From NCBI GenBank assembly GCA_017387505.1, contig JAFOFB010000006.1:1-64000 (forward strand): DNA of 64,000 nt, given 5' to 3'. Under the pieces are notes generated by a model, which made no database searches, was not told the origin of the DNA, and saw only the letters and a list, made by a program, of their open reading frames with translations. Made by a program: the position numbers and the translations under genes. This document shows, piece after piece, positions 1-64,000 of this stretch. The DNA comes from Methanocorpusculum sp. (GTDB lineage Archaea; Halobacteriota; Methanomicrobia; Methanomicrobiales; Methanocorpusculaceae). The first letter of the stretch is position 1; each line of letters opens with the position of its first letter.

Positions 1-1510
1 CTCTTGGACGGTGGTTTTCTTCAGCGGATGCGCTGACAACAGACTCGCCTTCAACGGATAAGATGCGGACTGCAAAGATTTCTCCGTCAACTTCGACTTC
101 CATAGAGCGCGGAATCTCGTAGTCAACAGACGGTGATGCCGCGGAGGTCTTTGGTTCCGGAAGCGGCTCTGCTTTCTTTTCTCCTTTGAGGAATGCCGGG
201 GCGATTGCCGGATAGAGGATGTAGGTTAAGACATCTTCTTCCTTCTTCACAAGTCCCTGTGATTCTGCATCTGCCTTCATCTTGTCGTAAACAGCTTCTA
301 AGGTGTCAGCAGGTCTGCACTCGATTCTGTCAACCGGGCCGACAATAGATTCGATGAATGCCGGGTCGAGTGCTTTCGGGCTCTTACCGTAGAGACCGCG
401 GAGATAGTCACGAACTTCGTTTGTTACAGTCTTGTATCTTCCGCCCATTAAGACGTTTAATACAGCCTGAGTTCCGACAATCTGTGAGGTTGGGGTTACA
501 AGCGGCGGATATCCTAAGTCTGCTCTTACCTTTGGAAGCTCAACTAAAACTTCGTCAAGCTTGTCTAATGCATTCTGCTCTTTGAGCTGAGATACAAGGT
601 TTGAAATCATTCCTCCCGGAAGCTGGTAGACCAAGACATCAGAGTCGATACGCATCGAGATTCCATCGATTAAGCAGTCATATTTTCCACGGATTTTGAC
701 TGCTTCGTTCTTAATTCCGCGAAGGGTTTCAAGAGAGATTCCGGTGTCTCTTGCAGTTCCGGCAAGAGATGCTACAATCGATTCGGTTGCAGGCTGACTT
801 GTGCCCCCTGCGAATGGAGACATTGCAGTATCGAGAATGTCAACGCCTGCTTCGATTGCTGCCTGATAGCTTATCGGAGCAATTCCGGAGGTTGAGTGGG
901 TGTGGAGACACACCGGGATATCAACACGCTTTTTGATGCCGGTGATAAGTTCGCGCACTGCTTCCGGCATGATAAGTCCTGCCATGTCTTTGATACAGAT
1001 GGAGTTACATCCCTTGCTGTAGAGCTCTTCTGCCATATCCACAAAGCCGGCGATAGAGTGGACAGGGCTTGTAGTATATGATATTGTGCCCTGAAGGTGG
1101 CATCCGTTATCGATTACAGCAGTCATTGAGCGCTGCATGTTGCGGATATCGTTTAATGCATCGAATACGCGGAATACTCCGATTCCGTTTTTGGCGGCAG
1201 CTCCGATAAATCTGTCAACAACATCGTCTGGATAGTGTTTGTATCCAACGAGGTTTTGACCGCGAAGGAGCATCTGAATCGGTGTCTTTACAAATATTTC
1301 GCGGAGGTCACGCAGTCTCTGCCATGGGTCATCATTTAAGTAACGAATGCAGGTGTCAAAGGTTGCACCTCCCCATGCTTCAACTGACCAGAAACCGGCT
1401 TTTTCCATCTCGGCGGCGAGGGAAAGCATATCTTCGGTGCGCATGCGGGTCGCTGCTAAGGACTGATGTGCATCACGAAGCGTGGTATCGGTAATTTTGA
1501 GTTGTGTCAT
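1..1510 (-). CDS. pycB: Pyruvate carboxylase subunit B, 3' end cut by window edge
   Basis: Carboxyltransferase/biotin-carrier subunit of the two-subunit archaeal pyruvate carboxylase, which makes oxaloacetate from pyruvate. In methanogens this feeds the incomplete TCA cycle and amino acid synthesis. The protein starts MTQLKITDTTLRDAHQS; the DAHQSLAATR segment is the metal-binding/catalytic signature of the family, and CIKDMAGL near residue 160 carries the lysine that is carbamylated in relatives. After about residue 440 comes a Pro/Glu-rich linker, then the beginning of a biotinyl domain (IPRSMEVEVDG). The biotin-attachment lysine would lie outside the window. About 503 codons are visible. 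Oxaloacetate decarboxylase alpha subunit (OadA) has the same domain layout. I prefer PycB because this is a methanogen, but the pycA partner is not visible here. Confidence 0.9.
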   Translation of the reverse strand, partial: MTQLKITDTTLRDAHQSLAATRMRTEDMLSLAAEMEKAGFWSVEAWGGATFDTCIRYLNDDPWQRLRDLREIFVKTPIQMLLRGQNLVGYKHYPDDVVDRFIGAAAKNGIGVFRVFDALNDIRNMQRSMTAVIDNGCHLQGTISYTTSPVHSIAGFVDMAEELYSKGCNSICIKDMAGLIMPEAVRELITGIKKRVDIPVCLHTHSTSGIAPISYQAAIEAGVDILDTAMSPFAGGTSQPATESIVASLAGTARDTGISLETLRGIKNEAVKIRGKYDCLIDGISMRIDSDVLVYQLPGGMISNLVSQLKEQNALDKLDEVLVELPKVRADLGYPPLVTPTSQIVGTQAVLNVLMGGRYKTVTNEVRDYLRGLYGKSPKALDPAFIESIVGPVDRIECRPADTLEAVYDKMKADAESQGLVKKEEDVLTYILYPAIAPAFLKGEKKAEPLPEPKTSAASPSVDYEIPRSMEVEVDGEIFAVRILSVEGESVVSASAEENHRPR

Positions 1511-1602
1511 TTTTAAGAAAACTCCCGGCTAGTGAGTTATCTAAACCTTAATTATTTTGGACGTGAAAGGTAAAAAAGTAGTCTATAGGGAAGAGGCGGG
1601 AC

Positions 1603-2181
1603 TTATCTCTTCCAGAACGGTTTGTTATTCTCTTTGCTCTGTTCTCTAAGGAATGATTCAAGCGATGCAATCTGATCCCAGAGAGTAAACATCTGGTCTT
1701 TTAATGATGCAATGTCGGCAGAAAGGGTGGCTACCGCATCGGAGAATTTCTCCATGTCATCCTCGTTTTTATCGCGAAGAGCGGCAAACCTGTGGTCCAT
1801 ACTGACGACTTTTGATTCCATTGAGCGGACAGCTAAGATTAATTCCTCTTCGGTTTCGGTTCTTGGAATCGGTTTTGGTGCTTCCTTTGGTTCTTCCTTT
1901 GGAACAGCGATTCCCATCTTTTTCATGTCTTCTAAGGCACGCTCTTCTAAGGATTTTCCACCGCGGATGGCTGGCACGATTACTTCATGCGGCAGTCCCT
2001 GAGCGCGTAAGTCGGCAACTTTTCTGAAGCGGTCGACAACGCTGTCTTCATAGACTGCAACTTTTCCGATTTTTTTGCCCGGAAGAATGACTTCATACTC
2101 TTTGGCGATTTCGCGGACTTCGGATTCGGGGATGCCTAAGATGACTGCGATTTCTGCGACTTTTTTCGGTGCTTCGGACAT
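1603..2181 (-). CDS. MerR-like HTH protein with C-terminal coiled coil
   Basis: A 192-residue protein. Residues 1-60 resemble a MerR-type helix-turn-helix (VAEIAVILGIPESEVREIAKEY followed by the KVAVYEDSVVDRF wing). Residues about 90-110 are a Pro/Glu/Lys-rich linker, and residues about 125-185 are a heptad-rich coiled coil that probably dimerises. It ends in a basic tail (KPFWKR). I chose the internal ATG at 2181 rather than an ATG eight codons upstream, because a TATA-like TTTATCTC lies about 25 nt before it, which fits leaderless transcription. No effector domain is recognisable. A DNA-binding or chromosome-organising role is plausible, but the function is unknown. Confidence 0.7.
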   Translation of the reverse strand: MSEAPKKVAEIAVILGIPESEVREIAKEYEVILPGKKIGKVAVYEDSVVDRFRKVADLRAQGLPHEVIVPAIRGGKSLEERALEDMKKMGIAVPKEEPKEAPKPIPRTETEEELILAVRSMESKVVSMDHRFAALRDKNEDDMEKFSDAVATLSADIASLKDQMFTLWDQIASLESFLREQSKENNKPFWKR

Positions 2182-2241
2182 AGGTGTTCTACTATTCGCA
2201 GTCATAAGAGATAAAGGAGGCGGGACGAAAAGAAAAAAAAG

Positions 2242-2958
2242 TTAGAGGAAGATCAGATCAAAGAAGAAGAGGTTTTCAATCTGACTGCTGCCTGCTTTTG
2301 TACACTCTGCTCTGACGGTGTATGTTCCGGCTTTTTCTGCAGTTACATACCACTCATAATTTCCGCCTGCACCAAGTAATCCTGAGTCATCTGCAACATA
2401 CTCTTCTCTCATAACAGTAAGTCCCGGAGTATCTTTCATCGTCCAGACATACCCGGTTGTAGGGTTTCCTGCGGTTACTATCTTTACCGGTTCTCCAGGT
2501 GACGGGTTGAGTGCATTGTCAAAGGTCAGGGTTAAGATAGTCTCACCGCTTCCCGTTCCTTCGGAAACAGCAATAGGCATGTTTAACTCAGCATACTTCT
2601 TGTGCTCTCCAATCATCTGCAGGTGGAGAAGGTCTGCGGAAAAGGTGTATTCTCCCGGTTTGTCCGCGGAAATGGTGAAGTAAGAGTATCCGCCGTTTTC
2701 GGTGTATTCAAAGTCCTCTTCATAATCCAGACCGGAGCTCTCCGTCACTTCCCAGGTATATCCAGAAGACGGAATAGCGATTACCAGTTTATCTCCCGGA
2801 TAGATATTAGAAGCAACCTTTTCTACTGTAACGGTGTACCATGCAATAATCTCTTCATCCTCTCCCGGGATGTACGGCTCTTCCGGACCGTCGGAAATAC
2901 AGCCTGCCGTCAGAATGACTGCAACTGAAAGAAGAAGGATTGTCAATATTTTCTTCAT
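2242..2958 (-). CDS. Lipoprotein with two chagasin-like (I42) protease-inhibitor domains
   Basis: A 238-residue exported lipoprotein. The signal peptide ends in the lipobox LTAGC (Cys20), so the mature protein should be lipid-anchored outside the cell. Two similar beta-rich domains follow (about 43-130 and 140-230). The second carries NPTTGYVW, the signature BC loop of chagasin-family (MEROPS I42) inhibitors of papain-like cysteine proteases, plus a Gly-rich loop GAGGNYEW. The first has the weaker loop PSSGYTWEV. The third inhibitory loop (RPW/F) of classical chagasin is not evident in either domain, so inhibitory activity is uncertain. The start at 2958 (MKKILTI) gives a normal signal peptide; an upstream in-frame ATG adds five residues. 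Confidence 0.75.
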   Translation of the reverse strand: MKKILTILLLSVAVILTAGCISDGPEEPYIPGEDEEIIAWYTVTVEKVASNIYPGDKLVIAIPSSGYTWEVTESSGLDYEEDFEYTENGGYSYFTISADKPGEYTFSADLLHLQMIGEHKKYAELNMPIAVSEGTGSGETILTLTFDNALNPSPGEPVKIVTAGNPTTGYVWTMKDTPGLTVMREEYVADDSGLLGAGGNYEWYVTAEKAGTYTVRAECTKAGSSQIENLFFFDLIFL

Positions 2959-2987
2959 GATAAGTACATGCATGTAAGAGCGGATAA

Positions 2988-3083
2988 AGATTTTGTACCG
3001 CAGCCGAGATTCGTGAAAAGTTCGGCTCAGCCTATCTTGATTACGACGGCAAATACTTCGTAATCGGATGGATGGTGTCCTGA
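2988..3083 (+). pseudogene. Short coding-like relic of an unidentified gene
   Basis: Between two minus-strand genes, the plus strand reads RFCTAAEIREKFG followed by SAYLDYDGKYFVIGWMVS and a stop at 3081-3083. Codon choice and amino-acid pattern look like the C-terminus of a real protein, but an in-frame stop at 2985 closes it upstream and no start codon fits. I read it as the 3' remnant of a deleted gene. The parent family was not recognised. Confidence 0.35.
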
Positions 3084-3116
3084 AAAAAGTATGAATAATT
3101 ATTCTATTTTTTGCGC

Positions 3117-3599
3117 TTAGAACCAGCGCATCATAACGATGGCGTCCTCGCCGTCTGAATAATAACCGCCGAACACAATCACATCCTCATAATCCAGACG
3201 CTCATAGAATCCGTGAGCACTCGTATTGCTTTTTCTAACCTCAAGACTGCATGCACGGCATCCTTCAAGGAAAAAATCACGCTCAACTTTACGTAGCAGA
3301 AGACGTCCAATTCCAAACTCGCGCATCTCAGGAGTTACGGCGATGTTGCAGACGTGACCATACTTTTCCTCATCAGTCTCCTCAATCGCTCCGGCGGAAA
3401 AACCGACAATTCTACCGTCAGCCTCGGCAACATAAAATGACGTAAGGTAAAGCGTCATCATCTCAATCATTGCCTTGTAATCCCAAGGGTCGTTAAAACA
3501 GAGAAGCTCAATTCTGTAGATGTCTGGAATATCATCTAAAGTCGCCTTTCGGATTGTACATCCGGCACGAGTGCCGCCCACACCGTTTACGATTACCAT
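3117..3599 (-). CDS. rimI: RimI-type GNAT N-acetyltransferase
   Basis: A 160-residue single-domain GNAT acetyltransferase that transfers acetyl from acetyl-CoA to a protein N-terminal amine. The acetyl-CoA loop is visible as AVTPEMREFGIGRLLLRKVE, followed by the family pattern of strand 5 and the FYERLDYED segment typical of RimI and archaeal Ard1-like enzymes. Archaeal homologues acetylate N-termini of ribosomal and other proteins. The first 14 residues (MVIVNGVGGTRAGC) precede the GNAT core that begins at TIRKATLDD, so the true start could be a little further in. It is divergent from the DUF1015 gene, with about 40 bp between the start codons. Confidence 0.8.
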   Translation of the reverse strand: MVIVNGVGGTRAGCTIRKATLDDIPDIYRIELLCFNDPWDYKAMIEMMTLYLTSFYVAEADGRIVGFSAGAIEETDEEKYGHVCNIAVTPEMREFGIGRLLLRKVERDFFLEGCRACSLEVRKSNTSAHGFYERLDYEDVIVFGGYYSDGEDAIVMMRWF

Positions 3600-3639
3600 C
3601 TGCTATTTTACTATTGAACTCCAAACCAATATATCACAT

Positions 3640-4896
3640 ATGGTTACCATCTATCCGTTCAAAGGACTTCACCCGTCCGCTGAGGCATTCAAGACTGTAC
3701 CATCCGTACCGTACGATGTCATCGAGCGCGACGAGGCAGCAGCAGAAATCGCTGAGAATCCAAACACCCTTCTTCGTGTCATCAGAACCGATGCAGAACT
3801 CTTAGACACCGACCCGTATGACGATGCAATCTACGAGCGTGCAAAAGAGATGTTTGCCAAGTTCAAGGCAGACGGACTTTTCGTAGAGGACGAAAAGGAT
3901 GCATACTACATTTACCGCATCACTTTAGGCGGCGAAACCTTCACCGGACTTGTATCCTGTGTTTCCGTTGCTGAATACAAAGACGATACAATCAAGAAGC
4001 ACGAACTCACCCGCTACGAAAAAGAAGAGGACAGAACCCGTCACATCGATGCTGTCTCTGCACACACAGGACAGGTATTCCTGCTCTATAAAGACGCAGG
4101 CGAAGTCTTATCCGCACTCAAGGCAATGGCTGACGCAAAACAGCCAATCGGAGAGTACACCTCCAAAGGCGGAAACCTTCACCAGCTCTATCGTGTAGAT
4201 GAGGAAACAGAAGTTGCAAAGATTACTGAGATGTTCTCTGCAATTCCAAACCTCTACATTGCAGATGGACACCACCGTGCAAAGTCCTCCGCAAACGTCT
4301 ATGACAGACGCCTTGCAGAGAACCGTCTGACCGCTGATGCAGAGCGCTTCATGAGTGTCTTATTTGCTCATGACTCTGTAACCATCTACGGATACCACCG
4401 CTTAATCCGCGACCTTGCAGGATTAAACGCAGATCAGTTCTTATCCGATCTCGCACTTCGCTTCAACATCACCCCAATCAAGAAAGTCGATGTAAAGAAG
4501 AATGCAGTCCCGGCAGTCGAGAAGGGAGCAGACATGCATGTAATCCACCTCTATCTCGAAAGCAACTGGTACGAACTTACCCGCAAAGCTGACGAGAATG
4601 CGGATGCAATCGAGAGACTTGATGTATCTGTTCTCCAGAATCTTGTCTTAGATGACATGCTTGCAATCTTCGACCCGAGAGGTGATCCGAGAATCTCCTT
4701 CGTTGGCGGAATTGTCCCGCTCGCAGATGTCATCAAGGATGTTGACAACGGAGAATTCTCTGCCGCATTTATCATGCAGCCGGTAACCGCTCAGCAGGTA
4801 ATCGATGTGGCAGACGCTGGACTTATTATGCCTCCAAAGTCCACCTGGTTTGAACCGAAGCTCCTCTCCGGAATGGTAATCCACGAAATACACTAA
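3640..4896 (+). CDS. DUF1015 family protein
   Basis: A 418-residue soluble protein that opens MVTIYPFKGLHPSAEAFKTV and contains VPSVPYDVI, the N-terminal hallmark of DUF1015 (PF06245). The central conserved IADGHHRAKSSANVYDRR motif (about residues 207-224) is probably the active or ligand-binding site, because Asp, His and Arg are clustered. The family is widespread in archaea and clostridia and is often encoded near serine biosynthesis genes; I know of no firmly established reaction. The start at 3640 is preferred over in-frame codons from 3520, which would overlap the divergent rimI start. A strong terminator follows the stop, so it is transcribed alone. Confidence 0.8.
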   Translation: MVTIYPFKGLHPSAEAFKTVPSVPYDVIERDEAAAEIAENPNTLLRVIRTDAELLDTDPYDDAIYERAKEMFAKFKADGLFVEDEKDAYYIYRITLGGETFTGLVSCVSVAEYKDDTIKKHELTRYEKEEDRTRHIDAVSAHTGQVFLLYKDAGEVLSALKAMADAKQPIGEYTSKGGNLHQLYRVDEETEVAKITEMFSAIPNLYIADGHHRAKSSANVYDRRLAENRLTADAERFMSVLFAHDSVTIYGYHRLIRDLAGLNADQFLSDLALRFNITPIKKVDVKKNAVPAVEKGADMHVIHLYLESNWYELTRKADENADAIERLDVSVLQNLVLDDMLAIFDPRGDPRISFVGGIVPLADVIKDVDNGEFSAAFIMQPVTAQQVIDVADAGLIMPPKSTWFEPKLLSGMVIHEIH

Positions 4897-4922
4897 CCGG
4901 AATTTTCCGGTCTTCTTTTTTT
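4896..4922 (+). terminator. Intrinsic terminator after the DUF1015 gene
   Basis: Perfect 7-bp hairpin ACCGGAA-TT-TTCCGGT (4896-4911), followed by a T-rich tract. Confidence 0.7.
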
Positions 4923-5123
4923 ATGTGTTCACTGCATGTTTCTGAACAGTGGTTTATGTATATTATTTGTTCGCTCTTAAGCCACAACAGCACGATATGG
5001 ACACGTCACAACGAGAATTGTATTGTTTTATTGTTATTTTAACACTATTTGCAAATATGTGTGCTATTTTATAGATATTTAAACCTCAAAATACTGTTAT
5101 ATTTCAACGACATATAATGCAGT

Positions 5124-5459
5124 ATGGAAGAAGAACAGTCCATTATTCCGACAAAACAGAGAGTTACATTCTATGCTCCGAAAACTGTTCAGGACATTAT
5201 TGAGCAGGTAAAAATTGAACGCGGTGATGACAGTATTACTGATGCTGTTTGTCAGATTATCATTGAGTACGGTACCCACAAACAGCTTCGCCGTTTCGAG
5301 GATTTTGTTGATGGTAAATTTTCGAATACAATCGATGAGATTAATGAATTAAAAATCCAGAATGAACTGCTTCGTGAGAGACTGTCTCTTGTTGAATCCA
5401 AGTGTGCAACAGTAAACCGTGCAGTTTCTGAGATTCAGAACAGTTACAAGAAAGAGTAG
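5124..5459 (+). CDS. Small ribbon-helix-helix-like protein with coiled-coil tail
   Basis: A 111-residue protein. Residues 12-50 (RVTFYAPKTVQDIIEQVKIE and the following DSITDAVCQIIIEYG) fit the beta-strand/helix/helix pattern of an RHH DNA-binding fold. Residues about 60-105 form an amphipathic coiled coil. It is preceded by a very AT-rich stretch (4970-5120) with TATA-like TATTTAAA and TTATATTT. The architecture, RHH plus coiled coil, matches the regulator at 25745-26062, though the sequences are not obviously alike. It converges with the membrane protein at 5493. The function is unknown; a transcriptional regulator is likely. Confidence 0.6.
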   Translation: MEEEQSIIPTKQRVTFYAPKTVQDIIEQVKIERGDDSITDAVCQIIIEYGTHKQLRRFEDFVDGKFSNTIDEINELKIQNELLRERLSLVESKCATVNRAVSEIQNSYKKE

Positions 5460-5492
5460 ATTCTGATTAGGGTGTCATTTATCCTAATCTTT

Positions 5493-5900
5493 CTACTCTC
5501 TATCATTAACTAACAATCCATTATCTTCTTTTTTCAACAGTTTCTCCTGGAAATCCGTAAGCGAAAACAGTGCTATAATTAATGCGATGATAAATGCGGA
5601 TATTGGCAGGATGCTTACATCATTCATGAAATAATCAAGTATTGAAAGTGCTGCAAAAGTTGCTGATGTATCAAGTATAACGAACAGAATCTGTGCTGTA
5701 TGTTTTGAAAGTTTTCCAAGTTCGAAAAGTGCCCGCGGGATTGCTGATGCAAATATTTCCAGAGGAAGACTTATCGCACACAGCAGAACTGCGAATATAA
5801 TGCCTGTCCAAAGGGAAGCAAACTCAAATCCGAAAATCACCAGAAGAATGCAGAAAAGTATTGCGGTAAATGTCACAACTTTTCTGATTATCTTAGTCAT
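5493..5900 (-). CDS. Four-helix membrane protein, possibly YrvL-like
   Basis: A 135-residue protein with four predicted hydrophobic helices (about residues 10-28, 31-52, 68-88 and 95-115) and a charged C-terminal tail (DFQEKLLKKEDNG). The length and four-helix layout are like the small YrvL regulatory membrane family of Firmicutes, but I have only pattern resemblance to support that. It has no partner in the same orientation; the next genes upstream begin the marker-14 cluster, which is probably a separate transcript. Treat it as a hypothetical membrane protein. Confidence 0.55.
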   Translation of the reverse strand: MTKIIRKVVTFTAILFCILLVIFGFEFASLWTGIIFAVLLCAISLPLEIFASAIPRALFELGKLSKHTAQILFVILDTSATFAALSILDYFMNDVSILPISAFIIALIIALFSLTDFQEKLLKKEDNGLLVNDRE

Positions 5901-5951
5901 GCATCCTGGTTGGGTGGATGCGTATAATATGTTTCTGAAAAAAGAGGTTGG

Positions 5952-6191
5952 TTATTCGCAGATGAATTTTTTGATTTCGGCGTAGAGGAACTCATTTACC
6001 TTTTCGATTTCTTCCTTCTTTCCGCGGAATGCTAAGAGTTCGCGCTCGTCATTTACCATGTTTGCGAAGTTGAGAGGTCTTGTAACTGATACAAGTTCAA
6101 CATCGAACTTCATTGCGGCATCACGGATTGCGGCTCTTGGAGTTCCTGGAGGGATGACTAAATCGAATTCGTCTTCAATATTTTCAGTCAT
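5952..6191 (-). CDS. Small DUF2102-like methanogen protein
   Basis: A 79-residue acidic protein starting MTENIEDEFDLVIPPGTP. The ATG at 6191 lies only 2 nt beyond the stop of the marker-14 gene, so the two are very likely co-transcribed and translationally coupled. An upstream in-frame extension to 6260 would run through the marker-14 coding region and is rejected. The pattern IPPGTPRAAIRDAAMKFDVE recalls the methanogen-specific DUF2102 family of unknown function. Its linkage to marker 14 suggests a role tied to methanogenesis enzyme maturation or regulation; this is inference. Confidence 0.65.
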   Translation of the reverse strand: MTENIEDEFDLVIPPGTPRAAIRDAAMKFDVELVSVTRPLNFANMVNDERELLAFRGKKEEIEKVNEFLYAEIKKFICE

Positions 6192-6193
6192 AA

Positions 6194-7684
6194 TTACTTC
6201 CCAATTTTTTGTCTCTTCGCCATAATACACTTTCCGCCACGAACACCTCCAATCGGGCACTTCGGGTGTCCGATGCTGTTCATACAGCGTCCCATAAGGG
6301 CAGAACCGCGTGCAAGACCGTCATCAACGAAGACTAAGTGGTTTACAGGCTCAGCATAGAGTCCGCGCTTGGTTACTCCGTCTAAGATGTACTGCGGTTT
6401 GTTTCCGGAAATAATTGCACGTCCGGTAAATCCGATGGAACTGTTTGGCGGAAGGAGATTTCTTTCAGCACAGAGGTCGATAATCTGGAGTGCGATATCT
6501 GCACAGACACGGTCGATTACTTCCTTGATTACTGCTTTCTTCTCGTTCTTTGCCATCTCGGCACCGATTGCTTCAAGCTCAGGGATTCTGTCTCCGTTTA
6601 CTCCTGCATCAACACCGATTAAGACAATACCTGAATCTTTTGCGACATCAGCACAGACCGGAACTTTTCCAAAGCGGGTTCTGTCTGCCGGAACTTCGCA
6701 TACTTCGATAATTTCAAGGCAGCGGTCGATGTACGGCTGAGCCTTCTTTGTTGCACGTGTGGATGCAGGTTCGCAGTGCTCACCGAATAAATCAAGAGCT
6801 GTACCCTTCTTCTTGTCTACAAGACCCGTGCCCCTGATGATTGCATCAGGGATTGCTCCTGCAAGGCCGCAGAAGTTTCCAATGGTCTTTGCGAATGGTG
6901 ATTCTGCATTCGGGTCGACATCGCTTGTGATTCTTCCATCAAGGGTGGTTCCAAAGTCCATTGAGATGCACGGGTTTCTGAAATCAACAGGGGTCCACTT
7001 AGCTCCTTCTTTGATTCCTGCCATTGCAAGCTCTCCTTCCATCTCGTTTGCAACCATCTCAACACCGGTTGTTCCAGACGGCGGAGTTACTCCTGCAACA
7101 GCTCCGGTGAAGACTAAGCGGTCTGCGAAACTGTGCGGGCGAAGTTTTGGCGGAAGGCTTCCGATTCCCATCGGCGGCGTCATCTTCTTTGGCGGTACTC
7201 CTGCTAAGAGACATCCGTCTGCTAAAGCTTTGATGAACTCTCCAACCTGATCCGGTGAGTCCATTGCTGCGACAACTCCTGTACTTCTGACAACGAAGTC
7301 GAGATCATCTTTGATGCTTAAGTCTGCTTCCTTGTGGCATTTCACGAGGGTGTCGCGGACAAGTTCGGTAACAGATTCGCGTGTGAGTTCTGTTCCGTCA
7401 AGTGTTGCACCAAAGACTGTCTCTCCCGGTTTTGGCGGGCGGACATCACGGCTCATTGAAACAGTTTTTCCAAGTACATACGAGTGTCCTGTTGCAAGGT
7501 CGGTTCCGGTTAAGATGCACTTTGTGGTGGTATTTCCCATCTCAACGGATGCGACAATGAAATATGGTTTGGACTTGTATTCGGGAACTTGCATTCCTGC
7601 ACCATGTCCTGTTGAAGGTGGGGCGATACTTTCAACAACCCATGGTTTCTTAGAGGTAAAACGGTCGAAAAAACCTGCCGACAT
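6194..7684 (-). CDS. Methanogenesis marker protein 14
   Basis: A 496-residue protein found essentially only in methanogens and their relatives (methanogenesis marker 14). The segment VASVEMGNTTTKCILTGTDL (about residues 44-63) resembles the phosphate-1 loop of ASKHA-fold (actin/Hsp70/sugar kinase) ATPases, and SMDFGTTLDGRI (about 240-252) looks like a second ASKHA loop. These suggest nucleotide binding. The C-terminus GGVRGGKCIMAKRQKIGK is Gly/Lys-rich. Biochemical function is unknown; strict co-occurrence with methyl-coenzyme M reductase implies a supporting role in methanogenesis. It lies between the Cys-rich HTH gene and the DUF2102-like gene on the same strand. Confidence 0.8.
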   Translation of the reverse strand: MSAGFFDRFTSKKPWVVESIAPPSTGHGAGMQVPEYKSKPYFIVASVEMGNTTTKCILTGTDLATGHSYVLGKTVSMSRDVRPPKPGETVFGATLDGTELTRESVTELVRDTLVKCHKEADLSIKDDLDFVVRSTGVVAAMDSPDQVGEFIKALADGCLLAGVPPKKMTPPMGIGSLPPKLRPHSFADRLVFTGAVAGVTPPSGTTGVEMVANEMEGELAMAGIKEGAKWTPVDFRNPCISMDFGTTLDGRITSDVDPNAESPFAKTIGNFCGLAGAIPDAIIRGTGLVDKKKGTALDLFGEHCEPASTRATKKAQPYIDRCLEIIEVCEVPADRTRFGKVPVCADVAKDSGIVLIGVDAGVNGDRIPELEAIGAEMAKNEKKAVIKEVIDRVCADIALQIIDLCAERNLLPPNSSIGFTGRAIISGNKPQYILDGVTKRGLYAEPVNHLVFVDDGLARGSALMGRCMNSIGHPKCPIGGVRGGKCIMAKRQKIGK

Positions 7685-7744
7685 AATAGTAGAAATTATC
7701 TCATGCGGGTGTAAAAAAGGTTTCTGTTTAAAAAAGATGTTGGG

Positions 7745-8101
7745 TTATTCCATTTCTGCGAAGACCAGTTCATAAATCCAGTCTTCCAGCATCTTACAGG
7801 ATGGAACATCACATTCTTCTGTGCATGCAACACATGGAAGGATTGCGTCTCCTGCCATAATGAGCATGGGGTCAATTTTTTTATCTGTTTTCACCCAGCT
7901 GACGAGGAATGTGTTTCCCTTTACTGCCTGACGCATAATTCTGCCTTCATCTTCTAAGTGTTTTAAGATGCGTGAGCAGGTACGGCTGTCAATTCCAAGC
8001 TCTTTCCAAAGTTCGCTCTGAACAATTCCGTCCGGGTGATTTTTGATGAATGTTAGTGCCTGTTCTGCTTTCTGCGCTAACTCTTCTGTGCTGGATGTCA
8101 T
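7745..8101 (-). CDS. Winged-helix regulator with C-terminal cysteine cluster
   Basis: A 118-residue protein. Residues about 10-70 form a winged helix-turn-helix: helix-turn-helix GIVQSELWKELGIDSRTCSR and wing DEGRIMRQAVKGNTFLVSW. Then comes a short domain with four cysteines in the pattern CxxCxxxCxxxxC (CVACTEECDVPSCKMLEDW), which could bind an Fe-S cluster or zinc. A metal or redox-sensing transcription factor is a reasonable reading. It begins 8 nt after the LSm gene and lies 60 nt ahead of marker 14, so it may be co-transcribed with both. Confidence 0.7.
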   Translation of the reverse strand: MTSSTEELAQKAEQALTFIKNHPDGIVQSELWKELGIDSRTCSRILKHLEDEGRIMRQAVKGNTFLVSWVKTDKKIDPMLIMAGDAILPCVACTEECDVPSCKMLEDWIYELVFAEME

Positions 8102-8109
8102 GAATTAAT

Positions 8110-8343
8110 TTAGTTGAGCGGTGCGATGCTCAGAATGTTGTTTCCGCGGATAACGACACATCCAAGGTTTCTTCTGCCTGCTGCAGTGATTTCAACTGCA
8201 TCTTCGAGGTGGAGGTTGAGATATTCGTCCATTGCGACAAGAAGTCCCTCGAATCTGCATCCTTCATCTTTAATCTCAACAACAATGTTTGTGTCAACGA
8301 GAGAATTGACCTTTTTTATTGGGAGAACGATACCAGATACCAT
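8110..8343 (-). CDS. LSm (Sm-like) RNA-binding protein
   Basis: A 77-residue archaeal Sm-like protein. The Sm1 motif (NIVVEIKDEGCRFEGLLVAM followed by DEYLNLHLEDA) and the Sm2 motif (LGCVVIRGNNILSI) are both complete. Such proteins form heptameric rings that bind U-rich RNA and take part in RNA processing. It is the first gene of a minus-strand cluster with the Cys-rich HTH protein 8 nt downstream. The spacer 8344-8457 between it and the tRNA must hold the promoter; no strong TATA box stands out. Confidence 0.85.
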   Translation of the reverse strand: MVSGIVLPIKKVNSLVDTNIVVEIKDEGCRFEGLLVAMDEYLNLHLEDAVEITAAGRRNLGCVVIRGNNILSIAPLN

Positions 8344-8457
8344 GTCTCTATAGGTTTGGTTTGTGGACTAATTAATGTGCTTATTTGTGCCTGAGATTCT
8401 TTGACAGCGAAATATGCAGCAATTTTCTTTGGAAATTTTAAGAAACAAGAAAAACAG

Positions 8458-8542
8458 TGCGAGGGATGGGATTCGAACCCAAGAACTCCTATGAGACTAG
8501 CCCCTCAAGCTAGCGCCGTTGACCTGGCTTGGCTACCCTCGC
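8458..8542 (-). tRNA. tRNA-Leu (GAG)
   Basis: The minus strand folds as a class II tRNA. It has a 7-bp acceptor stem GCGAGGG/CCCTCGC with discriminator A, and a D arm starting TAGCCAAGCCAGG. The anticodon stem is CTAGC/GCTAG around loop TTGAGGG (anticodon GAG, reading CUC/CUU). A long variable arm follows, then T arm TGGGTTCGAATCCCA. The length is 85 nt. No CCA is encoded and no intron is seen. Confidence 0.95.
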
Positions 8543-8655
8543 CTTATGACCTATACATATTAGACTGTGTAGAATATAAACCCTCCGAATTGTTTCTGAC
8601 ATTTTGCCGATTCGGGACAATGCATTTATCTTCTTCTGCCTCACACGTTTATGTA

Positions 8656-9156
8656 ATGTGGCAGCGAATTCTTGAGCTATTTTCCGACTCTCCGTCCCAG
8701 CAAAAGGTCGTACGCTTCCTTTTGGAGAATGGATTCGGGATTTCCGGCGATGGAAAGGTTATGGTAAACGATGTTGAGATAACTGCATCTGCCCTGTCGC
8801 GCGCGGTAAAAGTTGACAGGAGGGTTGTCGACACAACCATAAAGCGCATACGCGAGTTTCAGGAACTCGAGCCGGTCTTTACCCGCCTTCGGGTGACGCC
8901 TGATTTTACTGATGTTGCCAAACACCTGGGGCTTTCTGTAATTACAATTCTTCCAAAGAATGCAGGAGACAAAAATATTGTGTCGTCTGCTGTGTCGGTT
9001 CTTGCAAGTTATGACTTATCCCTTCGGCAGATTTTCGTAACAGATCCGTATGCTGTTGAAAAACCGAGACTTGTTATCATCATTGACGGTCAGCTTCCGG
9101 CAGACGCGCTCCAGAAATTAAAGAACTTGCCTGCTGTTGATTCAATTATTCTCTAA
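8656..9156 (+). CDS. ACT-domain regulator of amino-acid metabolism (COG2150-like)
   Basis: A 166-residue protein. Residues 1-75 contain a DNA-binding-like region (EITASALSRAVKVDRRVVDT, a helix-turn-helix), and residues about 85-166 form an ACT domain (SVITILPKNAGDKNIVSSAV ... PRLVIIIDGQ) that usually binds an amino acid. It matches the archaeal family described as predicted regulators of amino-acid metabolism. I start it at ATG 8656 (MWQRILELF). Another in-frame ATG at 8620 is possible, while starts before that would run across the tRNA gene on the other strand and are rejected. It is transcribed alone. Confidence 0.75.
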   Translation: MWQRILELFSDSPSQQKVVRFLLENGFGISGDGKVMVNDVEITASALSRAVKVDRRVVDTTIKRIREFQELEPVFTRLRVTPDFTDVAKHLGLSVITILPKNAGDKNIVSSAVSVLASYDLSLRQIFVTDPYAVEKPRLVIIIDGQLPADALQKLKNLPAVDSIIL

Positions 9157-9170
9157 ATCTAACGCAGGTA

Positions 9171-9180
9171 TTTATATTTT
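9171..9180 (+). promoter_or_regulatory. TATA-like box before the acyl-CoA synthetase pseudogene
   Basis: TTTATATTTT lies 45-54 nt before the ATG at 9225, leaving a short leader. The promoter looks intact although the gene is broken. Confidence 0.5.
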
Positions 9181-9224
9181 CAAATGCATATTATTGTACA
9201 TCAAAGCACATTTTGTGAATACTC

Positions 9225-10203
9225 ATGCTGAACATAACAACATTCCTTGATGCAAACGCCTGTCGTCTGGATAAAACTGTATTTTACTGCCCTGAAAGAG
9301 ATGTAAGCTACAACTCAAAAGAGATTCTCTCCATCTCATCAGAGATTGCGCGGCAGATTCAGTCGCTTGGAGTGGAAAAGGGAGACCGCGTGATGCTTTA
9401 CATGAACAGCACTCCTGAATATCTCTTCTCATACTTTGCAGTATGGCGTCTTGGAGCTGTTGCAATTCCAACGAATCGTGTCTACACTCCAAGCGAACTA
9501 TCCTACATGGTGGAAAACTCCGGAGCAAAAGTAATCATCACAGATACTGAAGGAAAAGACTCTGCATCAGGTCTTGGAATTTCAGTCTATGTTCCGGAAA
9601 ACATCGAATCATTCCGCACAGCAGATGTGCTTCCTCCGGCAAATACTGACTTCAACGATTTATGTCAGCTTCAGTACACATCAGGCACAACAGGAAAACC
9701 AAAAGGAGCAATGCTCACTCATGGAAACTGGCTTGCTGCGATTCACAACGAGTGCGATGTCTTAACTTTAAAGCAGGATGATGTATACTTAGGCATCTAT
9801 CCAATGGGACATGTGGGTCTCTCCTGGGGAATTGCTGCAATGAGAGCCGGCGCTCTCTATGTAATGATGGAAAGATACGAACCAGCACGCTACCTTGAAC
9901 TCTGCAAAAAGTTCGGCGTAACAGTTCTTGCAGGAATGCCTCCTGTAATCCACTCCTTAACCGAAGCACCAGAGAATGCAGGATATGAAGAATGTCTCAA
10001 AACAGTTTGCTAAATCATCTCCGGCGGCGGCGATTGTCTGGAAGGAAGGATATTCCGCGGAAAATGAGGCAGACTTAATTGAATTTGCAAAACAGCACTT
10101 AGCAGGATACAAAGTGCCTCGAAAAGTTATAACAATTGAGGCTCTTCCAAGAGTAAATGGATGGAAGCTCTTAAGACGCGAGCTTCGCGAAAAATATGCA
10201 TGA
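9225..10203 (+). pseudogene. Acyl-CoA synthetase / AMP-dependent ligase with internal deletion
   Basis: The first 262 codons (9225-10013) are a normal N-terminal half of an acyl-adenylate-forming ligase, including the P-loop-like YTSGTTGKPKGAMLTHGNW. After YEECLKTVC the frame stops. From about 10019 another frame continues with the family's C-terminal domain (AIVWKEGYSAENEADLIEFA, then HLAGYKVPRKVI, which holds the hinge/adenylation region, and PRVNGWKLLRREL) to a stop at 10201. A full enzyme is about 500 residues, so roughly 180 codons are missing and the join is out of frame. Promoter, start and terminator are intact, which suggests recent loss. The original substrate (acetate, a longer acid or an aryl acid) cannot be told from what remains. 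Confidence 0.85.
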
Positions 10204-10226
10204 AGGGAATATCCCTCCTTTTTTTT
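10204..10226 (+). terminator. Terminator after the acyl-CoA synthetase pseudogene
   Basis: Hairpin AGGGA-ATA-TCCCT (10204-10216) followed by CC and eight T's. The T tract overlaps the stop of the convergent HdeD-like gene, so it may serve only the plus strand. Confidence 0.55.
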
Positions 10227-10794
10227 AATCTTTAAGTTCATTTAAGTCCTTCTTAATCACAACAGCTTCGGTTAAGGAAATTACTGCATTGATAATCAGT
10301 CCTGCGCCAAGCACGATAACTAATACCTGTGCTCCAATGCTTGGGAAGATTAAGAAAATGATACCGACAGCTGCCTCTACGAGACCGAGAAGGATTGTTA
10401 AAATCCGCATTCCAATCGACACATCATGTCCGAATGCGAGAACGATATCAGCAACACCTGCAGTGAGTGCGAGAATTCCGACGATAATTGTTGCAAACGA
10501 CATCATAAATTCAGGATTGATGAATGAATAAATCGCAAGAACAATTCCTACAACTCCAAGAACCACTACAATCCAGTTTCTTCTAAAGAAACCGAATGCT
10601 GAAAATCCGGAAAAGATTGCGGCGATAGATACAATCAGCAGGAAGAATCCGAGAAGATATGCACTAAGATTCATTGTGGCGAATGGGAATGCCAGGCAGA
10701 AGATTCCAAGTAATACGAAGATAATTGACTTGATAATCATTGCCTTCCAGACTCCTTCAGCAGAAGCCTCATCAAATACGGCAAAAGAATTCAT
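10225..10794 (-). CDS. HdeD/DUF308 family membrane protein (copy 1)
   Basis: A 189-residue integral membrane protein with six predicted helices arranged as three repeated helix pairs, the DUF308/HdeD pattern. The bacterial namesake HdeD is linked to acid resistance; the archaeal role is unknown. The start is ATG 10794 (MNSFAVFDEAS), because AAAGGAGAT sits about 9 nt upstream as a good ribosome-binding site. A paralogue lies directly upstream on the same strand (10959-11513), separated by 164 bp that contain an independent TATA-like TTTAAATAAAG and a perfect palindrome, so the pair need not be one transcript. Confidence 0.75.
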   Translation of the reverse strand: MNSFAVFDEASAEGVWKAMIIKSIIFVLLGIFCLAFPFATMNLSAYLLGFFLLIVSIAAIFSGFSAFGFFRRNWIVVVLGVVGIVLAIYSFINPEFMMSFATIIVGILALTAGVADIVLAFGHDVSIGMRILTILLGLVEAAVGIIFLIFPSIGAQVLVIVLGAGLIINAVISLTEAVVIKKDLNELKD

Positions 10795-10919
10795 AATATT
10801 AAATCTCCTTTGTAAATCTAAGATACGAAGCACTCTTTCTTAAAGCTATAGAACAGAGCAGAAATTAACGCAGAGATGTTATTTGAATCTTTATTTAAAG
10901 GCAGAAAATCGGTTTTCGG

Positions 10920-10940
10920 TTGAGGCAAATTTTGCCTCAA
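10920..10940. repeat. Perfect 10-bp inverted repeat between the two HdeD-like genes
   Basis: TTGAGGCAAA-T-TTTGCCTCAA. It lies 126 bp before the copy 1 start and 18 bp after the copy 2 stop. It could terminate copy 2 or act as an operator for copy 1. Confidence 0.6.
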
Positions 10941-10958
10941 ACGCGGGAAAAAATAAAG

Positions 10959-11513
10959 TTATTCAGCTTTCTTTGCCGCAGAGCGGACAACGAATGCTTC
11001 AATAATTGCAACAACTCCAAATGCCACAAGGAACATTCCTGCAACATCAATGATGGTGAATGCTGAAATCAGCGGCTGGCAGAGGAAAAGAATACTCAGA
11101 AGGATTCCAAGTACTCCCGATAGTGCGGATAAGACTTTTCCTGCGGTTCCGACTTTTCCGGAGAATGCAGCAACTAAATCTGTAATTCCGCTAAAGAGTG
11201 CAGCAAATGCGGCGAGATAGACCAGATAGACTGTAAACATCATCGGGAAGAGGATTCCGAGAATGCCTGCGATGATGATTAAGATGCCAAGCACAATCAT
11301 CCACCAGGTGTTCTTTTCACGTCCGAAGAATACGGGTCCTGTGGTAATTATTGAGATTCCAAGGAAAATCAGAAGGACTGCTGCGAGCACATCTCCTACA
11401 AGGATTGAGGCGTAGGTGAAAACAATCATCATGATTCCAAGAAGTGTCACCAGAATGCCTCTTCCAAGAATAGCACCAAAGGATGGTGCCTGAAGTTCTG
11501 CAAATTCAGACAT
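10959..11513 (-). CDS. HdeD/DUF308 family membrane protein (copy 2)
   Basis: A 184-residue paralogue of the preceding protein with the same six-helix layout: a soluble N-terminus MSEFAELQAPSFGA, then paired helices, then a short basic end VVRSAAKKAE. The two copies are clearly related in design but divergent in sequence, so the duplication is not recent. It lies just downstream of the DASS transporter (60 bp gap) on the same strand and could be co-transcribed with it. Function is unknown; membrane stress is the usual suggestion for the family. Confidence 0.75.
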   Translation of the reverse strand: MSEFAELQAPSFGAILGRGILVTLLGIMMIVFTYASILVGDVLAAVLLIFLGISIITTGPVFFGREKNTWWMIVLGILIIIAGILGILFPMMFTVYLVYLAAFAALFSGITDLVAAFSGKVGTAGKVLSALSGVLGILLSILFLCQPLISAFTIIDVAGMFLVAFGVVAIIEAFVVRSAAKKAE

Positions 11514-11573
11514 GATGAAATATATTCATGCATGGCTGATAAAATGTTTGTTTAGAGATTTAGAAAAAAAAGA

Positions 11574-13094
11574 TTATGGGGCGATGTATGAGAATGCCCA
11601 GTCAGGAAGACCAATACTCATACCGAAGATGTTCAGCACGAAGGTGAACATGAAGACGGTAAAGAGAACGATACCAATCATATTGAGAACTCCTCCTGCT
11701 GTAACCATATCTTTCATAGTAACATATTCTGTTCCGTATGCAACTGCATTCGGCGGTGTTGCAACTGGAAGCATGAATGCAAGAGATGATGCAACTGCAA
11801 CAGTCATCATCATAAGCGTCGGGTTGACTGCAAGAGCAGTTACTGAAATTCCGGCAAGTACTGGAATCATGATGTTTGCAACTGCAGTGTTCGAAGTGAA
11901 CTCGGTTAAAATCATCACAACAATTGCCAGGATGAAGACTAAGAGTACGATTGGGACTCCGTTTAAGAAACTGAAGTACTCTGCGATACACTCGGAAAGT
12001 CCGCTTGCCCTGAATGCATTGGATAATGCCATACCACCGCCGAAGAGAAGCAGAATTCCCCACGGGATTCTGACAGCCCACTGCCAGTTTAAGGTGAACT
12101 CATGTCTCTTCCAGGAGACTGGAAGCATGAACAGAAGCACTGCTCCAAGGATTGCGATAGTGCAGTCCCCAATTCCTGGGAAGAGCATATCTAAACCTGG
12201 AATTACGAATCCTCCAATGTCTTTGGATGCACGGAAAATCCATGCGATTGCAACGAGAACAAAGACGAAGAGGGTGTTCTTTTCTCCACGGCTCATCGAA
12301 CCCATGGATTCGATTTCGCGCTGAAGAGCTTCTTTGGTATTATCTAAACTCTTCGGCATCTTTCTGTACGGGACTTTGGTAAGCCAGAGCCACATAATCG
12401 GAAGCATGAGGGCGACAAACGGTACACCAAAGAGCATCCACTGGAAGAAGTCAATAGCCGGTGCTCCTGGGAAGAGTTTTGCAAGCTGTGCAACTAAAAT
12501 TCCGTTTGCCGGAGTTCCGATTAAGGTTCCAATTCCACCAAGACCTGCGGCATATGCAATACCTAAGACTAAACATCCGGAGAATGCCTTCTGCGACTCA
12601 TCCATATCCTTATAGTTTTTAGTTGGCAGGACTGTTGCAATAATGGCGATTGCGATTGGAACCATCATCATTGCGGTTGCGGAGTTTGACATCCACATGG
12701 AGAGGAATGCGGTTGCAATCATGAATCCGAGAATAAGTCTGGAAGGACTGGTTCCCGTAATTGAGATAATTTTCAGTGCAATACGCTTGTGCAGATTCCA
12801 TCTCTGCATAGCCATTGCAATCATAAAGCCGCCCATAAAGAGGAAAATCACATTGTCTGCATATGACACTCCGACCTGAGACGGCGATAAAATGCCGAGA
12901 ACCGGAAATGCCACGAGCGGAATAAGAGAGGTTGCCTCGATTGGGATCGGCTGTGTGATCCAGAAAATAACCATCATTGCGGTAACTGCGGCAGTGATTC
13001 TGGCCGCTTCCGGCATGATGGATGGATCAATGGGGGCAAGCAGCAAAATAATGAAAGCTGCAATACCTGCTATAAGCCCATAACCCTTATTCAT
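11574..13094 (-). CDS. DASS (SLC13) family anion:sodium symporter
   Basis: A 506-residue polytopic membrane protein with about 11-12 helices and the divalent anion:sodium symporter features. SNSATAMMMVPIA (about residues 132-144) and, in the second half, TSNTAVANIMIPV are the two paired Ser-Asn-Thr motifs that bind sodium and carboxylate. The usual substrates are C4-dicarboxylates, citrate or sulfate, driven by a sodium gradient. That fits a cell that may pump sodium with its membrane pyrophosphatase (61546-63630). Substrate identity cannot be read from the sequence. It starts MNKGYGLIAG with a hydrophobic first helix. Confidence 0.85.
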   Translation of the reverse strand: MNKGYGLIAGIAAFIILLLAPIDPSIMPEAARITAAVTAMMVIFWITQPIPIEATSLIPLVAFPVLGILSPSQVGVSYADNVIFLFMGGFMIAMAMQRWNLHKRIALKIISITGTSPSRLILGFMIATAFLSMWMSNSATAMMMVPIAIAIIATVLPTKNYKDMDESQKAFSGCLVLGIAYAAGLGGIGTLIGTPANGILVAQLAKLFPGAPAIDFFQWMLFGVPFVALMLPIMWLWLTKVPYRKMPKSLDNTKEALQREIESMGSMSRGEKNTLFVFVLVAIAWIFRASKDIGGFVIPGLDMLFPGIGDCTIAILGAVLLFMLPVSWKRHEFTLNWQWAVRIPWGILLLFGGGMALSNAFRASGLSECIAEYFSFLNGVPIVLLVFILAIVVMILTEFTSNTAVANIMIPVLAGISVTALAVNPTLMMMTVAVASSLAFMLPVATPPNAVAYGTEYVTMKDMVTAGGVLNMIGIVLFTVFMFTFVLNIFGMSIGLPDWAFSYIAP

Positions 13095-13313
13095 AACATA
13101 ATATATTGGATTGGAACTGATATGAGTGTTGCTGTTCTTTTTGAATTGTATTTCGCTTTTAATTTAGGGCTTATTTTCTGAAATGATCTCTTTAGGTTGT
13201 TTTTGTTGTTGATTAATTTATGGTCTGTAAATGATACCTCTGCGGCCTGCGGCTTCACCTTGGCCACATTACAAACCTACTATTTTATCCCTCTAAAAAA
13301 GAAAAACAAAACT

Positions 13314-14051
13314 ATGTCTATTCAGGTCGCCGGAATTGCCGGAATCCCTCTTATCAAAACAGGAGACAGCATTGCTGAAATTCTCTGCGAAAAAACCGCA
13401 TTCGAAGACGGAGATATTGTATGTATTGCATCTACTATCGTCTCGAAAGCAAACGGATACCTTCGTGCATTAAAAGACATTGAACCGTCAGAAGATGCAG
13501 TCCGCATCTCAGGTCTCACCAAAGAAGACCCGCGTTTTATTCAGGGTATTCTTGATTCATCCAAAGATATCATCATTGAATACCCGTTCATCTTATCTGA
13601 AGTCCCATGCGGACACGTGGGTGTTAGAGCCGGTGTTGACAACAGCAATGTTGAAGGAGAAAACATCATCATCCTGCCGAAAGATCCAATGGGAGACGCC
13701 GCAAAACTCCGCGAACAGATTAAAGCAATCTGCGGAAAAGATGTTGGAGTTATCATCACCGACACCTGCGGAAGAGCTTTCCGCAGAGGACAGTGCGGTA
13801 CAGCCATCGGATGGGCAGGAATGACTGCAATTCGTGACTTCAGAGGAGATCACGACCTCTTCGGACTTGAACTCGAAATCACCGAAGAAGCAGTCGTCGA
13901 TGAAATCGCAGCATTTTCCAACTTCATCATGGGAGAAAGCAACGCAGGCATCCCTGCTGTCAAATTCTCCGGATGCGGAAGCTGGACCGGTCACGACAAC
14001 CTCTACTTCACCAAAGAAGAGGACTTCATCAGAAAAGCCATCCACATCTGA
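13314..14051 (+). CDS. cofE: Coenzyme F420-0:L-glutamate ligase CofE
   Basis: A 245-residue GTP-dependent ligase that adds gamma-linked glutamates to F420-0, the last step in making coenzyme F420-2, the central hydride carrier of hydrogenotrophic methanogenesis. Family signatures include the N-terminal IAGIPLIKTGDSIAEIL, the GVRAGVDNSNVEGENIIILP block and the conserved DTCGRAFRRGQCGTAIGWAG segment. The start is ATG 13314 (MSIQVAG); the frame is open further upstream, but that part is not homologous-looking. It heads an operon with a HisA-like gene (2-nt gap) and tmk. Confidence 0.92.
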   Translation: MSIQVAGIAGIPLIKTGDSIAEILCEKTAFEDGDIVCIASTIVSKANGYLRALKDIEPSEDAVRISGLTKEDPRFIQGILDSSKDIIIEYPFILSEVPCGHVGVRAGVDNSNVEGENIIILPKDPMGDAAKLREQIKAICGKDVGVIITDTCGRAFRRGQCGTAIGWAGMTAIRDFRGDHDLFGLELEITEEAVVDEIAAFSNFIMGESNAGIPAVKFSGCGSWTGHDNLYFTKEEDFIRKAIHI

Positions 14052-14053
14052 GT

Positions 14054-14722
14054 ATGAAAGTCATCCTCGCAGCAGACTTAAAAGACGGCATGGTGGTTCA
14101 CGGGAAAAGCGGAAACCGTGATGAGTATGCCCCGCTTACATGGGGTATCTCACCTTCCGCTGAGCCTCACTCATACATCGCCGTGATGAAGCCAAAATAT
14201 CTCTATGTCGCAGACTTAGACAGAATCGGATTCTGCGGAGACCACACCGAAACTATTCTCCGCCTCAAAGAATCAGTTTCCGAGATGTACGTTGACAGAG
14301 GAGCAGAGATTCCGGAAGAATATCTGCCGTCTCCAATCAAAACAATAGTTGGAACTGAAACCATCGACGCACCATTCGAAGAGTTCTCAGGAGGATTTTT
14401 GAGCATCGACATAAAAGACGGCTCAGTCATTCCGAATGGAAAAAACCCTTCTGAGTTTCTCTCATCTGTTGCAGACACTCCGTTTGAGGGATTCATAATC
14501 TTAAATATTTCATCCGTTGGAACCGAGTGCGGAATCGACCTTGAGTTTGTAAAAACTCTTCGTGCTGTAACCAAAAAACCGCTCTTCTACGGCGGAGGAG
14601 TTCGCTCTGTGGAAGACTTAAAGGTCTTGGCTGATGCAGGATTCGACGGGGCAATTGTCTCGACTGCTGTACACAAAGGAGCAATCCCGTTATCATTAAT
14701 TCAGGAGGGAGAATATTGTTAA
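14054..14722 (+). CDS. HisA-related TIM-barrel protein (COG1411-like)
   Basis: A 222-residue (beta/alpha)8-barrel protein resembling ProFAR isomerase HisA. It begins MKVILAADLKDGMVVHGKSG and has a GGGVRSVEDLK phosphate-binding loop near the C-terminus, followed by GAIVSTAVHKG. Methanogens carry such HisA relatives besides true HisA, and they are usually annotated as uncharacterised proteins related to HisA. A HisA replacement, a phosphosugar isomerase or a cofactor enzyme are all possible. It is tightly coupled to cofE (2-nt gap) and overlaps the tmk start by 7 nt. Confidence 0.75.
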   Translation: MKVILAADLKDGMVVHGKSGNRDEYAPLTWGISPSAEPHSYIAVMKPKYLYVADLDRIGFCGDHTETILRLKESVSEMYVDRGAEIPEEYLPSPIKTIVGTETIDAPFEEFSGGFLSIDIKDGSVIPNGKNPSEFLSSVADTPFEGFIILNISSVGTECGIDLEFVKTLRAVTKKPLFYGGGVRSVEDLKVLADAGFDGAIVSTAVHKGAIPLSLIQEGEYC

Positions 14723-15315
14723 TCACTTTGGAAGGAATCGACGGCTCTGGAAAATCAACCCTTTACCGCGGCTTGGAAGAGCGTCTCGCAGATTTAAACC
14801 CGCTCTTTACACGTGAGCCAGGCTCACCGTACTTAGGTGAGGCAGTTCGCCGTGCGATTGCTGAAAACAACGACCCGCTTGCAGAAGCAGCACTCTTTGT
14901 CGCAGACCACGCGGTCCACCTGGCAACAGTTGTAAGGCCTGCACTCGAAGAGGGAAGACTTGTCATCTCTGACAGATATTCAGACTCCAGATTCGCATAC
15001 CAGCAGGTATCCCTTAAAGGATATCATGAAAACCCGAAACAATGGCTTACGGCAGTACATTCCAGATGGTCAATCGTTCCAGACATCACATTCCTTCTGC
15101 CCATCTCTCCAAAGAATGCACTGTCACGCCTTGGTGATCGCGGAGAAATGGAACACTTCGAACAGGAAGAGTTCTTAGAAGAAGTTCAGAAAAATTATCT
15201 CGACAGAATGTCGGAAAATCCAACCCGCTTCATCTTAGTCGATGCGGAGCTTGCTCCTGAAACGATTCTGGACTTTGTTGAAAAGAGTATTCGCGAGCGG
15301 ATAAATAAACAGTAA
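14716..15315 (+). CDS. tmk: Thymidylate kinase
   Basis: A 199-residue dTMP kinase that makes dTDP from dTMP and ATP. The P-loop LEGIDGSGKST is at residues 4-14, the DR motif is in VISDRYSDSRFAY (about 74-86), and a short LID region follows. It starts with TTG at 14716; a strong GGAGGG lies 8 nt upstream, and the TTG overlaps the end of the HisA-like gene, which supports translational coupling. It is the last gene of the cofE operon and is followed by a hairpin terminator. Confidence 0.92.
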   Translation: MLITLEGIDGSGKSTLYRGLEERLADLNPLFTREPGSPYLGEAVRRAIAENNDPLAEAALFVADHAVHLATVVRPALEEGRLVISDRYSDSRFAYQQVSLKGYHENPKQWLTAVHSRWSIVPDITFLLPISPKNALSRLGDRGEMEHFEQEEFLEEVQKNYLDRMSENPTRFILVDAELAPETILDFVEKSIRERINKQ

Positions 15316-15340
15316 GGGGAGTTACCCCTTCTATTTTATT
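15314..15340. terminator. Bidirectional terminator between tmk and the CMD-like gene
   Basis: Hairpin AAGGGG-AGTTA-CCCCTT (15314-15330), then CTATTTTATTT on the plus strand. It lies between convergent genes. Confidence 0.55.
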
Positions 15341-15773
15341 TGAAGATTGATTCTGCGGCAGTTTTTCCGTAGACATATGCAGGCATTCCGGCAAGCATGA
15401 AGGTAACTCTGAGAACTTCATCCACCTCGCCTAAAGTGATGCCTAAATTTTTTGCTCCCTGAAGCTGTGCATGAAGTGCATGACTGTCACGCATGGCGGC
15501 GGCGATTGCAATCGCTGTCAGTTTCTTCTGCTTTCTGGAAAGAAGACCGTCAGCCCAGATATAGGAGTCAAGCTTTAAGACAGCGTCATGCATTGCAGGA
15601 TCGGATTCTGCAAGATGCTTAAAGAAAACCTGCACGTGTCCTATTTTTGATTCGAGGTCGTGGTGTTTTCCGGGAAAACCTCCTCCGTCTTTAGAGGATA
15701 CATTGCAAGTACCTCCAGACATTGTAGTTCCCCCTTCTTTGGAGGGGATGCATGGTTCAGACTTTGGTGTCAT
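15336..15773 (-). CDS. Carboxymuconolactone decarboxylase (AhpD-like) fold protein lacking the CxxC
   Basis: A 145-residue all-helical protein of the CMD/AhpD fold. Family members with peroxidase-reductase activity have CxxCxxxH; here the equivalent stretch is RDSHALHAQL, so both redox cysteines are absent and a decarboxylase-like or non-catalytic role is more likely. The N-terminal ~38 residues (MTPKSEPCIPSKEGG..., with repeated SK-GG patterns) are atypical for the fold and low in complexity. Translation could instead begin at the internal ATG at codon 18. It converges with tmk. Confidence 0.7.
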   Translation of the reverse strand: MTPKSEPCIPSKEGGTTMSGGTCNVSSKDGGGFPGKHHDLESKIGHVQVFFKHLAESDPAMHDAVLKLDSYIWADGLLSRKQKKLTAIAIAAAMRDSHALHAQLQGAKNLGITLGEVDEVLRVTFMLAGMPAYVYGKTAAESIFK

Positions 15774-15871
15774 ACTATATCATTTACCGCTTAAGTATAA
15801 CAGGATGGAGATAGAGGTATTTTTCACCTGAACCTCACATTATTTATACTTCACAGACAAATTTCATTTCA

Positions 15872-16477
15872 ATGACAAAAATGGTCGCGGCAATCTTCGG
15901 AAGCAATATTTTCGGAGGAAATACTGATAAACTCTTAAAAGAGGCAATAAGGGGAGTAGAGGATGCAGGATGTACTGTCGAGAGAATCGATATCGCACAT
16001 CATCCGGTAGCATCCTGTATGCAGACATTCGGCTGTATGTTTGAGCCTCGCTGTGCAATCGAAGACGGATTTGAAAAATACTTCAATATCTTAAAGAAAG
16101 CAGACGGCGTAATTGTCGCAACACCTGTTATGACCTATGGAATTCCTGGAGCACTTAAGTCATTTATCGACCGCTGTCAGCCATTCTACATGGCAAAATA
16201 TTATAGAAAACAGCCGTTCATCAAGCCGGATCATGCAAAAATCAGAAAGATGCTTTTCATCTGCATCGGCGGAATGAACAAAGATGATATCTTCACAGGA
16301 CCTGTGCTTACAGCAAAAGCATTCTCAGATATCATTGATGCAAAATACTCCGATGAACTTCTCCAAAACGATATGGATACCATTGGAAATATCGAAAAGC
16401 GGCCGGAAGTTTTAGCCGCCGCATATGAAAAGGGCTTAGCTCTTGGAAAAGGAATTGTAAATGAACGTGAGAAGTGA
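15872..16477 (+). CDS. Flavodoxin-like NAD(P)H/FMN reductase family protein
   Basis: A 201-residue flavodoxin-fold protein. The FMN phosphate loop is at FGSNIFGGNTDKLL (about residues 9-22), and ATPVMTYGIPGALKSFIDRC is the second FMN loop typical of NADPH-dependent FMN reductases and iron-sulfur flavoproteins. Cysteines near CMQTFGCMFEPRC (about 49-61) sit where iron-sulfur flavoproteins bind their 4Fe-4S cluster, but spacing differs. A TATA-like ATTATTTATACTT lies about 25-30 nt upstream, so it is probably leaderless. The stop overlaps the AlkD-like gene by 17 nt. Confidence 0.75.
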   Translation: MTKMVAAIFGSNIFGGNTDKLLKEAIRGVEDAGCTVERIDIAHHPVASCMQTFGCMFEPRCAIEDGFEKYFNILKKADGVIVATPVMTYGIPGALKSFIDRCQPFYMAKYYRKQPFIKPDHAKIRKMLFICIGGMNKDDIFTGPVLTAKAFSDIIDAKYSDELLQNDMDTIGNIEKRPEVLAAAYEKGLALGKGIVNEREK

Positions 16478-17132
16478 ACTGCTATCTTTAGCAGAGCCTG
16501 ATTATCAGAAGTTTTCAGCATCTCTTCTCCCTGGTGTAGATAATATCTTAGGGGTTAGAATCCCCAAACTTCGTATTATCGCAAAGCGTATTGCAAAAGA
16601 GAACTGGAAGGAATTTTTAGACGATGCAAAGGATGACTCATTCGAGGAGATTCTTTTGCAGGGCTTGGTTATCGGATATGCAAAGGCAAATCCTACAGAA
16701 ATTATCACTGCTCTTGATTCTTTTGTCCCGAAGATAAACAACTGGTCGGTCTGCGACAGCACAGCGATGACCTTGAAGGCGGCAAAGAATCATCCGGCAT
16801 TCTTTGGATATGCGGATGCCTGCCTTGCAGAAGGAACAGAGTTTTCCGTCCGCTTCGGAATTGTTCTTTTGATGGCGCATTTTGTATCTGATGATTACAT
16901 TGATTCAGTGCTTGAAAAAATAGAGACCGCAGAGCTTCCGGGATACTATGCAAAGATGGCAGCAGCCTGGGCTGTTTCGGTCTGTTATGTGAAGTATCCG
17001 GGAAAAACAGAGGAGTGGCTTGCTTCTTCGAAGCTGGATGACTGGACTTTTAACAAATCAATCCAGAAGATAAAAGAGTCATACCGCGTAAGTGCTGAAG
17101 ATAAAAATAGATTGGATTCGATGAAGCGTTAA
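16461..17132 (+). CDS. AlkD-like DNA alkylation repair protein
   Basis: A 223-residue HEAT-like repeat protein of the AlkD family (PF08713), whose members excise bulky or cationic alkylated bases such as 3-methyladenine and 7-methylguanine. Typical features are GVRIPKLRIIAKRIAKENW near the N-terminus and the conserved NNWSVCDSTAM block with the catalytic-region Trp and Asp. It overlaps the flavoprotein gene by 17 nt, implying co-translation, and converges with uppS with a 4-nt overlap of stop regions. Whether the flavoprotein partner has a DNA-repair role is unknown. Confidence 0.8.
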   Translation: MNVRSELLSLAEPDYQKFSASLLPGVDNILGVRIPKLRIIAKRIAKENWKEFLDDAKDDSFEEILLQGLVIGYAKANPTEIITALDSFVPKINNWSVCDSTAMTLKAAKNHPAFFGYADACLAEGTEFSVRFGIVLLMAHFVSDDYIDSVLEKIETAELPGYYAKMAAAWAVSVCYVKYPGKTEEWLASSKLDDWTFNKSIQKIKESYRVSAEDKNRLDSMKR

Positions 17133-17890
17133 GCTTTCATCCGCTCGTCATACGTTCTAAGAGCTCTTACCATATCCACATAACGGAACTCAGGCCACGT
17201 TGGAACACAGAAACATACTGCCGCTTCGTTTCCGTTTGCAAGCCAGGGCAGGAAGTTGGAAGTTCTCCTGTCATTTGCCGTCCGTAGAATCAGGTCAACC
17301 GGCGGCATGTCTCCTGCAGGATACATACTCTCGGTAATTTTTTCCGGCGTAATCTCATCAAGAGCAATCTCGCCATTCTGATATGCGGAAACTACACGTT
17401 TTGCAGTTTCCACAATCTCATTTCTTCCACCGTAGGCGAGAGCGAAATGGACATAATAGTCGTTGAAATCTTTTGTCTTTTCCTCGACTGCCTCAATCTT
17501 TTCTAAGACATGGGGCGGGATGAGGGTTCTGTCTCCAACCACAGTGACATTGATTTTATTATCAACAACACGTGCGTCGGAAAGCATCTCTGTGAACTTA
17601 TCGACGAAGAGTTCCATCAGACCATCGACTTCGTCTGCATCGCGTTTGAAGTTTTCAGTAGAGAAAGCGTAGAATGTGATGTGTTTGATTCCAAGCTTTT
17701 TCATCCACTCAAGTACGCGAAGAGTAGTGTCTGCCCCAAGCTTATGTCCCATATCCACGCTCATCCCGTGTTCTTTTGCATACCGGCGGTTCCCATCCTG
17801 AATGATGGCGACATGCTTTGGGGTGTTTGTCAGCCTGCGAAGGACTAATTCTGCATAGACAGACTCAGCAAAGGAGCGAAGACAATTCAA
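17129..17890 (-). CDS. uppS: Isoprenyl (undecaprenyl-type) diphosphate synthase
   Basis: A 253-residue cis-prenyltransferase that extends farnesyl or geranylgeranyl diphosphate to a polyprenyl diphosphate. In archaea this makes the dolichol-like carrier used for N-glycosylation of S-layer and other surface proteins. KHVAIIQDGNRRYAKEHGMS is the catalytic Asp/P-loop motif, and LILRTANDRRTSNFLPWL with AVCFCVPTWPEF is the C-terminal signature. The start overlaps the end of the radical SAM gene by 4 nt, so it is the last gene of the lysS operon. Confidence 0.9.
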   Translation of the reverse strand: MNCLRSFAESVYAELVLRRLTNTPKHVAIIQDGNRRYAKEHGMSVDMGHKLGADTTLRVLEWMKKLGIKHITFYAFSTENFKRDADEVDGLMELFVDKFTEMLSDARVVDNKINVTVVGDRTLIPPHVLEKIEAVEEKTKDFNDYYVHFALAYGGRNEIVETAKRVVSAYQNGEIALDEITPEKITESMYPAGDMPPVDLILRTANDRRTSNFLPWLANGNEAAVCFCVPTWPEFRYVDMVRALRTYDERMKA

Positions 17891-18891
17891 AGAGGAATCA
17901 CCTCAACAATCATACCATCGTTTGGATAACGCTCGATAATCTTTCTCTCGCCTCCAAACTTGCGCGGAATTTTTCTCATCTGCTGCCAGTCAAGTTCAAT
18001 TGTTCCATCAGGCATCTCCTCATAGTAACTTCCGGGACGCATCTGAGAGAGAATCATCTCGAGGTCATCTAACGGGTCCATAACTCCGTACATGATGGTT
18101 CCGTCATCGGTAATCATGTCAAATGGTCTGGCAGAATTTCTTGCGATACGCTTTAAGCGCTCGCGAAGCTGAACTGAATCTTTGAAGGTTGATGTGCAGT
18201 AGTGAACCTTTGGATGTCCGTTGACCTCTCCTGCCCATTTGGTCGAACCTTTGATTGCGTTACAAAGCGGGTTAATCGGCTCAAGCTTTCTAAGACGCAT
18301 GGCTTCCGCACATGCATCTCCCCATTCAAGCTGGTTGATGTTGAAGAAGTCAAGGGAATCAAAGAGCGGGAAGAAGTGGCGAAGTCCCTGAAGTGAGGGC
18401 ACTTCAATTCCCACATCAAAGCCCATGTGTTTGGCTGCTGCAATCGACTTTGGATAATCAGACTCCATAATGCCTGCCCACTCCTCGTGCGGCGGGTGCA
18501 TACGGATTTCATCAACACAAGGCTTGAGGGCTGCTAAATCCTCTTCGGTAGGGGCTCGTCCTGTATAGAGGTGAATGTGGTGATCTTCTCCGAAGTGTTT
18601 CTTTAAGGCAGTACAGAACTCAACAACGCGCTCGATTACAAGAAGCGGCTCCCCTCCGGTAACGCCGGTTCCAAGAGCGTCCATAATTTCTGCTTCTTCG
18701 ATTGCTTCTTTTGGAGTTGTAATCTTCTGGTCGTTTGCGAAGATGACATCCACATCCTTTCTTTCTTCGGAAAGAGGACAGTACCAGCAGGTTCTGTCAC
18801 ACAGTCCGGAGATGAAGAGTACAAGCTTTGCTCCCTGATAGCAGAGCTTGCATCCTTCCGAAAGGTTTCTTGGGATTTTGTCTTTTGCCAT
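17887..18891 (-). CDS. Radical SAM protein (COG2108-like)
   Basis: A 334-residue radical SAM enzyme. Cysteines C31, C35 and C38 (LCDRTCWYCPL) bind the 4Fe-4S cluster that cleaves S-adenosylmethionine. TGVTGGEPLLV is the SAM-contacting GGEP motif. C14 and C17 give an extra CxxC ahead of the core, which may bind a second metal. The family is archaeal, distantly related to pyruvate formate-lyase activase, and its substrate is unknown. The start at 18891 (MAKDKIPRNL) is 2 nt after the lysS stop; a longer frame would run inside lysS. Its fixed position between lysS and uppS hints at a link to translation or surface glycan synthesis. Confidence 0.85.
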   Translation of the reverse strand: MAKDKIPRNLSEGCKLCYQGAKLVLFISGLCDRTCWYCPLSEERKDVDVIFANDQKITTPKEAIEEAEIMDALGTGVTGGEPLLVIERVVEFCTALKKHFGEDHHIHLYTGRAPTEEDLAALKPCVDEIRMHPPHEEWAGIMESDYPKSIAAAKHMGFDVGIEVPSLQGLRHFFPLFDSLDFFNINQLEWGDACAEAMRLRKLEPINPLCNAIKGSTKWAGEVNGHPKVHYCTSTFKDSVQLRERLKRIARNSARPFDMITDDGTIMYGVMDPLDDLEMILSQMRPGSYYEEMPDGTIELDWQQMRKIPRKFGGERKIIERYPNDGMIVEVIPL

Positions 18892-18893
18892 AG

Positions 18894-20408
18894 TTATTCC
18901 ATTAATGCAAGGCGGGCAAGGGTTTCTTCGCGGCCTAATGCCTCTAAGAACCATCCAAGACGCGGACCTCTGTCAGCACCGAGGAATGCGCGGTATACTG
19001 CAGTGAAGACATCTTTTCCGGTGACACCGTGTGCTTCTGCCGCATCGTAGACTGCGTTGTGGATGACATCTGCCTTCCACTCGCCGTCTTTGATGGCTGC
19101 TGCATATGCGGCAACAGCTGCCTTGACGTTTGCAGGCTCGTTTGCTGCAACTTCCGGTAAGGTTTCAGAGATTGCAAACTTGGCATCTTCTGGGGCATAG
19201 CGTTCAAGCCAGATCTTTGCACGGTTTGCCTGGTCGAGGACTGCTTCGCGGTCGATGATTTCATATCCGCTGCGTTCTAAGATGGAGAAGACTGCTTCGT
19301 CGTCTCTTGCAATCTGGACAACAGTAATCATGTGGCGGAATGGAATTGTAGACTGCGGAGAGTTAATCTTGGAGAGTTCGAACTCGCGGGAGTTTCCTGC
19401 TCTTTCTGCACGGTCGTACTCGTCGATTAATCTGAGAAGTCCCATTCCCGGATCGAATGCGATAGTCTTGTCCGGCTTTGTCTTTGCGATTAAGAAGCGA
19501 AGAACCTCCGGCGGTACGATGTCGAGCATGTCGCGGATTGTAAGAACAACACCCTTGGAGGAGTGCATTTCGCCCTTTCCTTTGAGACTGATCCATTCGT
19601 AGGTTACCGGCACCGGTTCTTTGTATCCGTAGATTTCGCGGGTGATGAGTTTTCCGGTGTCGTAGGATCCTCCAGGAGATGCGTGGTCTTTTCCGAACGG
19701 TTCAACAGTGACTCCGTGGGTTGCCCATCTCATCGGCCAGTCAACACGCCATACGAGTTTTCCTTCTCCCTTGGAGTAGTCTGAAACACCTTCGTGTCCG
19801 CACGGGCATTTGTATGTTACCGTGTGGTTTTCGATGTCGTGAGAGAGAATCTGTGCACGGGAGATCTGACCGCAGTTTCCACAAATCGGGTAATACGGAG
19901 TCCAGCCTTCTTCGAGCTTTCTTCCAGAGACACGCTCTAAGATTTCTTTAATCTCTTCTGCGTGGATTAATGCCTGAGCAATCTGCTCGGTAAACATTCC
20001 TGAGCGGTATGCTTCGCTGGTTCTAATCACACGCGGGTGAATGTCTAACTCTTTGATTGCGGAGAGGAATGGTTTGAGGAAGTGTTCTGCGTAGCTCTTG
20101 TGTTTTCCGCACGGGCACGGGATGTCGGAGACAGGCCAGCCGATGTATTTCTGGTATTCGTCGGAGAGGAATGGGTAGACCTTTCTCAGTGGGTCAAAGT
20201 CATCTGCGATATAGACAAGTTCTGCTTCTGTGCCGCGTGCAAGAAGTGCCTTGTAAATCATATCGCCAGTCATGACTTCACGCATGTTTCCAAGGTGGAT
20301 TGGACCAGACGGGGTGATTCCGGTTGCCACTCTCTGTGGTGCATCGGATGGGACCTGAGCAGCCTTCGCATCTGCCCAGTGGATTTTCTCATGTACTTTT
20401 TCTTCCAT
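18894..20408 (-). CDS. lysS: Lysyl-tRNA synthetase, class I
   Basis: A 504-residue class I LysRS, the archaeal form of the enzyme that charges tRNA-Lys. ATGITPSGPIHLGNMRE carries the HIGH-type signature (HLGN), and GEMHSSKGV is the KMSKS-type loop. A zinc-finger-like region CGNCGQISRAQ ... KCPCGHEG is visible in the middle. ATG 20408 is preferred over a TTG five codons earlier, since GGTGA lies 9 nt before it. It heads a three-gene operon with the radical SAM gene and uppS. Confidence 0.95.
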   Translation of the reverse strand: MEEKVHEKIHWADAKAAQVPSDAPQRVATGITPSGPIHLGNMREVMTGDMIYKALLARGTEAELVYIADDFDPLRKVYPFLSDEYQKYIGWPVSDIPCPCGKHKSYAEHFLKPFLSAIKELDIHPRVIRTSEAYRSGMFTEQIAQALIHAEEIKEILERVSGRKLEEGWTPYYPICGNCGQISRAQILSHDIENHTVTYKCPCGHEGVSDYSKGEGKLVWRVDWPMRWATHGVTVEPFGKDHASPGGSYDTGKLITREIYGYKEPVPVTYEWISLKGKGEMHSSKGVVLTIRDMLDIVPPEVLRFLIAKTKPDKTIAFDPGMGLLRLIDEYDRAERAGNSREFELSKINSPQSTIPFRHMITVVQIARDDEAVFSILERSGYEIIDREAVLDQANRAKIWLERYAPEDAKFAISETLPEVAANEPANVKAAVAAYAAAIKDGEWKADVIHNAVYDAAEAHGVTGKDVFTAVYRAFLGADRGPRLGWFLEALGREETLARLALME

Positions 20409-20539
20409 ATTGAGTTTCACCAAAAATGGATGTGTCTGTATATATGGAATTTATAGAGAGATAATACTTCGGAGGAGTTTTTTAGATTGGTGTTTTCTTA
20501 GGGTACAAAAGTAGACTGCTGTTTAGAGAAAATACACTG

Positions 20540-20587
20540 CAGTAAAAAAATGAAACAAAAAATAATTTGTGAACCGGTTGGGTTCAC
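20540..20587 (-). terminator. Terminator after the AGCS symporter gene
   Basis: On the minus strand, hairpin GTGAACC-CAACC-GGTTCAC (20569-20587) is followed by two T-rich tracts. Confidence 0.6.
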
Positions 20588-20598
20588 TTGAAAGAGTC

Positions 20599-22077
20599 TT
20601 ACTCTTCCTTGTCTTCCTTTGCAGGCCAGCAGGTGATTCCCTTCTGGCTTGGGAGACAGGATGGGTCAAAGACTGGCTCTTCAACACCTTCTCCTCTCTG
20701 GTCGAAGTAGTCCTTGAGTGCTGCAAAGGCGTACTTACCAAGGAAGAGGATGATTGCAGTGTTGAAGATACCCATGAGTGCCTGGAAGGTATCTGCTAAG
20801 TCCCATGCAAGACCCATGGACATCATGGATGCGAAGAAGACCATTGCAACGATGATAACACGTAATACAACGACTGCTCCCTTCTTCTCAGTGATGAACT
20901 TTAAGTTGGTCTCACTCATGGAGTAGTAGCTGATTAAACTGCTGAATGCGAAAATCAGCATGAAGACAGACAGAACATATGGTGCTGCTGCGCCGAGCAT
21001 AGTTGCTCCGAGTGCTTCTGCAACAAGCGGGACACCGTTTAAGGTTCCGGCTAAGCCAAGCTCTGCGAAGTTGTATCCTGGATATGCTGCGTTGGTGTAG
21101 ATGATAATCATGAATGCGGTTGCAGAACAGACAACGAGAGTGTCGATTAAAACACCGACAGACTGCATTAATCCCTGCTTAACCGGGTGCTTAACATCTG
21201 CGGAAGAGGAGACGTTCGGGATAGAACCAATACCTGCTTCGTTGGAGAAGACACCGCGCTTGAGACCCCAGAGAATCATCATACCCATACCTCCGCCGAC
21301 AAACTGCTGAACGCCGAATGCGTAGGAGAAGATGGTCTCGATAACTGCCGGAACCTGAGTGAAGTTGACTAAGACAACTGCGGTTGCGAGAAGCATCCAG
21401 AGGACTGCCATAGTCGGGACGAGCCAGGTGGAAACTCTTGCAACTCTCTTGATACCGCCGAAGACGATTAAGGCTGCAAGGACAGTGAGGATGACTGCGA
21501 ATACAATTGCAAACTCGGAACCGAATGCGGTCTGAAGTGCGTTGGATGCCTGGTTTGCCTGAACACCAACGAACATAAGACCGTAGGTGACAATGACTAA
21601 GAGTGCCATGAAGATTGCAAACTTCGGCTTTCCAAGACCGTTTTTAACATAGTATGCAGGTCCACCGTGGAAGTATCCGTCTGCCTTCTTCTCCTTGAAG
21701 ATCTGACCGACAGTACACTCGATGAAACTGGTTGCTGCTCCAATGCAGGCGAAGATCCACATCCAGAAAACAGCTCCAGGACCTCCCATAACGATTGCTG
21801 CAGCAACACAAGCGATGTTACCGACACCAATTCTTGCACCCATACTGGTACAGAATGCCTGGAAGGAGGAGATGGTCTGCTTACCTTTCTTTTCTTTAAT
21901 ACCGGTGAAGGCAACTCTGCATGCCTCACCAAGTCTGTTCAGCTGAACACCCTTGGTTCTGACAGTAAAGTAGAGGCCTAAACCAATCAGGAACACGAAT
22001 GCAAGATACCATGCATAGGTGTTGACAACTGAGTTGACGCTTGCAATTGCGTCATTGATAACCTCAAAGAAACTCAT
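20599..22077 (-). CDS. Alanine/glycine:sodium symporter (AGCS family)
   Basis: A 492-residue membrane protein with about 11 helices. Hallmarks of AGCS transporters are FCTSMGARIGVGNIACVAAA (about residues 76-95, the sodium/substrate loop) and GPGAVFWMWIFACIGAATSF. NEAGIGSIPNVSSSADVKHP is the conserved second half. The family imports alanine or glycine with sodium, and the structurally known member AgcS comes from Methanococcus maripaludis. A TATA-like TTTAATTAG sits about 25-30 nt upstream of the start. It is transcribed alone and ends at a hairpin terminator. Confidence 0.92.
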   Translation of the reverse strand: MSFFEVINDAIASVNSVVNTYAWYLAFVFLIGLGLYFTVRTKGVQLNRLGEACRVAFTGIKEKKGKQTISSFQAFCTSMGARIGVGNIACVAAAIVMGGPGAVFWMWIFACIGAATSFIECTVGQIFKEKKADGYFHGGPAYYVKNGLGKPKFAIFMALLVIVTYGLMFVGVQANQASNALQTAFGSEFAIVFAVILTVLAALIVFGGIKRVARVSTWLVPTMAVLWMLLATAVVLVNFTQVPAVIETIFSYAFGVQQFVGGGMGMMILWGLKRGVFSNEAGIGSIPNVSSSADVKHPVKQGLMQSVGVLIDTLVVCSATAFMIIIYTNAAYPGYNFAELGLAGTLNGVPLVAEALGATMLGAAAPYVLSVFMLIFAFSSLISYYSMSETNLKFITEKKGAVVVLRVIIVAMVFFASMMSMGLAWDLADTFQALMGIFNTAIILFLGKYAFAALKDYFDQRGEGVEEPVFDPSCLPSQKGITCWPAKEDKEE

Positions 22078-22147
22078 GCGCTAAAAGGTTTCTCATTAAG
22101 AACTAATTAAAGTATGGTTACGCCTGAGAACGACTACTCAAAAATGA

Positions 22148-22465
22148 TTATAGAGAATCCAGAGAAACGCCTAAGAAATCATCCGCGTTTGTGGATTCAG
22201 AGATACCAAATGCCGAAAATGCCGCGCGTGACTCAAGAGAGTTTGCGACTTCTGCGACATAATCCAAAATATCGACCGATAGCTCGCGCTTGGCTTTACT
22301 TGCACGAAGCTGTTCTACTAAGAAACGCATCTTCTCAGGAGACTCGTTTCTAAGTTTGGCAAGCGAGATAACACAAAGATAAATCCGGGTGAGATTCCTG
22401 TCAGTACCAGTAATCGTATCAAAGAACGCCCTGATAACCTGAGCCTGATAAACCTCGCTTCCCAT
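22148..22465 (-). CDS. Conserved-looking hypothetical protein
   Basis: A 105-residue, mostly alpha-helical, soluble protein (MGSEVYQAQVIRAFFDTITG ...). I do not recognise the family. Residues about 5-50 and 55-85 form two amphipathic helical blocks. ATG 22465 is preferred over a start eight codons earlier, because AT-rich promoter-like sequence lies in that stretch. It lies 43 bp downstream of ychF on the same strand and may be a small lineage-specific protein of methanogens. Confidence 0.5.
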   Translation of the reverse strand: MGSEVYQAQVIRAFFDTITGTDRNLTRIYLCVISLAKLRNESPEKMRFLVEQLRASKAKRELSVDILDYVAEVANSLESRAAFSAFGISESTNADDFLGVSLDSL

Positions 22466-22508
22466 AGATAATCTATATTGAGTCTTCAACCCTAATATAT
22501 CTTCTTGC

Positions 22509-23684
22509 TTATTTTGCAGTACTTACAATCTTGATGACATCGCCCATCTTTAACTCTGCAGAATCCTTGATGCGCATCTTACTCTTTGCATCCACTGCAT
22601 ATAAGAAACCGTTTCCAATATCAGTGTGGATGCGGAATGCCAAATCGCGCGGTGTTGTTCCCTTCGGAAGAAGAAGAGCATCCGGGAGGACTACTCCTTT
22701 TGCATTACAGTATTTTCCTTCATCTTCTACAGGATAGACAATAATCATACCAAGCTCATCGAAGACAACACGGTTTAATGTCTCCTGAACACCGGTGTTT
22801 CCAAGCTTTTTCATGTTCTCGGCAATCATTGTCAGAGCTTTCACCTGCGGGGCGGAAAGCTTTGCCCCCTCAACCGGAGCAAATGAAGAGTCTCCCGGGA
22901 GATACGATAAAAGCTTTGCAGAAGCTGCAGACTTTAATGCAAGCTCTCCAGCAGCAATGGTTGGAACAGCTCCCATCTCTTTGAGTGCTGCAAGATTCTC
23001 TTCAGATGCCTGGTCAGCCTTGTTTGCCGCAATAATCATCGGCTTGGAAACGCGGAGAAGAACTGCTGCGAGCTCTGCAATCTCCTCTTCGGTTGCCTTT
23101 GCAAGATTAATACCGCACTCATCAACTGCTTCACGAATCTCAACCGGACTGATGCGAAGACCTGCAAGTGCCCCTCCTAAGAGATCAATTAAGACCGGCT
23201 CTCTGTTCTGAGCCTGACGGACTAAGCGTGGAAGATGCTTCTGGATAATTCCAGCCATCCACATAGCAAACTCATAACGCAGGAACTCAACATCCTCTTT
23301 TGGATTGCGGGTTCCAACATCAACCGGATTTCCTTCAGCATCAGTACTGCCGGAAGCATCAACAACCTGAATAATTGCATCAGCCTCACGGAGATTATCT
23401 AAGAACTGATTTCCAAGACCGCGTCCTAAATGTGCATCTGGAACCAATCCTGCAACATCTAAAAGCTCCACAGGAGTGAAGCGGACACCATCAACACACT
23501 GAGTACAGGTGTCTGACACACCGAGTTCTTTGCACGGGCATTTTGAACGCACATATGCAACACCCTTGTTTGCATCAATAGTTGTGAACGGATAGTTTGC
23601 AATCTCAACATTTGCAAGCGTCAACGATTTAAAAAACGTTGATTTGCCGCAGTTTGGTTTTCCGGCGAGGGCGATAAGTAACAT
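22509..23684 (-). CDS. ychF: YchF/OLA1-type P-loop ATPase
   Basis: A 391-residue Obg-family NTPase. G1 is AGKPNCGKST (residues 6-15), switch regions include ELLDVAGLVPDAHLGRGLGN, G4 is ANKAD, and a C-terminal TGS domain (about 305-390) ends VIKIVSTAK. YchF/OLA1 proteins hydrolyse ATP, bind ribosomes and respond to redox. The insert CPCKELGVSDTCTQC (about residues 50-64) supplies four cysteines in a zinc-binding spacing, as in other archaeal members. It is the first gene of its transcript, with the small hypothetical gene downstream. Confidence 0.9.
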   Translation of the reverse strand: MLLIALAGKPNCGKSTFFKSLTLANVEIANYPFTTIDANKGVAYVRSKCPCKELGVSDTCTQCVDGVRFTPVELLDVAGLVPDAHLGRGLGNQFLDNLREADAIIQVVDASGSTDAEGNPVDVGTRNPKEDVEFLRYEFAMWMAGIIQKHLPRLVRQAQNREPVLIDLLGGALAGLRISPVEIREAVDECGINLAKATEEEIAELAAVLLRVSKPMIIAANKADQASEENLAALKEMGAVPTIAAGELALKSAASAKLLSYLPGDSSFAPVEGAKLSAPQVKALTMIAENMKKLGNTGVQETLNRVVFDELGMIIVYPVEDEGKYCNAKGVVLPDALLLPKGTTPRDLAFRIHTDIGNGFLYAVDAKSKMRIKDSAELKMGDVIKIVSTAK

Positions 23685-23748
23685 GATAATATCCTATTGA
23701 ATCAGTATGAGTAAGAATGGGTTTGGGGAATAGTTATGTTTTGTGTGT

Positions 23749-24669
23749 TCATGCCGGATAGTGGTACGAAACACAAACCCCATCTTCTACCGCTTTTGCA
23801 TAAGCTAAAACATTCTCATCAATTGCCTTGCGGTCAATAGATGCCGCAAGCTCCTTTGAAAAGAAAGACACTGCATCTTCAGAGAGAATACAGCGGGATG
23901 ATGACATCGAGCAGTCATCAAGAAGACCTGATGCTGCGGTTTTAATAACAGGACGGTCAACCATCGGAACAAGAGCCGCTTCCATTATATCATATACACA
24001 GGCTCCGCTCTTCTCATGAAGAGAACCCTTGTTCAAATCAAGACCTGCACCAGTGCAGGCTGCGGCAACGGTTGCATAAAGTACAGCATAACCTCTGGAA
24101 AATAACGCGTTGACTGCATCAGGAGATGCACCTTCCACGCGGCGTACGTATCCAAGCTTTCTTGGGACAACGCGTGAGAGAATCTCATAATACATATTCT
24201 TCGTTAAAAGATAACCGCGTGTGAGTTCAGGAATAGTAATCAGATACTCAAACTCAGACCTTGCATGTGTCATCAAATCAAACTCGCCCTGATAGAACAG
24301 ACTCTCATGGATTTCTGACAACTCATGCAAAAACCGCATGCGGGAATCTGCTGCTGCCTCTGCCGCAGAAAGTGCAAAGGCATGTTTTGGAATCGAATCC
24401 TGAGCAAAAGAAAGCCTCGGCCTCTCGGATTTGAAAAGAGAACCTTCCGCTTTTCCGTGAACATCAAAAAAAGAGATTGGAATCCCGTGTTTTGCACACT
24501 TCGAAATAACCGCGGTGTGTAAAACATTATCTCCTGCAACAATCAGGTGTGAAACATCTGAAAGCGAATACCTCTTCGCTTCACTAGCTCCTTTTTCCCT
24601 CACGAAAAGAGAGTTCCCACGGACATTAATGTCTGCTCCAAATCCCCAGACAGTAACCCATGGAATCAA
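23749..24669 (-). CDS. cas1: Solo Cas1-family DNA integrase/endonuclease
   Basis: A 306-residue full-length Cas1 homologue: beta-rich N-terminal domain (residues 1-80), then the all-helical catalytic domain. The family blocks DAVNALFSRGYAVLYATVAA and GSLHEKSGACVYDIMEA are clear. Likely catalytic residues are E148 (in IPEL), H218 and D227, all present, so metal-dependent DNA nuclease/integrase activity is plausible. It starts with TTG at 24669, overlapping the archaemetzincin stop by 4 nt. No cas2, effector gene, CRISPR array, or casposon DNA polymerase lies nearby. It resembles the solo-cas1 genes known from some methanogens, whose function is unknown. Confidence 0.88.
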   Translation of the reverse strand: MIPWVTVWGFGADINVRGNSLFVREKGASEAKRYSLSDVSHLIVAGDNVLHTAVISKCAKHGIPISFFDVHGKAEGSLFKSERPRLSFAQDSIPKHAFALSAAEAAADSRMRFLHELSEIHESLFYQGEFDLMTHARSEFEYLITIPELTRGYLLTKNMYYEILSRVVPRKLGYVRRVEGASPDAVNALFSRGYAVLYATVAAACTGAGLDLNKGSLHEKSGACVYDIMEAALVPMVDRPVIKTAASGLLDDCSMSSSRCILSEDAVSFFSKELAASIDRKAIDENVLAYAKAVEDGVCVSYHYPA

Positions 24670-25271
24670 TACTCAAACCCTCCTCTGATACGCGAATCAA
24701 GGTCAAGCCTGCATCTTCCGCAGAAATACTTGCGCTTCCGGTCTAAATCATCCAGATTGTTTGGACAGTACATAATACATCCCGGATTATCGCAGTGCTC
24801 AAGACCATACAAGTGACCAATCTCGTGAGCGCCTTCGGTCACAAGACGGTCAATTAATGCATCGTCATTAGGATGGCGTCCGTAGTACTCATTTGTCAGG
24901 CGGAAGGAAGACACAACAGCAGCACCAAGCTTTAAGTGTGCCAGACCATAAACAAAACTCGTCTTTGGAGCAAACAAATCTCCAGGTGTAATCAGCAGGA
25001 CCTTTTCATAAATATGGTTATAACGGTTGAAAAAGTCCAAATCCATATCCTGAGGTTTGAAAAGGTCTGCACGGCGGCGGCGAAACATATCGAGTTTTGT
25101 TAAAATCTTTACCGCATCATACTGACAGCGTGCCGGATCGTATCCTTCGAGGGGGAAGATAGCGTTGTCTATTCGTGAAACCGGTGTGCCGAGAACAGCA
25201 GACAGCTCCTCTGTGACCGGACGCGAGAGACCTATTGGAACCCGCGAATCCCAGAAAATATGAACCCCCAT
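24666..25271 (-). CDS. amzA: Archaemetzincin zinc metalloprotease
   Basis: A 201-residue metzincin protease. HEIGHLYGLEHC DNPGC with the following Met-turn region and CGRC gives the archaemetzincin pattern: three zinc-binding histidines, the general-base Glu, and four cysteines for a second structural zinc. Physiological substrate unknown. I start at ATG 25271 (MGVHIFWDSR); a longer frame to 25373 would overlap the divergent UPF0146 gene. The stop overlaps the TTG start of the Cas1 gene by 4 nt, so the two are almost certainly co-translated. Confidence 0.88.
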   Translation of the reverse strand: MGVHIFWDSRVPIGLSRPVTEELSAVLGTPVSRIDNAIFPLEGYDPARCQYDAVKILTKLDMFRRRRADLFKPQDMDLDFFNRYNHIYEKVLLITPGDLFAPKTSFVYGLAHLKLGAAVVSSFRLTNEYYGRHPNDDALIDRLVTEGAHEIGHLYGLEHCDNPGCIMYCPNNLDDLDRKRKYFCGRCRLDLDSRIRGGFEY

Positions 25272-25325
25272 AATCGATAGATATTTTCTCTGCAAAGGGA
25301 CATAAATGTACCTTAACGATATCTC

Positions 25326-25733
25326 ATGATTTACCATATCGAAACGTCCGTTGGAAACTACATCAAAGACCACTACACATCAGCAGTGGAGGTAGGATTT
25401 GGCGGAAAAACAGTTGCTGCAAAGATTCTGCTTGAAGCAGGAATTCCAGTTCTCTGCACAGATGTGCACACATATAATACAGATGTGCCGGCAGTAGTTG
25501 ATGACTGCGTTGAGCCGGATTATTCACTATACGAAAACGCAGACGTCATCTATGCAATAAGACCGGGTGTAGAAATTGTTCCGGCACTAATCTCCCTCGC
25601 ACGGAAAATGAACTGCGATTTAATCATCTATCACTTAGGATTTGAACTCTACATGAATGGCGGAGAGAGAATCAATGCGGATGGAGTTCTTCTGCATCGG
25701 TATGTAAAAAAGAAATATGAATGTGATTGGTGA
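25326..25733 (+). CDS. UPF0146 family protein
   Basis: A 135-residue archaeal protein with a methyltransferase-like Rossmann start (SAVEVGFGGKTVAAKILLEA), then VLCTDVHTYN, where the Asp could contact a ribose, and VDDCVEPDYSLYENADVIYA. UPF0146 is confined to archaea and uncharacterised. It is short for a methyltransferase, and no catalytic motif beyond the nucleotide-binding half is visible. It is divergent from amzA-cas1, with a 54-bp shared promoter region that also contains TTTATG/TATTTTC-type boxes. Confidence 0.75.
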   Translation: MIYHIETSVGNYIKDHYTSAVEVGFGGKTVAAKILLEAGIPVLCTDVHTYNTDVPAVVDDCVEPDYSLYENADVIYAIRPGVEIVPALISLARKMNCDLIIYHLGFELYMNGGERINADGVLLHRYVKKKYECDW

Positions 25734-25744
25734 GTCGCAAAGTG

Positions 25745-26062
25745 TTATTGGTCGTTCTTTGGAAGCATGCGTAGTAATGTATCAATTGTTGCTTGTTGTT
25801 GAGCAATAATTCCTTTTAACTCTTTCACATCTCCTTGATACTCTTGGAAAGTTTCAGTTATCGTTTTTGAGTTCTGTTCTATTTCAGAAAGTCTTGTTAA
25901 TATTTCGTTATCTGTTGTAATCTTACCATCTATTTTTAACCAATATCTAAGTGCGCGAAGAATAATTGTTGTCCTGTCAGTACATTCACGTTCTCTATGG
26001 GCATCTAAATCTTTTAGCAAATTGGAAGGGATGCGTAAACTCACCATCTCAAGTCTATTCAT
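25745..26062 (-). CDS. CopG-like ribbon-helix-helix regulator
   Basis: A 105-residue protein. Residues 5-45 (MVSLRIPSNLLKDLDAHRER followed by TDRTTIILRALRYWL) are a canonical RHH DNA-binding domain, and residues 55-105 form a coiled coil. The gene is AT-richer than its left neighbours. It is divergent from the acyltransferase at 26175, and the 112-bp spacer contains two perfect inverted repeats, good candidates for its own binding sites. It converges with UPF0146 (12 bp). It is likely part of a horizontally acquired patch. Confidence 0.75.
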   Translation of the reverse strand: MNRLEMVSLRIPSNLLKDLDAHRERECTDRTTIILRALRYWLKIDGKITTDNEILTRLSEIEQNSKTITETFQEYQGDVKELKGIIAQQQATIDTLLRMLPKNDQ

Positions 26063-26067
26063 GTAGT

Positions 26068-26127
26068 ATTACATGATAGTAATCTTTCTTTAGGTTTGGT
26101 CAAACACACTGTATTTTTGAAATACAG
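26068..26127. promoter_or_regulatory. Two palindromic operator candidates between RHH gene and acyltransferase
   Basis: ATTAC-ATGATA-GTAAT at 26068-26083 begins 6 nt from the RHH start. CTGTATTT-TTG-AAATACAG at 26109-26127 is an 8-bp perfect inverted repeat, and a further GTATTTCAAA half-site-like copy follows at 26140-26149. RHH dimers usually bind such sites. Confidence 0.5.
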
Positions 26128-26174
26128 GGTAATACTTATTGTATTTCAAAGCAATACTATTTGTTGTGAAGTAA

Positions 26175-27268
26175 ATGAGCGAAATTAAAAAAGAGAGATT
26201 AGTTGTTTTTGATTTCATCAGATTGTTTGCTATACTGATGGTTGTATTATCCCATACACTAAAGGTAGGGTCAGTTCCATTTGACATAGGATACTTGGGT
26301 ATTCTTGGAAATGCGTTATTCTTTTTCATTTCAGGGTATCTCATCTATCTGAATAACTCTACCTTCAAATCAAAGAAAGACATTCTGAAATTCTACAAAA
26401 AGAGATTGTTGAGAATTTACCCTCTTTACATCATGGCGGTTCTCTTCTTATTATTTGTTAGCTTTATTTTAGGCACGGCAAATACTTATTCTCCATTTGA
26501 GATTATCACATCCATTCTTGGATTACAGATGGTATTCTATCCAAAATTAATCACAAGTCCAATCATCCTCTGGTTTATTGGAATGATTCTCATATTCTAT
26601 GTAATCTATCCATTGGTTATGTATTTCAGCCGTCAGAGTATCATCAAATATTTTATCCTTTCATGCTTTGCAATTGGATTATTGGTTCTTGTTAAGGTAT
26701 TTACAGGATTCATTGGTGGTGGTGTGTTTGAGTATTATTTTGTTTTTGTAGCAGGAGTTCTCGCAGCTTGGGTTCAGATTTTTAAATCAAAGAAAATCCA
26801 TATTATCAGTATCTTATCATGGATTATTTTTGCAATATGTGTATTTATTACTCAGGTAATTCATCCATCTATTGGAGATGCAGAACATTTATCACTTAGT
26901 TTATCTGTGATAATTCCTGTTGGTTTTGTCATTCTTTTAAGGATGATTTATGGAATCTCTGCAGTGTTTGTCCTCTATTCAGCATTCAACTTCATAAAAC
27001 CAAATAAGAATATATCTTCATTCATAGTTAGTGGCGCATTTGCCGCATATGCAGTTTATCTGTTTCATGGGCCATTTTTCTCAATTGTCAACAAAATAAT
27101 TACATCTATTGGGGTGTTGTTTCAGAATTCATCTTAAGTCCGATTGTCTATGACATATTACTGATATTGATTTTCATACCTGTTATCTTCATAATTGGAT
27201 ATTTCCTTCAAAAAGGAGAAAATATCTGCATAAAGAAAATTAAGATGAAATTTAGTGCCAAACACTAA
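26175..27268 (+). pseudogene. Acyltransferase-3 family membrane protein, frameshifted near the C-terminus
   Basis: A membrane O-acyltransferase of the type that acylates cell-surface sugars. It opens RLVVFDFIRLFAILMVVLSH with the family's catalytic-region His, and about nine helices follow. The frame stops at 27137 after ITSIGVLFQNSS, but the next helix continues in another frame (SEFILSPIVYDILLILIFIP ... to a stop at 27266-27268). The change fits a one-base length error in the GGGG run at 27111-27114, so the last helix and tail are lost if the base call is right. The sequence is far AT-richer than the neighbours. Acyltransferase activity may be abolished, or this could be a sequencing error. 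Confidence 0.75.
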
Positions 27269-27339
27269 ATTCCATCAAACCCAATTTACCAGTAAATAAC
27301 TATTTATGTGATAGACATCATTTGATAAGTTAAGAGAAA

Positions 27340-27903
27340 ATGAAAATCAAAGGCGTAAAAATCCATGTATCTCCTGCGGTAATCATCGTATTTGTCTTCT
27401 TTGTCTTACTCTTTGTCTGGTCATTCTTCCTGACAAATGACTACAGCTACATCTACTGGGGGCTGCCGCTTTGTCTGTGTCTTTTAATCATCCCGGCTGT
27501 CAGCAGCTACAGTCTTGGCGGTCAGTACATCAAGCTCCTTCCTGAATACGAAGCAAACGCAAAAGACATGAAAATTAAAAATGTCAATCTCAACATGCAG
27601 GGAAAAGCTGTAAGAGTTGAAGGAGTTGTCCAGAACATCAAAGGAAAATTCATGGGACGTCCCAAGTATCAGATTTTCGACGGCTCCGGTGCTCTTATCG
27701 TCTTCCGTTCAATGCCTCTGGAAGAAAAAATCGAAGTTGGAGACAACATCGAAGCAGTCGGAATGGTTGTCAAAAAATATGCAATCGCCGGAAGCCTTGC
27801 TGTTCATGGAATTGGAATCAGAAAAATCGAAAACCTCTCTCCGATTGAGATTGACGACTCCATCAAATCAAAGTCTGATATCAAAATCAAAAAATACAAC
27901 TAA
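27340..27903 (+). CDS. Two-helix membrane protein with OB-fold domain
   Basis: A 187-residue protein with two N-terminal transmembrane helices (about 12-31 and 38-56), then a soluble domain (about 85-170) with the strand pattern of a nucleic-acid-binding-type OB fold: GKAVRVEGVVQNIKGKFMGR, FDGSGALIVF, VGDNIEAVGMVVKK. Such membrane-tethered OB domains in archaea are uncharacterised; nucleic-acid or oligosaccharide binding are the possibilities. It lies 53 bp upstream of the thioredoxin reductase fusion, on the same strand, but that gene has its own promoter-like ATATCTTAATAGG. Confidence 0.65.
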   Translation: MKIKGVKIHVSPAVIIVFVFFVLLFVWSFFLTNDYSYIYWGLPLCLCLLIIPAVSSYSLGGQYIKLLPEYEANAKDMKIKNVNLNMQGKAVRVEGVVQNIKGKFMGRPKYQIFDGSGALIVFRSMPLEEKIEVGDNIEAVGMVVKKYAIAGSLAVHGIGIRKIENLSPIEIDDSIKSKSDIKIKKYN

Positions 27904-27956
27904 TCTTTTTTTCCCGAACCAGATATCTTAATAGGTTCAAATGCAGATAGTATAGT

Positions 27957-29150
27957 ATGCCACATACTGTCGAGATTTATTCTCTTCCGGACTGCCCTCC
28001 CTGTAAAAACACGAAGGCATTCTTTGCAAAACACAATATCGAATATACCGACTACGACGTATCAGACAGTGCTCTTGCCAAAAAGATGATTGAAATCTCC
28101 GGACAGCGCGGAGTTCCTGTAATCGTCATCGATGGAAAAGAGATTGTAATCGGAGACGACTTAATGAAACTCCAGAACCTCTTACTTGGAGACGACACTC
28201 CAAAAGAGGCTCCAATTGAAGCAGACCATGAGTTAGCAATTATTGGTGCGGGAGCCGCAGGACTTCCGGCAGCACTCTATGCCGGACGCAAAGAGCTTGA
28301 TACAATTGTTATCGGCGGCGCCATTGGCGGAATGGTCAACCAGAGCAAGACCATCGAAAACTATCCCGGAATCCCAGATGTGCCGGGAGACGTCCTGATG
28401 GGAAAGATTGCCGAGCATGCAAAATCCACCGGTGTTGAGTTCTTAGAGGATGTTGGAATCTCAATCGTCAAGAAAGGCGGCGTTTTCGAAATCGAAACCC
28501 TCAACGGAAATAAAGTAACCGCAAAAGCTGTCATTGCCGCAACCGGCAGAATTCCGAGATTCTCCGGAGCAAAAGGCGAAGCTGATTACTTTGGAAAAGG
28601 AGTTGCAGTATGTACAACCTGCGACGGACCTCTCTACAAAGGAAAATCCGTTGCTGTGATTGGCGGCGGAAACACTGCACTCGATATGGCTCTTGACCTC
28701 GCAGACATGGTGTCTGAAGTCCACATGATTGTCAGAAGCAAAGTAAAAGGAGATGAAATTCTCTTAAACCGCTTAAAGACAAAGAAGAACGTAATCTTCC
28801 ACAACGGATACGAAGTAGAAGAAATCTACGGCGGCGAGTTTGTCGAAGGAATCGTACTCAAAAAACTTGGAGGAGGCACAATCTCAAAGATTTTCAAATC
28901 AGGAACAGAAAAAGTTCCAGTCGAAGGCGTCTTCCTTGGAATCGGTCTCAACCCGAACACCGCAATGTTCGAAGGCCTTGTTGAGATGAATGCTGAAAAA
29001 GAAATCATCGTCAATGAAAACTGCGAAACCAATGTTGAAGGATTCTTTGCTGCAGGAGATGCAACATCTATCAAAGCAAAACAGATTGCATCATCAGTCG
29101 GAGAAGGTGTCAAAGCACTTCTCTCTGCATATGCATACCTCAAAAAATAA
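27957..29150 (+). CDS. Glutaredoxin-thioredoxin reductase fusion protein
   Basis: A 397-residue fusion. Residues 1-78 are a glutaredoxin/thioredoxin-like domain with active site CPPC (C13, C16) and GVPVIVIDGKEIVIGDD. Residues about 90-397 are a thioredoxin reductase-like flavoprotein with FAD-binding IIGAGAAGLPAA, redox pair C219/C222 in AVCTTCDGPLYKG, a second dinucleotide loop VIGGGNTALDMA and C-terminal FFAAGDAT. The protein may pass electrons internally from FAD to the disulfide of its own glutaredoxin domain, giving a self-contained reductant. Electron donor (NADPH, or F420H2 as in some methanogen relatives) cannot be settled by eye. Confidence 0.88.
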   Translation: MPHTVEIYSLPDCPPCKNTKAFFAKHNIEYTDYDVSDSALAKKMIEISGQRGVPVIVIDGKEIVIGDDLMKLQNLLLGDDTPKEAPIEADHELAIIGAGAAGLPAALYAGRKELDTIVIGGAIGGMVNQSKTIENYPGIPDVPGDVLMGKIAEHAKSTGVEFLEDVGISIVKKGGVFEIETLNGNKVTAKAVIAATGRIPRFSGAKGEADYFGKGVAVCTTCDGPLYKGKSVAVIGGGNTALDMALDLADMVSEVHMIVRSKVKGDEILLNRLKTKKNVIFHNGYEVEEIYGGEFVEGIVLKKLGGGTISKIFKSGTEKVPVEGVFLGIGLNPNTAMFEGLVEMNAEKEIIVNENCETNVEGFFAAGDATSIKAKQIASSVGEGVKALLSAYAYLKK

Positions 29151-29155
29151 TTTTT

Positions 29156-29791
29156 TTAGAAATCGAAAAGATTCTTCTGCGCAGACTTCGACATAATATC
29201 TGTAACAGTCTGCCAGCTTTTTCTGGCGCACGTTGGCGGAACACCGTGCTCTCTGATATACTTTTTTAAGAACGAAACCGTCTTTGCATCCGATGGATAA
29301 CCGCTTCCAATCTCTCCAAACTCAGTACGCAGCTCCTCAATAATTCTGTCTCTGGTAACTTTTGCAACAATACTTGCCGCACCAACTACCGCATAGCGGG
29401 CATCTGCTTTGTGCTCGGATACAACCTCTGCTGAAATTCCTGATGCAGAAAGCACATTTACACCAAATCTTTCTGCATTCACATCACATGCATCAAGATA
29501 CACCCTCTTTGGAGACAGCGTTCGAAGAACCTCTGCGTGCAGGAGAACTGTGAACTGGTTCATAGTACACTCGCGTGCATCAATCTCTGCGGGTGACTTT
29601 ACAACAACAGCAGTCTTATATGACGCGCAGATATCCTCAAAAATCTTATCTCTCTTTTTTGCGGAAAGCTGTTTGGAATCTCTGATTCCAAGAGAAGACA
29701 AATCCTCATCATCCGACACAAGAACGCCTGCCGCAACCATTGGGCCCAAAACCGGTCCTTTTCCAGCCTCATCAATGCCGCATATCCACAT
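29156..29791 (-). CDS. rnhB: Ribonuclease HII
   Basis: A 211-residue RNase HII that removes ribonucleotides and RNA from RNA-DNA hybrids. The catalytic GIDEAGKGPVLGPMVAAGV (Asp-Glu pair near residue 7), DSKQLSAKKR and YLDACDVN (Asp) are all present. It ends SAQKNLFDF, where QKNLFDF fits the PCNA-interacting peptide (PIP box) found at the C-terminus of archaeal RNase HII, so the enzyme is probably recruited to the sliding clamp. It converges with the fusion protein gene (stops 5 bp apart) and is divergent from trkA. Confidence 0.93.
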   Translation of the reverse strand: MWICGIDEAGKGPVLGPMVAAGVLVSDDEDLSSLGIRDSKQLSAKKRDKIFEDICASYKTAVVVKSPAEIDARECTMNQFTVLLHAEVLRTLSPKRVYLDACDVNAERFGVNVLSASGISAEVVSEHKADARYAVVGAASIVAKVTRDRIIEELRTEFGEIGSGYPSDAKTVSFLKKYIREHGVPPTCARKSWQTVTDIMSKSAQKNLFDF

Positions 29792-29850
29792 GAGTAACTA
29801 GTATTTGCCAAAAGCAGATATTAATACCTACGGCAAGCATACTATTCTTT

Positions 29851-30507
29851 ATGTATCTGATTGTCGTTGGCCTCGGCGGAATCGGCAGATCACTTGCCGG
29901 ACTTGCCGCAGAGGAAGGACACAGTGTTGTAGTTATCGACCGTGATGAGGACAAATGCGCAGATATCCTGGAAGAATATGACCTCCTCGCAGTCTCCGGA
30001 AACGCAACTGACAAAAATACTTTAGAGGATGCAGGAATTGACAGAGCAGATGCTCTGGTTGCCACAACAAGCGATGATGCACTTAACTTAATGGCCTGCT
30101 GGCTTGCGAAAAAATATGAGGTCAAAACTCTGGTCTCCATCGTAAACCAGAAAGAGCATGCAGACCTCTTTAAAGAAGTTGGGGTTCGCATCAGCGAAAA
30201 TCCGGATGAAATTGTTGCCCGCAGTCTTTTCCTCTGGTCAGAAAATCCGGATACTCAGCTCTTAGCCTCAATTGAAGGTGGAACTATCTTCGAGATTACT
30301 GTGGCAGACGGAGCAAAAGGTGTAAACAAAACAGTACGCGAAGCATCCGGTGTTAAAGATATGCTCTACATCGCAATCCGAAGAGGAGGTAAACTGATTA
30401 TCCCGACCGGAGATGTAGTAATTATGCCGGATGATGTAATTACTGTCTTTACCAAAAAGGAAGCGGAAGCAAAGTCTGTTGAATATATGGATGATTTATT
30501 CAGATAA
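29851..30507 (+). CDS. trkA: TrkA-type potassium uptake regulatory protein
   Basis: A 218-residue cytoplasmic protein with an N-terminal RCK domain (MYLIVVGLGGIGRSLAGLAA, nucleotide-binding GxGxxG; DRDEDKCADI) that binds NAD(H) or ATP. A C-terminal RCK_C domain (about 140-215) contains ISENPDEIVAR upstream and ends VITVFTKKEAE. It gates a TrkH/KtrB-type potassium channel. No channel gene is adjacent; the neighbour is rnhB, divergent, so the membrane partner must be elsewhere. Confidence 0.85.
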   Translation: MYLIVVGLGGIGRSLAGLAAEEGHSVVVIDRDEDKCADILEEYDLLAVSGNATDKNTLEDAGIDRADALVATTSDDALNLMACWLAKKYEVKTLVSIVNQKEHADLFKEVGVRISENPDEIVARSLFLWSENPDTQLLASIEGGTIFEITVADGAKGVNKTVREASGVKDMLYIAIRRGGKLIIPTGDVVIMPDDVITVFTKKEAEAKSVEYMDDLFR

Positions 30508-30542
30508 TATTTTTTAAAAAAGAAAGGTGTCTTTTGGACGGG

Positions 30543-31619
30543 TTATCCTAACTCGTCCCATGATCTTCCTCTTCTGTGACGAATAAGGAAGACGATTCCA
30601 ACAACTGCTCCGACAACAGCAACTCCAATGAGGATGAATGGGAGAATCTTCAGAATTACCGGAGTGTTGGCATCTTCGAGATACTCGTTTGCCTTTGCAA
30701 GAGTGTTGAACGAGTCTGCTACAAGATTATCCATCTTTTTTGCATCTGGTACTCCGCCGTTGTTATAGGTTGCAGAAAGTGTCTCGTAGGTGTATTCCAT
30801 GTTGAGAGTTTTTGTCTCAAGGTACTGTGCTTCTGCGTCCCAGTTTTTGCTGTCAAGAGTGGATGCAATTGTGTCAATCTTTCCGATGTTTTTGCTTACT
30901 GCATCAAATCCTAATTTATCAAGTCCTCTTTCTGCCTTTGTAAGGAGTGTTTCTGCTGCTTCGATATGGGAGTATGCAGTTACAAGATTGCCTGTTCCGG
31001 CAGACTGTGCTGCGGAAATCTTTGATTTTGCATCTTTGATTGTTTCGTTGACAGTTGCTGTATTAATTCCATATCCTGTATAGGTTACAACTCTTTTTTC
31101 CAGAGCAGCTGCATCCTTGTTTAATGCAGCAACATCATTTGCGAAGTTACCCTTGTCATAGACTTTCTGAGGCTTTGTAGAGTATGACGAGTATCCGTTT
31201 GTCTCTTTATCAGTTGCACTTATCTTCAGTACTGAAATCTCTTTTCCTTCAGATGATGCAGAAACTTTACCTGATAATGAAATGCGGAGTTCAAGGTTTG
31301 AGTCACTCTCAAGCATGAAACCTGAAATCTTATTTGACTCATAATCGTTAACGATAGCTACTCCTCCACGATAAATATCAGTGGACCATTTAGCACCGCT
31401 TAGTGGAGTAGTAAAGGAAATTGAATCTCCTACATCAAGTGATCCGCCGGCAACAGTAATTTTCATTGATGCACTTACTGTCTGTCCTGCGGTTAATGCT
31501 CCGGATGGTGTCACTACTGCATCATTAGACGAGTAGGTAAATGCTGCTCCTGCACCGACAAATGCAGTGCAGATGAGCAGAACTGCCAGAACTCCGATAA
31601 TCTTTCTCATAATATTCAT
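30543..31619 (-). CDS. Secreted membrane-anchored surface protein
   Basis: A 358-residue exported protein. It has a signal peptide MRKIIGVLAVLLICTAFVGAG (start at the first or fourth codon), a beta-rich domain of about 120 residues (TYSSNDAVVTPSGALTAGQT ...), then a long alpha-helical stalk (about 150-315). A C-terminal transmembrane helix (KILPFILIGVAVVGAVVGIV) with a basic tail RHRRGRSWDELG follows. It is similar in plan to methanogen envelope proteins of unknown function. It lies 13 bp downstream of cetZ on the same strand, so the two may share a transcript, which could link a surface protein with cell-shape control. Confidence 0.7.
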   Translation of the reverse strand: MNIMRKIIGVLAVLLICTAFVGAGAAFTYSSNDAVVTPSGALTAGQTVSASMKITVAGGSLDVGDSISFTTPLSGAKWSTDIYRGGVAIVNDYESNKISGFMLESDSNLELRISLSGKVSASSEGKEISVLKISATDKETNGYSSYSTKPQKVYDKGNFANDVAALNKDAAALEKRVVTYTGYGINTATVNETIKDAKSKISAAQSAGTGNLVTAYSHIEAAETLLTKAERGLDKLGFDAVSKNIGKIDTIASTLDSKNWDAEAQYLETKTLNMEYTYETLSATYNNGGVPDAKKMDNLVADSFNTLAKANEYLEDANTPVILKILPFILIGVAVVGAVVGIVFLIRHRRGRSWDELG

Positions 31620-31632
31620 GTTTCTCTAAACC

Positions 31633-32823
31633 TCATTCGAACAGCGGGTCAACCTCGCTGTCTTCAAACATTGATACTGCTGCTGCACGCTCGCGGGACT
31701 TTGCAACTTCTTCTTTTGCTTCCTTTGCGAGTTCCATTAACTCACGGATACGCGGGGCGTTTCCGATGGATGCAAGAAGAACAACTGCTGCAACATATCC
31801 GCTGTCAACCGGGTAATCTCCACCGCGAACCTCAACTCCTGCGATGTTTTCTTCAACCCAGCTCTTGGATTTTTCGACACCCTTTCTGTCGAGTTCAGCC
31901 GGCGGGCCTGCGACAAGAACGAGTGCACGCTCAGCAGTCGAGTAGTCGCATGGAAGAGTTAAACGTCCAAGCATTGCACGGCGTACAAGACCGATAATCT
32001 TTGCAGACTTGTCGTCTCCTGTGATGTCAACGTGCGGTTCTGCTTTCTCCTTCTTTCCAAGAAGACCGCCGAATAAACCTCCTCCGGACTTTGCAGAGCC
32101 TTTTCCTTTTGGAATTGCTTCGCTGATTGCATATCCGACAGAAGAGATACCTCCGCCGCGTAAGGTGTTGATAATTTCACTGGAGTCGACAACCATCTCA
32201 CCAACACCGTACTTGGTAACTTCTCCTGCACGGAAAAGAACACCGAAGCGGCGGACGATCTCCTCGTTTAAACGCTCGTATGCACTCTTGACGCTTTCTC
32301 CGTCATTCTTCCATGCACTGTTGTCGAAGACAATGACGTTGTCTGCTTCATTTACAAGAGTGGACAGACTGCGTGCTGCGTTTAAGGAGTAGAGACGTCC
32401 CTCTTCCGGTGCCGGAATGACACCTAATGCATAGACCGGCTCGCGGTAGATGCGCTTTAAGTGACGGCAGAGAACCGGTGCTCCTCCAGAACCAGTACCT
32501 CCGCCAAGACCTGCACAAACGACAAATGCATCGATGTCGTGGGTGCCGCGGCGGTCGATTGCGTTGATGATTGTATCGATTTCATCTGCTGCAACCTTTG
32601 CACCGGTTACGTTATCTGTTCCAACTCCGTGTCCTTTCACCTTAGTCTGACCGATTAAAAGACGGTCTTCCATCGGGATGTTTTTGACACCCATTAAGTC
32701 GGTGCGGGCAGTGTTAATGATAATACCGCGGAAACTGTTTGCTCCTGTTTTCTTATCCTGAGAAATGAACATATCAACCAGTTTGCCGCCTGCCTGACCG
32801 AATCCTATAAAGAATACTCGCAT
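31633..32823 (-). CDS. cetZ: CetZ tubulin-family GTPase
   Basis: A 396-residue tubulin/FtsZ superfamily protein of the archaeal CetZ group, which in haloarchaea controls cell shape and motility. The nucleotide loop FFIGFGQAGGKLVD is at residues 4-17 and the tubulin signature GGGTGSGG at 107-114. The T7-loop-side helix follows, and a Gly/Lys-rich insertion (GKGSAKSGGGLFGGLLGKKE) lies near residue 240. The tail ends VSMFEDSEVDPLFE. GGTG ahead of the ATG acts as ribosome-binding site, and a TATA-like box is 27-35 nt upstream. Confidence 0.9.
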   Translation of the reverse strand: MRVFFIGFGQAGGKLVDMFISQDKKTGANSFRGIIINTARTDLMGVKNIPMEDRLLIGQTKVKGHGVGTDNVTGAKVAADEIDTIINAIDRRGTHDIDAFVVCAGLGGGTGSGGAPVLCRHLKRIYREPVYALGVIPAPEEGRLYSLNAARSLSTLVNEADNVIVFDNSAWKNDGESVKSAYERLNEEIVRRFGVLFRAGEVTKYGVGEMVVDSSEIINTLRGGGISSVGYAISEAIPKGKGSAKSGGGLFGGLLGKKEKAEPHVDITGDDKSAKIIGLVRRAMLGRLTLPCDYSTAERALVLVAGPPAELDRKGVEKSKSWVEENIAGVEVRGGDYPVDSGYVAAVVLLASIGNAPRIRELMELAKEAKEEVAKSRERAAAVSMFEDSEVDPLFE

Positions 32824-32849
32824 GTTGGTGACACCTTTAGGTAATTGTG

Positions 32850-32858
32850 TTATATATG
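32850..32858 (-). promoter_or_regulatory. TATA-like box for cetZ
   Basis: ACATATATAAC on the minus strand, 27-35 nt before the cetZ ATG. The rest of the 32824-33051 spacer shows no coding potential. Confidence 0.5.
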
Positions 32859-33051
32859 TGAGTCATGGATATATTATGATATTGTTAGTATTGGTTGATA
32901 ACTGTCAAAAAGTTTCTCCTGCGAACAGTAAGAAGCATTATTTATCATGTCTTTTGGACATCACATCTGCCCCTGCGCGAGTATTCCAATCATACTCTTC
33001 AACCCTCGATTTTACCCAAAAGTGAACCATACCTTTATGGCACACTAAGTT

Positions 33052-33199
33052 CCATAAATATAGTTACGCCAGCAACGGTTGACATGTCATCCGTGGAAAC
33101 ATGAAAGGAAGCTCTCCTGATAAGTGTTTAAAATACCACGACATAGCCGCTGATGAGCGATGACAGAGGCAATTAGTCCTCTCGAGTGAAGTGATTATC
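33052..33199 (+). promoter_or_regulatory. Promoter and long leader of the L7Ae operon
   Basis: TATA-like CCATAAATATAG (33052-33063) would start transcription near 33085, leaving a leader of about 115 nt before the L7Ae ATG, unusual in a genome with many leaderless genes. The leader contains CTGATGAGCGATGAC followed by hairpin AGAGG-CAATTAGT-CCTCT and then CGAGTGA, reminiscent of a kink-turn. Archaeal L7Ae is known to bind kink-turns in its own mRNA. Confidence 0.4.
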
Positions 33200-33568
33200 A
33201 TGGCAAAAATTTACCAGATGTTTGAAGTTCCGGAAGAACTCCAGAACAAAGCACTTGAAGCATTAGAGCTTGCACGTGACACCGGAAAGATCAAGAAAGG
33301 CGCAAACGAGGCAACCAAGGCTGTCGAGCGCGGAACCGCAGCACTTGTCTTAATCGGTGCAGACGTTGCACCGGAAGAGATCGTTATGCACATCCCAGGT
33401 CTTGCAGACGAGAAGGAAATCCCATTCGTCTTCATCAACAAGCAGGCAGACATCGGAGCCGCATGCGGTCTTGAAGTCGGATGCACTGCTGTTGCAATCG
33501 TCAAAGTCGGCAAAGGAAAGGAAATCGTCGACGAACTCGCAGGTCAGATTAAAGCACTGAGAGGATAA
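33200..33568 (+). CDS. rpl7ae: Ribosomal protein L7Ae
   Basis: A 122-residue L7Ae, a 50S ribosomal protein that also binds kink-turns in C/D and H/ACA guide RNPs and RNase P. Recognisable blocks are [20 protein letters not shown] (RNA-binding loop), [18 protein letters not shown] and [24 protein letters not shown] 33200 ([10 protein letters not shown]) has GTGA upstream. It heads the operon L7Ae-S28e-L24e-ndk, with only 4-6 nt between genes. Confidence 0.96.
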
Positions 33569-33572
33569 GTCT

Positions 33573-33782
33573 ATGGCAGACGACGCAACGCCGGCAGAAG
33601 TCATCGAGGTCGTCGGCCTTACTGGAATGCACGGTGAAGCATCCCAGATTAAATGCCGCGTCCTTGACGGCCCGAACAAGGGACGCATTATCACCCGCAA
33701 CACCTTCGGTCCAATCCGTGAGGGTGACATCTTAATGCTCCTTGAGACTGAACGCGAAGCAAAGAAACTTTCAAGACGGTGA
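33573..33782 (+). CDS. rps28e: Ribosomal protein S28e
   Basis: A 69-residue 30S ribosomal protein with an OB fold. It has the expected [20 protein letters not shown] start, then [20 protein letters not shown], and ends in the invariant-type [16 protein letters not shown]. Length is normal. It is second in the operon, 4 nt after L7Ae. Confidence 0.96.
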
Positions 33783-33788
33783 GCAAAA

Positions 33789-33980
33789 ATGGTCGACAGA
33801 TACACCTGCAGCTACTGTGGAAAGCAGCTTGAACCAGGAACTGGCAAGCTCTTTGTAAGAAAAGACGGTGCAGTATTCTACTTCTGCTCCTCCAAGTGCC
33901 AGAGCAACTACAAGCTCGGCAGACTCCCAAGACGTGTTGCATGGACTGCAGCAGGCCGTAAAGCACGCGGAAAGGAGTAA
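33789..33980 (+). CDS. rpl24e: Ribosomal protein L24e
   Basis: A 63-residue 50S ribosomal protein with a four-cysteine zinc finger: [20 protein letters not shown] and [20 protein letters not shown]. Length is normal for archaea. It lies 6 nt after S28e and 5 nt before ndk. Confidence 0.96.
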
Positions 33981-33985
33981 GTCCT

Positions 33986-34435
33986 ATGGAGCAGACCTTT
34001 GTAATGATCAAGCCGGACGGTGTCCAGCGCGGACTCGTCGGTGAGATTCTCTCCCGCTTCGAGAAGAAGGGATTCAAGATTGTTGCCGCAAAGTTCGGCG
34101 TCCTCTCCGAAGCAGTTGTAGACAAGCACTACGAAGAGCACCTTGAAAAACCGTTCTATCCGGGAATGAAGGCATACATCACCAGCGGACCGGTCTTCCG
34201 TTTCGTCCTTGAAGGTGACAATGTAATCGCAACTGTTCGTAAGATGAACGGAGCAACCAACCCGGCAGAGGCAGCACCAGGAACCGTTCGCGGTGACTAT
34301 GCACTCTCCATTGGAAAGAATGTAATCCACGCATCTGACGCACCAGAAAGCGCAGCACGCGAGATTGCAATCCACTTCGAAGAGTCCGAACTCGTCGCAT
34401 ACGCAAAGATCGACGAGGGACAGCTCTACGAGTAA
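33986..34435 (+). CDS. ndk: Nucleoside diphosphate kinase
   Basis: A 149-residue NDP kinase that balances nucleoside triphosphate pools. The N-terminal [39 protein letters not shown] and [20 protein letters not shown] (catalytic His of the NxxHxSD motif) are intact. It is the last gene of the L7Ae operon; TTTTTTCTTTTC follows the stop as a probable T-run terminator. Confidence 0.96.
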
Positions 34436-34502
34436 ATCCAATAACCCAATTTTTTCTTTTCTGAATTTCGTTACTGTGTGTATTTCACCATTACACAGCC
34501 TG

Positions 34503-34514
34503 CATATTTATAAT
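34503..34514 (+). promoter_or_regulatory. TATA-like box for the adk operon
   Basis: CATATTTATAAT lies 52-63 nt before the adk ATG. The leader carries GAGAGGAA as a ribosome-binding site. Confidence 0.5.
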
Positions 34515-34535
34515 CCTGCAAACCCAAAATTATAA

Positions 34536-35138
<603 letters not shown>

Positions 35139-35144
35139 AACTCC

Positions 35145-35792
35145 ATGAAATTCTCAGAGTTCGGCAAGAAATACGGAATGTTCATCGCACTTGCAGCGAT
35201 GGTCGGCATTATGCTGCTCTACCAGTGGGAGTGGGCGCGCCAGACTATTGCAGGTCTTTTTGACATTATTATCGGTCCGTTTGTTGCGATGGGACTGCCG
35301 TTCTTTGCCCTTCTCCTGATTCTGGCAACAATTACCGGTTTCTACTCTTCCTTAATCCAGAAGTATACTATCGATTATGAGAAGATGGCTGAAGTTCAGG
35401 ATAAACTCAAGGACTTTAATGTGAAGTTCCGCGAAGCTCAGATGTCTGGAGATGAGCGTCTGATTAAGAAGATGCAGGCACGTCAGCAGGCTATCTTAAA
35501 CGAGCAGATGCAGATGACCCAGCAGCAGTTCACTCCGATGATTTACATCATGATTGTAACCATCCCGATCTTCTTCTGGATTTATGAGAAGATCAGAGCC
35601 ATGCCGATGTCTGGAGAGGTTACTGCAGCAATCGCTGATTTATCCAACTCGATTGTGATTCCGTTTGCCGGACTTTCATCTTACTTCGACGTCTATCTCT
35701 GGATTTTCCCGCTGTGGCTTCTCTGGTATCTGCTTTGCTCTCTGTGTATGACACAGATTATCCGCAAGGCATTAAACATCGGGGGAATGTAA
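35145..35792 (+). CDS. DUF106 / EMC3-TMCO1 family membrane insertase
   Basis: A 215-residue membrane protein of the Oxa1 superfamily in archaea. A first helix (about 13-33), a second (about 38-62), then a long cytoplasmic coiled coil (YEKMAEVQDKLKDFNVKFRE ... QMQMTQQQ), then helices near 130-148, 170-185 and 188-205. The family is related to EMC3/TMCO1/GET1 and is thought to insert membrane proteins. The position between adk and cmk is conserved in archaea. It ends with an ATGTAAGTG arrangement that couples it to the cmk GTG start. Confidence 0.85.
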   Translation: MKFSEFGKKYGMFIALAAMVGIMLLYQWEWARQTIAGLFDIIIGPFVAMGLPFFALLLILATITGFYSSLIQKYTIDYEKMAEVQDKLKDFNVKFREAQMSGDERLIKKMQARQQAILNEQMQMTQQQFTPMIYIMIVTIPIFFWIYEKIRAMPMSGEVTAAIADLSNSIVIPFAGLSSYFDVYLWIFPLWLLWYLLCSLCMTQIIRKALNIGGM

Positions 35793-36314
35793 GTGAGAAT
35801 TACGATTAGCGGATCTCCTGGTTCTGGTACAACCACTCTCGGCAAGGCTCTTGCTGAGAAGTACGGTCTCCGCTATGTTTCCGCCGGTGAGTTCTTTAGA
35901 GCATGTGCAAAAGACAGAGGTCTTGATTTAGCTGCATTCGGTGAACTTGCCAAAAAAGATCCGGCTATCGATAAGGAAGTCGATGAGCGTCAGAAGGAGT
36001 TTGCCAGGACAAACGACAATATCATTCTGGAAGGACGTCTTGCAGGATGGATGGTTGAAGAGGCAGACCTTAAAATTCTTCTCTGGGCGTCACAGAGATG
36101 CCGTTCTGCAAGAATTGCAGACAGGGAGAATCTGACTCCGGAAAAATCCTATGAGCTTACAGTCGAGCGCGAGAAGTGTGAGGCTGACAGATATATGGCA
36201 TACTATGATATCGATATCACTGACCAGACGCCGTATCATCTGGTGCTTAGTTCCGAGCGTTTCAATCAGGAGCAGGTATTATCTATTGTATCTGCGGCTG
36301 TTGAGCAGCTCTAA
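35793..36314 (+). CDS. cmk: Cytidylate kinase, archaeal type
   Basis: A 173-residue CMP/dCMP kinase. P-loop ISGSPGSGTTTLGKAL (residues 4-19), then VSAGEFFRA, then EGRLAGWM (substrate site), then RIADRENL (LID). It starts with GTG at 35793 directly after the preceding stop; GGGGGAATG precedes it as ribosome-binding sequence. It is the last gene of the operon, followed by a T-rich tract. Confidence 0.92.
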   Translation: MRITISGSPGSGTTTLGKALAEKYGLRYVSAGEFFRACAKDRGLDLAAFGELAKKDPAIDKEVDERQKEFARTNDNIILEGRLAGWMVEEADLKILLWASQRCRSARIADRENLTPEKSYELTVEREKCEADRYMAYYDIDITDQTPYHLVLSSERFNQEQVLSIVSAAVEQL

Positions 36315-36367
36315 ATTCTTTTTTTATTTAATTGTTATTGTAAAAAAAGTAGACTGAGTAAGTTAAT

Positions 36368-36760
36368 TTACTCATCAGGAACGAACTTTGTTCCGTAGTG
36401 GATAACTCCGTCTGCTCCGTCGGCATCAAGCACACGGAATACAGAGCGGACAGGCATTCCAATGTAGACCTCTTCCGGCTCGCATACAATGTGGGTTGTC
36501 ATACGTGCTCCTTCCTCGAGCTCGATGATTGCCAAAACGTACGGCTTCTGGTCTGCATACTGGTCGCTTGCGGAGTGGACGACAGAGTAGGTCAGAACCT
36601 TTCCTTTTCCGGAGAACTTAATCTCGTGCAGGTCTCCTCCTCTTCTGCAGTGCGGGCAAATCTCTCTTGGCGGGAAGAACACATGACCGCAGGTCTCGCA
36701 CTTAGTTCCAATCAGATTGTATCTCTGCGGAATGCGTCTCCAGAATCTTGCAACTGTCAT
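36368..36760 (-). CDS. DUF35 Zn-ribbon/OB-fold protein of the mevalonate entry complex
   Basis: A 130-residue protein with an N-terminal zinc ribbon (CETCGHVFFPPREICPHC) and an OB-fold domain (about 50-125). In archaea this DUF35 protein bridges acetoacetyl-CoA thiolase and HMG-CoA synthase into one complex and channels acetoacetyl-CoA between them. Its start ATG overlaps the thiolase stop (TGATG) at 36760. A second ATG two codons earlier is also possible. It is last in the operon regulator-HMGCS-thiolase-DUF35. Confidence 0.87.
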   Translation of the reverse strand: MTVARFWRRIPQRYNLIGTKCETCGHVFFPPREICPHCRRGGDLHEIKFSGKGKVLTYSVVHSASDQYADQKPYVLAIIELEEGARMTTHIVCEPEEVYIGMPVRSVFRVLDADGADGVIHYGTKFVPDE

Positions 36761-37926
36761 CAGCATGCCCTCCTGAAGATGTGGCTCACAACTGTAGCTC
36801 CGGTTCCGCCGACATTCTGAGTCATACCGATTTCTGCTCCGTCAACCTGACGGCGTCCGGCTTCACCGCGAAGCTGCTGGACAACCTCCCAGACCTGCTT
36901 GATTCCCGTAGCACCAACCGGGTGACCGCAGGCCTTCAGACCTCCGGAAGTGTTTACCGGAAGCTTTCCTCCAATCTGAGTCTCGCCTTCTGCGGTGAAC
37001 TTTCCAGCAGTTCCCTTCGGAACAAAACCAAGGTCTTCGATTGCACAAAGCTCTGCAATCGTGAAGCAGTCGTGAACTTCTACGAAGTCAATGTCCGACC
37101 GCTCAATCTTTGCCTGAGCGAATGCTTTGCGTCCTGCCGCAACCGTTGCACCCATTGTGGAAAAGTCCGGTCTGTCGTGCAGAGCAATGGTATCTCCTGC
37201 CTGAGCGGATGCGAGAACGGTAATTGGGGTGTCTGTAAACTCGCGTGCTTTCTCTAAAGAACAGACAACAACTGCTGCCGCACCGTCAGAAACCGGAGAA
37301 CAGTCGAAGAGACGAAGAGGGGAAGCCACCATTGTTGAGTTCATCACAGTGGACTGAGTGATTTCGTTCTGGAAATGTGCGTACGGATTTCTTGCACCAT
37401 GATAGTGGTTCTTTACCGCAACCTGAGCTAACTCCTCGCGGGTTAAACCGTACTTATTCATGTAATCGCATGCAATCATTGCATATAATCCGGGGAAAGT
37501 TGCTCCTGCAAAGCTTTCCCACTCGTGGTCGGCAGCGCCTGCTAAGACATCGGTTGCATCTCCGACATCAGTCATCTTCTCAACACCTGCGGCGATTACG
37601 GTATCAGACATGCTGGAAGCAACGGCGGCTACTGCCTGGCGGAAGGCAAGACCTCCGGATGCACATGCGGCTTCAACGCGTGTTGCCGGGATGTGTAAAT
37701 CTCCTCCAAGACCGACATAATCTGCGACTAATGCACCAACGTGCTCCTGTCCGATGAAACGTCCGGCAGACATCGAACCGACAAAGAGTGCGTCAATCTG
37801 CTCTCCAGAAACGTTTGCGTCCTCAAGGGCTGAAACTCCTGCTTCGGTACAAAGGTCACGAAGCGATGCGTCCCAGCGTTCGCCGAATTTTGTCATTCCG
37901 GCTCCAATTACTGCTACTTCTACCAT
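36760..37926 (-). CDS. Acetyl-CoA C-acetyltransferase (thiolase)
   Basis: A 388-residue thiolase-fold enzyme, thought to condense two acetyl-CoA into acetoacetyl-CoA for isoprenoid synthesis. RVEAACASGGLAFRQAV has the nucleophilic cysteine, EVHDCFTIAELCAIEDLG carries a catalytic His, and GGLKACGHPVGATGIKQVWE the second active-site His and Cys. It belongs to the archaeal short-loop group that depends on the DUF35 partner. It starts 6 nt downstream of the HMG-CoA synthase stop. Confidence 0.9.
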   Translation of the reverse strand: MVEVAVIGAGMTKFGERWDASLRDLCTEAGVSALEDANVSGEQIDALFVGSMSAGRFIGQEHVGALVADYVGLGGDLHIPATRVEAACASGGLAFRQAVAAVASSMSDTVIAAGVEKMTDVGDATDVLAGAADHEWESFAGATFPGLYAMIACDYMNKYGLTREELAQVAVKNHYHGARNPYAHFQNEITQSTVMNSTMVASPLRLFDCSPVSDGAAAVVVCSLEKAREFTDTPITVLASAQAGDTIALHDRPDFSTMGATVAAGRKAFAQAKIERSDIDFVEVHDCFTIAELCAIEDLGFVPKGTAGKFTAEGETQIGGKLPVNTSGGLKACGHPVGATGIKQVWEVVQQLRGEAGRRQVDGAEIGMTQNVGGTGATVVSHIFRRAC

Positions 37927-37932
37927 TTTACC

Positions 37933-38976
37933 TCACACCCTGATTTTTCCTTTGTGACGTGCGTACACTGCATAATCAAGATACTTTTTCTTCTCAAGCA
38001 TCGATTCAACAGACGGAGCTTTGCTTCTGTCAATCTTATCGAGGATTGCTTCGGTAACTGTGATGTCGAATGAATCTGATCCGGCTCCGCTTCCGTAGCT
38101 TGTTACAAAGATTCTGTCTCCAGGCTTTGCAATATCTAAGACTGCTGCAAGTCCGAGCGGGACTGCTCCACTGTATGTGTTTCCAAGTCTTGGCACGAGA
38201 AGTCCTGGCTTAATCTGCTCAGAAGTAAATCCGAGAGTCTTTGCCGCCTTCTGCGGGAACTTTGCGTTTGGCTGGTGGAAGACTGCGTAGTCGTAGTCAG
38301 ACGGACGAGTGCCGCGTCTTTCCATCATCATCTTTGCAGCGGATTCGACATGCTTGAAATATCCGGGCTCACCTGAGAATCTTCCGCCGTGCTGCGGGTA
38401 GTCTTCTCCTTCGCGTCTCCAGAAATCAGGAGTGTCGCTTGTAAATGAGCATGTGTCGTTGATTTCTGCAATGGGGTCATCGTTTCCGATGATGTATGCA
38501 GCACCTCCGGCTGCTGCGGTGTACTCTAATGCGTCTCCTGGAGCACCCTGAGCGGTGTCAGCTCCAATAGCAACAGCGTACTTCATCATGCCTGATGCAA
38601 CAAGACTCATAGAGGTCTGTATTGCTGCAGTTCCTGCTTTGCATGCGAACTCATAGTCTGCGGCTGTCATTACAGGAGTTGCTCCGATTGCTTCACCAAC
38701 TGTTACTGCGGTCGGTTTTACAGCGTACGGGTGGGATTCAGAACCCACGTAGACTGCCTTAATTTCCGAAACGTCAACTTCGCGGCGTGCGAGTGCGGCG
38801 CGTGCGGCTTCTACTGCAAATGTTGCTGTGTTTTCATCGTAGTCTGGAACGGCCTTTTCAAAAACTCCAAGACCGCCTGAAATCTCTGCGGCGTTTGCTC
38901 CCCACACGCGTGCGATTTCATCGACTTTTATTCTATATCTGGGGATGTAAGCCCCATAGGTTATGATACCTACCAT
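37933..38976 (-). CDS. Hydroxymethylglutaryl-CoA synthase
   Basis: A 347-residue archaeal HMG-CoA synthase, joining acetyl-CoA and acetoacetyl-CoA for archaeal lipid synthesis. Features are [32 protein letters not shown] (catalytic Cys near residue 112) and [14 protein letters not shown] (active-site His). The start overlaps the upstream HTH gene by 7 nt. The operon order HTH, HMGCS, thiolase, DUF35 is widely conserved in Euryarchaeota. Confidence 0.93.
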
Positions 38977-39680
38977 TTTGCTTTCCTCAGTCTGGTAATG
39001 ATTTCCTGTACGCCAAGCGGAGTACAGAGTACGTTGATATGGTCCTTTTCGGCGAGGAGTTTTACCATCGGGTGCACTTTCCCGGCGGTAATCCCTTGCA
39101 GAATCACATAAGGAGGTTTAAACGGCGTAACGCGGATTGCAATCATCGGAGATTTTCCAGACGATACGTCGGTAAATATGAGTGCACGTTCAGTACTCCA
39201 GCCGTAAATGCGGTTGAACTCGCTTGGTGAGAGATTCAGGATTGCATTTAAGCTGTTGACAACGGTGTATCCGAAAATCTGGGAGTCTAATTCTCCGCAG
39301 ATGGTTTCACATTCTATGATTTCGGAGAGTTCTGTTATCGGAACAGATGCGGCGAAGTCATGAATATCATAGATGACTTCATCGTCATAGTTGGAAAACA
39401 GTAGTTTTCCATATTTTTTGATGAACTTCCCGCCGTTTTCTTCGTCAATATCTAAGATGCTGTCGACAATTTTTCCGACAACTCCGGTACCGGGGCTTTT
39501 TCTTCTTCCGCTTTCATAGTCGCTGACTACAGAAGGAGATACCCCGAGGTATTCAGCAAGAGTGCTTGGATGGATTTGGAAGCTTGTCCTCCATTTTTTC
39601 AATGCTTTTCCCGGTGAGTCTGAGAGAGTGATTTCGCCTGCCATCTTTTCGGCAAGCTGCTGACGCAGGCCCGGCTTCAT
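38970..39680 (-). CDS. XRE-type HTH regulator of the HMG-CoA synthase operon
   Basis: A 236-residue protein with an XRE helix-turn-helix at about residues 25-62 ([20 protein letters not shown] then SGRRKSPG). An archaeal-specific C-terminal domain follows that ends in [20 protein letters not shown]. It overlaps the HMG-CoA synthase gene by 7 nt and heads the operon, so it most likely controls isoprenoid precursor synthesis, perhaps sensing a pathway metabolite with its C-terminal domain. The start ATG 39680 (MKPGLRQQL) is preceded by AT-rich sequence. Confidence 0.85.
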
Positions 39681-39760
39681 ACACTATATAATTTTTCGTT
39701 ACTTGCATAAAAGCCTGGTTGTCGAATTCGTAAATTGACGAAAGAGTTTCAATGTCAACC

Positions 39761-39769
39761 CATATATAG
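39761..39769 (+). promoter_or_regulatory. TATA-like box for the riboflavin kinase gene
   Basis: CATATATAG lies 23-31 nt before the ATG at 39792, so the mRNA should be leaderless, supporting that start over an in-frame upstream ATG at 39735. Confidence 0.55.
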
Positions 39770-39791
39770 GAAGCGATACAATAATGGAACA

Positions 39792-40454
39792 ATGACTAAT
39801 ATTGATGCGGAGGATACGCTTTGTCTGCGAAAACTCGCTTCCCTTGGAGGTATTAAGGGGCCGGTTAGGATTTCTACTCAGGCATTGGGTGAGATGCTTG
39901 GAATCAGTCAGCAGACGGCATCGCGCAGGCTTTTGTCTCTTGAGCGTTTAAAGATGGTGACAAGAACAACAGAGGCAAGCGGTCAGCATGTTCTGATTAC
40001 GGCAGAAGGTGAAGAGCACCTCCGCCGCGAGTTTGCTGAGTACTGTAAGATTTTCGATGAGTCTTCCGAGATTTATTCGATGAAGGGTGTTGTTGTGTCC
40101 GGTGTTGGTGAGGGCAGATATTATATGTCGATTTATTCGGATAAGATTTCGGAGATCTGCGGTTTTGCTCCATATCCAGGCACTCTTAATGTTAAGCTGA
40201 ATCCACAGAGTATGCAGATTAGAAACCGTCTTGAGTCTTTGGAGTGGCAGATTATTCCAGGCTTTAATGATGAGCACCGTCAGTTTGGAGCTGTCCGCTG
40301 TCTGAGGTGTACTATAGGAGGCATTCCGTGCGCAATTGTGGCTCCTTTGAGGACGCATCATCCGTCCGAAATTGTGGAGCTTATTTCAGGAGAGCGCCTC
40401 CGCGAGGCTTTGAATGTTGAGGACGGCTCTGCGGTGGAGATTGTTATCTCCTGA
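39792..40454 (+). CDS. ribK: CTP-dependent riboflavin kinase with N-terminal HTH (RbkR type)
   Basis: A 220-residue fusion. Residues about 10-90 are a winged helix-turn-helix (TQALGEMLGISQQTASRRLL). Residues about 95-220 are the archaeal riboflavin kinase barrel: GVGEGRYYMSIYSDKI, GFAPYPGTLNVKLNP and the AIVAPLRTHHPSEIVELIS end block. The archaeal enzyme uses CTP to make FMN, and the fused HTH form (RbkR) is a known regulator of riboflavin genes in archaea. FMN demand is high in a methanogen that also makes F420. A T-rich stretch after the stop is the likely terminator. Confidence 0.92.
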   Translation: MTNIDAEDTLCLRKLASLGGIKGPVRISTQALGEMLGISQQTASRRLLSLERLKMVTRTTEASGQHVLITAEGEEHLRREFAEYCKIFDESSEIYSMKGVVVSGVGEGRYYMSIYSDKISEICGFAPYPGTLNVKLNPQSMQIRNRLESLEWQIIPGFNDEHRQFGAVRCLRCTIGGIPCAIVAPLRTHHPSEIVELISGERLREALNVEDGSAVEIVIS

Positions 40455-40496
40455 TTTTTCTCTTTTTTTGTTTATTGGGTGTATTGTTGGACGTTT

Positions 40497-40515
40497 GTAG
40501 GAGCGTTTTTCCTAC
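40497..40515 (+). repeat. Hairpin in the spacer before the large surface-protein gene
   Basis: GTAGGA-GCGTTTT-TCCTAC. The stretch GAGCGTTTTT-CCTA-CGCGAAA (40501-40521) recurs as GAGCGTTTTT-ACCC-CGCGAAA at 54997-55017, suggesting a dispersed small palindromic element. Confidence 0.5.
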
Positions 40516-40682
40516 GCGAAAGAGTACATGCGTTCAACATCACTGGAAACAACCATACGAAATGTATCTGAGGATTTTGGATATAACCCCTCTATTCACG
40601 AGGTCCAATACATTTATGTCAATATATTGCAAATATAACATCACTCTCAATGGCTGATATGCACAAATAAGAGGTGTTGTGT

Positions 40683-43600
40683 ATGGGTAAATTATCTCCA
40701 AACAATTCTATTCGAAACTCCTCCCCCCCTTCTGGAGTCGGAGAGAAAAGTTGTATCGTATGGTAAGGTTGGAATCGTAGTTCTGCTTTTCCTTCTGCTG
40801 TTTACTGTTCCGGTAGCGGCTGAAGAGAGCTCTCCTTCTCCTTCTTTGAAATTATCTTATTGTCCTAATCCAGGTTGTTCAGATGAGACTGACTCTTTGA
40901 CTCTCAGTCTTTATGCAAGTCATGCTCGCATTTCTATAGCAGACTATACTGGAGAAAAGATTAACTGGGAAGTAACCGGTGAGGCAATTACTATCACTTC
41001 GTATGATGGGGATGCTATAGAGATTAAACCAAAGTCGGTGGGTACTGCAACAGTCCGTGCTTCATCTTATGATGGTGATACGGTCTTTGGTGAAACAACA
41101 GTTGATGTTACTGATTCAAAGAAATTCTATGTTAATATCTCGTCTGGACAAAATAAGTTCCCATTATACGTCTCTCTTAATGCAACAGAATTAAACTATA
41201 TGGGTTATGCAGTTGATGAGTATGGAAACTATGTTCCTGGTGTTGAAATCACGTGGACAAATAATAATGCTGATATATATGCCCTGAGTGCAGCTGAGTA
41301 TAAGGATGTTGATTCTGATATTATTCAGTATTATATATTATCAATTCCTGATTTGAAGGAAACAGGGTCTGTTTCATTCAGTTCCAAGATATCAGATCAA
41401 GAATATCAACACGAAACACAGACATGGTATTTTGAAATAACAGAAACTACGGCGCGTAGCATGGGATTTGATGTTCTTCCCAATAGAGTGTTATTCGTGG
41501 ATGAATCATATAAAGTTTCAGCATGGGTGTATGATCAATATGGGTTAAAGACTACTCTCCCTATCGAATGGAGTTTCACCAATTTAGAAAATGAAAATCT
41601 AAATAACAACTATCAGGAAGTTCGTCCATCAGCAACAGGTTCTGCAATAATAGAGGCTAAATATGGTGGTATGTCTATCCACTATGATATCACAATTGGG
41701 ACAGAAGAAATAAGTGAGATTAGAATTTCCTGCTCCTCTCTTGAGATTACAAAGGACGGACATAGAACTTTGGATGTCAAACTTCTCAACCAAAATGGTG
41801 ACCGGATTAGTGGAGATTTAGCTGGTTCTCATAGCCTCACGATAAGCGGCGGAGAATCTTATTTGGATACAACAATTCGAGGGGGGTAAATCTGCCTATT
41901 CTGTAGATATCTCTGCAAAGGAAGTAACACCCAGTCCGATTACACTTACCTTTACCTATGGAGATAAGTCTGCCACTCTTCAGGTGGAAGTGTATGAACC
42001 TGAATTAATGAGAATTGAAATTGGCGGGGATGAATCACTCTCGGTTGGAACATTCAGTAATCTCTTTGTTGATTTGTATGATCAAAATGACAATATTATC
42101 ATATCAACGAGTGATTACAGCATTCTCTGGAATATAGAACCGACGGGCATTCTGGAGATCAAAAATGTATTCCCTCATAATGCTGAAGTCTTTGCACTGA
42201 AGGAAGGTGGGGTGGAAGTAACAGTATCCTGTAATGGAATAACTAGCGCTCCTTATCAGGTAACTGTTGGACCGTTAGAGATAACTAATATGGATATAGT
42301 TATTGGCAGAGATTCGTGTCCACTTGGAAGTCCGATTAACTTCCAGGCAAAAACATTGAGTAACGGCAATCCTGTCTCTGCTCCATCAGAAAAAGTAGCA
42401 TGGGTGATTACCGATGCGTTTGGCAGTACAATCAAGTCAGGTCAAGCTTCCTTCAGTGAGATTGTTGAATACACTCCTAAAGAATTGGGAACATATACTG
42501 TAAAACTTACTTATAATACTCTGACCGCGGAAGAAACTATTGAGGTATATGAAGCCACTCCTTCTTATGTTTTATACATGGAATCGCAAACTTTGGAAGT
42601 AGGAACTGAACAGATGTATCATTTTTTCGTCTGTGATCAGCATGAATACCCTATCGATGATGAGGTGATAATTGCGGATCTGTCGTGGGAAATTACCTCC
42701 GGCTCGGAGTTTGCAGAAATTGAGGTGTCTGAATTCAACTACTTCACATTAACTTCAACTGGAAAACTCGGAAGTGTCACACTCATCCCGAAGTACAATG
42801 ATGATGAACTGCCAATTATACTTGAGGGAGGTGGGGAGTCAGTGTCTCTGACAATTAAGGTCTTCAATCCCGCGAATGTGGGGAAGATTACAATTAATGA
42901 ATTTTCCATCCCGTCGATAATTGAGACTGATAGTAGTAGTCTTATTCGTACCACCTCATATGATACCAACGGATACTGTCTCGTTAATCCGGAACTCACA
43001 TGGACAGTGGATAATCCGGAAATACTGAAATTTGTTAATCCTGGAAGCGAATCTCCCGGATTGGTGGATTCAATCGCCGTAAAATCTGAGGGGGAGATGT
43101 TTATCCATGCCCTCTCGCCAGGAACGGCAACAATAACCATTAGTTCCGGCACTGTTTCTGTCTCTCTTAATATTAAGGTATATGCACCTGAACCAACGAG
43201 TATTAAAACAATACAATCCTCCTCCTCCTTTGCTGTTGGAGAAACAACCCTGATTACTGTGGAGGTTTATGATCAGATGGATTCTTTCTGTTCCGAAGCT
43301 GAGGTTAGGTATCAGGTTGACAATACAATTGTGGATGTTTCTTATGATGAAGACTTAAAGATTTTATCTATCACTCCAAAGAAGACAGGCTCTACTACTC
43401 TTAAAATCTTCTCAGGAAGGGCATCGACAAGTATTCCGATTACCGTCCTGGAAGATCCGTCGTTAACAATTACCTGTGATGATGCGGTAATTTATGGATT
43501 TACCCAAACAACAATTCGGGGAGTCGCAAATGTTCATACTGTATATCTCTACGTGCAGACGGGAAGTGGAGAGTACTGTGAGTTTGAAGATGTAAACTCA

Positions 43601-45058
43601 CATGGAATTAGTGTTTCTAATGGAAAATGGGAGTACAGCTTTACTCCGTCAGAAGAATTCATTCATACGAATCAGATTATTCGGGTAACCGGAGAGAGAT
43701 ATAATGTTTTGGACGGTACTGTAACACAACCCAGTCTGAACTCAGACATACCCTATGCTGAAATCAAATTGAACATAGAGTATCCTGGGGTTGTCATAAT
43801 AGAAACTGAGAAGAGCAGCGATAAGATTGGGGTAATAGGAACTGCAGTTGGAGCTGAAACTCTCCAGTATTATCTGTTCGATGCAGAGGGTATCAGAACA
43901 GGAACTATTCCAGTAAACCCCTCTGAATATACATATTCCTTAGAGATTGACAGGAGTGAGATTCATGGTTGGGAATGCTACCTCCTTCTCCAGCACCCAT
44001 ATACAGATAATCTGTTTAATCTGAAACTGGATGGTACAACTCTCTCCATATACGATACAGAAGAATCCGGACTTGCATCTGAGGCATCAAATAGTCTTTC
44101 TCTTGATAATAAATATGGAAAAGAGGCGTATGATATTGTGGTTGATTTTATTGATCACGAGTTGGATGCTTATGATTATTCATGGTTCAATTTTGTAAAT
44201 CCTCCTGAAATCAGCCCGGTAGAGGGAGTGTATGAATTACCATTGACAATTACTCTCACAACAGATATTGTCGGTGCAAAAATCTATTACACTATAGATG
44301 GTGAGAGATTCTCAGAGTACTTTTCCCCCTTAGTAATATCAGAGGTAACAGAGGAATTCACCATCGGTGCTGTAACTGTTGTTGATGATGTTATGAGTAA
44401 TGTCAAATATGCAGTATTCTCAATTACAGAGGACACTTCATCTTCCACCTCTTCCTCCAAAAACACTGGCTCTGGAAACTACAACGAATACCCGCGCACC
44501 GTTACCAACGGCGGCGAAGTATCCTTTGGCACCTCAAAGATTGTAAAATCCGTTGACCTTCCAAAAGGACTGAGCGGAGAAGTCAAACTCATTGCCAAAT
44601 CGGAAACTCCGGGACCGGAAGGCAAAGAAACCTACAACGTCTTTGAAATCAACATCCCGAACTATCCGAAAGGAGAAAAGGCAGTTATTCGTTTCACTAT
44701 CTCTGCAGCAGAACTTGAAGCAAAGGGATTCGGACCGGCAGACATCCGCCTGTATCACTATGATGAAGAAAACGGATGGACTCCGCTTTCGACATCGTAC
44801 AAGGTAACAGGTGATGGTGTCTCCTATGAAGCTGAGACATCTTCTTTCAGTCCGTTTGCAATCGTATTCGAGAAAGGAGCGGCAACAGAAAGAGCTGATG
44901 CAGAAGTACCGGAAGATATTCCGGGAGTAACACCGGGTGATGACGAACCGCTTCCGTCAATTCCTGACACTCCAACAGAAACCCCGCAGACTCCATCTCC
45001 GGTATTTGGAGTTATTGCTGGACTGCTTGGCGCAGGACTGCTCCTGAGAAGAAAGTAA
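40683..45058 (+). CDS. Giant multi-domain surface protein, interrupted by two homopolymer frameshifts
   Basis: Reading from ATG 40683 (GAGGTG 6 nt upstream) gives MGKLSPNNSIRNSSPP, then the frame breaks at C7 (40723-40729). The next frame supplies LLESERKVVSYGK and a signal-peptide core VGIVVLLFLLLFTVPVAA, and stays open to 41889, where G6 (41881-41886) again shifts the frame; the third segment runs to 45058. Deleting one base in each tract restores about 1,457 codons. The mature protein has many repeated Ig-like (BIG2-type) domains, a chitobiase-C-terminal-like segment (PEISPVEGVYELPLTITLTT), and a PGF-pre-PGF-like domain (FSPFAIVFE). A Pro/Thr-rich stalk and a sorting-type end SPVFGVIAGLLGAGLLLRRK follow. 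It is likely an exported adhesin-like protein. Uninterrupted pieces lie at 40846-41889 and 41984-45058. Confidence 0.8.
40723..40729 (+). repeat. C7 homopolymer tract at the start of the surface-protein gene
   Basis: Seven C's, 40 nt after the ATG. With 7 the start codon is out of frame with the signal peptide; with 6 or 9 it would be in frame. Confidence 0.6.
41881..41886 (+). repeat. G6 homopolymer tract inside the surface-protein gene
   Basis: Six G's read CGA GGG GGG TAA, giving a stop. With five G's the reading is CGA GGG GGT AAA and the protein continues into the downstream frame. Confidence 0.6.
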
Positions 45059-45261
45059 TTTCTTCTCGAAAATCATTTTTCCACAGATAATTTATCTGTA
45101 ATCCAAGCCTAATTAGTATGGGGTTCAACCTCTTGAGAACCTGTATCAGGTTTGTCAATTGTTTATTGAGTTGCGTTGGTCGTTTGGTCGCGACAATAAC
45201 AACGCAACGTTTCCTATATCTTTTATATGACAATACTTACTTGTGTATTGAGGCCATCGCC

Positions 45262-45560
45262 TCAAACCACGCGCCACTCCAACCTCCGCAGATTCCCGAA
45301 GTTCACTAAAAGCCCTTCATGCATCCCCGTAGATTTCAGATAACTTTCAATCTGCATCTCATGTGCTTTACTCAAACAAGACACCGCCTTTAACTCCACA
45401 ATAATCGAACCATTAACAACCATATCCGCACAGAACTCTTTTCCTAAATCAACGCCTTCTCATACACTGATTCAAGATAACCTGACTTCAGTGTGTTATA
45501 CACACGAAGAGCACATCCAACGATTCTGTACATATCCGAGTTTGTATCTAACTTTTTCAT
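45262..45560 (-). pseudogene. GxxExxY family protein, internally deleted
   Basis: From ATG 45560 the minus strand reads MKKLDTNSDMYRIVGCALRV then GYLESVYEKALI and stops. Another frame carries on GKEFCADMVVNGSIIVELKA ... EMQIESYLKSTGMHEG, then LLVNFGNLRRLEWRVV, to a stop at 45262. These are the two halves of the GxxExxY family (a PD-(D/E)xK nuclease-like fold of unknown role). About 25 residues between GYLESVYEKAL and KEFCADMVV are missing and the join is out of frame, so this is a decayed copy. Confidence 0.75.
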
Positions 45561-46079
45561 AAACAGCTCCAAAGCCCGCCTGCCGCGCCGCTCGGCTAAT
45601 GGCGAGGGAGCGAAGCGACTAAGCCATGAGCAAGACCGAAGGGCTTGCGACCGCCGCGGCTTTTCGCGGCAGGCAATCAGTAAAGTCGAAGCGAACCAAA
45701 CAACCGGCGGGCTTACAAAGGCTGCGTGTACACTGCGAGCCAATATCTCTGACGGGATGAGAGCGGCTGATAAGCCGCGAACAGACCGGCTGAGTTATTC
45801 GCGAGCAGGGGAAACGCCTGTGCCCCGCCCATTTTCTGTATAGTAAGGAGGGCGTAAGAAAAAAGACGGACGCGCCGAAGTCCGCAGGAGTTGAAGAGCG
45901 ATTAGCGATGAAACTCCGAGGACAAAGGAGCGGCTCGTATTTTTTTAGCCCGACGGAAAAACCACTAAAAGAGCATCAACCAAATAAACTACAAAAGCCG
46001 GAATATCTCAACCACCTCCCCTGATTGCCCGCCGGAATAGAGCGGCGCGATTAGCAGCCGCTCTGGCGGGAAAAAAACA
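45561..46079. other. GC-rich non-coding stretch full of hairpins
   Basis: About 520 bp with no convincing gene and clearly higher GC than the flanks. Contents: GCCGCG-GCTTTT-CGCGGC (45653-45670); ATGGC...GCCAT around AGCGAAGCG (near 45600-45635); CGGAC-loop-GTCCG (45867-45884); GGAGTT...AACTCC (45887-45917), then seven T's (45940-45946). The last three together could form a plus-strand structured RNA. A long open frame across 45493-45843 looks random. Confidence 0.4.
46028..46070. repeat. Large hairpin after the ABC ATPase gene
   Basis: CCCGCC plus AGAGCGGC pairs with GCCGCTCT plus GGCGGG, with a 5-nt bulge (GGAAT) and a 10-nt loop. It lies 10 nt beyond the ATPase stop, separated by a run of T's on the minus strand; probably part of its transcription end. 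Confidence 0.6.
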
Positions 46080-46961
46080 TCACTTAGGAATCACAACTGG
46101 CAAATCGTTATGGAAGATAACATCCACCTCGATTCCGTAAACATCTGAAATAAGCTTTGGTGTAACACCCCACTTATCGCATGCCGCATAGATTTTACCG
46201 CCCTTCATAAACACAAACCTGTCCGCGAACCGAAGAGCCAGATTCAAATCATGCATCGTCATAATTGTTGCACAGTTATGCTGGTCAACAACATGTCTTA
46301 TCAGATGTAAAATCTCCATCTGGCGCGACAGGTCAAGAGCAGATGTCGGCTCATCGAGCAGAAGAACTGACGGCTCCTGCACAATAGCACGGCAGACACA
46401 GACTCTCTGCAGTTCTCCGCCGGAGATTTCATCAATGTAGCGAAGCTGCATCGAAGACAGACCAAACTTGGCAAGGGCATCCTCGACCATTGCATAATCA
46501 TCTTTAGTCAGTTTCCAGGTGATGTGCGGTTTTCTGCCAAGCAGGACCGAATCGAAAACGGTCATGCGGGCAGCTTCACTTTTCTGGGCAACATAGCCGA
46601 CATTTTTTGCGATATCGTTTGCCGACATCTTCGAAAGATCTGCATTGTCAACCAGAATTACTCCTTTCTGCGGACGGAGAATCATATTCATACAGCGAAG
46701 AAGTGTGGACTTTCCAACACCATTCGGTCCTAAGATTGCCAGAATTTCTCCGCGGGAAACACCAACCTCGATATCCTCCAGAACCGAGTGCGATTTGTAG
46801 CCAAAGGCAACACCATCCACTTTGAGAATTGCTTCTCCCGGACAGTCGCTGTGGTGCTCGTGGTTTTCTTCGTGCGAATGCGGATGGGAGTGAGTAATGC
46901 CATCTCCGTGCATGTGCTCATGGTCATGCATATGTCCGTGGTGTGAGTGATCGCCTGTCAC
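46080..46961 (-). CDS. FecE-type ABC transporter ATPase with His-rich N-terminus
   Basis: A 293-residue ATPase of the iron-complex/B12-type importer family. The Walker A is GPNGVGKST (about 78-86), signature SGGELQRV, Walker B VLLLDEP, then D-loop and H-loop MTMHDLNLALRF. Uniquely, the first 40 residues hold 15 histidines (HSHHGHMHDHEHMHGD and more) plus Asp and Glu, a typical metal-binding tail seen in nickel, cobalt or zinc handling proteins. It overlaps the permease gene by 4 nt. The His-rich tail argues for a transition-metal rather than a plain siderophore substrate. Confidence 0.9.
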   Translation of the reverse strand: MTGDHSHHGHMHDHEHMHGDGITHSHPHSHEENHEHHSDCPGEAILKVDGVAFGYKSHSVLEDIEVGVSRGEILAILGPNGVGKSTLLRCMNMILRPQKGVILVDNADLSKMSANDIAKNVGYVAQKSEAARMTVFDSVLLGRKPHITWKLTKDDYAMVEDALAKFGLSSMQLRYIDEISGGELQRVCVCRAIVQEPSVLLLDEPTSALDLSRQMEILHLIRHVVDQHNCATIMTMHDLNLALRFADRFVFMKGGKIYAACDKWGVTPKLISDVYGIEVDVIFHNDLPVVIPK

Positions 46962-48019
46962 ATTCTCCTCCCCTTAATAATTAAGTAAATGAATACCGGC
47001 GCTCCAAGGAAGGATGTCAGAACGGCAACCGGAAGAACCTGCGGTGCGATGATAGTGCGGGCAACGGTGTCTGCTGCCAGAAGCAGAAGAGCTCCGCAGA
47101 TAATACTTGCCGGAATTAAGAAGCGATGATCATCGCCGACAATTCTGCGCATCATATGCGGACAGACTAAGCCAACAAAGCCGATGATGCCGAGGAAGGC
47201 GACAACAATCGCACTGATAAGCGATGCAGCAATCATGCCAAGCAGACGGGTACGGCTGACGTTGACGCCAAGCCCTTTTGCCGTCTCTTCGCCTGCATCT
47301 ATTGCATTGAAGTCCCAGCGTTTGAAGAAGAGGTACAGCGAACATACCGCAACAACTGCTGTGATTAATCCAAGCTCGCTCCAGCTTGCTCTTGATACAT
47401 CACCGAACTGCCAGAAGACAATCGATGCTAACCGAGTGTCATCGACAAAGTACTGAATCGCCATCAGTCCCGCGGAGAACAGAGAACTGATTGCAACACC
47501 GGCTAAGACCATCGTCTCCGGGGTTGCTCCGCGGATTTTTGCAATGGTGAGGATGATGGCAGTCGTTGCAAGCGAGAAGACGAATGCGCTGACGGTTGTC
47601 AGGTAGGGGTTGTTGACAACAACGGCATCAGCAATACTGCTGCCGGTAGTTCCTGCTCCGAAAATCAGGATACCAACTGCGGCACCGAATGCGGCGGCAT
47701 TGGAAAGACCAAGCGTAAAGGGAGATGCCAGCGGGTTGTGGAGAACCGACTGCATGGCAACACCGGCAATTGCAAGGCCTGCACCGGCAACAACTGCCGT
47801 TAATGCCTGCGGGATTCTGATGTTCCAGAGAGCACGGTCAAATAACTCGGTGCCGCCTGGACCATGAAAAATGGTTGCAATCACATCCGGGATGGGGATG
47901 CGGATTGCACCAACCGAGATAGTGATTAAGAACAGCACCACGCAGAGGATGATGCCGACAATGATAACACCGGCTTTTTTCCCGACATAGGATTTGTAGT
48001 CTGCTGCGTTGTCCTTCAT
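46958..48019 (-). CDS. FecCD/BtuC-type ABC transporter permease
   Basis: A 353-residue permease with about ten helices of the FecCD family. ALTAVVAGAGLAIAGVAMQS, LASPFTLGLSNAAAFGAAVG and GIIGFVGLVCPHMMRRIVGD (the ATPase-coupling loop) are intact. It forms a homodimer with the ATPase dimer to import iron, cobalamin, molybdate or other metal complexes. It lies 26 nt downstream of trmO and overlaps the ATPase gene. Confidence 0.92.
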   Translation of the reverse strand: MKDNAADYKSYVGKKAGVIIVGIILCVVLFLITISVGAIRIPIPDVIATIFHGPGGTELFDRALWNIRIPQALTAVVAGAGLAIAGVAMQSVLHNPLASPFTLGLSNAAAFGAAVGILIFGAGTTGSSIADAVVVNNPYLTTVSAFVFSLATTAIILTIAKIRGATPETMVLAGVAISSLFSAGLMAIQYFVDDTRLASIVFWQFGDVSRASWSELGLITAVVAVCSLYLFFKRWDFNAIDAGEETAKGLGVNVSRTRLLGMIAASLISAIVVAFLGIIGFVGLVCPHMMRRIVGDDHRFLIPASIICGALLLLAADTVARTIIAPQVLPVAVLTSFLGAPVFIYLIIKGRRM

Positions 48020-48045
48020 CTTTCTGATATATAGGTGTTCATAGT

Positions 48046-48456
48046 TTATTTCTTCGGCGAATCGAACTCTGCACTGTACGGTTTGATGTCCAAGACCGGT
48101 GTTCCATCAAGTGCTTCAAGTCCGGAAACGATTATGCGGTTCTCTTTGATTTCCTCAATTTTTACGAGCGTGAGTGCAATGGGATTTGGTCTGTTTGGAG
48201 AGCGGTTGGCAAAGACTCCTTTTATCGGCAATGTGTCATCGCGCCGTGACTGCAGAACTGTTCTGTCTGAGCGGTCAAACCAGCAGAATACAAAGATGTC
48301 TGCCCCTGCTTCAAGACCGAGCATTGCCGGAAGATAGGCATCTTCCAGCGTGATGGTGCTTATCTCTTCGGTCAGTCTTCCCTGACGCGGCGCATCCCCT
48401 CTCTCTTTGAAGGGAGAGGAGACGAAGCCGATTGGAGTACAGTTTATCTCAGGCAT
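48046..48456 (-). CDS. trmO: tRNA (N6-threonylcarbamoyladenosine37-N6)-methyltransferase TrmO
   Basis: A 136-residue TsaA/TrmO protein that uses S-adenosylmethionine to methylate t6A37 in tRNAs. Typical blocks are TPIGFVSSPFKERGDAPRQG, IFVFCWFDRS and GVFANRSPNRPNPIALTLVK. The start ATG 48456 overlaps the stop of the upstream binding-protein gene by 8 nt. It sits inside a metal-transport operon, an odd context for a tRNA enzyme. A decayed copy of its 5' end lies at 49755-49838. Confidence 0.88.
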   Translation of the reverse strand: MPEINCTPIGFVSSPFKERGDAPRQGRLTEEISTITLEDAYLPAMLGLEAGADIFVFCWFDRSDRTVLQSRRDDTLPIKGVFANRSPNRPNPIALTLVKIEEIKENRIIVSGLEALDGTPVLDIKPYSAEFDSPKK

Positions 48457-49593
48457 TGATGAGCACCTTCTGGTACGATAAATCATTTACATGCTCTTTT
48501 AACTGGTTAAAGACAGGTTTGCCAACTACGTTTGTGTAGATTTCATCCGCTTTCTTTACCGGATCAATGTCAGCGAACTGCTCAGGATAGAGAATCTTTC
48601 CAATGTAGTAAGCATTTGCGAGAGCAGTTTCATGGTTTGCGTTCATTGCTGTATCCGGATTAAGCGTATAAATCCGGTTTTCCATAACCGCATCCAGATA
48701 TTTGAGTGACGGATCAGTTTTCATCTCTTCAATTGCTCCGCCTTCTGCGGCAGTAAGTGTTGCGAGATCAACAAAGATGATGTCAGGATTCCATTCAAGG
48801 AGTTTCTCCTTGGTAATCTTTGCATATCCGGTATTTCCGGTACTATCAACCTCAGATGAAACAATATTGTTTGCGGAGAGGACTTTGAACGGATAGAAGG
48901 AAGGATTTGTTGCATCTATTCCATGGGATCCCTGGAATGCCACGCCAGCAACATAGACTGACGGCTTTTCTCCGCTGTAAGCAGCTGCACGCTGTTTCAG
49001 GTCGGCATCAAGTGCGTCAAAGTATGCAATAAGTTCCTCAGCACGTTTTTCTTCTCCAAAGATTTCAGCAATCATGTTCAGACTTGCCTGAATCTTTTCA
49101 CTGTCGGTTGCGTAGTTTCCTGTGTAGAACATTACAACCGGGATGCCGGTTTTGTCCTGCACTTCATCTGCTTGTTCAACACTGGTACTTGAAGCTCCAC
49201 CCATGAAAAGGATATCAGCACCAGAGGCAAGAAGCCGTTCATTGTCAACAACAGCTTTTGCAGGACCTACTGCTTCCTTTCCGAGGATTTCCGGATGGGA
49301 GAGAATATATGGACGTAAATCATTCGAGGATTTGTAGGATTTGCTGTCCAGGAAATCCACAGCTACGAAACGTTCGGTGTCGATACCAAGGTATACGAAG
49401 TACCGCATCGAGCCGGAGCCGACAGCAGCCACCTTTTCCGGATTATACGGAACAGTTACTTCACGACCAAAAGCATCAGTTATGGTGATTGTTTCATCCG
49501 TGTTCTGCGGAGAGTCAGTAGTAACACATCCGGCCGAAGCCAGAATCGCACAAAGAACAAAGGCGATTACCAGAATGGAGGATACTTTGCCAT
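48449..49593 (-). pseudogene. ABC substrate-binding lipoprotein, frameshifted at codon 2 (inner copy)
   Basis: The mature domain (VAAVGSGSMRYFVYLGID ... SYQKVLINA) is intact and closely similar to the outer copy. Its lipoprotein signal (GKVSSILVIAFVLCAILASA then GCVTT) is present in frame with it, but the ATG at 49593 is one base out (ATGGCAAAGTATCC reads MAKYPPFW then stop). In the signal-peptide frame the first upstream codons are TAA TAC TAT GGC, so no start exists until a GTG at 49432, behind the signal. One lost base just after the ATG explains it. If real, no exported protein is made. Confidence 0.8.
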
Positions 49594-49599
49594 AGTATT

Positions 49600-49616
49600 A
49601 CGAAATTATATTTCGT
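49600..49616. promoter_or_regulatory. Operator-like palindrome before the inner binding-protein copy
   Basis: ACGAAAT-TAT-ATTTCGT, a perfect 7-bp inverted repeat, lies 7 nt upstream of the ATG and between it and a TATA-like TATAATATGAAA (49622-49633), where a repressor would block initiation. TTCGTAATACT directly before the ATG is shared exactly with the outer copy at 50974. Confidence 0.5.
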
Positions 49617-49754
49617 GATATTTCATATTATACTTGTCGCAATGATGTTACGAAAACACCACGAATTAAACCATGGTATGAACATTAAAAATAGTTAGAA
49701 GAAATCCGGAGAATTCCGGACTTCTGGTTCATTTGGAGAGAGGGAGGCTATTCC

Positions 49755-49838
49755 CATCAGCCTGCTCCGGGAGGGAACCTCTCTCTTTTTGAAAGGAGGG
49801 GAGACGAATCCGGTTGGAGTAGACTGAATTTCAGAGAC
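49755..49838 (-). pseudogene. Relic of the trmO 5' end
   Basis: Right after the outer binding-protein stop, the minus strand reads SEIQSTPTGFVSPPFKKRE, matching SEINCTPIGFVSSPFKERG-like TrmO residues 2-20 (MPEINCTPIGFVSSPFKERG). Similarity then fades through a frameshift. There is no intact start codon. It marks a duplication that included the binding-protein/trmO junction. Confidence 0.75.
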
Positions 49839-49840
49839 AA

Positions 49841-50974
49841 TTAGAGAGAAAGTTTCTGATAGGAGAGACCACCCATATTTTCTTTCAGCTGTTCATAGAC
49901 CGGAGCTCCGTCGACAAACGTGTAAATTTCGTCTGCTTTCTTTGCCGGATCGATATCAGAGAACTGTTCCGGATAGAGGATAGTTCCAATGTAGTAGGCA
50001 TTTGCCATACTGGTTTCATGATTTGTACCCATGGAAGTGTGCGGGTTTACTGCAAACACCTTTCCGGATTTGACTGCAGAAAGTCCCTTATATGCCGGGT
50101 CATTCTGGAGTTCATAAATACCGCCTCCGCCTGCGGCTTCCATTGTGTTGAGGTCAACAAAGATAATCTCCGGATCCCACTCTAAGAGTTTCTCCTTGGA
50201 AATCTGTGCATATCCTGTCTGGGAAACTGAGGTGACCTCGGCTGCGGCATTCTTGATGTTCAGAACCGCAAACGGATAGTAGGTTGGATCAGTTCCGTCA
50301 AGTCCATGCACTCCATTGTACGAGACGCCGCCGACATAGACTGTTTCCTCTGCGGAAAGTCCGGCAACTCTCTTCTTCAGGTCAGCCTCGACTGCATCGA
50401 AGTAGGCAATCAGGTCTTTTGCCCGCTGCTCCTTATTCAGAATCTCTCCCAGCATCAGAAGAGTGTCCTGAATCTTTTCGCTGTCTGTCACATAGTTTCC
50501 GGTGTAGAACATCACCACCGGGATGCCGGTTTTTTCCTGAATCTCGTTTGCAACCTCGGTGTTCGAGCTGGAAGCTCCCCCCATAAAGAGAATCTCTGCG
50601 CCGGACATGAGGAGTTTTTCATTGTCCACAACGCCTTTTGCCGCACCTACCTCCGGAATTTCGAGAATCTCAGGGTTGGCAAGGGCATACGGCCTGACGT
50701 TGACGGTCTGGATGTTGAGTTTACTGTCCTGATAGTCAACCGCGCAGACATCATCTAAGTCAATTCCGAGATAGACAAAGTATCGCATCGAGCCGGAGCC
50801 GACAACAGCGATTTTTTCCGGGTTTTCGGGGATGGTTACATCGCGACCGAAGGCGTCGGTGATGGTCACCATTCCCTCGCTGTCTCCGGGAGAGTCGGTT
50901 GTTACACAGCCTGCCGAGATGAGTACGGCAAATACGGCAAGCAGTGCGGTAAAAAGGAGGATCTGCTTTCTCAT
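49841..50974 (-). CDS. ABC transporter substrate-binding lipoprotein (outer, intact copy)
   Basis: A 377-residue FecB/BtuF-type binding protein. The signal peptide ends in lipobox ISAGC. Mature protein: VTITDAFGRDVTIPENPEKI, then GSGSMRYFVYLGIDLDDVCA, then AEILFMGGASSSNTEV, then TGIPVVMFYTGNYVTDSEKI. The tail is SYQKLSL. The cognate permease and ATPase are downstream past the broken second copy. The substrate is unknown; iron complexes, cobalamin precursors or molybdate/tungstate are possible for this fold. It is divergent from fmdE, with 119 bp between. Confidence 0.88.
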   Translation of the reverse strand: MRKQILLFTALLAVFAVLISAGCVTTDSPGDSEGMVTITDAFGRDVTIPENPEKIAVVGSGSMRYFVYLGIDLDDVCAVDYQDSKLNIQTVNVRPYALANPEILEIPEVGAAKGVVDNEKLLMSGAEILFMGGASSSNTEVANEIQEKTGIPVVMFYTGNYVTDSEKIQDTLLMLGEILNKEQRAKDLIAYFDAVEADLKKRVAGLSAEETVYVGGVSYNGVHGLDGTDPTYYPFAVLNIKNAAAEVTSVSQTGYAQISKEKLLEWDPEIIFVDLNTMEAAGGGGIYELQNDPAYKGLSAVKSGKVFAVNPHTSMGTNHETSMANAYYIGTILYPEQFSDIDPAKKADEIYTFVDGAPVYEQLKENMGGLSYQKLSL

Positions 50975-51063
50975 AGTATTACGAACTGTAAATTGATGTT
51001 ATCGATTATTAATGATTTCGCAAACGTATGTTTGAAACCATTACAAACTTCAGAATCGTATGA

Positions 51064-51077
51064 TTTATCTATATATG
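51064..51077 (+). promoter_or_regulatory. TATA-like box for fmdE
   Basis: TTTATCTATATATG is 17-30 nt before the fmdE ATG (51094), fitting a leaderless mRNA. Confidence 0.55.
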
Positions 51078-51093
51078 AGTACTATTATTTGCT

Positions 51094-51678
51094 ATGAAAT
51101 CATTTGCAGATGCAGTAGCATTTCACGGACACTCCTGCGGTGGACTTGCAATTGGATGGAAGGTTGCAGAATATGTAACAGAACTTCTCGGACTTTCGTT
51201 TTCCGAGGATGAAGAGCTGGTATGTATTGCAGAGACTGATTCCTGTACAGTAGATGCAATCCAGGTGTCTCTTGGATGCACTGCCGGCAAAGGAAATCTG
51301 TTTGTAAACAAGTGGGGAAAGACCGCATTCTCCTTCTATAACAGAAAGACAGGCAAGTCTGTAAGACTTGTTGCAATTCCTGATGCTGTGCCAAAGCCGG
51401 AGGGTATGGATGAGCTTCGCGGAGTTGTTTTCTCAGGAAAGGCAACAGAAGAGGAGCATGCAAGATATGATGAGCTTTCAGACATTCATGTGGCAAATAT
51501 TCTTGCAGCCGATGCAGAGAAGCTCTTTGAGGTAAAAGAGACAGTAGAACTTCTTCCGATGAAGGCCAGAATGTATGGAAATGTTATCTGTTCTGTATGC
51601 GGAGAGCAGACGGCAGATGGTCTTTGTGCGGAAATCGACGGAAAGCTTGTCTGTATTCCGTGCATGAGAGGATTATAA
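51094..51678 (+). CDS. fmdE: FmdE family protein
   Basis: A 194-residue protein of the FmdE family, named for co-purification or linkage with molybdenum formylmethanofuran dehydrogenase, the first enzyme of CO2 methanogenesis. The N-terminal VAFHGHSCGGLAIGWKVAEY carries the conserved His/Cys pair, and ETDSCTVDAIQVSLGCTAGK two more cysteines. A C-terminal zinc ribbon CSVCGEQTADG ... CIPCMRG follows. FmdE-like proteins are often found next to molybdate or iron-complex ABC transporters, as here (divergent, 119 bp), and may bind or deliver a metal. The molecular role is unproven. Confidence 0.85.
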   Translation: MKSFADAVAFHGHSCGGLAIGWKVAEYVTELLGLSFSEDEELVCIAETDSCTVDAIQVSLGCTAGKGNLFVNKWGKTAFSFYNRKTGKSVRLVAIPDAVPKPEGMDELRGVVFSGKATEEEHARYDELSDIHVANILAADAEKLFEVKETVELLPMKARMYGNVICSVCGEQTADGLCAEIDGKLVCIPCMRGL

Positions 51679-51815
51679 TATAGATTTTTTTACATTCTAT
51701 TTTTTCCATATATTTTGGAAGTATCCTATCTACAGTTGCTATTACTCGGGAAACACGAATAAGGCCGGAAGAAAATAGCTGTTTTGAAAAAAAAGTGTTA
51801 GGGTGTTGTCTGTTG

Positions 51816-51917
51816 TTATGAACAGGCATCACATGTCTTTCCTTCTTGGTGGTAGTGAACAGTTACGCCATCATATGTCTTAAGACCTTTAACATCAAGC
51901 TGGTCGCCGACAAAAAA
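51816..51917 (-). pseudogene. Coding-like C-terminal relic with a CDAC motif
   Basis: Downstream of the Yip1-like gene on the minus strand, an open stretch reads FVGDQLDVKGLKTYDGVT then VHYHQEGKTCDACS and a stop at 51816-51818. It has no start codon of its own, and a TAA closes the preceding gene. It looks like the end of a lost protein with a CxxC. The family is not recognised. Confidence 0.35.
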
Positions 51918-51931
51918 ACCAACTAAAAAAG

Positions 51932-52501
51932 TTATAATGCCAGAATAGCTCCGGCTGAACTAATAACAGTAAACAAAGCCATAACAATTACAGGCACAGC
52001 AACAGACATCCGAAGCTTCTTTTCCGGAATACTGCAGACAGAAGCAAATCCGAAGTACCAAACAGGAACCGACCAGAGAAGGAAAACACCCTGAAGGACA
52101 AGAAGCAGAACCGCCGGAGCTGTTCCGATAAGGCTTACAAGACCTGTAAACACGCTCTGTAAAATCAGAATCGCAGATACATAACCGCAGACTGCAAGCA
52201 CCTGCTTATATGAACACTCTGCATATCCGATAAACTTCAGGCATGCAAAGAAAAATGCTGACACTGCAAACCAGACAACAACAGCAGATATAACAGAAGA
52301 CACTGCAGCAGTTCCGACGAGCATCCCGAAAATTCCTTCCGAAATTCCCGCGGCAGTTGAGATTATAATCGGTATTCCTGCAGCAGTTGAGATTAATGCA
52401 TAAACCAGAGTTAGAATAATTGGAATCCGAAGACCTGCTCTGTTCTCAAAGAAAGCCTTCTGGTCGAATAAAAGATTGTATGCTGACTTAAAAAAACTCA
52501 T
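51932..52501 (-). CDS. Yip1-like membrane protein
   Basis: A 189-residue polytopic protein with five or six helices and the N-terminal amphipathic start SFFKSAYNLLFDQKAFFENR typical of archaeal YIP1 (PF04893) proteins. A short internal repeat (ISTAAGIPIIISTAAGI, about residues 37-53) lies in the first luminal-type loop. The function in archaea is unknown. It is divergent from secF, with 101 bp between. Confidence 0.7.
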   Translation of the reverse strand: MSFFKSAYNLLFDQKAFFENRAGLRIPIILTLVYALISTAAGIPIIISTAAGISEGIFGMLVGTAAVSSVISAVVVWFAVSAFFFACLKFIGYAECSYKQVLAVCGYVSAILILQSVFTGLVSLIGTAPAVLLLVLQGVFLLWSVPVWYFGFASVCSIPEKKLRMSVAVPVIVMALFTVISSAGAILAL

Positions 52502-52563
52502 TCTTCCGTCTATATTGGACTGTATAATATTAAAGATTCATTATGAAAACCAGTCCTCTTGAA

Positions 52564-52575
52564 TTTATATTTATC
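52564..52575 (+). promoter_or_regulatory. TATA-like box for secF-secD
   Basis: TTTATATTTATC, 28-39 nt before the secF ATG at 52603. Confidence 0.5.
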
Positions 52576-52602
52576 CTATGAACATCAATACTATACCTGC
52601 GT

Positions 52603-53457
52603 ATGAAGAAATTCAAATACGACATTAACAAATACAACCCGAAAAAGATGATGGCAGTACCAGCATCTCTTTTCGCAGTTGCAGCAGTTATTGTCATAAT
52701 CACATTCATCATGACCGGCCTGCCGGTTACTCCGGGAATAGACTTTGCCGGAGGAACCGCTGTCACAATATACACCGATGACTCAAAGGAGGAACTTGAA
52801 GCCTACTTTGAAGGCTACGACCTCAAATCAATCGACGAAGGAATATCCGGCGGATATTATCTCAAGTTTGGACCAATGTCGAACGAAGAGATGATGGCAT
52901 TCAACGACTACATCTTAGAAGGATATCCTGATGCCGGAATCGACCAGATAGGCGCAAACTTTGGAGCAACCCTTCAGGCACAGGCATTCTTAGCACTCTT
53001 ACTCGCATTCCTTGGAACGGCTGTTGTTGTCTTTATTGCCTTTAGAAAAATCCTTCCGGCATTAACAGTCGTCTTTGCAGGAGTTGCAGACATCACAATC
53101 ACTGCTGCCTGCATGAACATCTTTGGAATCGAACTCTCATTAGCAACGACCGCCGCTCTTCTGATGCTTATCGGATACTCTGTTGACAGCAACATCCTGC
53201 TTACAACAAAAGTCCTCAAACGTCAGGGCAACCTCGAAGAAAAAATGGAAGGAGCATTCCACACAGGATTTATCATGACGTCAACCACTTTCTGTGCAAT
53301 CCTTGCGATGTTTATCGTATCATTAATCGGAAATGTGCCGACCTTATACACAATCTCTGCGGTTCTCTTAATCGGACTTATCTGTGATTTAATCTTCACA
53401 TGGGGATTCAACGCAGGAATGCTTAAGCTCTATATATCAAAGGGGGTTAGAAGATGA
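52603..53457 (+). CDS. secF: Protein translocase subunit SecF
   Basis: A 284-residue SecF with six helices. The N-terminal segment has TPGIDFAGGTAVTIYTDDSK (family D1 motif) in the large extracytoplasmic loop, and LLMLIGYSVDSNILLTTKVL is the conserved helix-4/5 region with a proton-coupling Asp. SecDF assists export through SecYE. The stop overlaps secD by 4 nt. In archaea the order secF-secD, as here, is usual. Confidence 0.92.
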   Translation: MKKFKYDINKYNPKKMMAVPASLFAVAAVIVIITFIMTGLPVTPGIDFAGGTAVTIYTDDSKEELEAYFEGYDLKSIDEGISGGYYLKFGPMSNEEMMAFNDYILEGYPDAGIDQIGANFGATLQAQAFLALLLAFLGTAVVVFIAFRKILPALTVVFAGVADITITAACMNIFGIELSLATTAALLMLIGYSVDSNILLTTKVLKRQGNLEEKMEGAFHTGFIMTSTTFCAILAMFIVSLIGNVPTLYTISAVLLIGLICDLIFTWGFNAGMLKLYISKGVRR

Positions 53458-54944
53458 AAAAACAGCCTGTACAAAAGCGTGAAAAGAAAGAGTATCACGG
53501 AGTTGCAGCTCTCATCCGCGACCCGCAGGTAATTATCGCCGCAATTCTTATCATTGCAGCATTAGTTGCTATCTTCGCACCCGTTGGAGACCGCGAAGGA
53601 ATTACAAATCTGCAGTTCGGTCTCGACCTCGAAGGAGGTTCTTGGATTCAGCTTGAGTTCCAGGCGGATGTTGTAACAGTACAGACGCCGGTCGATATCA
53701 ATGCTGTTGCAAAGTCTATGTCAAATACTCTTGACTGCACTGTAATCCCGATAGATTTAGGAAAGGTTGAGATTGACAAGAAATTCACCGAAGCCGAACT
53801 GAAATCTGCGGTCGAAAAAGCAGGTGCAGTCTTTATCGGAAGCGAGCCTGGTGTTGGAGAAGACACAGCAGATTCTGTAAAGCGTATCTTAGAGTCTAAG
53901 GTCAACAGTCTTGGAACCAGCGATGTTAAGGTGAACGTCCTGACCAACTTAAACGGCGTTGCTCAGTATGTCCGTGTTGAACTTGCAGGCGTTGATATGC
54001 AGGAAGCTCAGGAGATTGTCGGAAAGCAGGGCCTTTTCGAGATTAGAGTGCAGAGCGTTGGAGATTCAACAGAGCACGTTCTCTATGGTGATTCTGTTGT
54101 TTCTGTTCAGACTCCGATGATGGATCCGGCAACAGGTGTATGGGGTGTAGGTTTTACCCTCGATGATGCAGGGGCTTTAGCTCTTCAGAAGGCATGTATT
54201 GAAACCGGAGCTACAAAGAATCCGGCATCTCATCCAATCAACATGTATCTGGATTCCGAGATGGTTTACAGTGCTCCGCTTTCCTACGAGCTTGCTTTAT
54301 CAATCTCAAAGCATCCGGTAAACCAGCTTTCTGCATCGACTGGTGTTGGCGATGAAGGAAAGAAGCAGGCTCAGGAGCTCGAAGTGCACTTAAGAGCAGG
54401 TGCTTTGCCGGTTGAAGTCGAGATTGCCGGTTCTGGTTCGACTTCTGCGGCTCTTGGTGATTACTTTAAGATTATTTGTGTAATCGCAGGTATTGCGGCT
54501 CTCGCGGCTGTTGCTCTGACAGTGTATCTGAGATACCGTGTTGCGGCTATCGTTCTTCCGATGGTTCTGATTAATGTCGCAGAGGTTGTGATTCTCTTAG
54601 GTATTGCAGTCTTTATTCAGCAGCTCGATTTAGCGGCAATTGCGGCATTAATTGCGGTGTTGGGTACAGGTATTGACCAGCTTGTGATTATCACAGATGA
54701 GGTTATGCATGAGGGAAGAGTGCCTTCTAAGGTTCTTTATCTGAAGCGCTTAAAGCGTGCTCTGCTGATTATTATGACCTCTGCGGCAACGGTAATCATT
54801 GCGATGTTCCCGTTAATCATCATGGATTTATCCACTCTGAAAGGCTTTGCAATCATCAATATCCTTGGTATCTTAATCGGCGTTCTCATCACAAGACCTG
54901 CATACGGCAGAATTGTGATGGAGATTCTGTCGAAGAAGAACTAA
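53454..54944 (+). CDS. secD: Protein translocase subunit SecD
   Basis: A 496-residue SecD. One N-terminal helix (about 25-45) is followed by LQFGLDLEGGSWIQLEFQAD (D1 motif), then a large extracytoplasmic P1 domain (about 60-330). Five C-terminal helices include LIAVLGTGIDQLVIITDEVM with the coupling Asp. It partners SecF. Its last codon abuts a palindromic spacer before ileS. Confidence 0.92.
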   Translation: MKKQPVQKREKKEYHGVAALIRDPQVIIAAILIIAALVAIFAPVGDREGITNLQFGLDLEGGSWIQLEFQADVVTVQTPVDINAVAKSMSNTLDCTVIPIDLGKVEIDKKFTEAELKSAVEKAGAVFIGSEPGVGEDTADSVKRILESKVNSLGTSDVKVNVLTNLNGVAQYVRVELAGVDMQEAQEIVGKQGLFEIRVQSVGDSTEHVLYGDSVVSVQTPMMDPATGVWGVGFTLDDAGALALQKACIETGATKNPASHPINMYLDSEMVYSAPLSYELALSISKHPVNQLSASTGVGDEGKKQAQELEVHLRAGALPVEVEIAGSGSTSAALGDYFKIICVIAGIAALAAVALTVYLRYRVAAIVLPMVLINVAEVVILLGIAVFIQQLDLAAIAALIAVLGTGIDQLVIITDEVMHEGRVPSKVLYLKRLKRALLIIMTSAATVIIAMFPLIIMDLSTLKGFAIINILGILIGVLITRPAYGRIVMEILSKKN

Positions 54945-55066
54945 TCTCTTTTTTTTACATATTATTCGATTGGCAGTTTTTCCATCTCATGAGGGCGAGC
55001 GTTTTTACCCCGCGAAAACTATTCGCGTTGGAAAAACACTCCTGCACATGAGTACAAAAAAAGAGA
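54945..55066. repeat. Three nested inverted repeats between secD and ileS
   Basis: Outer arms TCTCTTTTTTTTAC (54945-54958) and GTACAAAAAAAGAGA (55052-55066); middle arms GTTTTTCC (54976-54983) and GGAAAAAC (55030-55037); inner hairpin CGCGAA-AACTA-TTCGCG (55011-55027). It is probably a bidirectional terminator between convergent genes, though more elaborate than needed. Confidence 0.6.
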
Positions 55067-55067
55067 A

Positions 55068-55093
55068 TGGGGCTAAGCGAAGCGCATGCCCCA
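55068..55093. repeat. GC-rich hairpin next to the nested palindrome
   Basis: TGGGGC...GCCCCA around TAAGCGAAGCGCAT. The AGCGAAGCG loop is also inside a hairpin at about 45608-45617. Confidence 0.5.
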
Positions 55094-55117
55094 CAGGCGT
55101 CGCGGGGATATGGGCGA

Positions 55118-58100
55118 TCAGTTAAGTGGAACGATGCTGATGAAAGCCTTAAGGCCGTCAATGTCCCACTTGGTATCCTCTGCATCAGAAGAAGTACCGA
55201 AGCGAACAGTCAGAGACTCTGCTCTTACTTCGCCTGCGATAACTGCGTTCTGCTGCTCGACAAGGCCTGCAATACGCTCATCTGCGATAACAACGGATGC
55301 AACAATCTTTGCATCGACTGCAAGACCTGCCTGCTTTCTCATCTCCTGAATACGGCGGATGATTTCACGGGAATATCCGTCGGACTCAAGCTCCTCGGTC
55401 AGAGTAACATTAACGTAAACAGTTGCCTCATCCATCGGGGAAGAGAAGATGTTTTCCGGCATACGCTCGGTGAAAGTCATGTGCTCCTCGGTCAGCTCGC
55501 AGGAGAACTCGCCCTCGGAGAAAGCAATCTTACCGTCAGCAACAAGAGCAGCCTTAAGCTCGCTTCCGTTTGCGTTCTCAATGAATGCCTTAACCTTCGG
55601 ACCATCGCGTCCGAACTGCTTACCGATAGCCTTCATAGTCGGAACTGCGGTCCACTCAAGCTTATCCCAGACACCCTTAACGGCAGTTACAGCGCGTGCA
55701 TTTGCTCTGTCGCATGCCATATCGTTCATAACATTGATAGCATCTGCGACTGCATCGGACTCAGTTGCAACAACAACCTCTAAGACCGGCCAGCGGCCCT
55801 TTCTCTTACCGTTCTGGCGTGCGTTTGCAACAGCCTCATCGAAGGACTGAATAACCTCCATCTCCTTCTCGAGAACAAGGTCGCGAAGCTCTTCTTTGCC
55901 CTCGAACCAGTCCTGCATGTGAACGGACGGGACTTCTCCCTCGCACTTTAAGTTCTGGTACATCTTCTCGCAGACGAACGGTGCGAATGGTGCCATGATG
56001 GTGATAAGTCTGCGAAGCACGTAGTACATAGTCTCGTATGCCTGAACCTTAGAGACGGAATCCTCCTCGAGCCACATTCTTGGACGGACTAACTGAACAT
56101 ACCAGCGGGAAAGCTCGTCAAGAACAAAGGTTGAGATTGGTCTGGTTGCACGGTGCAGGTTTCCTGCCTCCATCTCCTTGGTAACCTGAGATGCAAGAGA
56201 GTTCACGCGGGAGATAAGCCATCTGTCCTCGCGTCCGAACTCTTTAATGTGGTCTTCGACGACTGATGCATCCCACTTGCCGTCAACTTCCTTTGGTGCG
56301 AAGTTATCGAGAGCCATGTATGGGAGCGGGAACTTGTAGACGTTCCATAAAACGTTGAACATACGAAGAGTAGTCTTTACACCCTCGTAGGAGAAGCGCA
56401 GGTCATCCCATGGTGCGGATGCAGAGAAGATGTACTGGCGCATAACGTCAACACCATAGTTTGCGATAACATCCTCCGGTGCAACAACGTTTCCTAAACT
56501 CTTACTCATCTTCTTACCGTTTGCATCGAGGGCAAAACCGTGCATTAAGACAGACTTGTACGGAGACTTTCCAAATGCCATGGTGGAAAGAGCAAGCATC
56601 GAGTAGAACCATCCGCGGGTCTGATCCTGACCTTCGAGAATCATATCTGCCGGCCAGTATTTCTCGAAGTCCTCGGTGGTCTCCGGGAAGCGCAACGTTG
56701 CCCATGATGCAACTCCTGAGTCATACCAGACATCGAAAATGTCTGGAACTCTTCTCATCTCGCCGCCGCACTCACACGGGATTGTGATATCATCGACGTA
56801 TGGTCTGTGCGGGTCGAACATCTTCTGCTGAGATAAGGTCTCAAGCTCCTCGTAGCTTCCGACAACGTGGTATTTGTTACACTTCGGACATACCCATACC
56901 GGGATTGGAATACCCCAATATCTCTGACGGGAGATACACCAGTCGCGAGCCTCTGCAATCCAGTCGTGGAAACGAGCCGAGCCTGCCCAATCCGGCATCC
57001 AGGTGACCTCGTCTGCAATCTCTTTGAGCATCTGGTCTTTGACTTCCTTGACCTTTAAGAACCACTGAGAGGTTGCACGGTAGATAATCGGAGTCTTGCA
57101 TCTCCAGCAGTGACCGTATCTGTGGGTAATCTTTCGGACTGCAAGCATGTAGTCTCCAAGCTCTTTGATAACATCGTCGTTGGTTGATGGATCTTTGACG
57201 TATTTTCCTTCGAAGATTCCGGCTTCTGCGGTGAAGTTTCCGTTTCCGTCAACCGGGCAGATGATTGGAAGTCCGTACTTCTGACCGACTAAATAGTCGT
57301 CCCATCCGTGACCCGGTGCGATGTGCACCATACCGGTGTTTTCGAGTGCGACATAGTCTGCAATGACGACTTTGTGCTCGATTCCGGCCTGCATTGGAAC
57401 CTGAGTTGAAAGTGGGGATAAGTATTTGGTTCCTGCAAGTTCTGCTCCGGTCTTGGTTTCGATGATATCGAACTTCTGGTATTTACCGTATTTTAAAATC
57501 TGCTCGGCTAAGTCTTTTGCAATCCATAAGTCTTCGACTTTACCGTCCTTTTCTGCACGGCACTTTGCGTAGACGAACTCTTCACCGACTGCAACAGCAA
57601 CGTTTGCCGGAAGTGTCCACGGGGTGGTAGTCCAGATAACAAGGTATTCGTTTTCAGTTCCGACAATCGGGAACTTTACGAAAATCGACGGGTCGGTTTC
57701 GTCAGAATACTCAACTTCTGCGTCTGCGATTGCAGTACCGCATCTTGGACACCAGTTGACAACACGGCTTCCGCGTTCAAGGTATCCCTTGTCAGCACAC
57801 TTCTTTAAAGTGTACCATGCAGCCTCGATGTATCCGGAATCAACGGTCTGATACGGATCATCGAAGTCCATCCAAGTACCGATTTCCTTGAACTGGTCGC
57901 TCATTAAATCCTTGTGGGTTAATGCGAACTCACGGCACTCTTCAATGAACTTGTCGACACCATACTCTTCGATGTCTGCTTTGTTCTTGAATCCAAGCTT
58001 TTCTTCGACCTTAACCTCGATTGGAAGACCGTGCATGTCGTATCCTGCACGCTCGATGATGTGTCTTCCGGTCATGGAGCGGTAGCGGATGATTGCATCC

Positions 58101-58291
58101 TTTAAGATTTTGTTCCATGCGGTTCCTAAGTGGATGTAACCGGTGGTGTACGGCGGACCGTCAACGAAAAGCCACGGCTTTCCTGCTTCACGCAGTTTTC
58201 TGGTTTCACGATAAGTATTATTTTCTTCCCAGTAAGCGCGGACTTCTGCCTCGACGTTTTTTGGGACATAGCTTTCTGATACTTCTTTCAT
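55118..58291 (-). CDS. ileS: Isoleucyl-tRNA synthetase
   Basis: A 1057-residue class I IleRS of the archaeal/eukaryotic type that charges tRNA-Ile. HIGH region DGPPYTTGYIHLGTAWNKIL (residues 44-63), an editing (CP1) domain with VIWTTTPWTLPANVAVAVGE, and KMSKSLGN loop are intact. A zinc-ribbon CPKCNKYHVV ... CECGG sits before the KMSKS loop. A long C-terminal anticodon-binding region runs from about residue 670. The length is normal. It starts MKEVSESYVPKNVEAEVRAY and converges with secD. Confidence 0.96.
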   Translation of the reverse strand: MKEVSESYVPKNVEAEVRAYWEENNTYRETRKLREAGKPWLFVDGPPYTTGYIHLGTAWNKILKDAIIRYRSMTGRHIIERAGYDMHGLPIEVKVEEKLGFKNKADIEEYGVDKFIEECREFALTHKDLMSDQFKEIGTWMDFDDPYQTVDSGYIEAAWYTLKKCADKGYLERGSRVVNWCPRCGTAIADAEVEYSDETDPSIFVKFPIVGTENEYLVIWTTTPWTLPANVAVAVGEEFVYAKCRAEKDGKVEDLWIAKDLAEQILKYGKYQKFDIIETKTGAELAGTKYLSPLSTQVPMQAGIEHKVVIADYVALENTGMVHIAPGHGWDDYLVGQKYGLPIICPVDGNGNFTAEAGIFEGKYVKDPSTNDDVIKELGDYMLAVRKITHRYGHCWRCKTPIIYRATSQWFLKVKEVKDQMLKEIADEVTWMPDWAGSARFHDWIAEARDWCISRQRYWGIPIPVWVCPKCNKYHVVGSYEELETLSQQKMFDPHRPYVDDITIPCECGGEMRRVPDIFDVWYDSGVASWATLRFPETTEDFEKYWPADMILEGQDQTRGWFYSMLALSTMAFGKSPYKSVLMHGFALDANGKKMSKSLGNVVAPEDVIANYGVDVMRQYIFSASAPWDDLRFSYEGVKTTLRMFNVLWNVYKFPLPYMALDNFAPKEVDGKWDASVVEDHIKEFGREDRWLISRVNSLASQVTKEMEAGNLHRATRPISTFVLDELSRWYVQLVRPRMWLEEDSVSKVQAYETMYYVLRRLITIMAPFAPFVCEKMYQNLKCEGEVPSVHMQDWFEGKEELRDLVLEKEMEVIQSFDEAVANARQNGKRKGRWPVLEVVVATESDAVADAINVMNDMACDRANARAVTAVKGVWDKLEWTAVPTMKAIGKQFGRDGPKVKAFIENANGSELKAALVADGKIAFSEGEFSCELTEEHMTFTERMPENIFSSPMDEATVYVNVTLTEELESDGYSREIIRRIQEMRKQAGLAVDAKIVASVVIADERIAGLVEQQNAVIAGEVRAESLTVRFGTSSDAEDTKWDIDGLKAFISIVPLN

Positions 58292-58375
58292 GTATTCCCC
58301 ACGAATATGTCTCTATATATTGGTCTTACTTATAGAAAGCAGTTACCTTGAGTATTTGGATGTGCCGGAACGAAA

Positions 58376-58386
58376 GATTATATAAC
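58376..58386 (+). promoter_or_regulatory. TATA-like box for fprA
   Basis: GATTATATAAC, 25-35 nt before the fprA ATG; near-leaderless mRNA likely. Confidence 0.55.
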
Positions 58387-58410
58387 TATGTGAATACATA
58401 CTAATGAGTT

Positions 58411-59631
58411 ATGTTACAGGCAGTAAAGATTAAAGAAGGCGTTTACTGGGTAGGCGCAATCGACTGGAATATCAGAGACTACCATGGATACACTCTTCCT
58501 GGAACCACATATAATGCATACCTTGTTTTAGGAGAGAAAGTAGCTTTAATCGACGGAACCTATCCGGGCCACGAGTGGCAGATGATCGAGCGTATCGAGT
58601 CTGTCATCCCGCTTGAAAAGATCGACTACATCGTTGCAAACCACATCGAAATCGACCACTCCGGATCTCTCCCGCTCTTAACCAAGAAGCTCCCGAATGT
58701 GCCAATCTACATGACCGAGATTGCAAAGAAGGGCTTTGCACGTCACTACGACACCGAAGGCTGGAACATCCACACCATCAAGAACTTAGAGACTCTTGAA
58801 CTCGGCGGCAAGACCTTAACCTTCCTTGAGGCACCGTTCCTCCACTGGCCGGACTCCATGTTCACCTACCTTGGAGAAGACAAAGTCCTCTTCCCGAACG
58901 ACGCATTCGGTCAGCACGTTGCATCCAGCCAGCGCTTCGATGACGAGCTTGGTATCGATGTTGCACTCGAGCACGCAGCAAAGTTCGTTGCAAACTTAAT
59001 CGTCCCGCTCTCTCCGAAGGTCTTAAAGAAGCTTGGAGAAGTCACCGAACTTGGTGTCCCAATCGAAATGATTGCACCATCTCACGGTATCATCTGGAGA
59101 AGCCACGCAGCAGACATCATCAACGCATACGTCAACTGGGCAAAGGGTGTTTCCAAGAACAAGATTACCATTGTCTATGACACCATGCACTACTCCACCG
59201 GAACTGCAGCACAGTACATTGCAGAAGGAGCAATGTCTGAGGGTGTTGAGGTCAAGTTCGACTTACTCAAAGACGGAAGATACGAAGGTGTCCACAGATC
59301 TGATGTCGTCCGCGATATCTTAGACTCCAAAGCAGTTATCGTCGGTTCTCCAACCCTTGAGGACTACCCGCTTCCGACCGTTGCAGGTTTCCTCTACTAC
59401 CTGATGGGTATCAGACCGGGCAAGCAGGAGCAGAAGAAGATCGGATTCGCATTCGGTTCCAATGGAGGCAAAGGCGGAGCACCGAAGGTCATCACCGAGC
59501 TTATGCAGAAGGCAGGAATCGAGATCTGGCACGAGCCGGTCGAGTTCACCTACCGCCCGCAGGGTGACGACAAGGAGAAGTTCTTCAAGCTCGGTCAGGA
59601 AATCGCAAAGGCTGTAAAAGAGATGCCGTAA
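58411..59631 (+). CDS. fprA: F420H2 oxidase / flavodiiron protein
   Basis: A 406-residue A-type flavodiiron protein. Residues 1-250 form a metallo-beta-lactamase fold with the di-iron ligands: HIEIDHSGSLPL (H-x-E-x-D-H), LHWPDSMFTYL and PSHGIIW. Residues 255-400 are a flavodoxin domain (ITIVYDTMHYSTGTAAQYIA; GSPTLEDYPLPTVAGFL). In methanogens FprA reduces O2 to water with F420H2, protecting anaerobic metabolism. It is transcribed alone with strong codon bias, suggesting high expression. Confidence 0.92.
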   Translation: MLQAVKIKEGVYWVGAIDWNIRDYHGYTLPGTTYNAYLVLGEKVALIDGTYPGHEWQMIERIESVIPLEKIDYIVANHIEIDHSGSLPLLTKKLPNVPIYMTEIAKKGFARHYDTEGWNIHTIKNLETLELGGKTLTFLEAPFLHWPDSMFTYLGEDKVLFPNDAFGQHVASSQRFDDELGIDVALEHAAKFVANLIVPLSPKVLKKLGEVTELGVPIEMIAPSHGIIWRSHAADIINAYVNWAKGVSKNKITIVYDTMHYSTGTAAQYIAEGAMSEGVEVKFDLLKDGRYEGVHRSDVVRDILDSKAVIVGSPTLEDYPLPTVAGFLYYLMGIRPGKQEQKKIGFAFGSNGGKGGAPKVITELMQKAGIEIWHEPVEFTYRPQGDDKEKFFKLGQEIAKAVKEMP

Positions 59632-59806
59632 AGGCAATCTCTCCTCCTTTTATAAATTTTAGGTTTTTTAGAAGTTTCCGAATTTATTTGGTTCGTTTTT
59701 GTTTTTCCGTATTTTTTAAGGGCAGAATTTAACAATACCGAACAACATATTAATTGTTTGGAGGTGAAAGAAAAACCTGAAAGAATCTGATGAAAACATG
59801 GAAGGA

Positions 59807-59839
59807 AACATGGATTCCTCCTCCCTGATAATCCATGTT
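59807..59839 (+). ncRNA. Hairpin with anti-Shine-Dalgarno loop, candidate small RNA or leader element
   Basis: Perfect 10-bp stem AACATGGATT (59807-59816) and AATCCATGTT (59830-59839) around loop CCTCCTCCCTGAT, whose CCTCC is complementary to GGAGG ribosome-binding sites. It lies in the 327-bp spacer 59632-59958, which otherwise contains only AT-rich sequence and mini-frames of 8-12 codons. No experimental support. Confidence 0.3.
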
Positions 59840-59892
59840 ATGCATTGCACGCACCAGTAAAAAAATGCAAACTTCCTTCTTTAGAATGGAAG

Positions 59893-59912
59893 CTGTTTTG
59901 AAATGTTTTGTG
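59893..59912 (+). repeat. 20-bp direct repeat, copy 1
   Basis: CTGTTTTGAAATGTTTTGTG. An identical copy is at 61409-61428, so the two flank the Pr6Pr-type and GNAT genes. The 13-nt AGCTGTTTTGAAA core also occurs near 51777. Confidence 0.6.
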
Positions 59913-59958
59913 CAGGAAATTTATCCTGCGAATGGTTTATGATTTAATTTACAGTATT

Positions 59959-60636
59959 TTATTGATTTCTTCTTTTTAGAATCTTATCAATACCGAGGAA
60001 AAGATATCCAACCGCAATAAATACTGCAGCAAGAATTCCAATCCACATAAGAACGCCGGAAACACCAAGCGTATCAAGATTTACAAAGAAGTACGGATAG
60101 ATAAGCGGAGTTGTTGAGTTTGGAATAAGAATTGATGTGTCAAACTTCAAAATGACTGCCTGGATGAGAAGGAATACTGCGTAAATAAGCGGGAATGCCG
60201 CAGATGCAAGCGGATAATACCATTTACACTTTCCGCGCTCATAGAACAAGAACCAGTCTGCTATGTACATAACAGGCAGTACAACATGGAAAAGAATGCT
60301 TCCGATTCTCCAGTTTGCAAGCGGGTCGCGTCCATCTGCTCCTGCAAGCATAATGTTGAACACAAGGAAGGTAAGTAAAATTCCAAGCATTCCGACAAAC
60401 TTCAGCATCGGTGCGGTTGTAACGTAACTATCCTCTTTCTTTCTTACTGTCTGAATAAGGGCAGCAAACATAACACCAAGGCAGAGGAAATTGCTGATGT
60501 TTGTGAAGTGAACATAGAAATCCCAGCGGATTAAATTGATGTTGTCAAAGATTCCAAGACATGCAATGCACCATACAAGACCTAGTGTGCAGTAAACTGT
60601 CTGATAAATTAATTGTGCAGTTCTGTTTTTAATCAT
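59959..60636 (-). CDS. Pr6Pr-like integral membrane protein
   Basis: A 225-residue protein with six predicted helices (about 9-29, 38-59, 74-95, 107-127, 140-160 and 188-215). NLIRWDFYVHFTNISNFLCL and DWFLFYERGKCKWYYPLASA fit the bacterial/archaeal Pr6Pr family of small six-helix membrane proteins of unknown function. It has a good hydrophobic start MIKNRTAQLIYQTV. It is divergent from the GNAT gene at 60786, with about 150 AT-rich bp between. Confidence 0.65.
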   Translation of the reverse strand: MIKNRTAQLIYQTVYCTLGLVWCIACLGIFDNINLIRWDFYVHFTNISNFLCLGVMFAALIQTVRKKEDSYVTTAPMLKFVGMLGILLTFLVFNIMLAGADGRDPLANWRIGSILFHVVLPVMYIADWFLFYERGKCKWYYPLASAAFPLIYAVFLLIQAVILKFDTSILIPNSTTPLIYPYFFVNLDTLGVSGVLMWIGILAAVFIAVGYLFLGIDKILKRRNQ

Positions 60637-60785
60637 AATATCTCATTTCCCGAAAGTTTCTCATATTTGTAATGTTTCGTTTATTCTCTTAATATAGGTT
60701 TGTTTTGTTAAATAAAAACAGACGGATTTTATTATAAATAAATGAATATGTTTATTTTGTAGAATCTGTTTAAATATAAGGTATA

Positions 60786-61376
60786 ATGACAGTAAAGATT
60801 CTGGAGTCGGATGATTTGGAGACTGCATCCAGGACATTTGCCAGTGCATACTTCAATTATCCTTTCCCCTCCCTTTCAATAGCAGAGCCGAGGAGGATGG
60901 AATGTCTGGAAATTCTTTTCCGTTCGGAGATGGAGTATCTTATAAAACATGGAACTGTTGAAGCAAACAGTGCTGACTGCGGAGGTATTGCTGTATGGTC
61001 AACAGTAGGCGCTGCCGGAAGCGGTGCTCCTGCAACCTCTCTCATTCGAAGGCTTTTTGGAAAGATGAAGATATCAGAGATGATTCATCTTGCAAGAAAC
61101 TCTTATGCGGTGGGCAAGGGAAGAAGAAGCCTGAACCTTCCGGATGATACGCTGTATCTCTATGCTATTGGAGTATTGCCTGAGATGCAGGGAAAAGGCA
61201 TTGCTTCGAAACTGATTCTGGATAAACTTGCTGAGTGTTCGAATCAGACTGTTTATCTTGAAACAAACACCGAACACAACTGCAAATTCTATCAAAATCT
61301 TGGATTTGAGCTGGTCTTAAAAACATACTATCAGAAAAATAACCTTACCACATGGTATCTGATAAAGCATCCTTAA
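60786..61376 (+). CDS. GNAT family N-acetyltransferase
   Basis: A 196-residue GNAT enzyme. The core is in the second half: LYLYAIGVLPEMQGKGIASK (acetyl-CoA loop), then VYLETNTEHNCKFYQNLGFE. The N-terminal ~110 residues (ESDDLETASRTFASAYFNYP ...) match the layout of GNATs related to puromycin acetyltransferase and archaeal detoxification enzymes. The substrate is unknown. It is transcribed alone. Confidence 0.78.
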   Translation: MTVKILESDDLETASRTFASAYFNYPFPSLSIAEPRRMECLEILFRSEMEYLIKHGTVEANSADCGGIAVWSTVGAAGSGAPATSLIRRLFGKMKISEMIHLARNSYAVGKGRRSLNLPDDTLYLYAIGVLPEMQGKGIASKLILDKLAECSNQTVYLETNTEHNCKFYQNLGFELVLKTYYQKNNLTTWYLIKHP

Positions 61377-61408
61377 CTTTTTTCACTCATAACCCTCCTT
61401 TTTTGTCT

Positions 61409-61428
61409 CTGTTTTGAAATGTTTTGTG
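61409..61428 (+). repeat. 20-bp direct repeat, copy 2
   Basis: Identical to 59893-59912. It lies 33 bp downstream of the GNAT stop. Confidence 0.6.
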
Positions 61429-61545
61429 TGACTGGTTTACAAATAACATTACACACAACAGAATTCTTGCGCTAAAATAACTTGAAGAAATTGAGGTTTT
61501 AAGAAATCCTCAAAAAATAAATTGGGTTTATTCTGAAATCTAAAC

Positions 61546-63630
61546 TTATAACATGAGGATGACTGGAACGAAAACCAGTGCAATCATGGACATAAGCTTA
61601 ATCAGAATGTTGATGGACGGACCAGAGGTGTCCTTGAACGGATCACCAACAGTGTCACCTACAACTGCTGCCTTGTGAGCCTCAGAGCCCTTTCCACCGT
61701 AGTTACCAAGTTCAACGTACTTCTTTGCATTGTCCCATGCTCCGCCTGCGTTTGCCATAGTGATTGCAAGGAGGAAACCGGAGACGAGGGAACCAACTAA
61801 GAGACCGCCGAGTGCGAGCGGGCCTAAGACGAGACCGACAAGGATTGGTGCAACGATTGCAAGGACACCTGGTGCGATCATCTTCTTGATTGCAGAAGTG
61901 GTACAGATCTTGATAGTAGACTCGTTGTTCGGGTCTGCAGTTCCTTCCATTAATCCCTTAATGTTCTTGAACTGGTCGCGAACTTCGATAACGACCTTCT
62001 CTGCTGCAGAACCGACTGCGGTCATAGTGAGTGCAGAGAAGAGGAACGGAAGCATACCACCGATGAGGATACCGATGAAGACGCTGGTGTTTAAGATATC
62101 GATTGCTTCGATGCCGACTGCAAGTGAGTATGCGCTGAAGAGTGCAAGACCAGTGAGTGCTGCAGATCCGATTGCGAATCCCTTACCGATTGCTGCAGTG
62201 GTGTTTCCGACTGCGTCAAGGGTGTCAGTGATTTCACGGACCTTCGGGTCCTGGTGGGACATTTCTGCGATACCGCCTGCGTTGTCTGCGACTGGTCCGT
62301 ATGCGTCAACTGCAAGGGAGATACCAAGAGTGGAGAGCATACCAACAGCTGCAATACCGATACCGTACATACCTGCGAAGTTGTATGCAATGAAGATTGC
62401 AATGGAGATGATTAAAACCGGCCAGATGGTGGATTCCATACCCTTAGCGAAACCGCTGATAATGTCGGTTGCAGCTCCGGTCTGACAGGACTCTGCGATC
62501 TTCTTGGTCGGCTTGTAGTCGAAGGAAGTGTAGTATTCAGTGATGAGACCGATTGCGAATCCGCCGACAAGACCTGCGATGGTTGCAAACCAGATACCCA
62601 TACCGAGGCATCCTGCACCCATGGTGATCATGGTGAAGTTGCCGTAGAGGAGGAAGCTGGTGAATGCATAGGTTCCAAGGAGGGAAACGATGATTGCAAC
62701 GATGGTTCCGGTGTTGAATGCCTTGTGGATTGCAGAGGACTCGTTCTTGGAAGTTCTGACGAACAGAGTTCCAATGATTGCTGCAATGATACCAAATGCA
62801 GAGATAAACATCGGGAGGAGGATGAGGCTGAGTGCATCGAGAGACTCACCGAAGGTGGTTGCTGCGAATGCTGCTGCTGCGACACCAAGTGCCATGGATG
62901 CGATGATGGATCCGACGTAGGACTCGAATAAGTCTGCGCCCATTCCTGCGACATCACCGACGTTGTCACCGACATTGTCTGCGATAACTGCTGGGTTTCT
63001 CGGGTCATCTTCCGGAATGCCTGCCTCGACTTTACCGACGAGGTCAGCACCGACATCTGCTGCCTTGGTGAAGATACCGCCGCCGACACGTGCAAAGAGT
63101 GCGACAGAGGATGCACCAAAACCAAAGGATGCCATTGCAGAGACGACTGCGTTGACTGCGGTTAAGTCACCAAATCCGCCGAATGCGACGACGAGGATGA
63201 TGAAGAGTGCAGAAAGACCGAGTAATCCAAGACCGACGACGGACATACCCATGACGGATCCGGATGCGAAGGAAACTTTAACTGCTGCTGCGATACCGCG
63301 TTTTGCTGCGTTGGTGGTTCTAACGTTTGCTTTGGTTGCACTGGTCATTCCAATGTATCCTGCGCACATAGAGAGGCCTGCACCAATGACGTAACATACT
63401 GCATTGATTGGACCAATGAGAACTGCGAGGATAATGGCAACGACAATTGCGAAAGCTGCGATAGCTTTGTACTGGCTCTTCAGGAAGACGCGTGCGCCAA
63501 GGTGAATGGCGTCTGCGATCTTGATCATTTTCTGATCTTCCACTTTTTCCTTCTTTACAACGGAGAAGGAGTAAAGGGCGAAGAGAAGGCCGATTACGGC
63601 ACAAACTGGAACAAGATATACTAAGTCCAT
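61546..63630 (-). CDS. hppA: Membrane-bound ion-pumping pyrophosphatase
   Basis: A 694-residue M-PPase with about 16 helices that couples PPi hydrolysis to pumping Na+ or H+. The PPi/Mg site is visible in [20 protein letters not shown] and [20 protein letters not shown], and near the C-terminus [20 protein letters not shown]. In [12 protein letters not shown] the residue after GNTTA is Ala, not Lys, which marks the K+-dependent subfamily; several K+-dependent methanogen enzymes pump Na+. GGAGG lies 10 nt before the ATG. It may recycle PPi from tRNA charging and feed Na+ symporters encoded nearby. Confidence 0.95.
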
Positions 63631-63667
63631 ATGTCGAAAACCTCCATCAATTATATTGACGGATTCT

Positions 63668-63679
63668 CCTTATATTAAT
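63668..63679 (-). promoter_or_regulatory. TATA-like box for hppA
   Basis: TTAATATAAGG on the minus strand, 38-49 nt before the hppA ATG, with a short leader that carries the GGAGG (63641-63645). Confidence 0.5.
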
Positions 63680-63820
63680 GGACGGCAAAGATAATAATAC
63701 TAATCCTTAATCCGGCGCAGGATTTGAGCCGGTTTTACGGAAGGAGATGGGGTATTTTTGGCAAATCATTTCGGAGATTGTTGTTTTGATGTTCGTTGAT
63801 ATGTGAATTACAGAAATGGG

Positions 63821-64000
63821 TTATGTGTTCCCTTTCGGGAGCACTAGTGCACGTTTTAATCCGTGATGTTTCATTGCGGTTTCGACGGAGGTTTTTGAGC
63901 AGCCGAGAACTGCTGCTATCTGCCGCGCGGTCATGCAGGCGTCTACGCGGCGGGTTGTTCGCATACGCTGTTCTACTCGGTAGTTTTCTGATTCGATGTC
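63821..64000 (-). CDS. HTH protein, C-terminal end only
   Basis: The last 59 codons of a minus-strand gene that continues beyond the window. RMRTTRRVDACMTARQIAAV followed by LGCSKTSVETAMKHHGLKRA is a helix-turn-helix of the resolvase/Sigma-like or transposase-type, near the C-terminus. It ends VLPKGNT. It could be a small regulator or part of a mobile-element protein. The stop is at 63821-63823; the 190-bp spacer to hppA holds no other gene. Confidence 0.6.
   Translation of the reverse strand, partial: DIESENYRVEQRMRTTRRVDACMTARQIAAVLGCSKTSVETAMKHHGLKRALVLPKGNT

Follow-up and report, generated by a model that had tools for sequence, protein, structure and literature searches.

The window, the whole stretch of DNA analyzed here, is 64 kb of a gut Methanocorpusculum MAG (G000; 1.425 Mb, 24 contigs). 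It contains a surface-protein gene that is broken into three reading frames at two homopolymeric tracts, C7 near the start codon and G6 in the interior (Table 1). G/C runs of six or more number three in the window, and two of these fall in the surface gene.

Table 1. Features of the surface-protein gene and its surroundings in the window (strand given relative to the window).
Feature	Position	Strand	Remarks
Segment of ~5.47 kb missing from G018	40472..45941		Includes the surface gene as well as a GxxExxY-type remnant
Probable ribosome-binding site GAGGTG	40671..40676	+	6 nt 5' of the ATG; from sequence and inference
Out-of-frame product	40683..40766	+	27-codon frame, from ATG 40683 through C7 to TAA
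Cassette TCGAA-N6-C7-ttc-TGGAG	40712..40737	+	Form common to sister genes
C7 tract	40723..40729	+	Proposed slipped-strand switch
Signal-peptide hydrophobic segment KVGIVVLLFLLLFTVPVAA	40765..40821	+	Frame +1 relative to ATG 40683
Surface protein, N-terminal part	40846..41889	+	Ig-like repeats in frame +1, with a weak match to Big_1
G6 tract	41881..41886	+	Second frame break; within the third Ig-like repeat
Surface protein, C-terminal part	41984..45058	+	Frame +2; more Ig-like repeats, then C-terminal domains
CHB_HEX_C_1-like domain	44216..44386	+	Pfam PF13290, E=4.2e-6, over cut-off
PGF-pre-PGF domain	44612..44866	+	TIGR04213, E=1e-12, 48.3 bits versus cut-off of 28
Anchor-like C-terminal tail SPVFGVIAGLLGAGLLLRRK	44996..45055	+	From sequence and alignment with paralogues

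Removal of one base from each tract restores a single open reading frame. Translation from the ATG at 40683 reads MGKLSPNNSIRNSSPPSGVGEKSCIVW and meets its first stop at 40764-40766; the C7 tract is 40 nt 3' of this ATG. The signal-peptide frame (frame +1, containing ...PPLLESERKVVSYGKVGIVVLLFLLLFTVPVAAEE) extends without a stop from 40639 through 41886 and then hits a TAA at 41887. In frame +2, the last stop before the TAA at 45056-45058 is at 41843, which leaves the frame open from about 41846. The signal-peptide frame has no ATG, GTG, or TTG 5' of the signal, only CTG or ATT codons, and its first TTG, at 40846, is 3' of the signal. We therefore take the ATG at 40683 to be the natural start. 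With one base fewer in C7 and one fewer in G6, the three frames therefore join. The earlier note on this DNA had placed C7 between this ATG and a signal peptide in another frame and a second frame shift at G6, and had predicted a single protein of ~1,457 codons after removal of one base from each tract; all of this, including the length, was correct. It had also named stops or decay elsewhere in the gene as evidence against its proposal, and we looked for these and found no further stop or frame break outside of the two tracts (frames checked to 45058).

The product is probably a large, exported, cell-wall-anchored protein with Ig-like repeats. Reading by eye, we recognize about eight putative Ig-like repeats of ~100 residues each, with the motifs V-D-x-x-G-N ... 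W; the repeats are visible in this way, and the Pfam Big_1 match (E=0.0011, 19.5 bits) is under the cut-off of 34.9. The protein resembles archaeal PGF-pre-PGF surface proteins (TIGR04213) in that this C-terminal domain scores over the cut-off, and differs from them in its tail, which reads SPVFG...LLRRK, and in having no match to the PGF-CTERM model (NCBIfam) at E<=0.01. The tail has an archaeosortase-type layout (Pro-rich, hydrophobic, basic end), and the likeness is one of general layout only. We found no clear orthologue of the ectodomain in 60 related genomes, in which the C-terminal domain alone recurs well, and a search with the full-length protein against the genome contigs gave no match.

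The surface gene is absent from the corresponding locus of the closest available species, Methanocorpusculum sp. RGIG2143 from goat colon (G018). By blastn, window positions 37840-40471 and 45942-49632 match one G018 contig (G018:C9) back to back, and the ORFs there place a RibK-like gene directly next to an ABC transporter gene, with no surface gene between them. Directly 3' of the surface gene in the window is the remnant of a GxxExxY-like gene (45262-45560, minus strand), in which a small internal stretch is deleted. An apparently intact GxxExxY-like gene is directly 5' of a surface gene with a poly-C tract (G023:C137) in Methanocorpusculum sp. RGIG8706 from water-deer colon. The stretch that separates the surface-gene remnant region from the ABC transporter gene (45560-45800) is GC-rich, unlike its surroundings, and resembles an extragenic repeat. 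Two other genes in the window also differ from those of G018. A substrate-binding protein gene is tandemly duplicated (48449-49632, minus strand; the single G018 copy aligns twice), with a 4-nt change at the start of the duplicate that shifts its signal peptide, and an acyl-CoA ligase-like gene (9225-10230, plus strand) is cut down by a large deletion compared to its 498-codon G018 orthologue.

Poly-C tracts are present at the equivalent position in at least seven further genes for exported surface proteins, in four Methanocorpusculum genomes. The tracts are C6-C11 in length, with the C on the coding strand, and are located about 20-50 nt 3' of the ATG and directly 5' of the signal peptide. 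Including the window gene, four of the eight genes are in frame from the conserved ATG: G000:C5 (a tract of six), G018:C6 (eight), G018:C3 (seven), and G023:C137 (nine), named here by genome and contig. In the other four, the conserved ATG is not in frame; these are the window gene (seven) and three genes of Methanocorpusculum sp. S4R_St_61 (G008): G008:C144 (nine), which has a 1,396-codon open frame after the tract, G008:C69 (ten), and G008:C31 (eleven), which has an in-frame ATG nearer to the tract. The off frame could be rescued in two of the G008 genes by an ATG or TTG that is in frame and near the tract, and the G008 lengths of C9-C11 may be inaccurate because coverage of that genome, according to its record titles, is only about 5-6x. 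The mature parts of the proteins are unrelated and include Lipase_3, List_Bact_rpt (Listeria-Bacteroides repeats), VWA plus a hydrolase, Cthe_2159 (carbohydrate-binding), and Ig-like domains. Two orthologues of G018:C3 have an interrupted tract, and both are in frame (G002:C17, CCCCATCCC; G009:C31, CCCCCTCCC); this orthologue group retains a TP/SP-x-x-W peptide whether or not the C-run is pure. G008 also has a C11 remnant without a gene (G008:C167). The giant orthologues G000:C5 and G018:C6 are mosaic, with blocks of ~90% DNA identity between stretches that barely align.

The C7 tract at the start of the surface gene is more than a chance occurrence, because runs of this length are rare and because sister genes have poly-C at the equivalent position. 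There are 6 C/G runs of seven or more in G000, 7 in G018, and 69 in seven genomes, and 7 of these 69 are 20-50 nt past an ATG and directly 5' of a signal peptide. The chance expectation is about 0.3-0.45 such tracts, with a P of about 2e-8 to 5e-7; these are rough figures that assume 200-325 signal-peptide genes per genome and use a class defined post hoc from the first case. Long poly-C tracts at the ends of contigs of G022, G020, and G004, which resemble assembly artefacts, were left out of the counts. In addition, CCC is a minor Pro codon in the window (46 of 729), so that Pro-Pro by itself would not be expected to give C-runs.

The tracts in the sister genes also share flanking sequences, mostly TCGAA before the tract and TGGAA or a near form after it. 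Across the genus, the TCGAA pattern had 17 matches, of which several overlap or are due to chance, compared to 1 for the reversed control. Among the 30 places listed for poly-C followed by TGGAA, five precede a signal peptide, and all five were already known. As a search pattern, TCGAA plus C6 was too loose; matches beyond the four genomes were mostly chance or in ordinary genes.

We believe, with a probability of roughly 0.6, that expression of the surface gene is set by slipped-strand phase variation at C7, and that G6 is a second slippage that has been tolerated. According to this model, expression would be set by the poly-C tract that separates the start codon from the signal peptide, and slipped-strand replication would alter the tract by one C. 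With C6 or C9, the signal peptide would be in frame with the ATG, and export of the protein would follow. With C7, the assembled allele, translation would stop after 27 codons and the protein would be off, and a second slippage at G6 could then be tolerated, as the gene would already be off. We favor this model because poly-C recurs at the equivalent place, with varied length and in both frame states, in genes for non-homologous exported proteins. We infer that slippage occurs in living populations and is reversible, and that the protein is exported and has an adhesive or antigenic role. A single slip would be sufficient for the start region of the window gene alone. It would not restore the full-length protein, because the G6 break persists, and this allele requires two corrections. 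In G008:C144, which is open past its tract, a single slip would restore the product. Both tracts, at seven and six bases, are short for efficient slippage, and poly-G/C switches in bacteria are usually longer.

The two tracts are not equally good candidates for a switch. The earlier note had treated both as parts of a phase-variable gene and had suggested that their lengths be compared in relatives. The start-proximal C7 came out of that comparison well supported, with lengths of C6-C11 across related Methanocorpusculum genes and both frame states. The sister genes have no interior tract at the point equivalent to G6; several of them have interior stops or frameshifts away from tracts, including stops at codons 440 and 636 plus a frameshift in G000:C5, one TAG in G023:C137, and one frameshift in G008:C69. 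Because sister genes bear such lesions, we read the G6 break as a second slippage, which is probably a lesion and not a switch by design. G6 may also be a dedicated second switch, although this possibility is unsupported.

The likeliest alternative is that the gene is a young pseudogene, in which the two most slip-prone tracts each slipped irreversibly and the poly-C at the start is incidental to a Pro-Pro N-terminus. The gene has two breaks, its paralogue G000:C5 is dead, and decay is common in this class of genes, because G000:C5 and G023:C137 bear interior lesions while being in frame at the start. There is decay nearby in the truncated acyl-CoA ligase gene and the duplicated binding-protein gene, and the persistence of the TP/SP-x-x-W peptide without a pure C-run in orthologues of G018:C3 also fits an incidental tract. 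However, a pseudogene would leave unexplained both the poly-C before signal peptides of non-homologous genes in both frame states and the absence of stops over about 1,400 codons. Neutral decay of 2% would leave the gene free of stops, apart from the two tracts, with P=0.02; therefore, if the gene is dead, its death was recent. Based on these considerations, we regard this explanation as unlikely, and phase variation at C7 as the preferred reading.

It is quite improbable that the true alleles are C6 and G5, with the gene intact and the frame breaks due to assembly or sequencing error. Homopolymer errors are common in uncorrected long reads, but the contig titles of related MAGs are in the style of short-read assemblies. 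As a control, we listed all C6 tracts in G000 and read 30 of them, plus those of C7 and longer, and found that about 18 other C6/C7 tracts well inside open genes keep the frame. We also compared the proteins of the window with those of G018 in both directions. In about 16,000 aligned codons there was no clear homopolymer frameshift; the breaks found were the truncated acyl-CoA ligase, the 4-nt change in the binding-protein copy, and one possible change of 1 nt close to the 3' end of the gene at 27340. Systematic homopolymer error is therefore unlikely. An apparently broken 258-codon gene at 33350-34128 turned out to lie antisense to genes for ribosomal proteins; the T6/T5 difference there is intergenic. 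Least probable of all, and hardly credible, is recoding, in which slippage on C7 (and G6), during translation or transcription, would yield some full-length protein from unchanged DNA: homopolymers can promote such slippage and the gene is otherwise open, but two events would be required, and the sister tracts differ in length, with several in frame and needing no recoding.

Other homopolymeric tracts in the genus are near promoters or upstream of ORFs. Poly-C tracts of 8-14 are directly 3' of an archaeal-type promoter (forms of CCGAAAGG/CC plus TTTATA or TATATG) at G000:C15, G009:C13, G008:C1, G008:C100, G008:C162, and G007:C1. Changes in these tracts would alter the spacing between TATA box and start, and they may represent a class of transcriptional switches in the genus. 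Poly-G tracts of 10 and 11 are 66-68 nt upstream of related ORFs starting with MGTYTANY-x-LYMPTVGE (G018:C3:119424 and G002:C39:8543); the tract has been kept in two species and differs in length. We tentatively suggest, at somewhat less than even odds, that gut Methanocorpusculum use slippage at poly-C tracts for phase variation at multiple loci, in two forms: a portable cassette of start codon, poly-C, and signal peptide, which would switch the translation of unrelated surface proteins, and promoters in which poly-C directly follows the TATA box, which would switch or tune transcription.

Because the cassette is found on several non-homologous surface proteins, the set resembles a repertoire of translational contingency loci. 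As in the poly-C/poly-G contingency loci of Campylobacter, Helicobacter, and Neisseria (PMC11868660), the homopolymer is start-proximal in a surface-protein gene, a genome has several such loci, frame states are mixed, and the genes are mostly open otherwise. The Methanocorpusculum loci differ from these in their archaeal host, in tracts of C6-C11, and in being candidate switches. They also differ in the location of the tract: it is part of a short N-terminal extension, common to non-homologous proteins, that precedes the signal peptide.

Switches of this kind have been little documented in archaea, as the earlier note had maintained. A 2025 review treats the spread of phase-variation loci in archaea as open and a matter for the future (PMC11868660). 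The available part of a survey of 99 genomes (81 bacteria, 18 archaea) reports that poly-A/poly-T tracts are enriched at the 5' ends of coding genes and that poly-C/poly-G tracts are not shifted to 5' ends, and describes no archaeal poly-C loci (PMC2831843). The survey and our observations have in common homopolymers positioned so that a frameshift would silence the gene, in archaea as well, and differ in that the enrichment in Methanocorpusculum is of poly-C before signal peptides (PMC2831843). The tail-fibre genes of the haloarchaeal virus phiCh1 provide an archaeal system with a phase-variable surface-binding protein; switching there differs in that it occurs in a virus and is based on a recombinase, whose gene is between the tail-fibre genes (cited in PMC4284463). 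Our search of the literature for slippage or poly-C switches in archaea or methanogens, with subscription papers mostly outside its reach, found nothing on point.

The lengths of the C-runs in the sister genes, in and out of frame, suggest a DNA on/off switch of a type that is well known in bacteria and hardly described in archaea. Phase variation by slippage is a main route by which host-associated bacteria vary their surface. If our interpretation is correct, gut methanogens would vary their surface likewise, as a response to host immunity, archaeal viruses, or changing partners, and the cassette would provide a simple sequence handle for finding such loci and testing them in reads.
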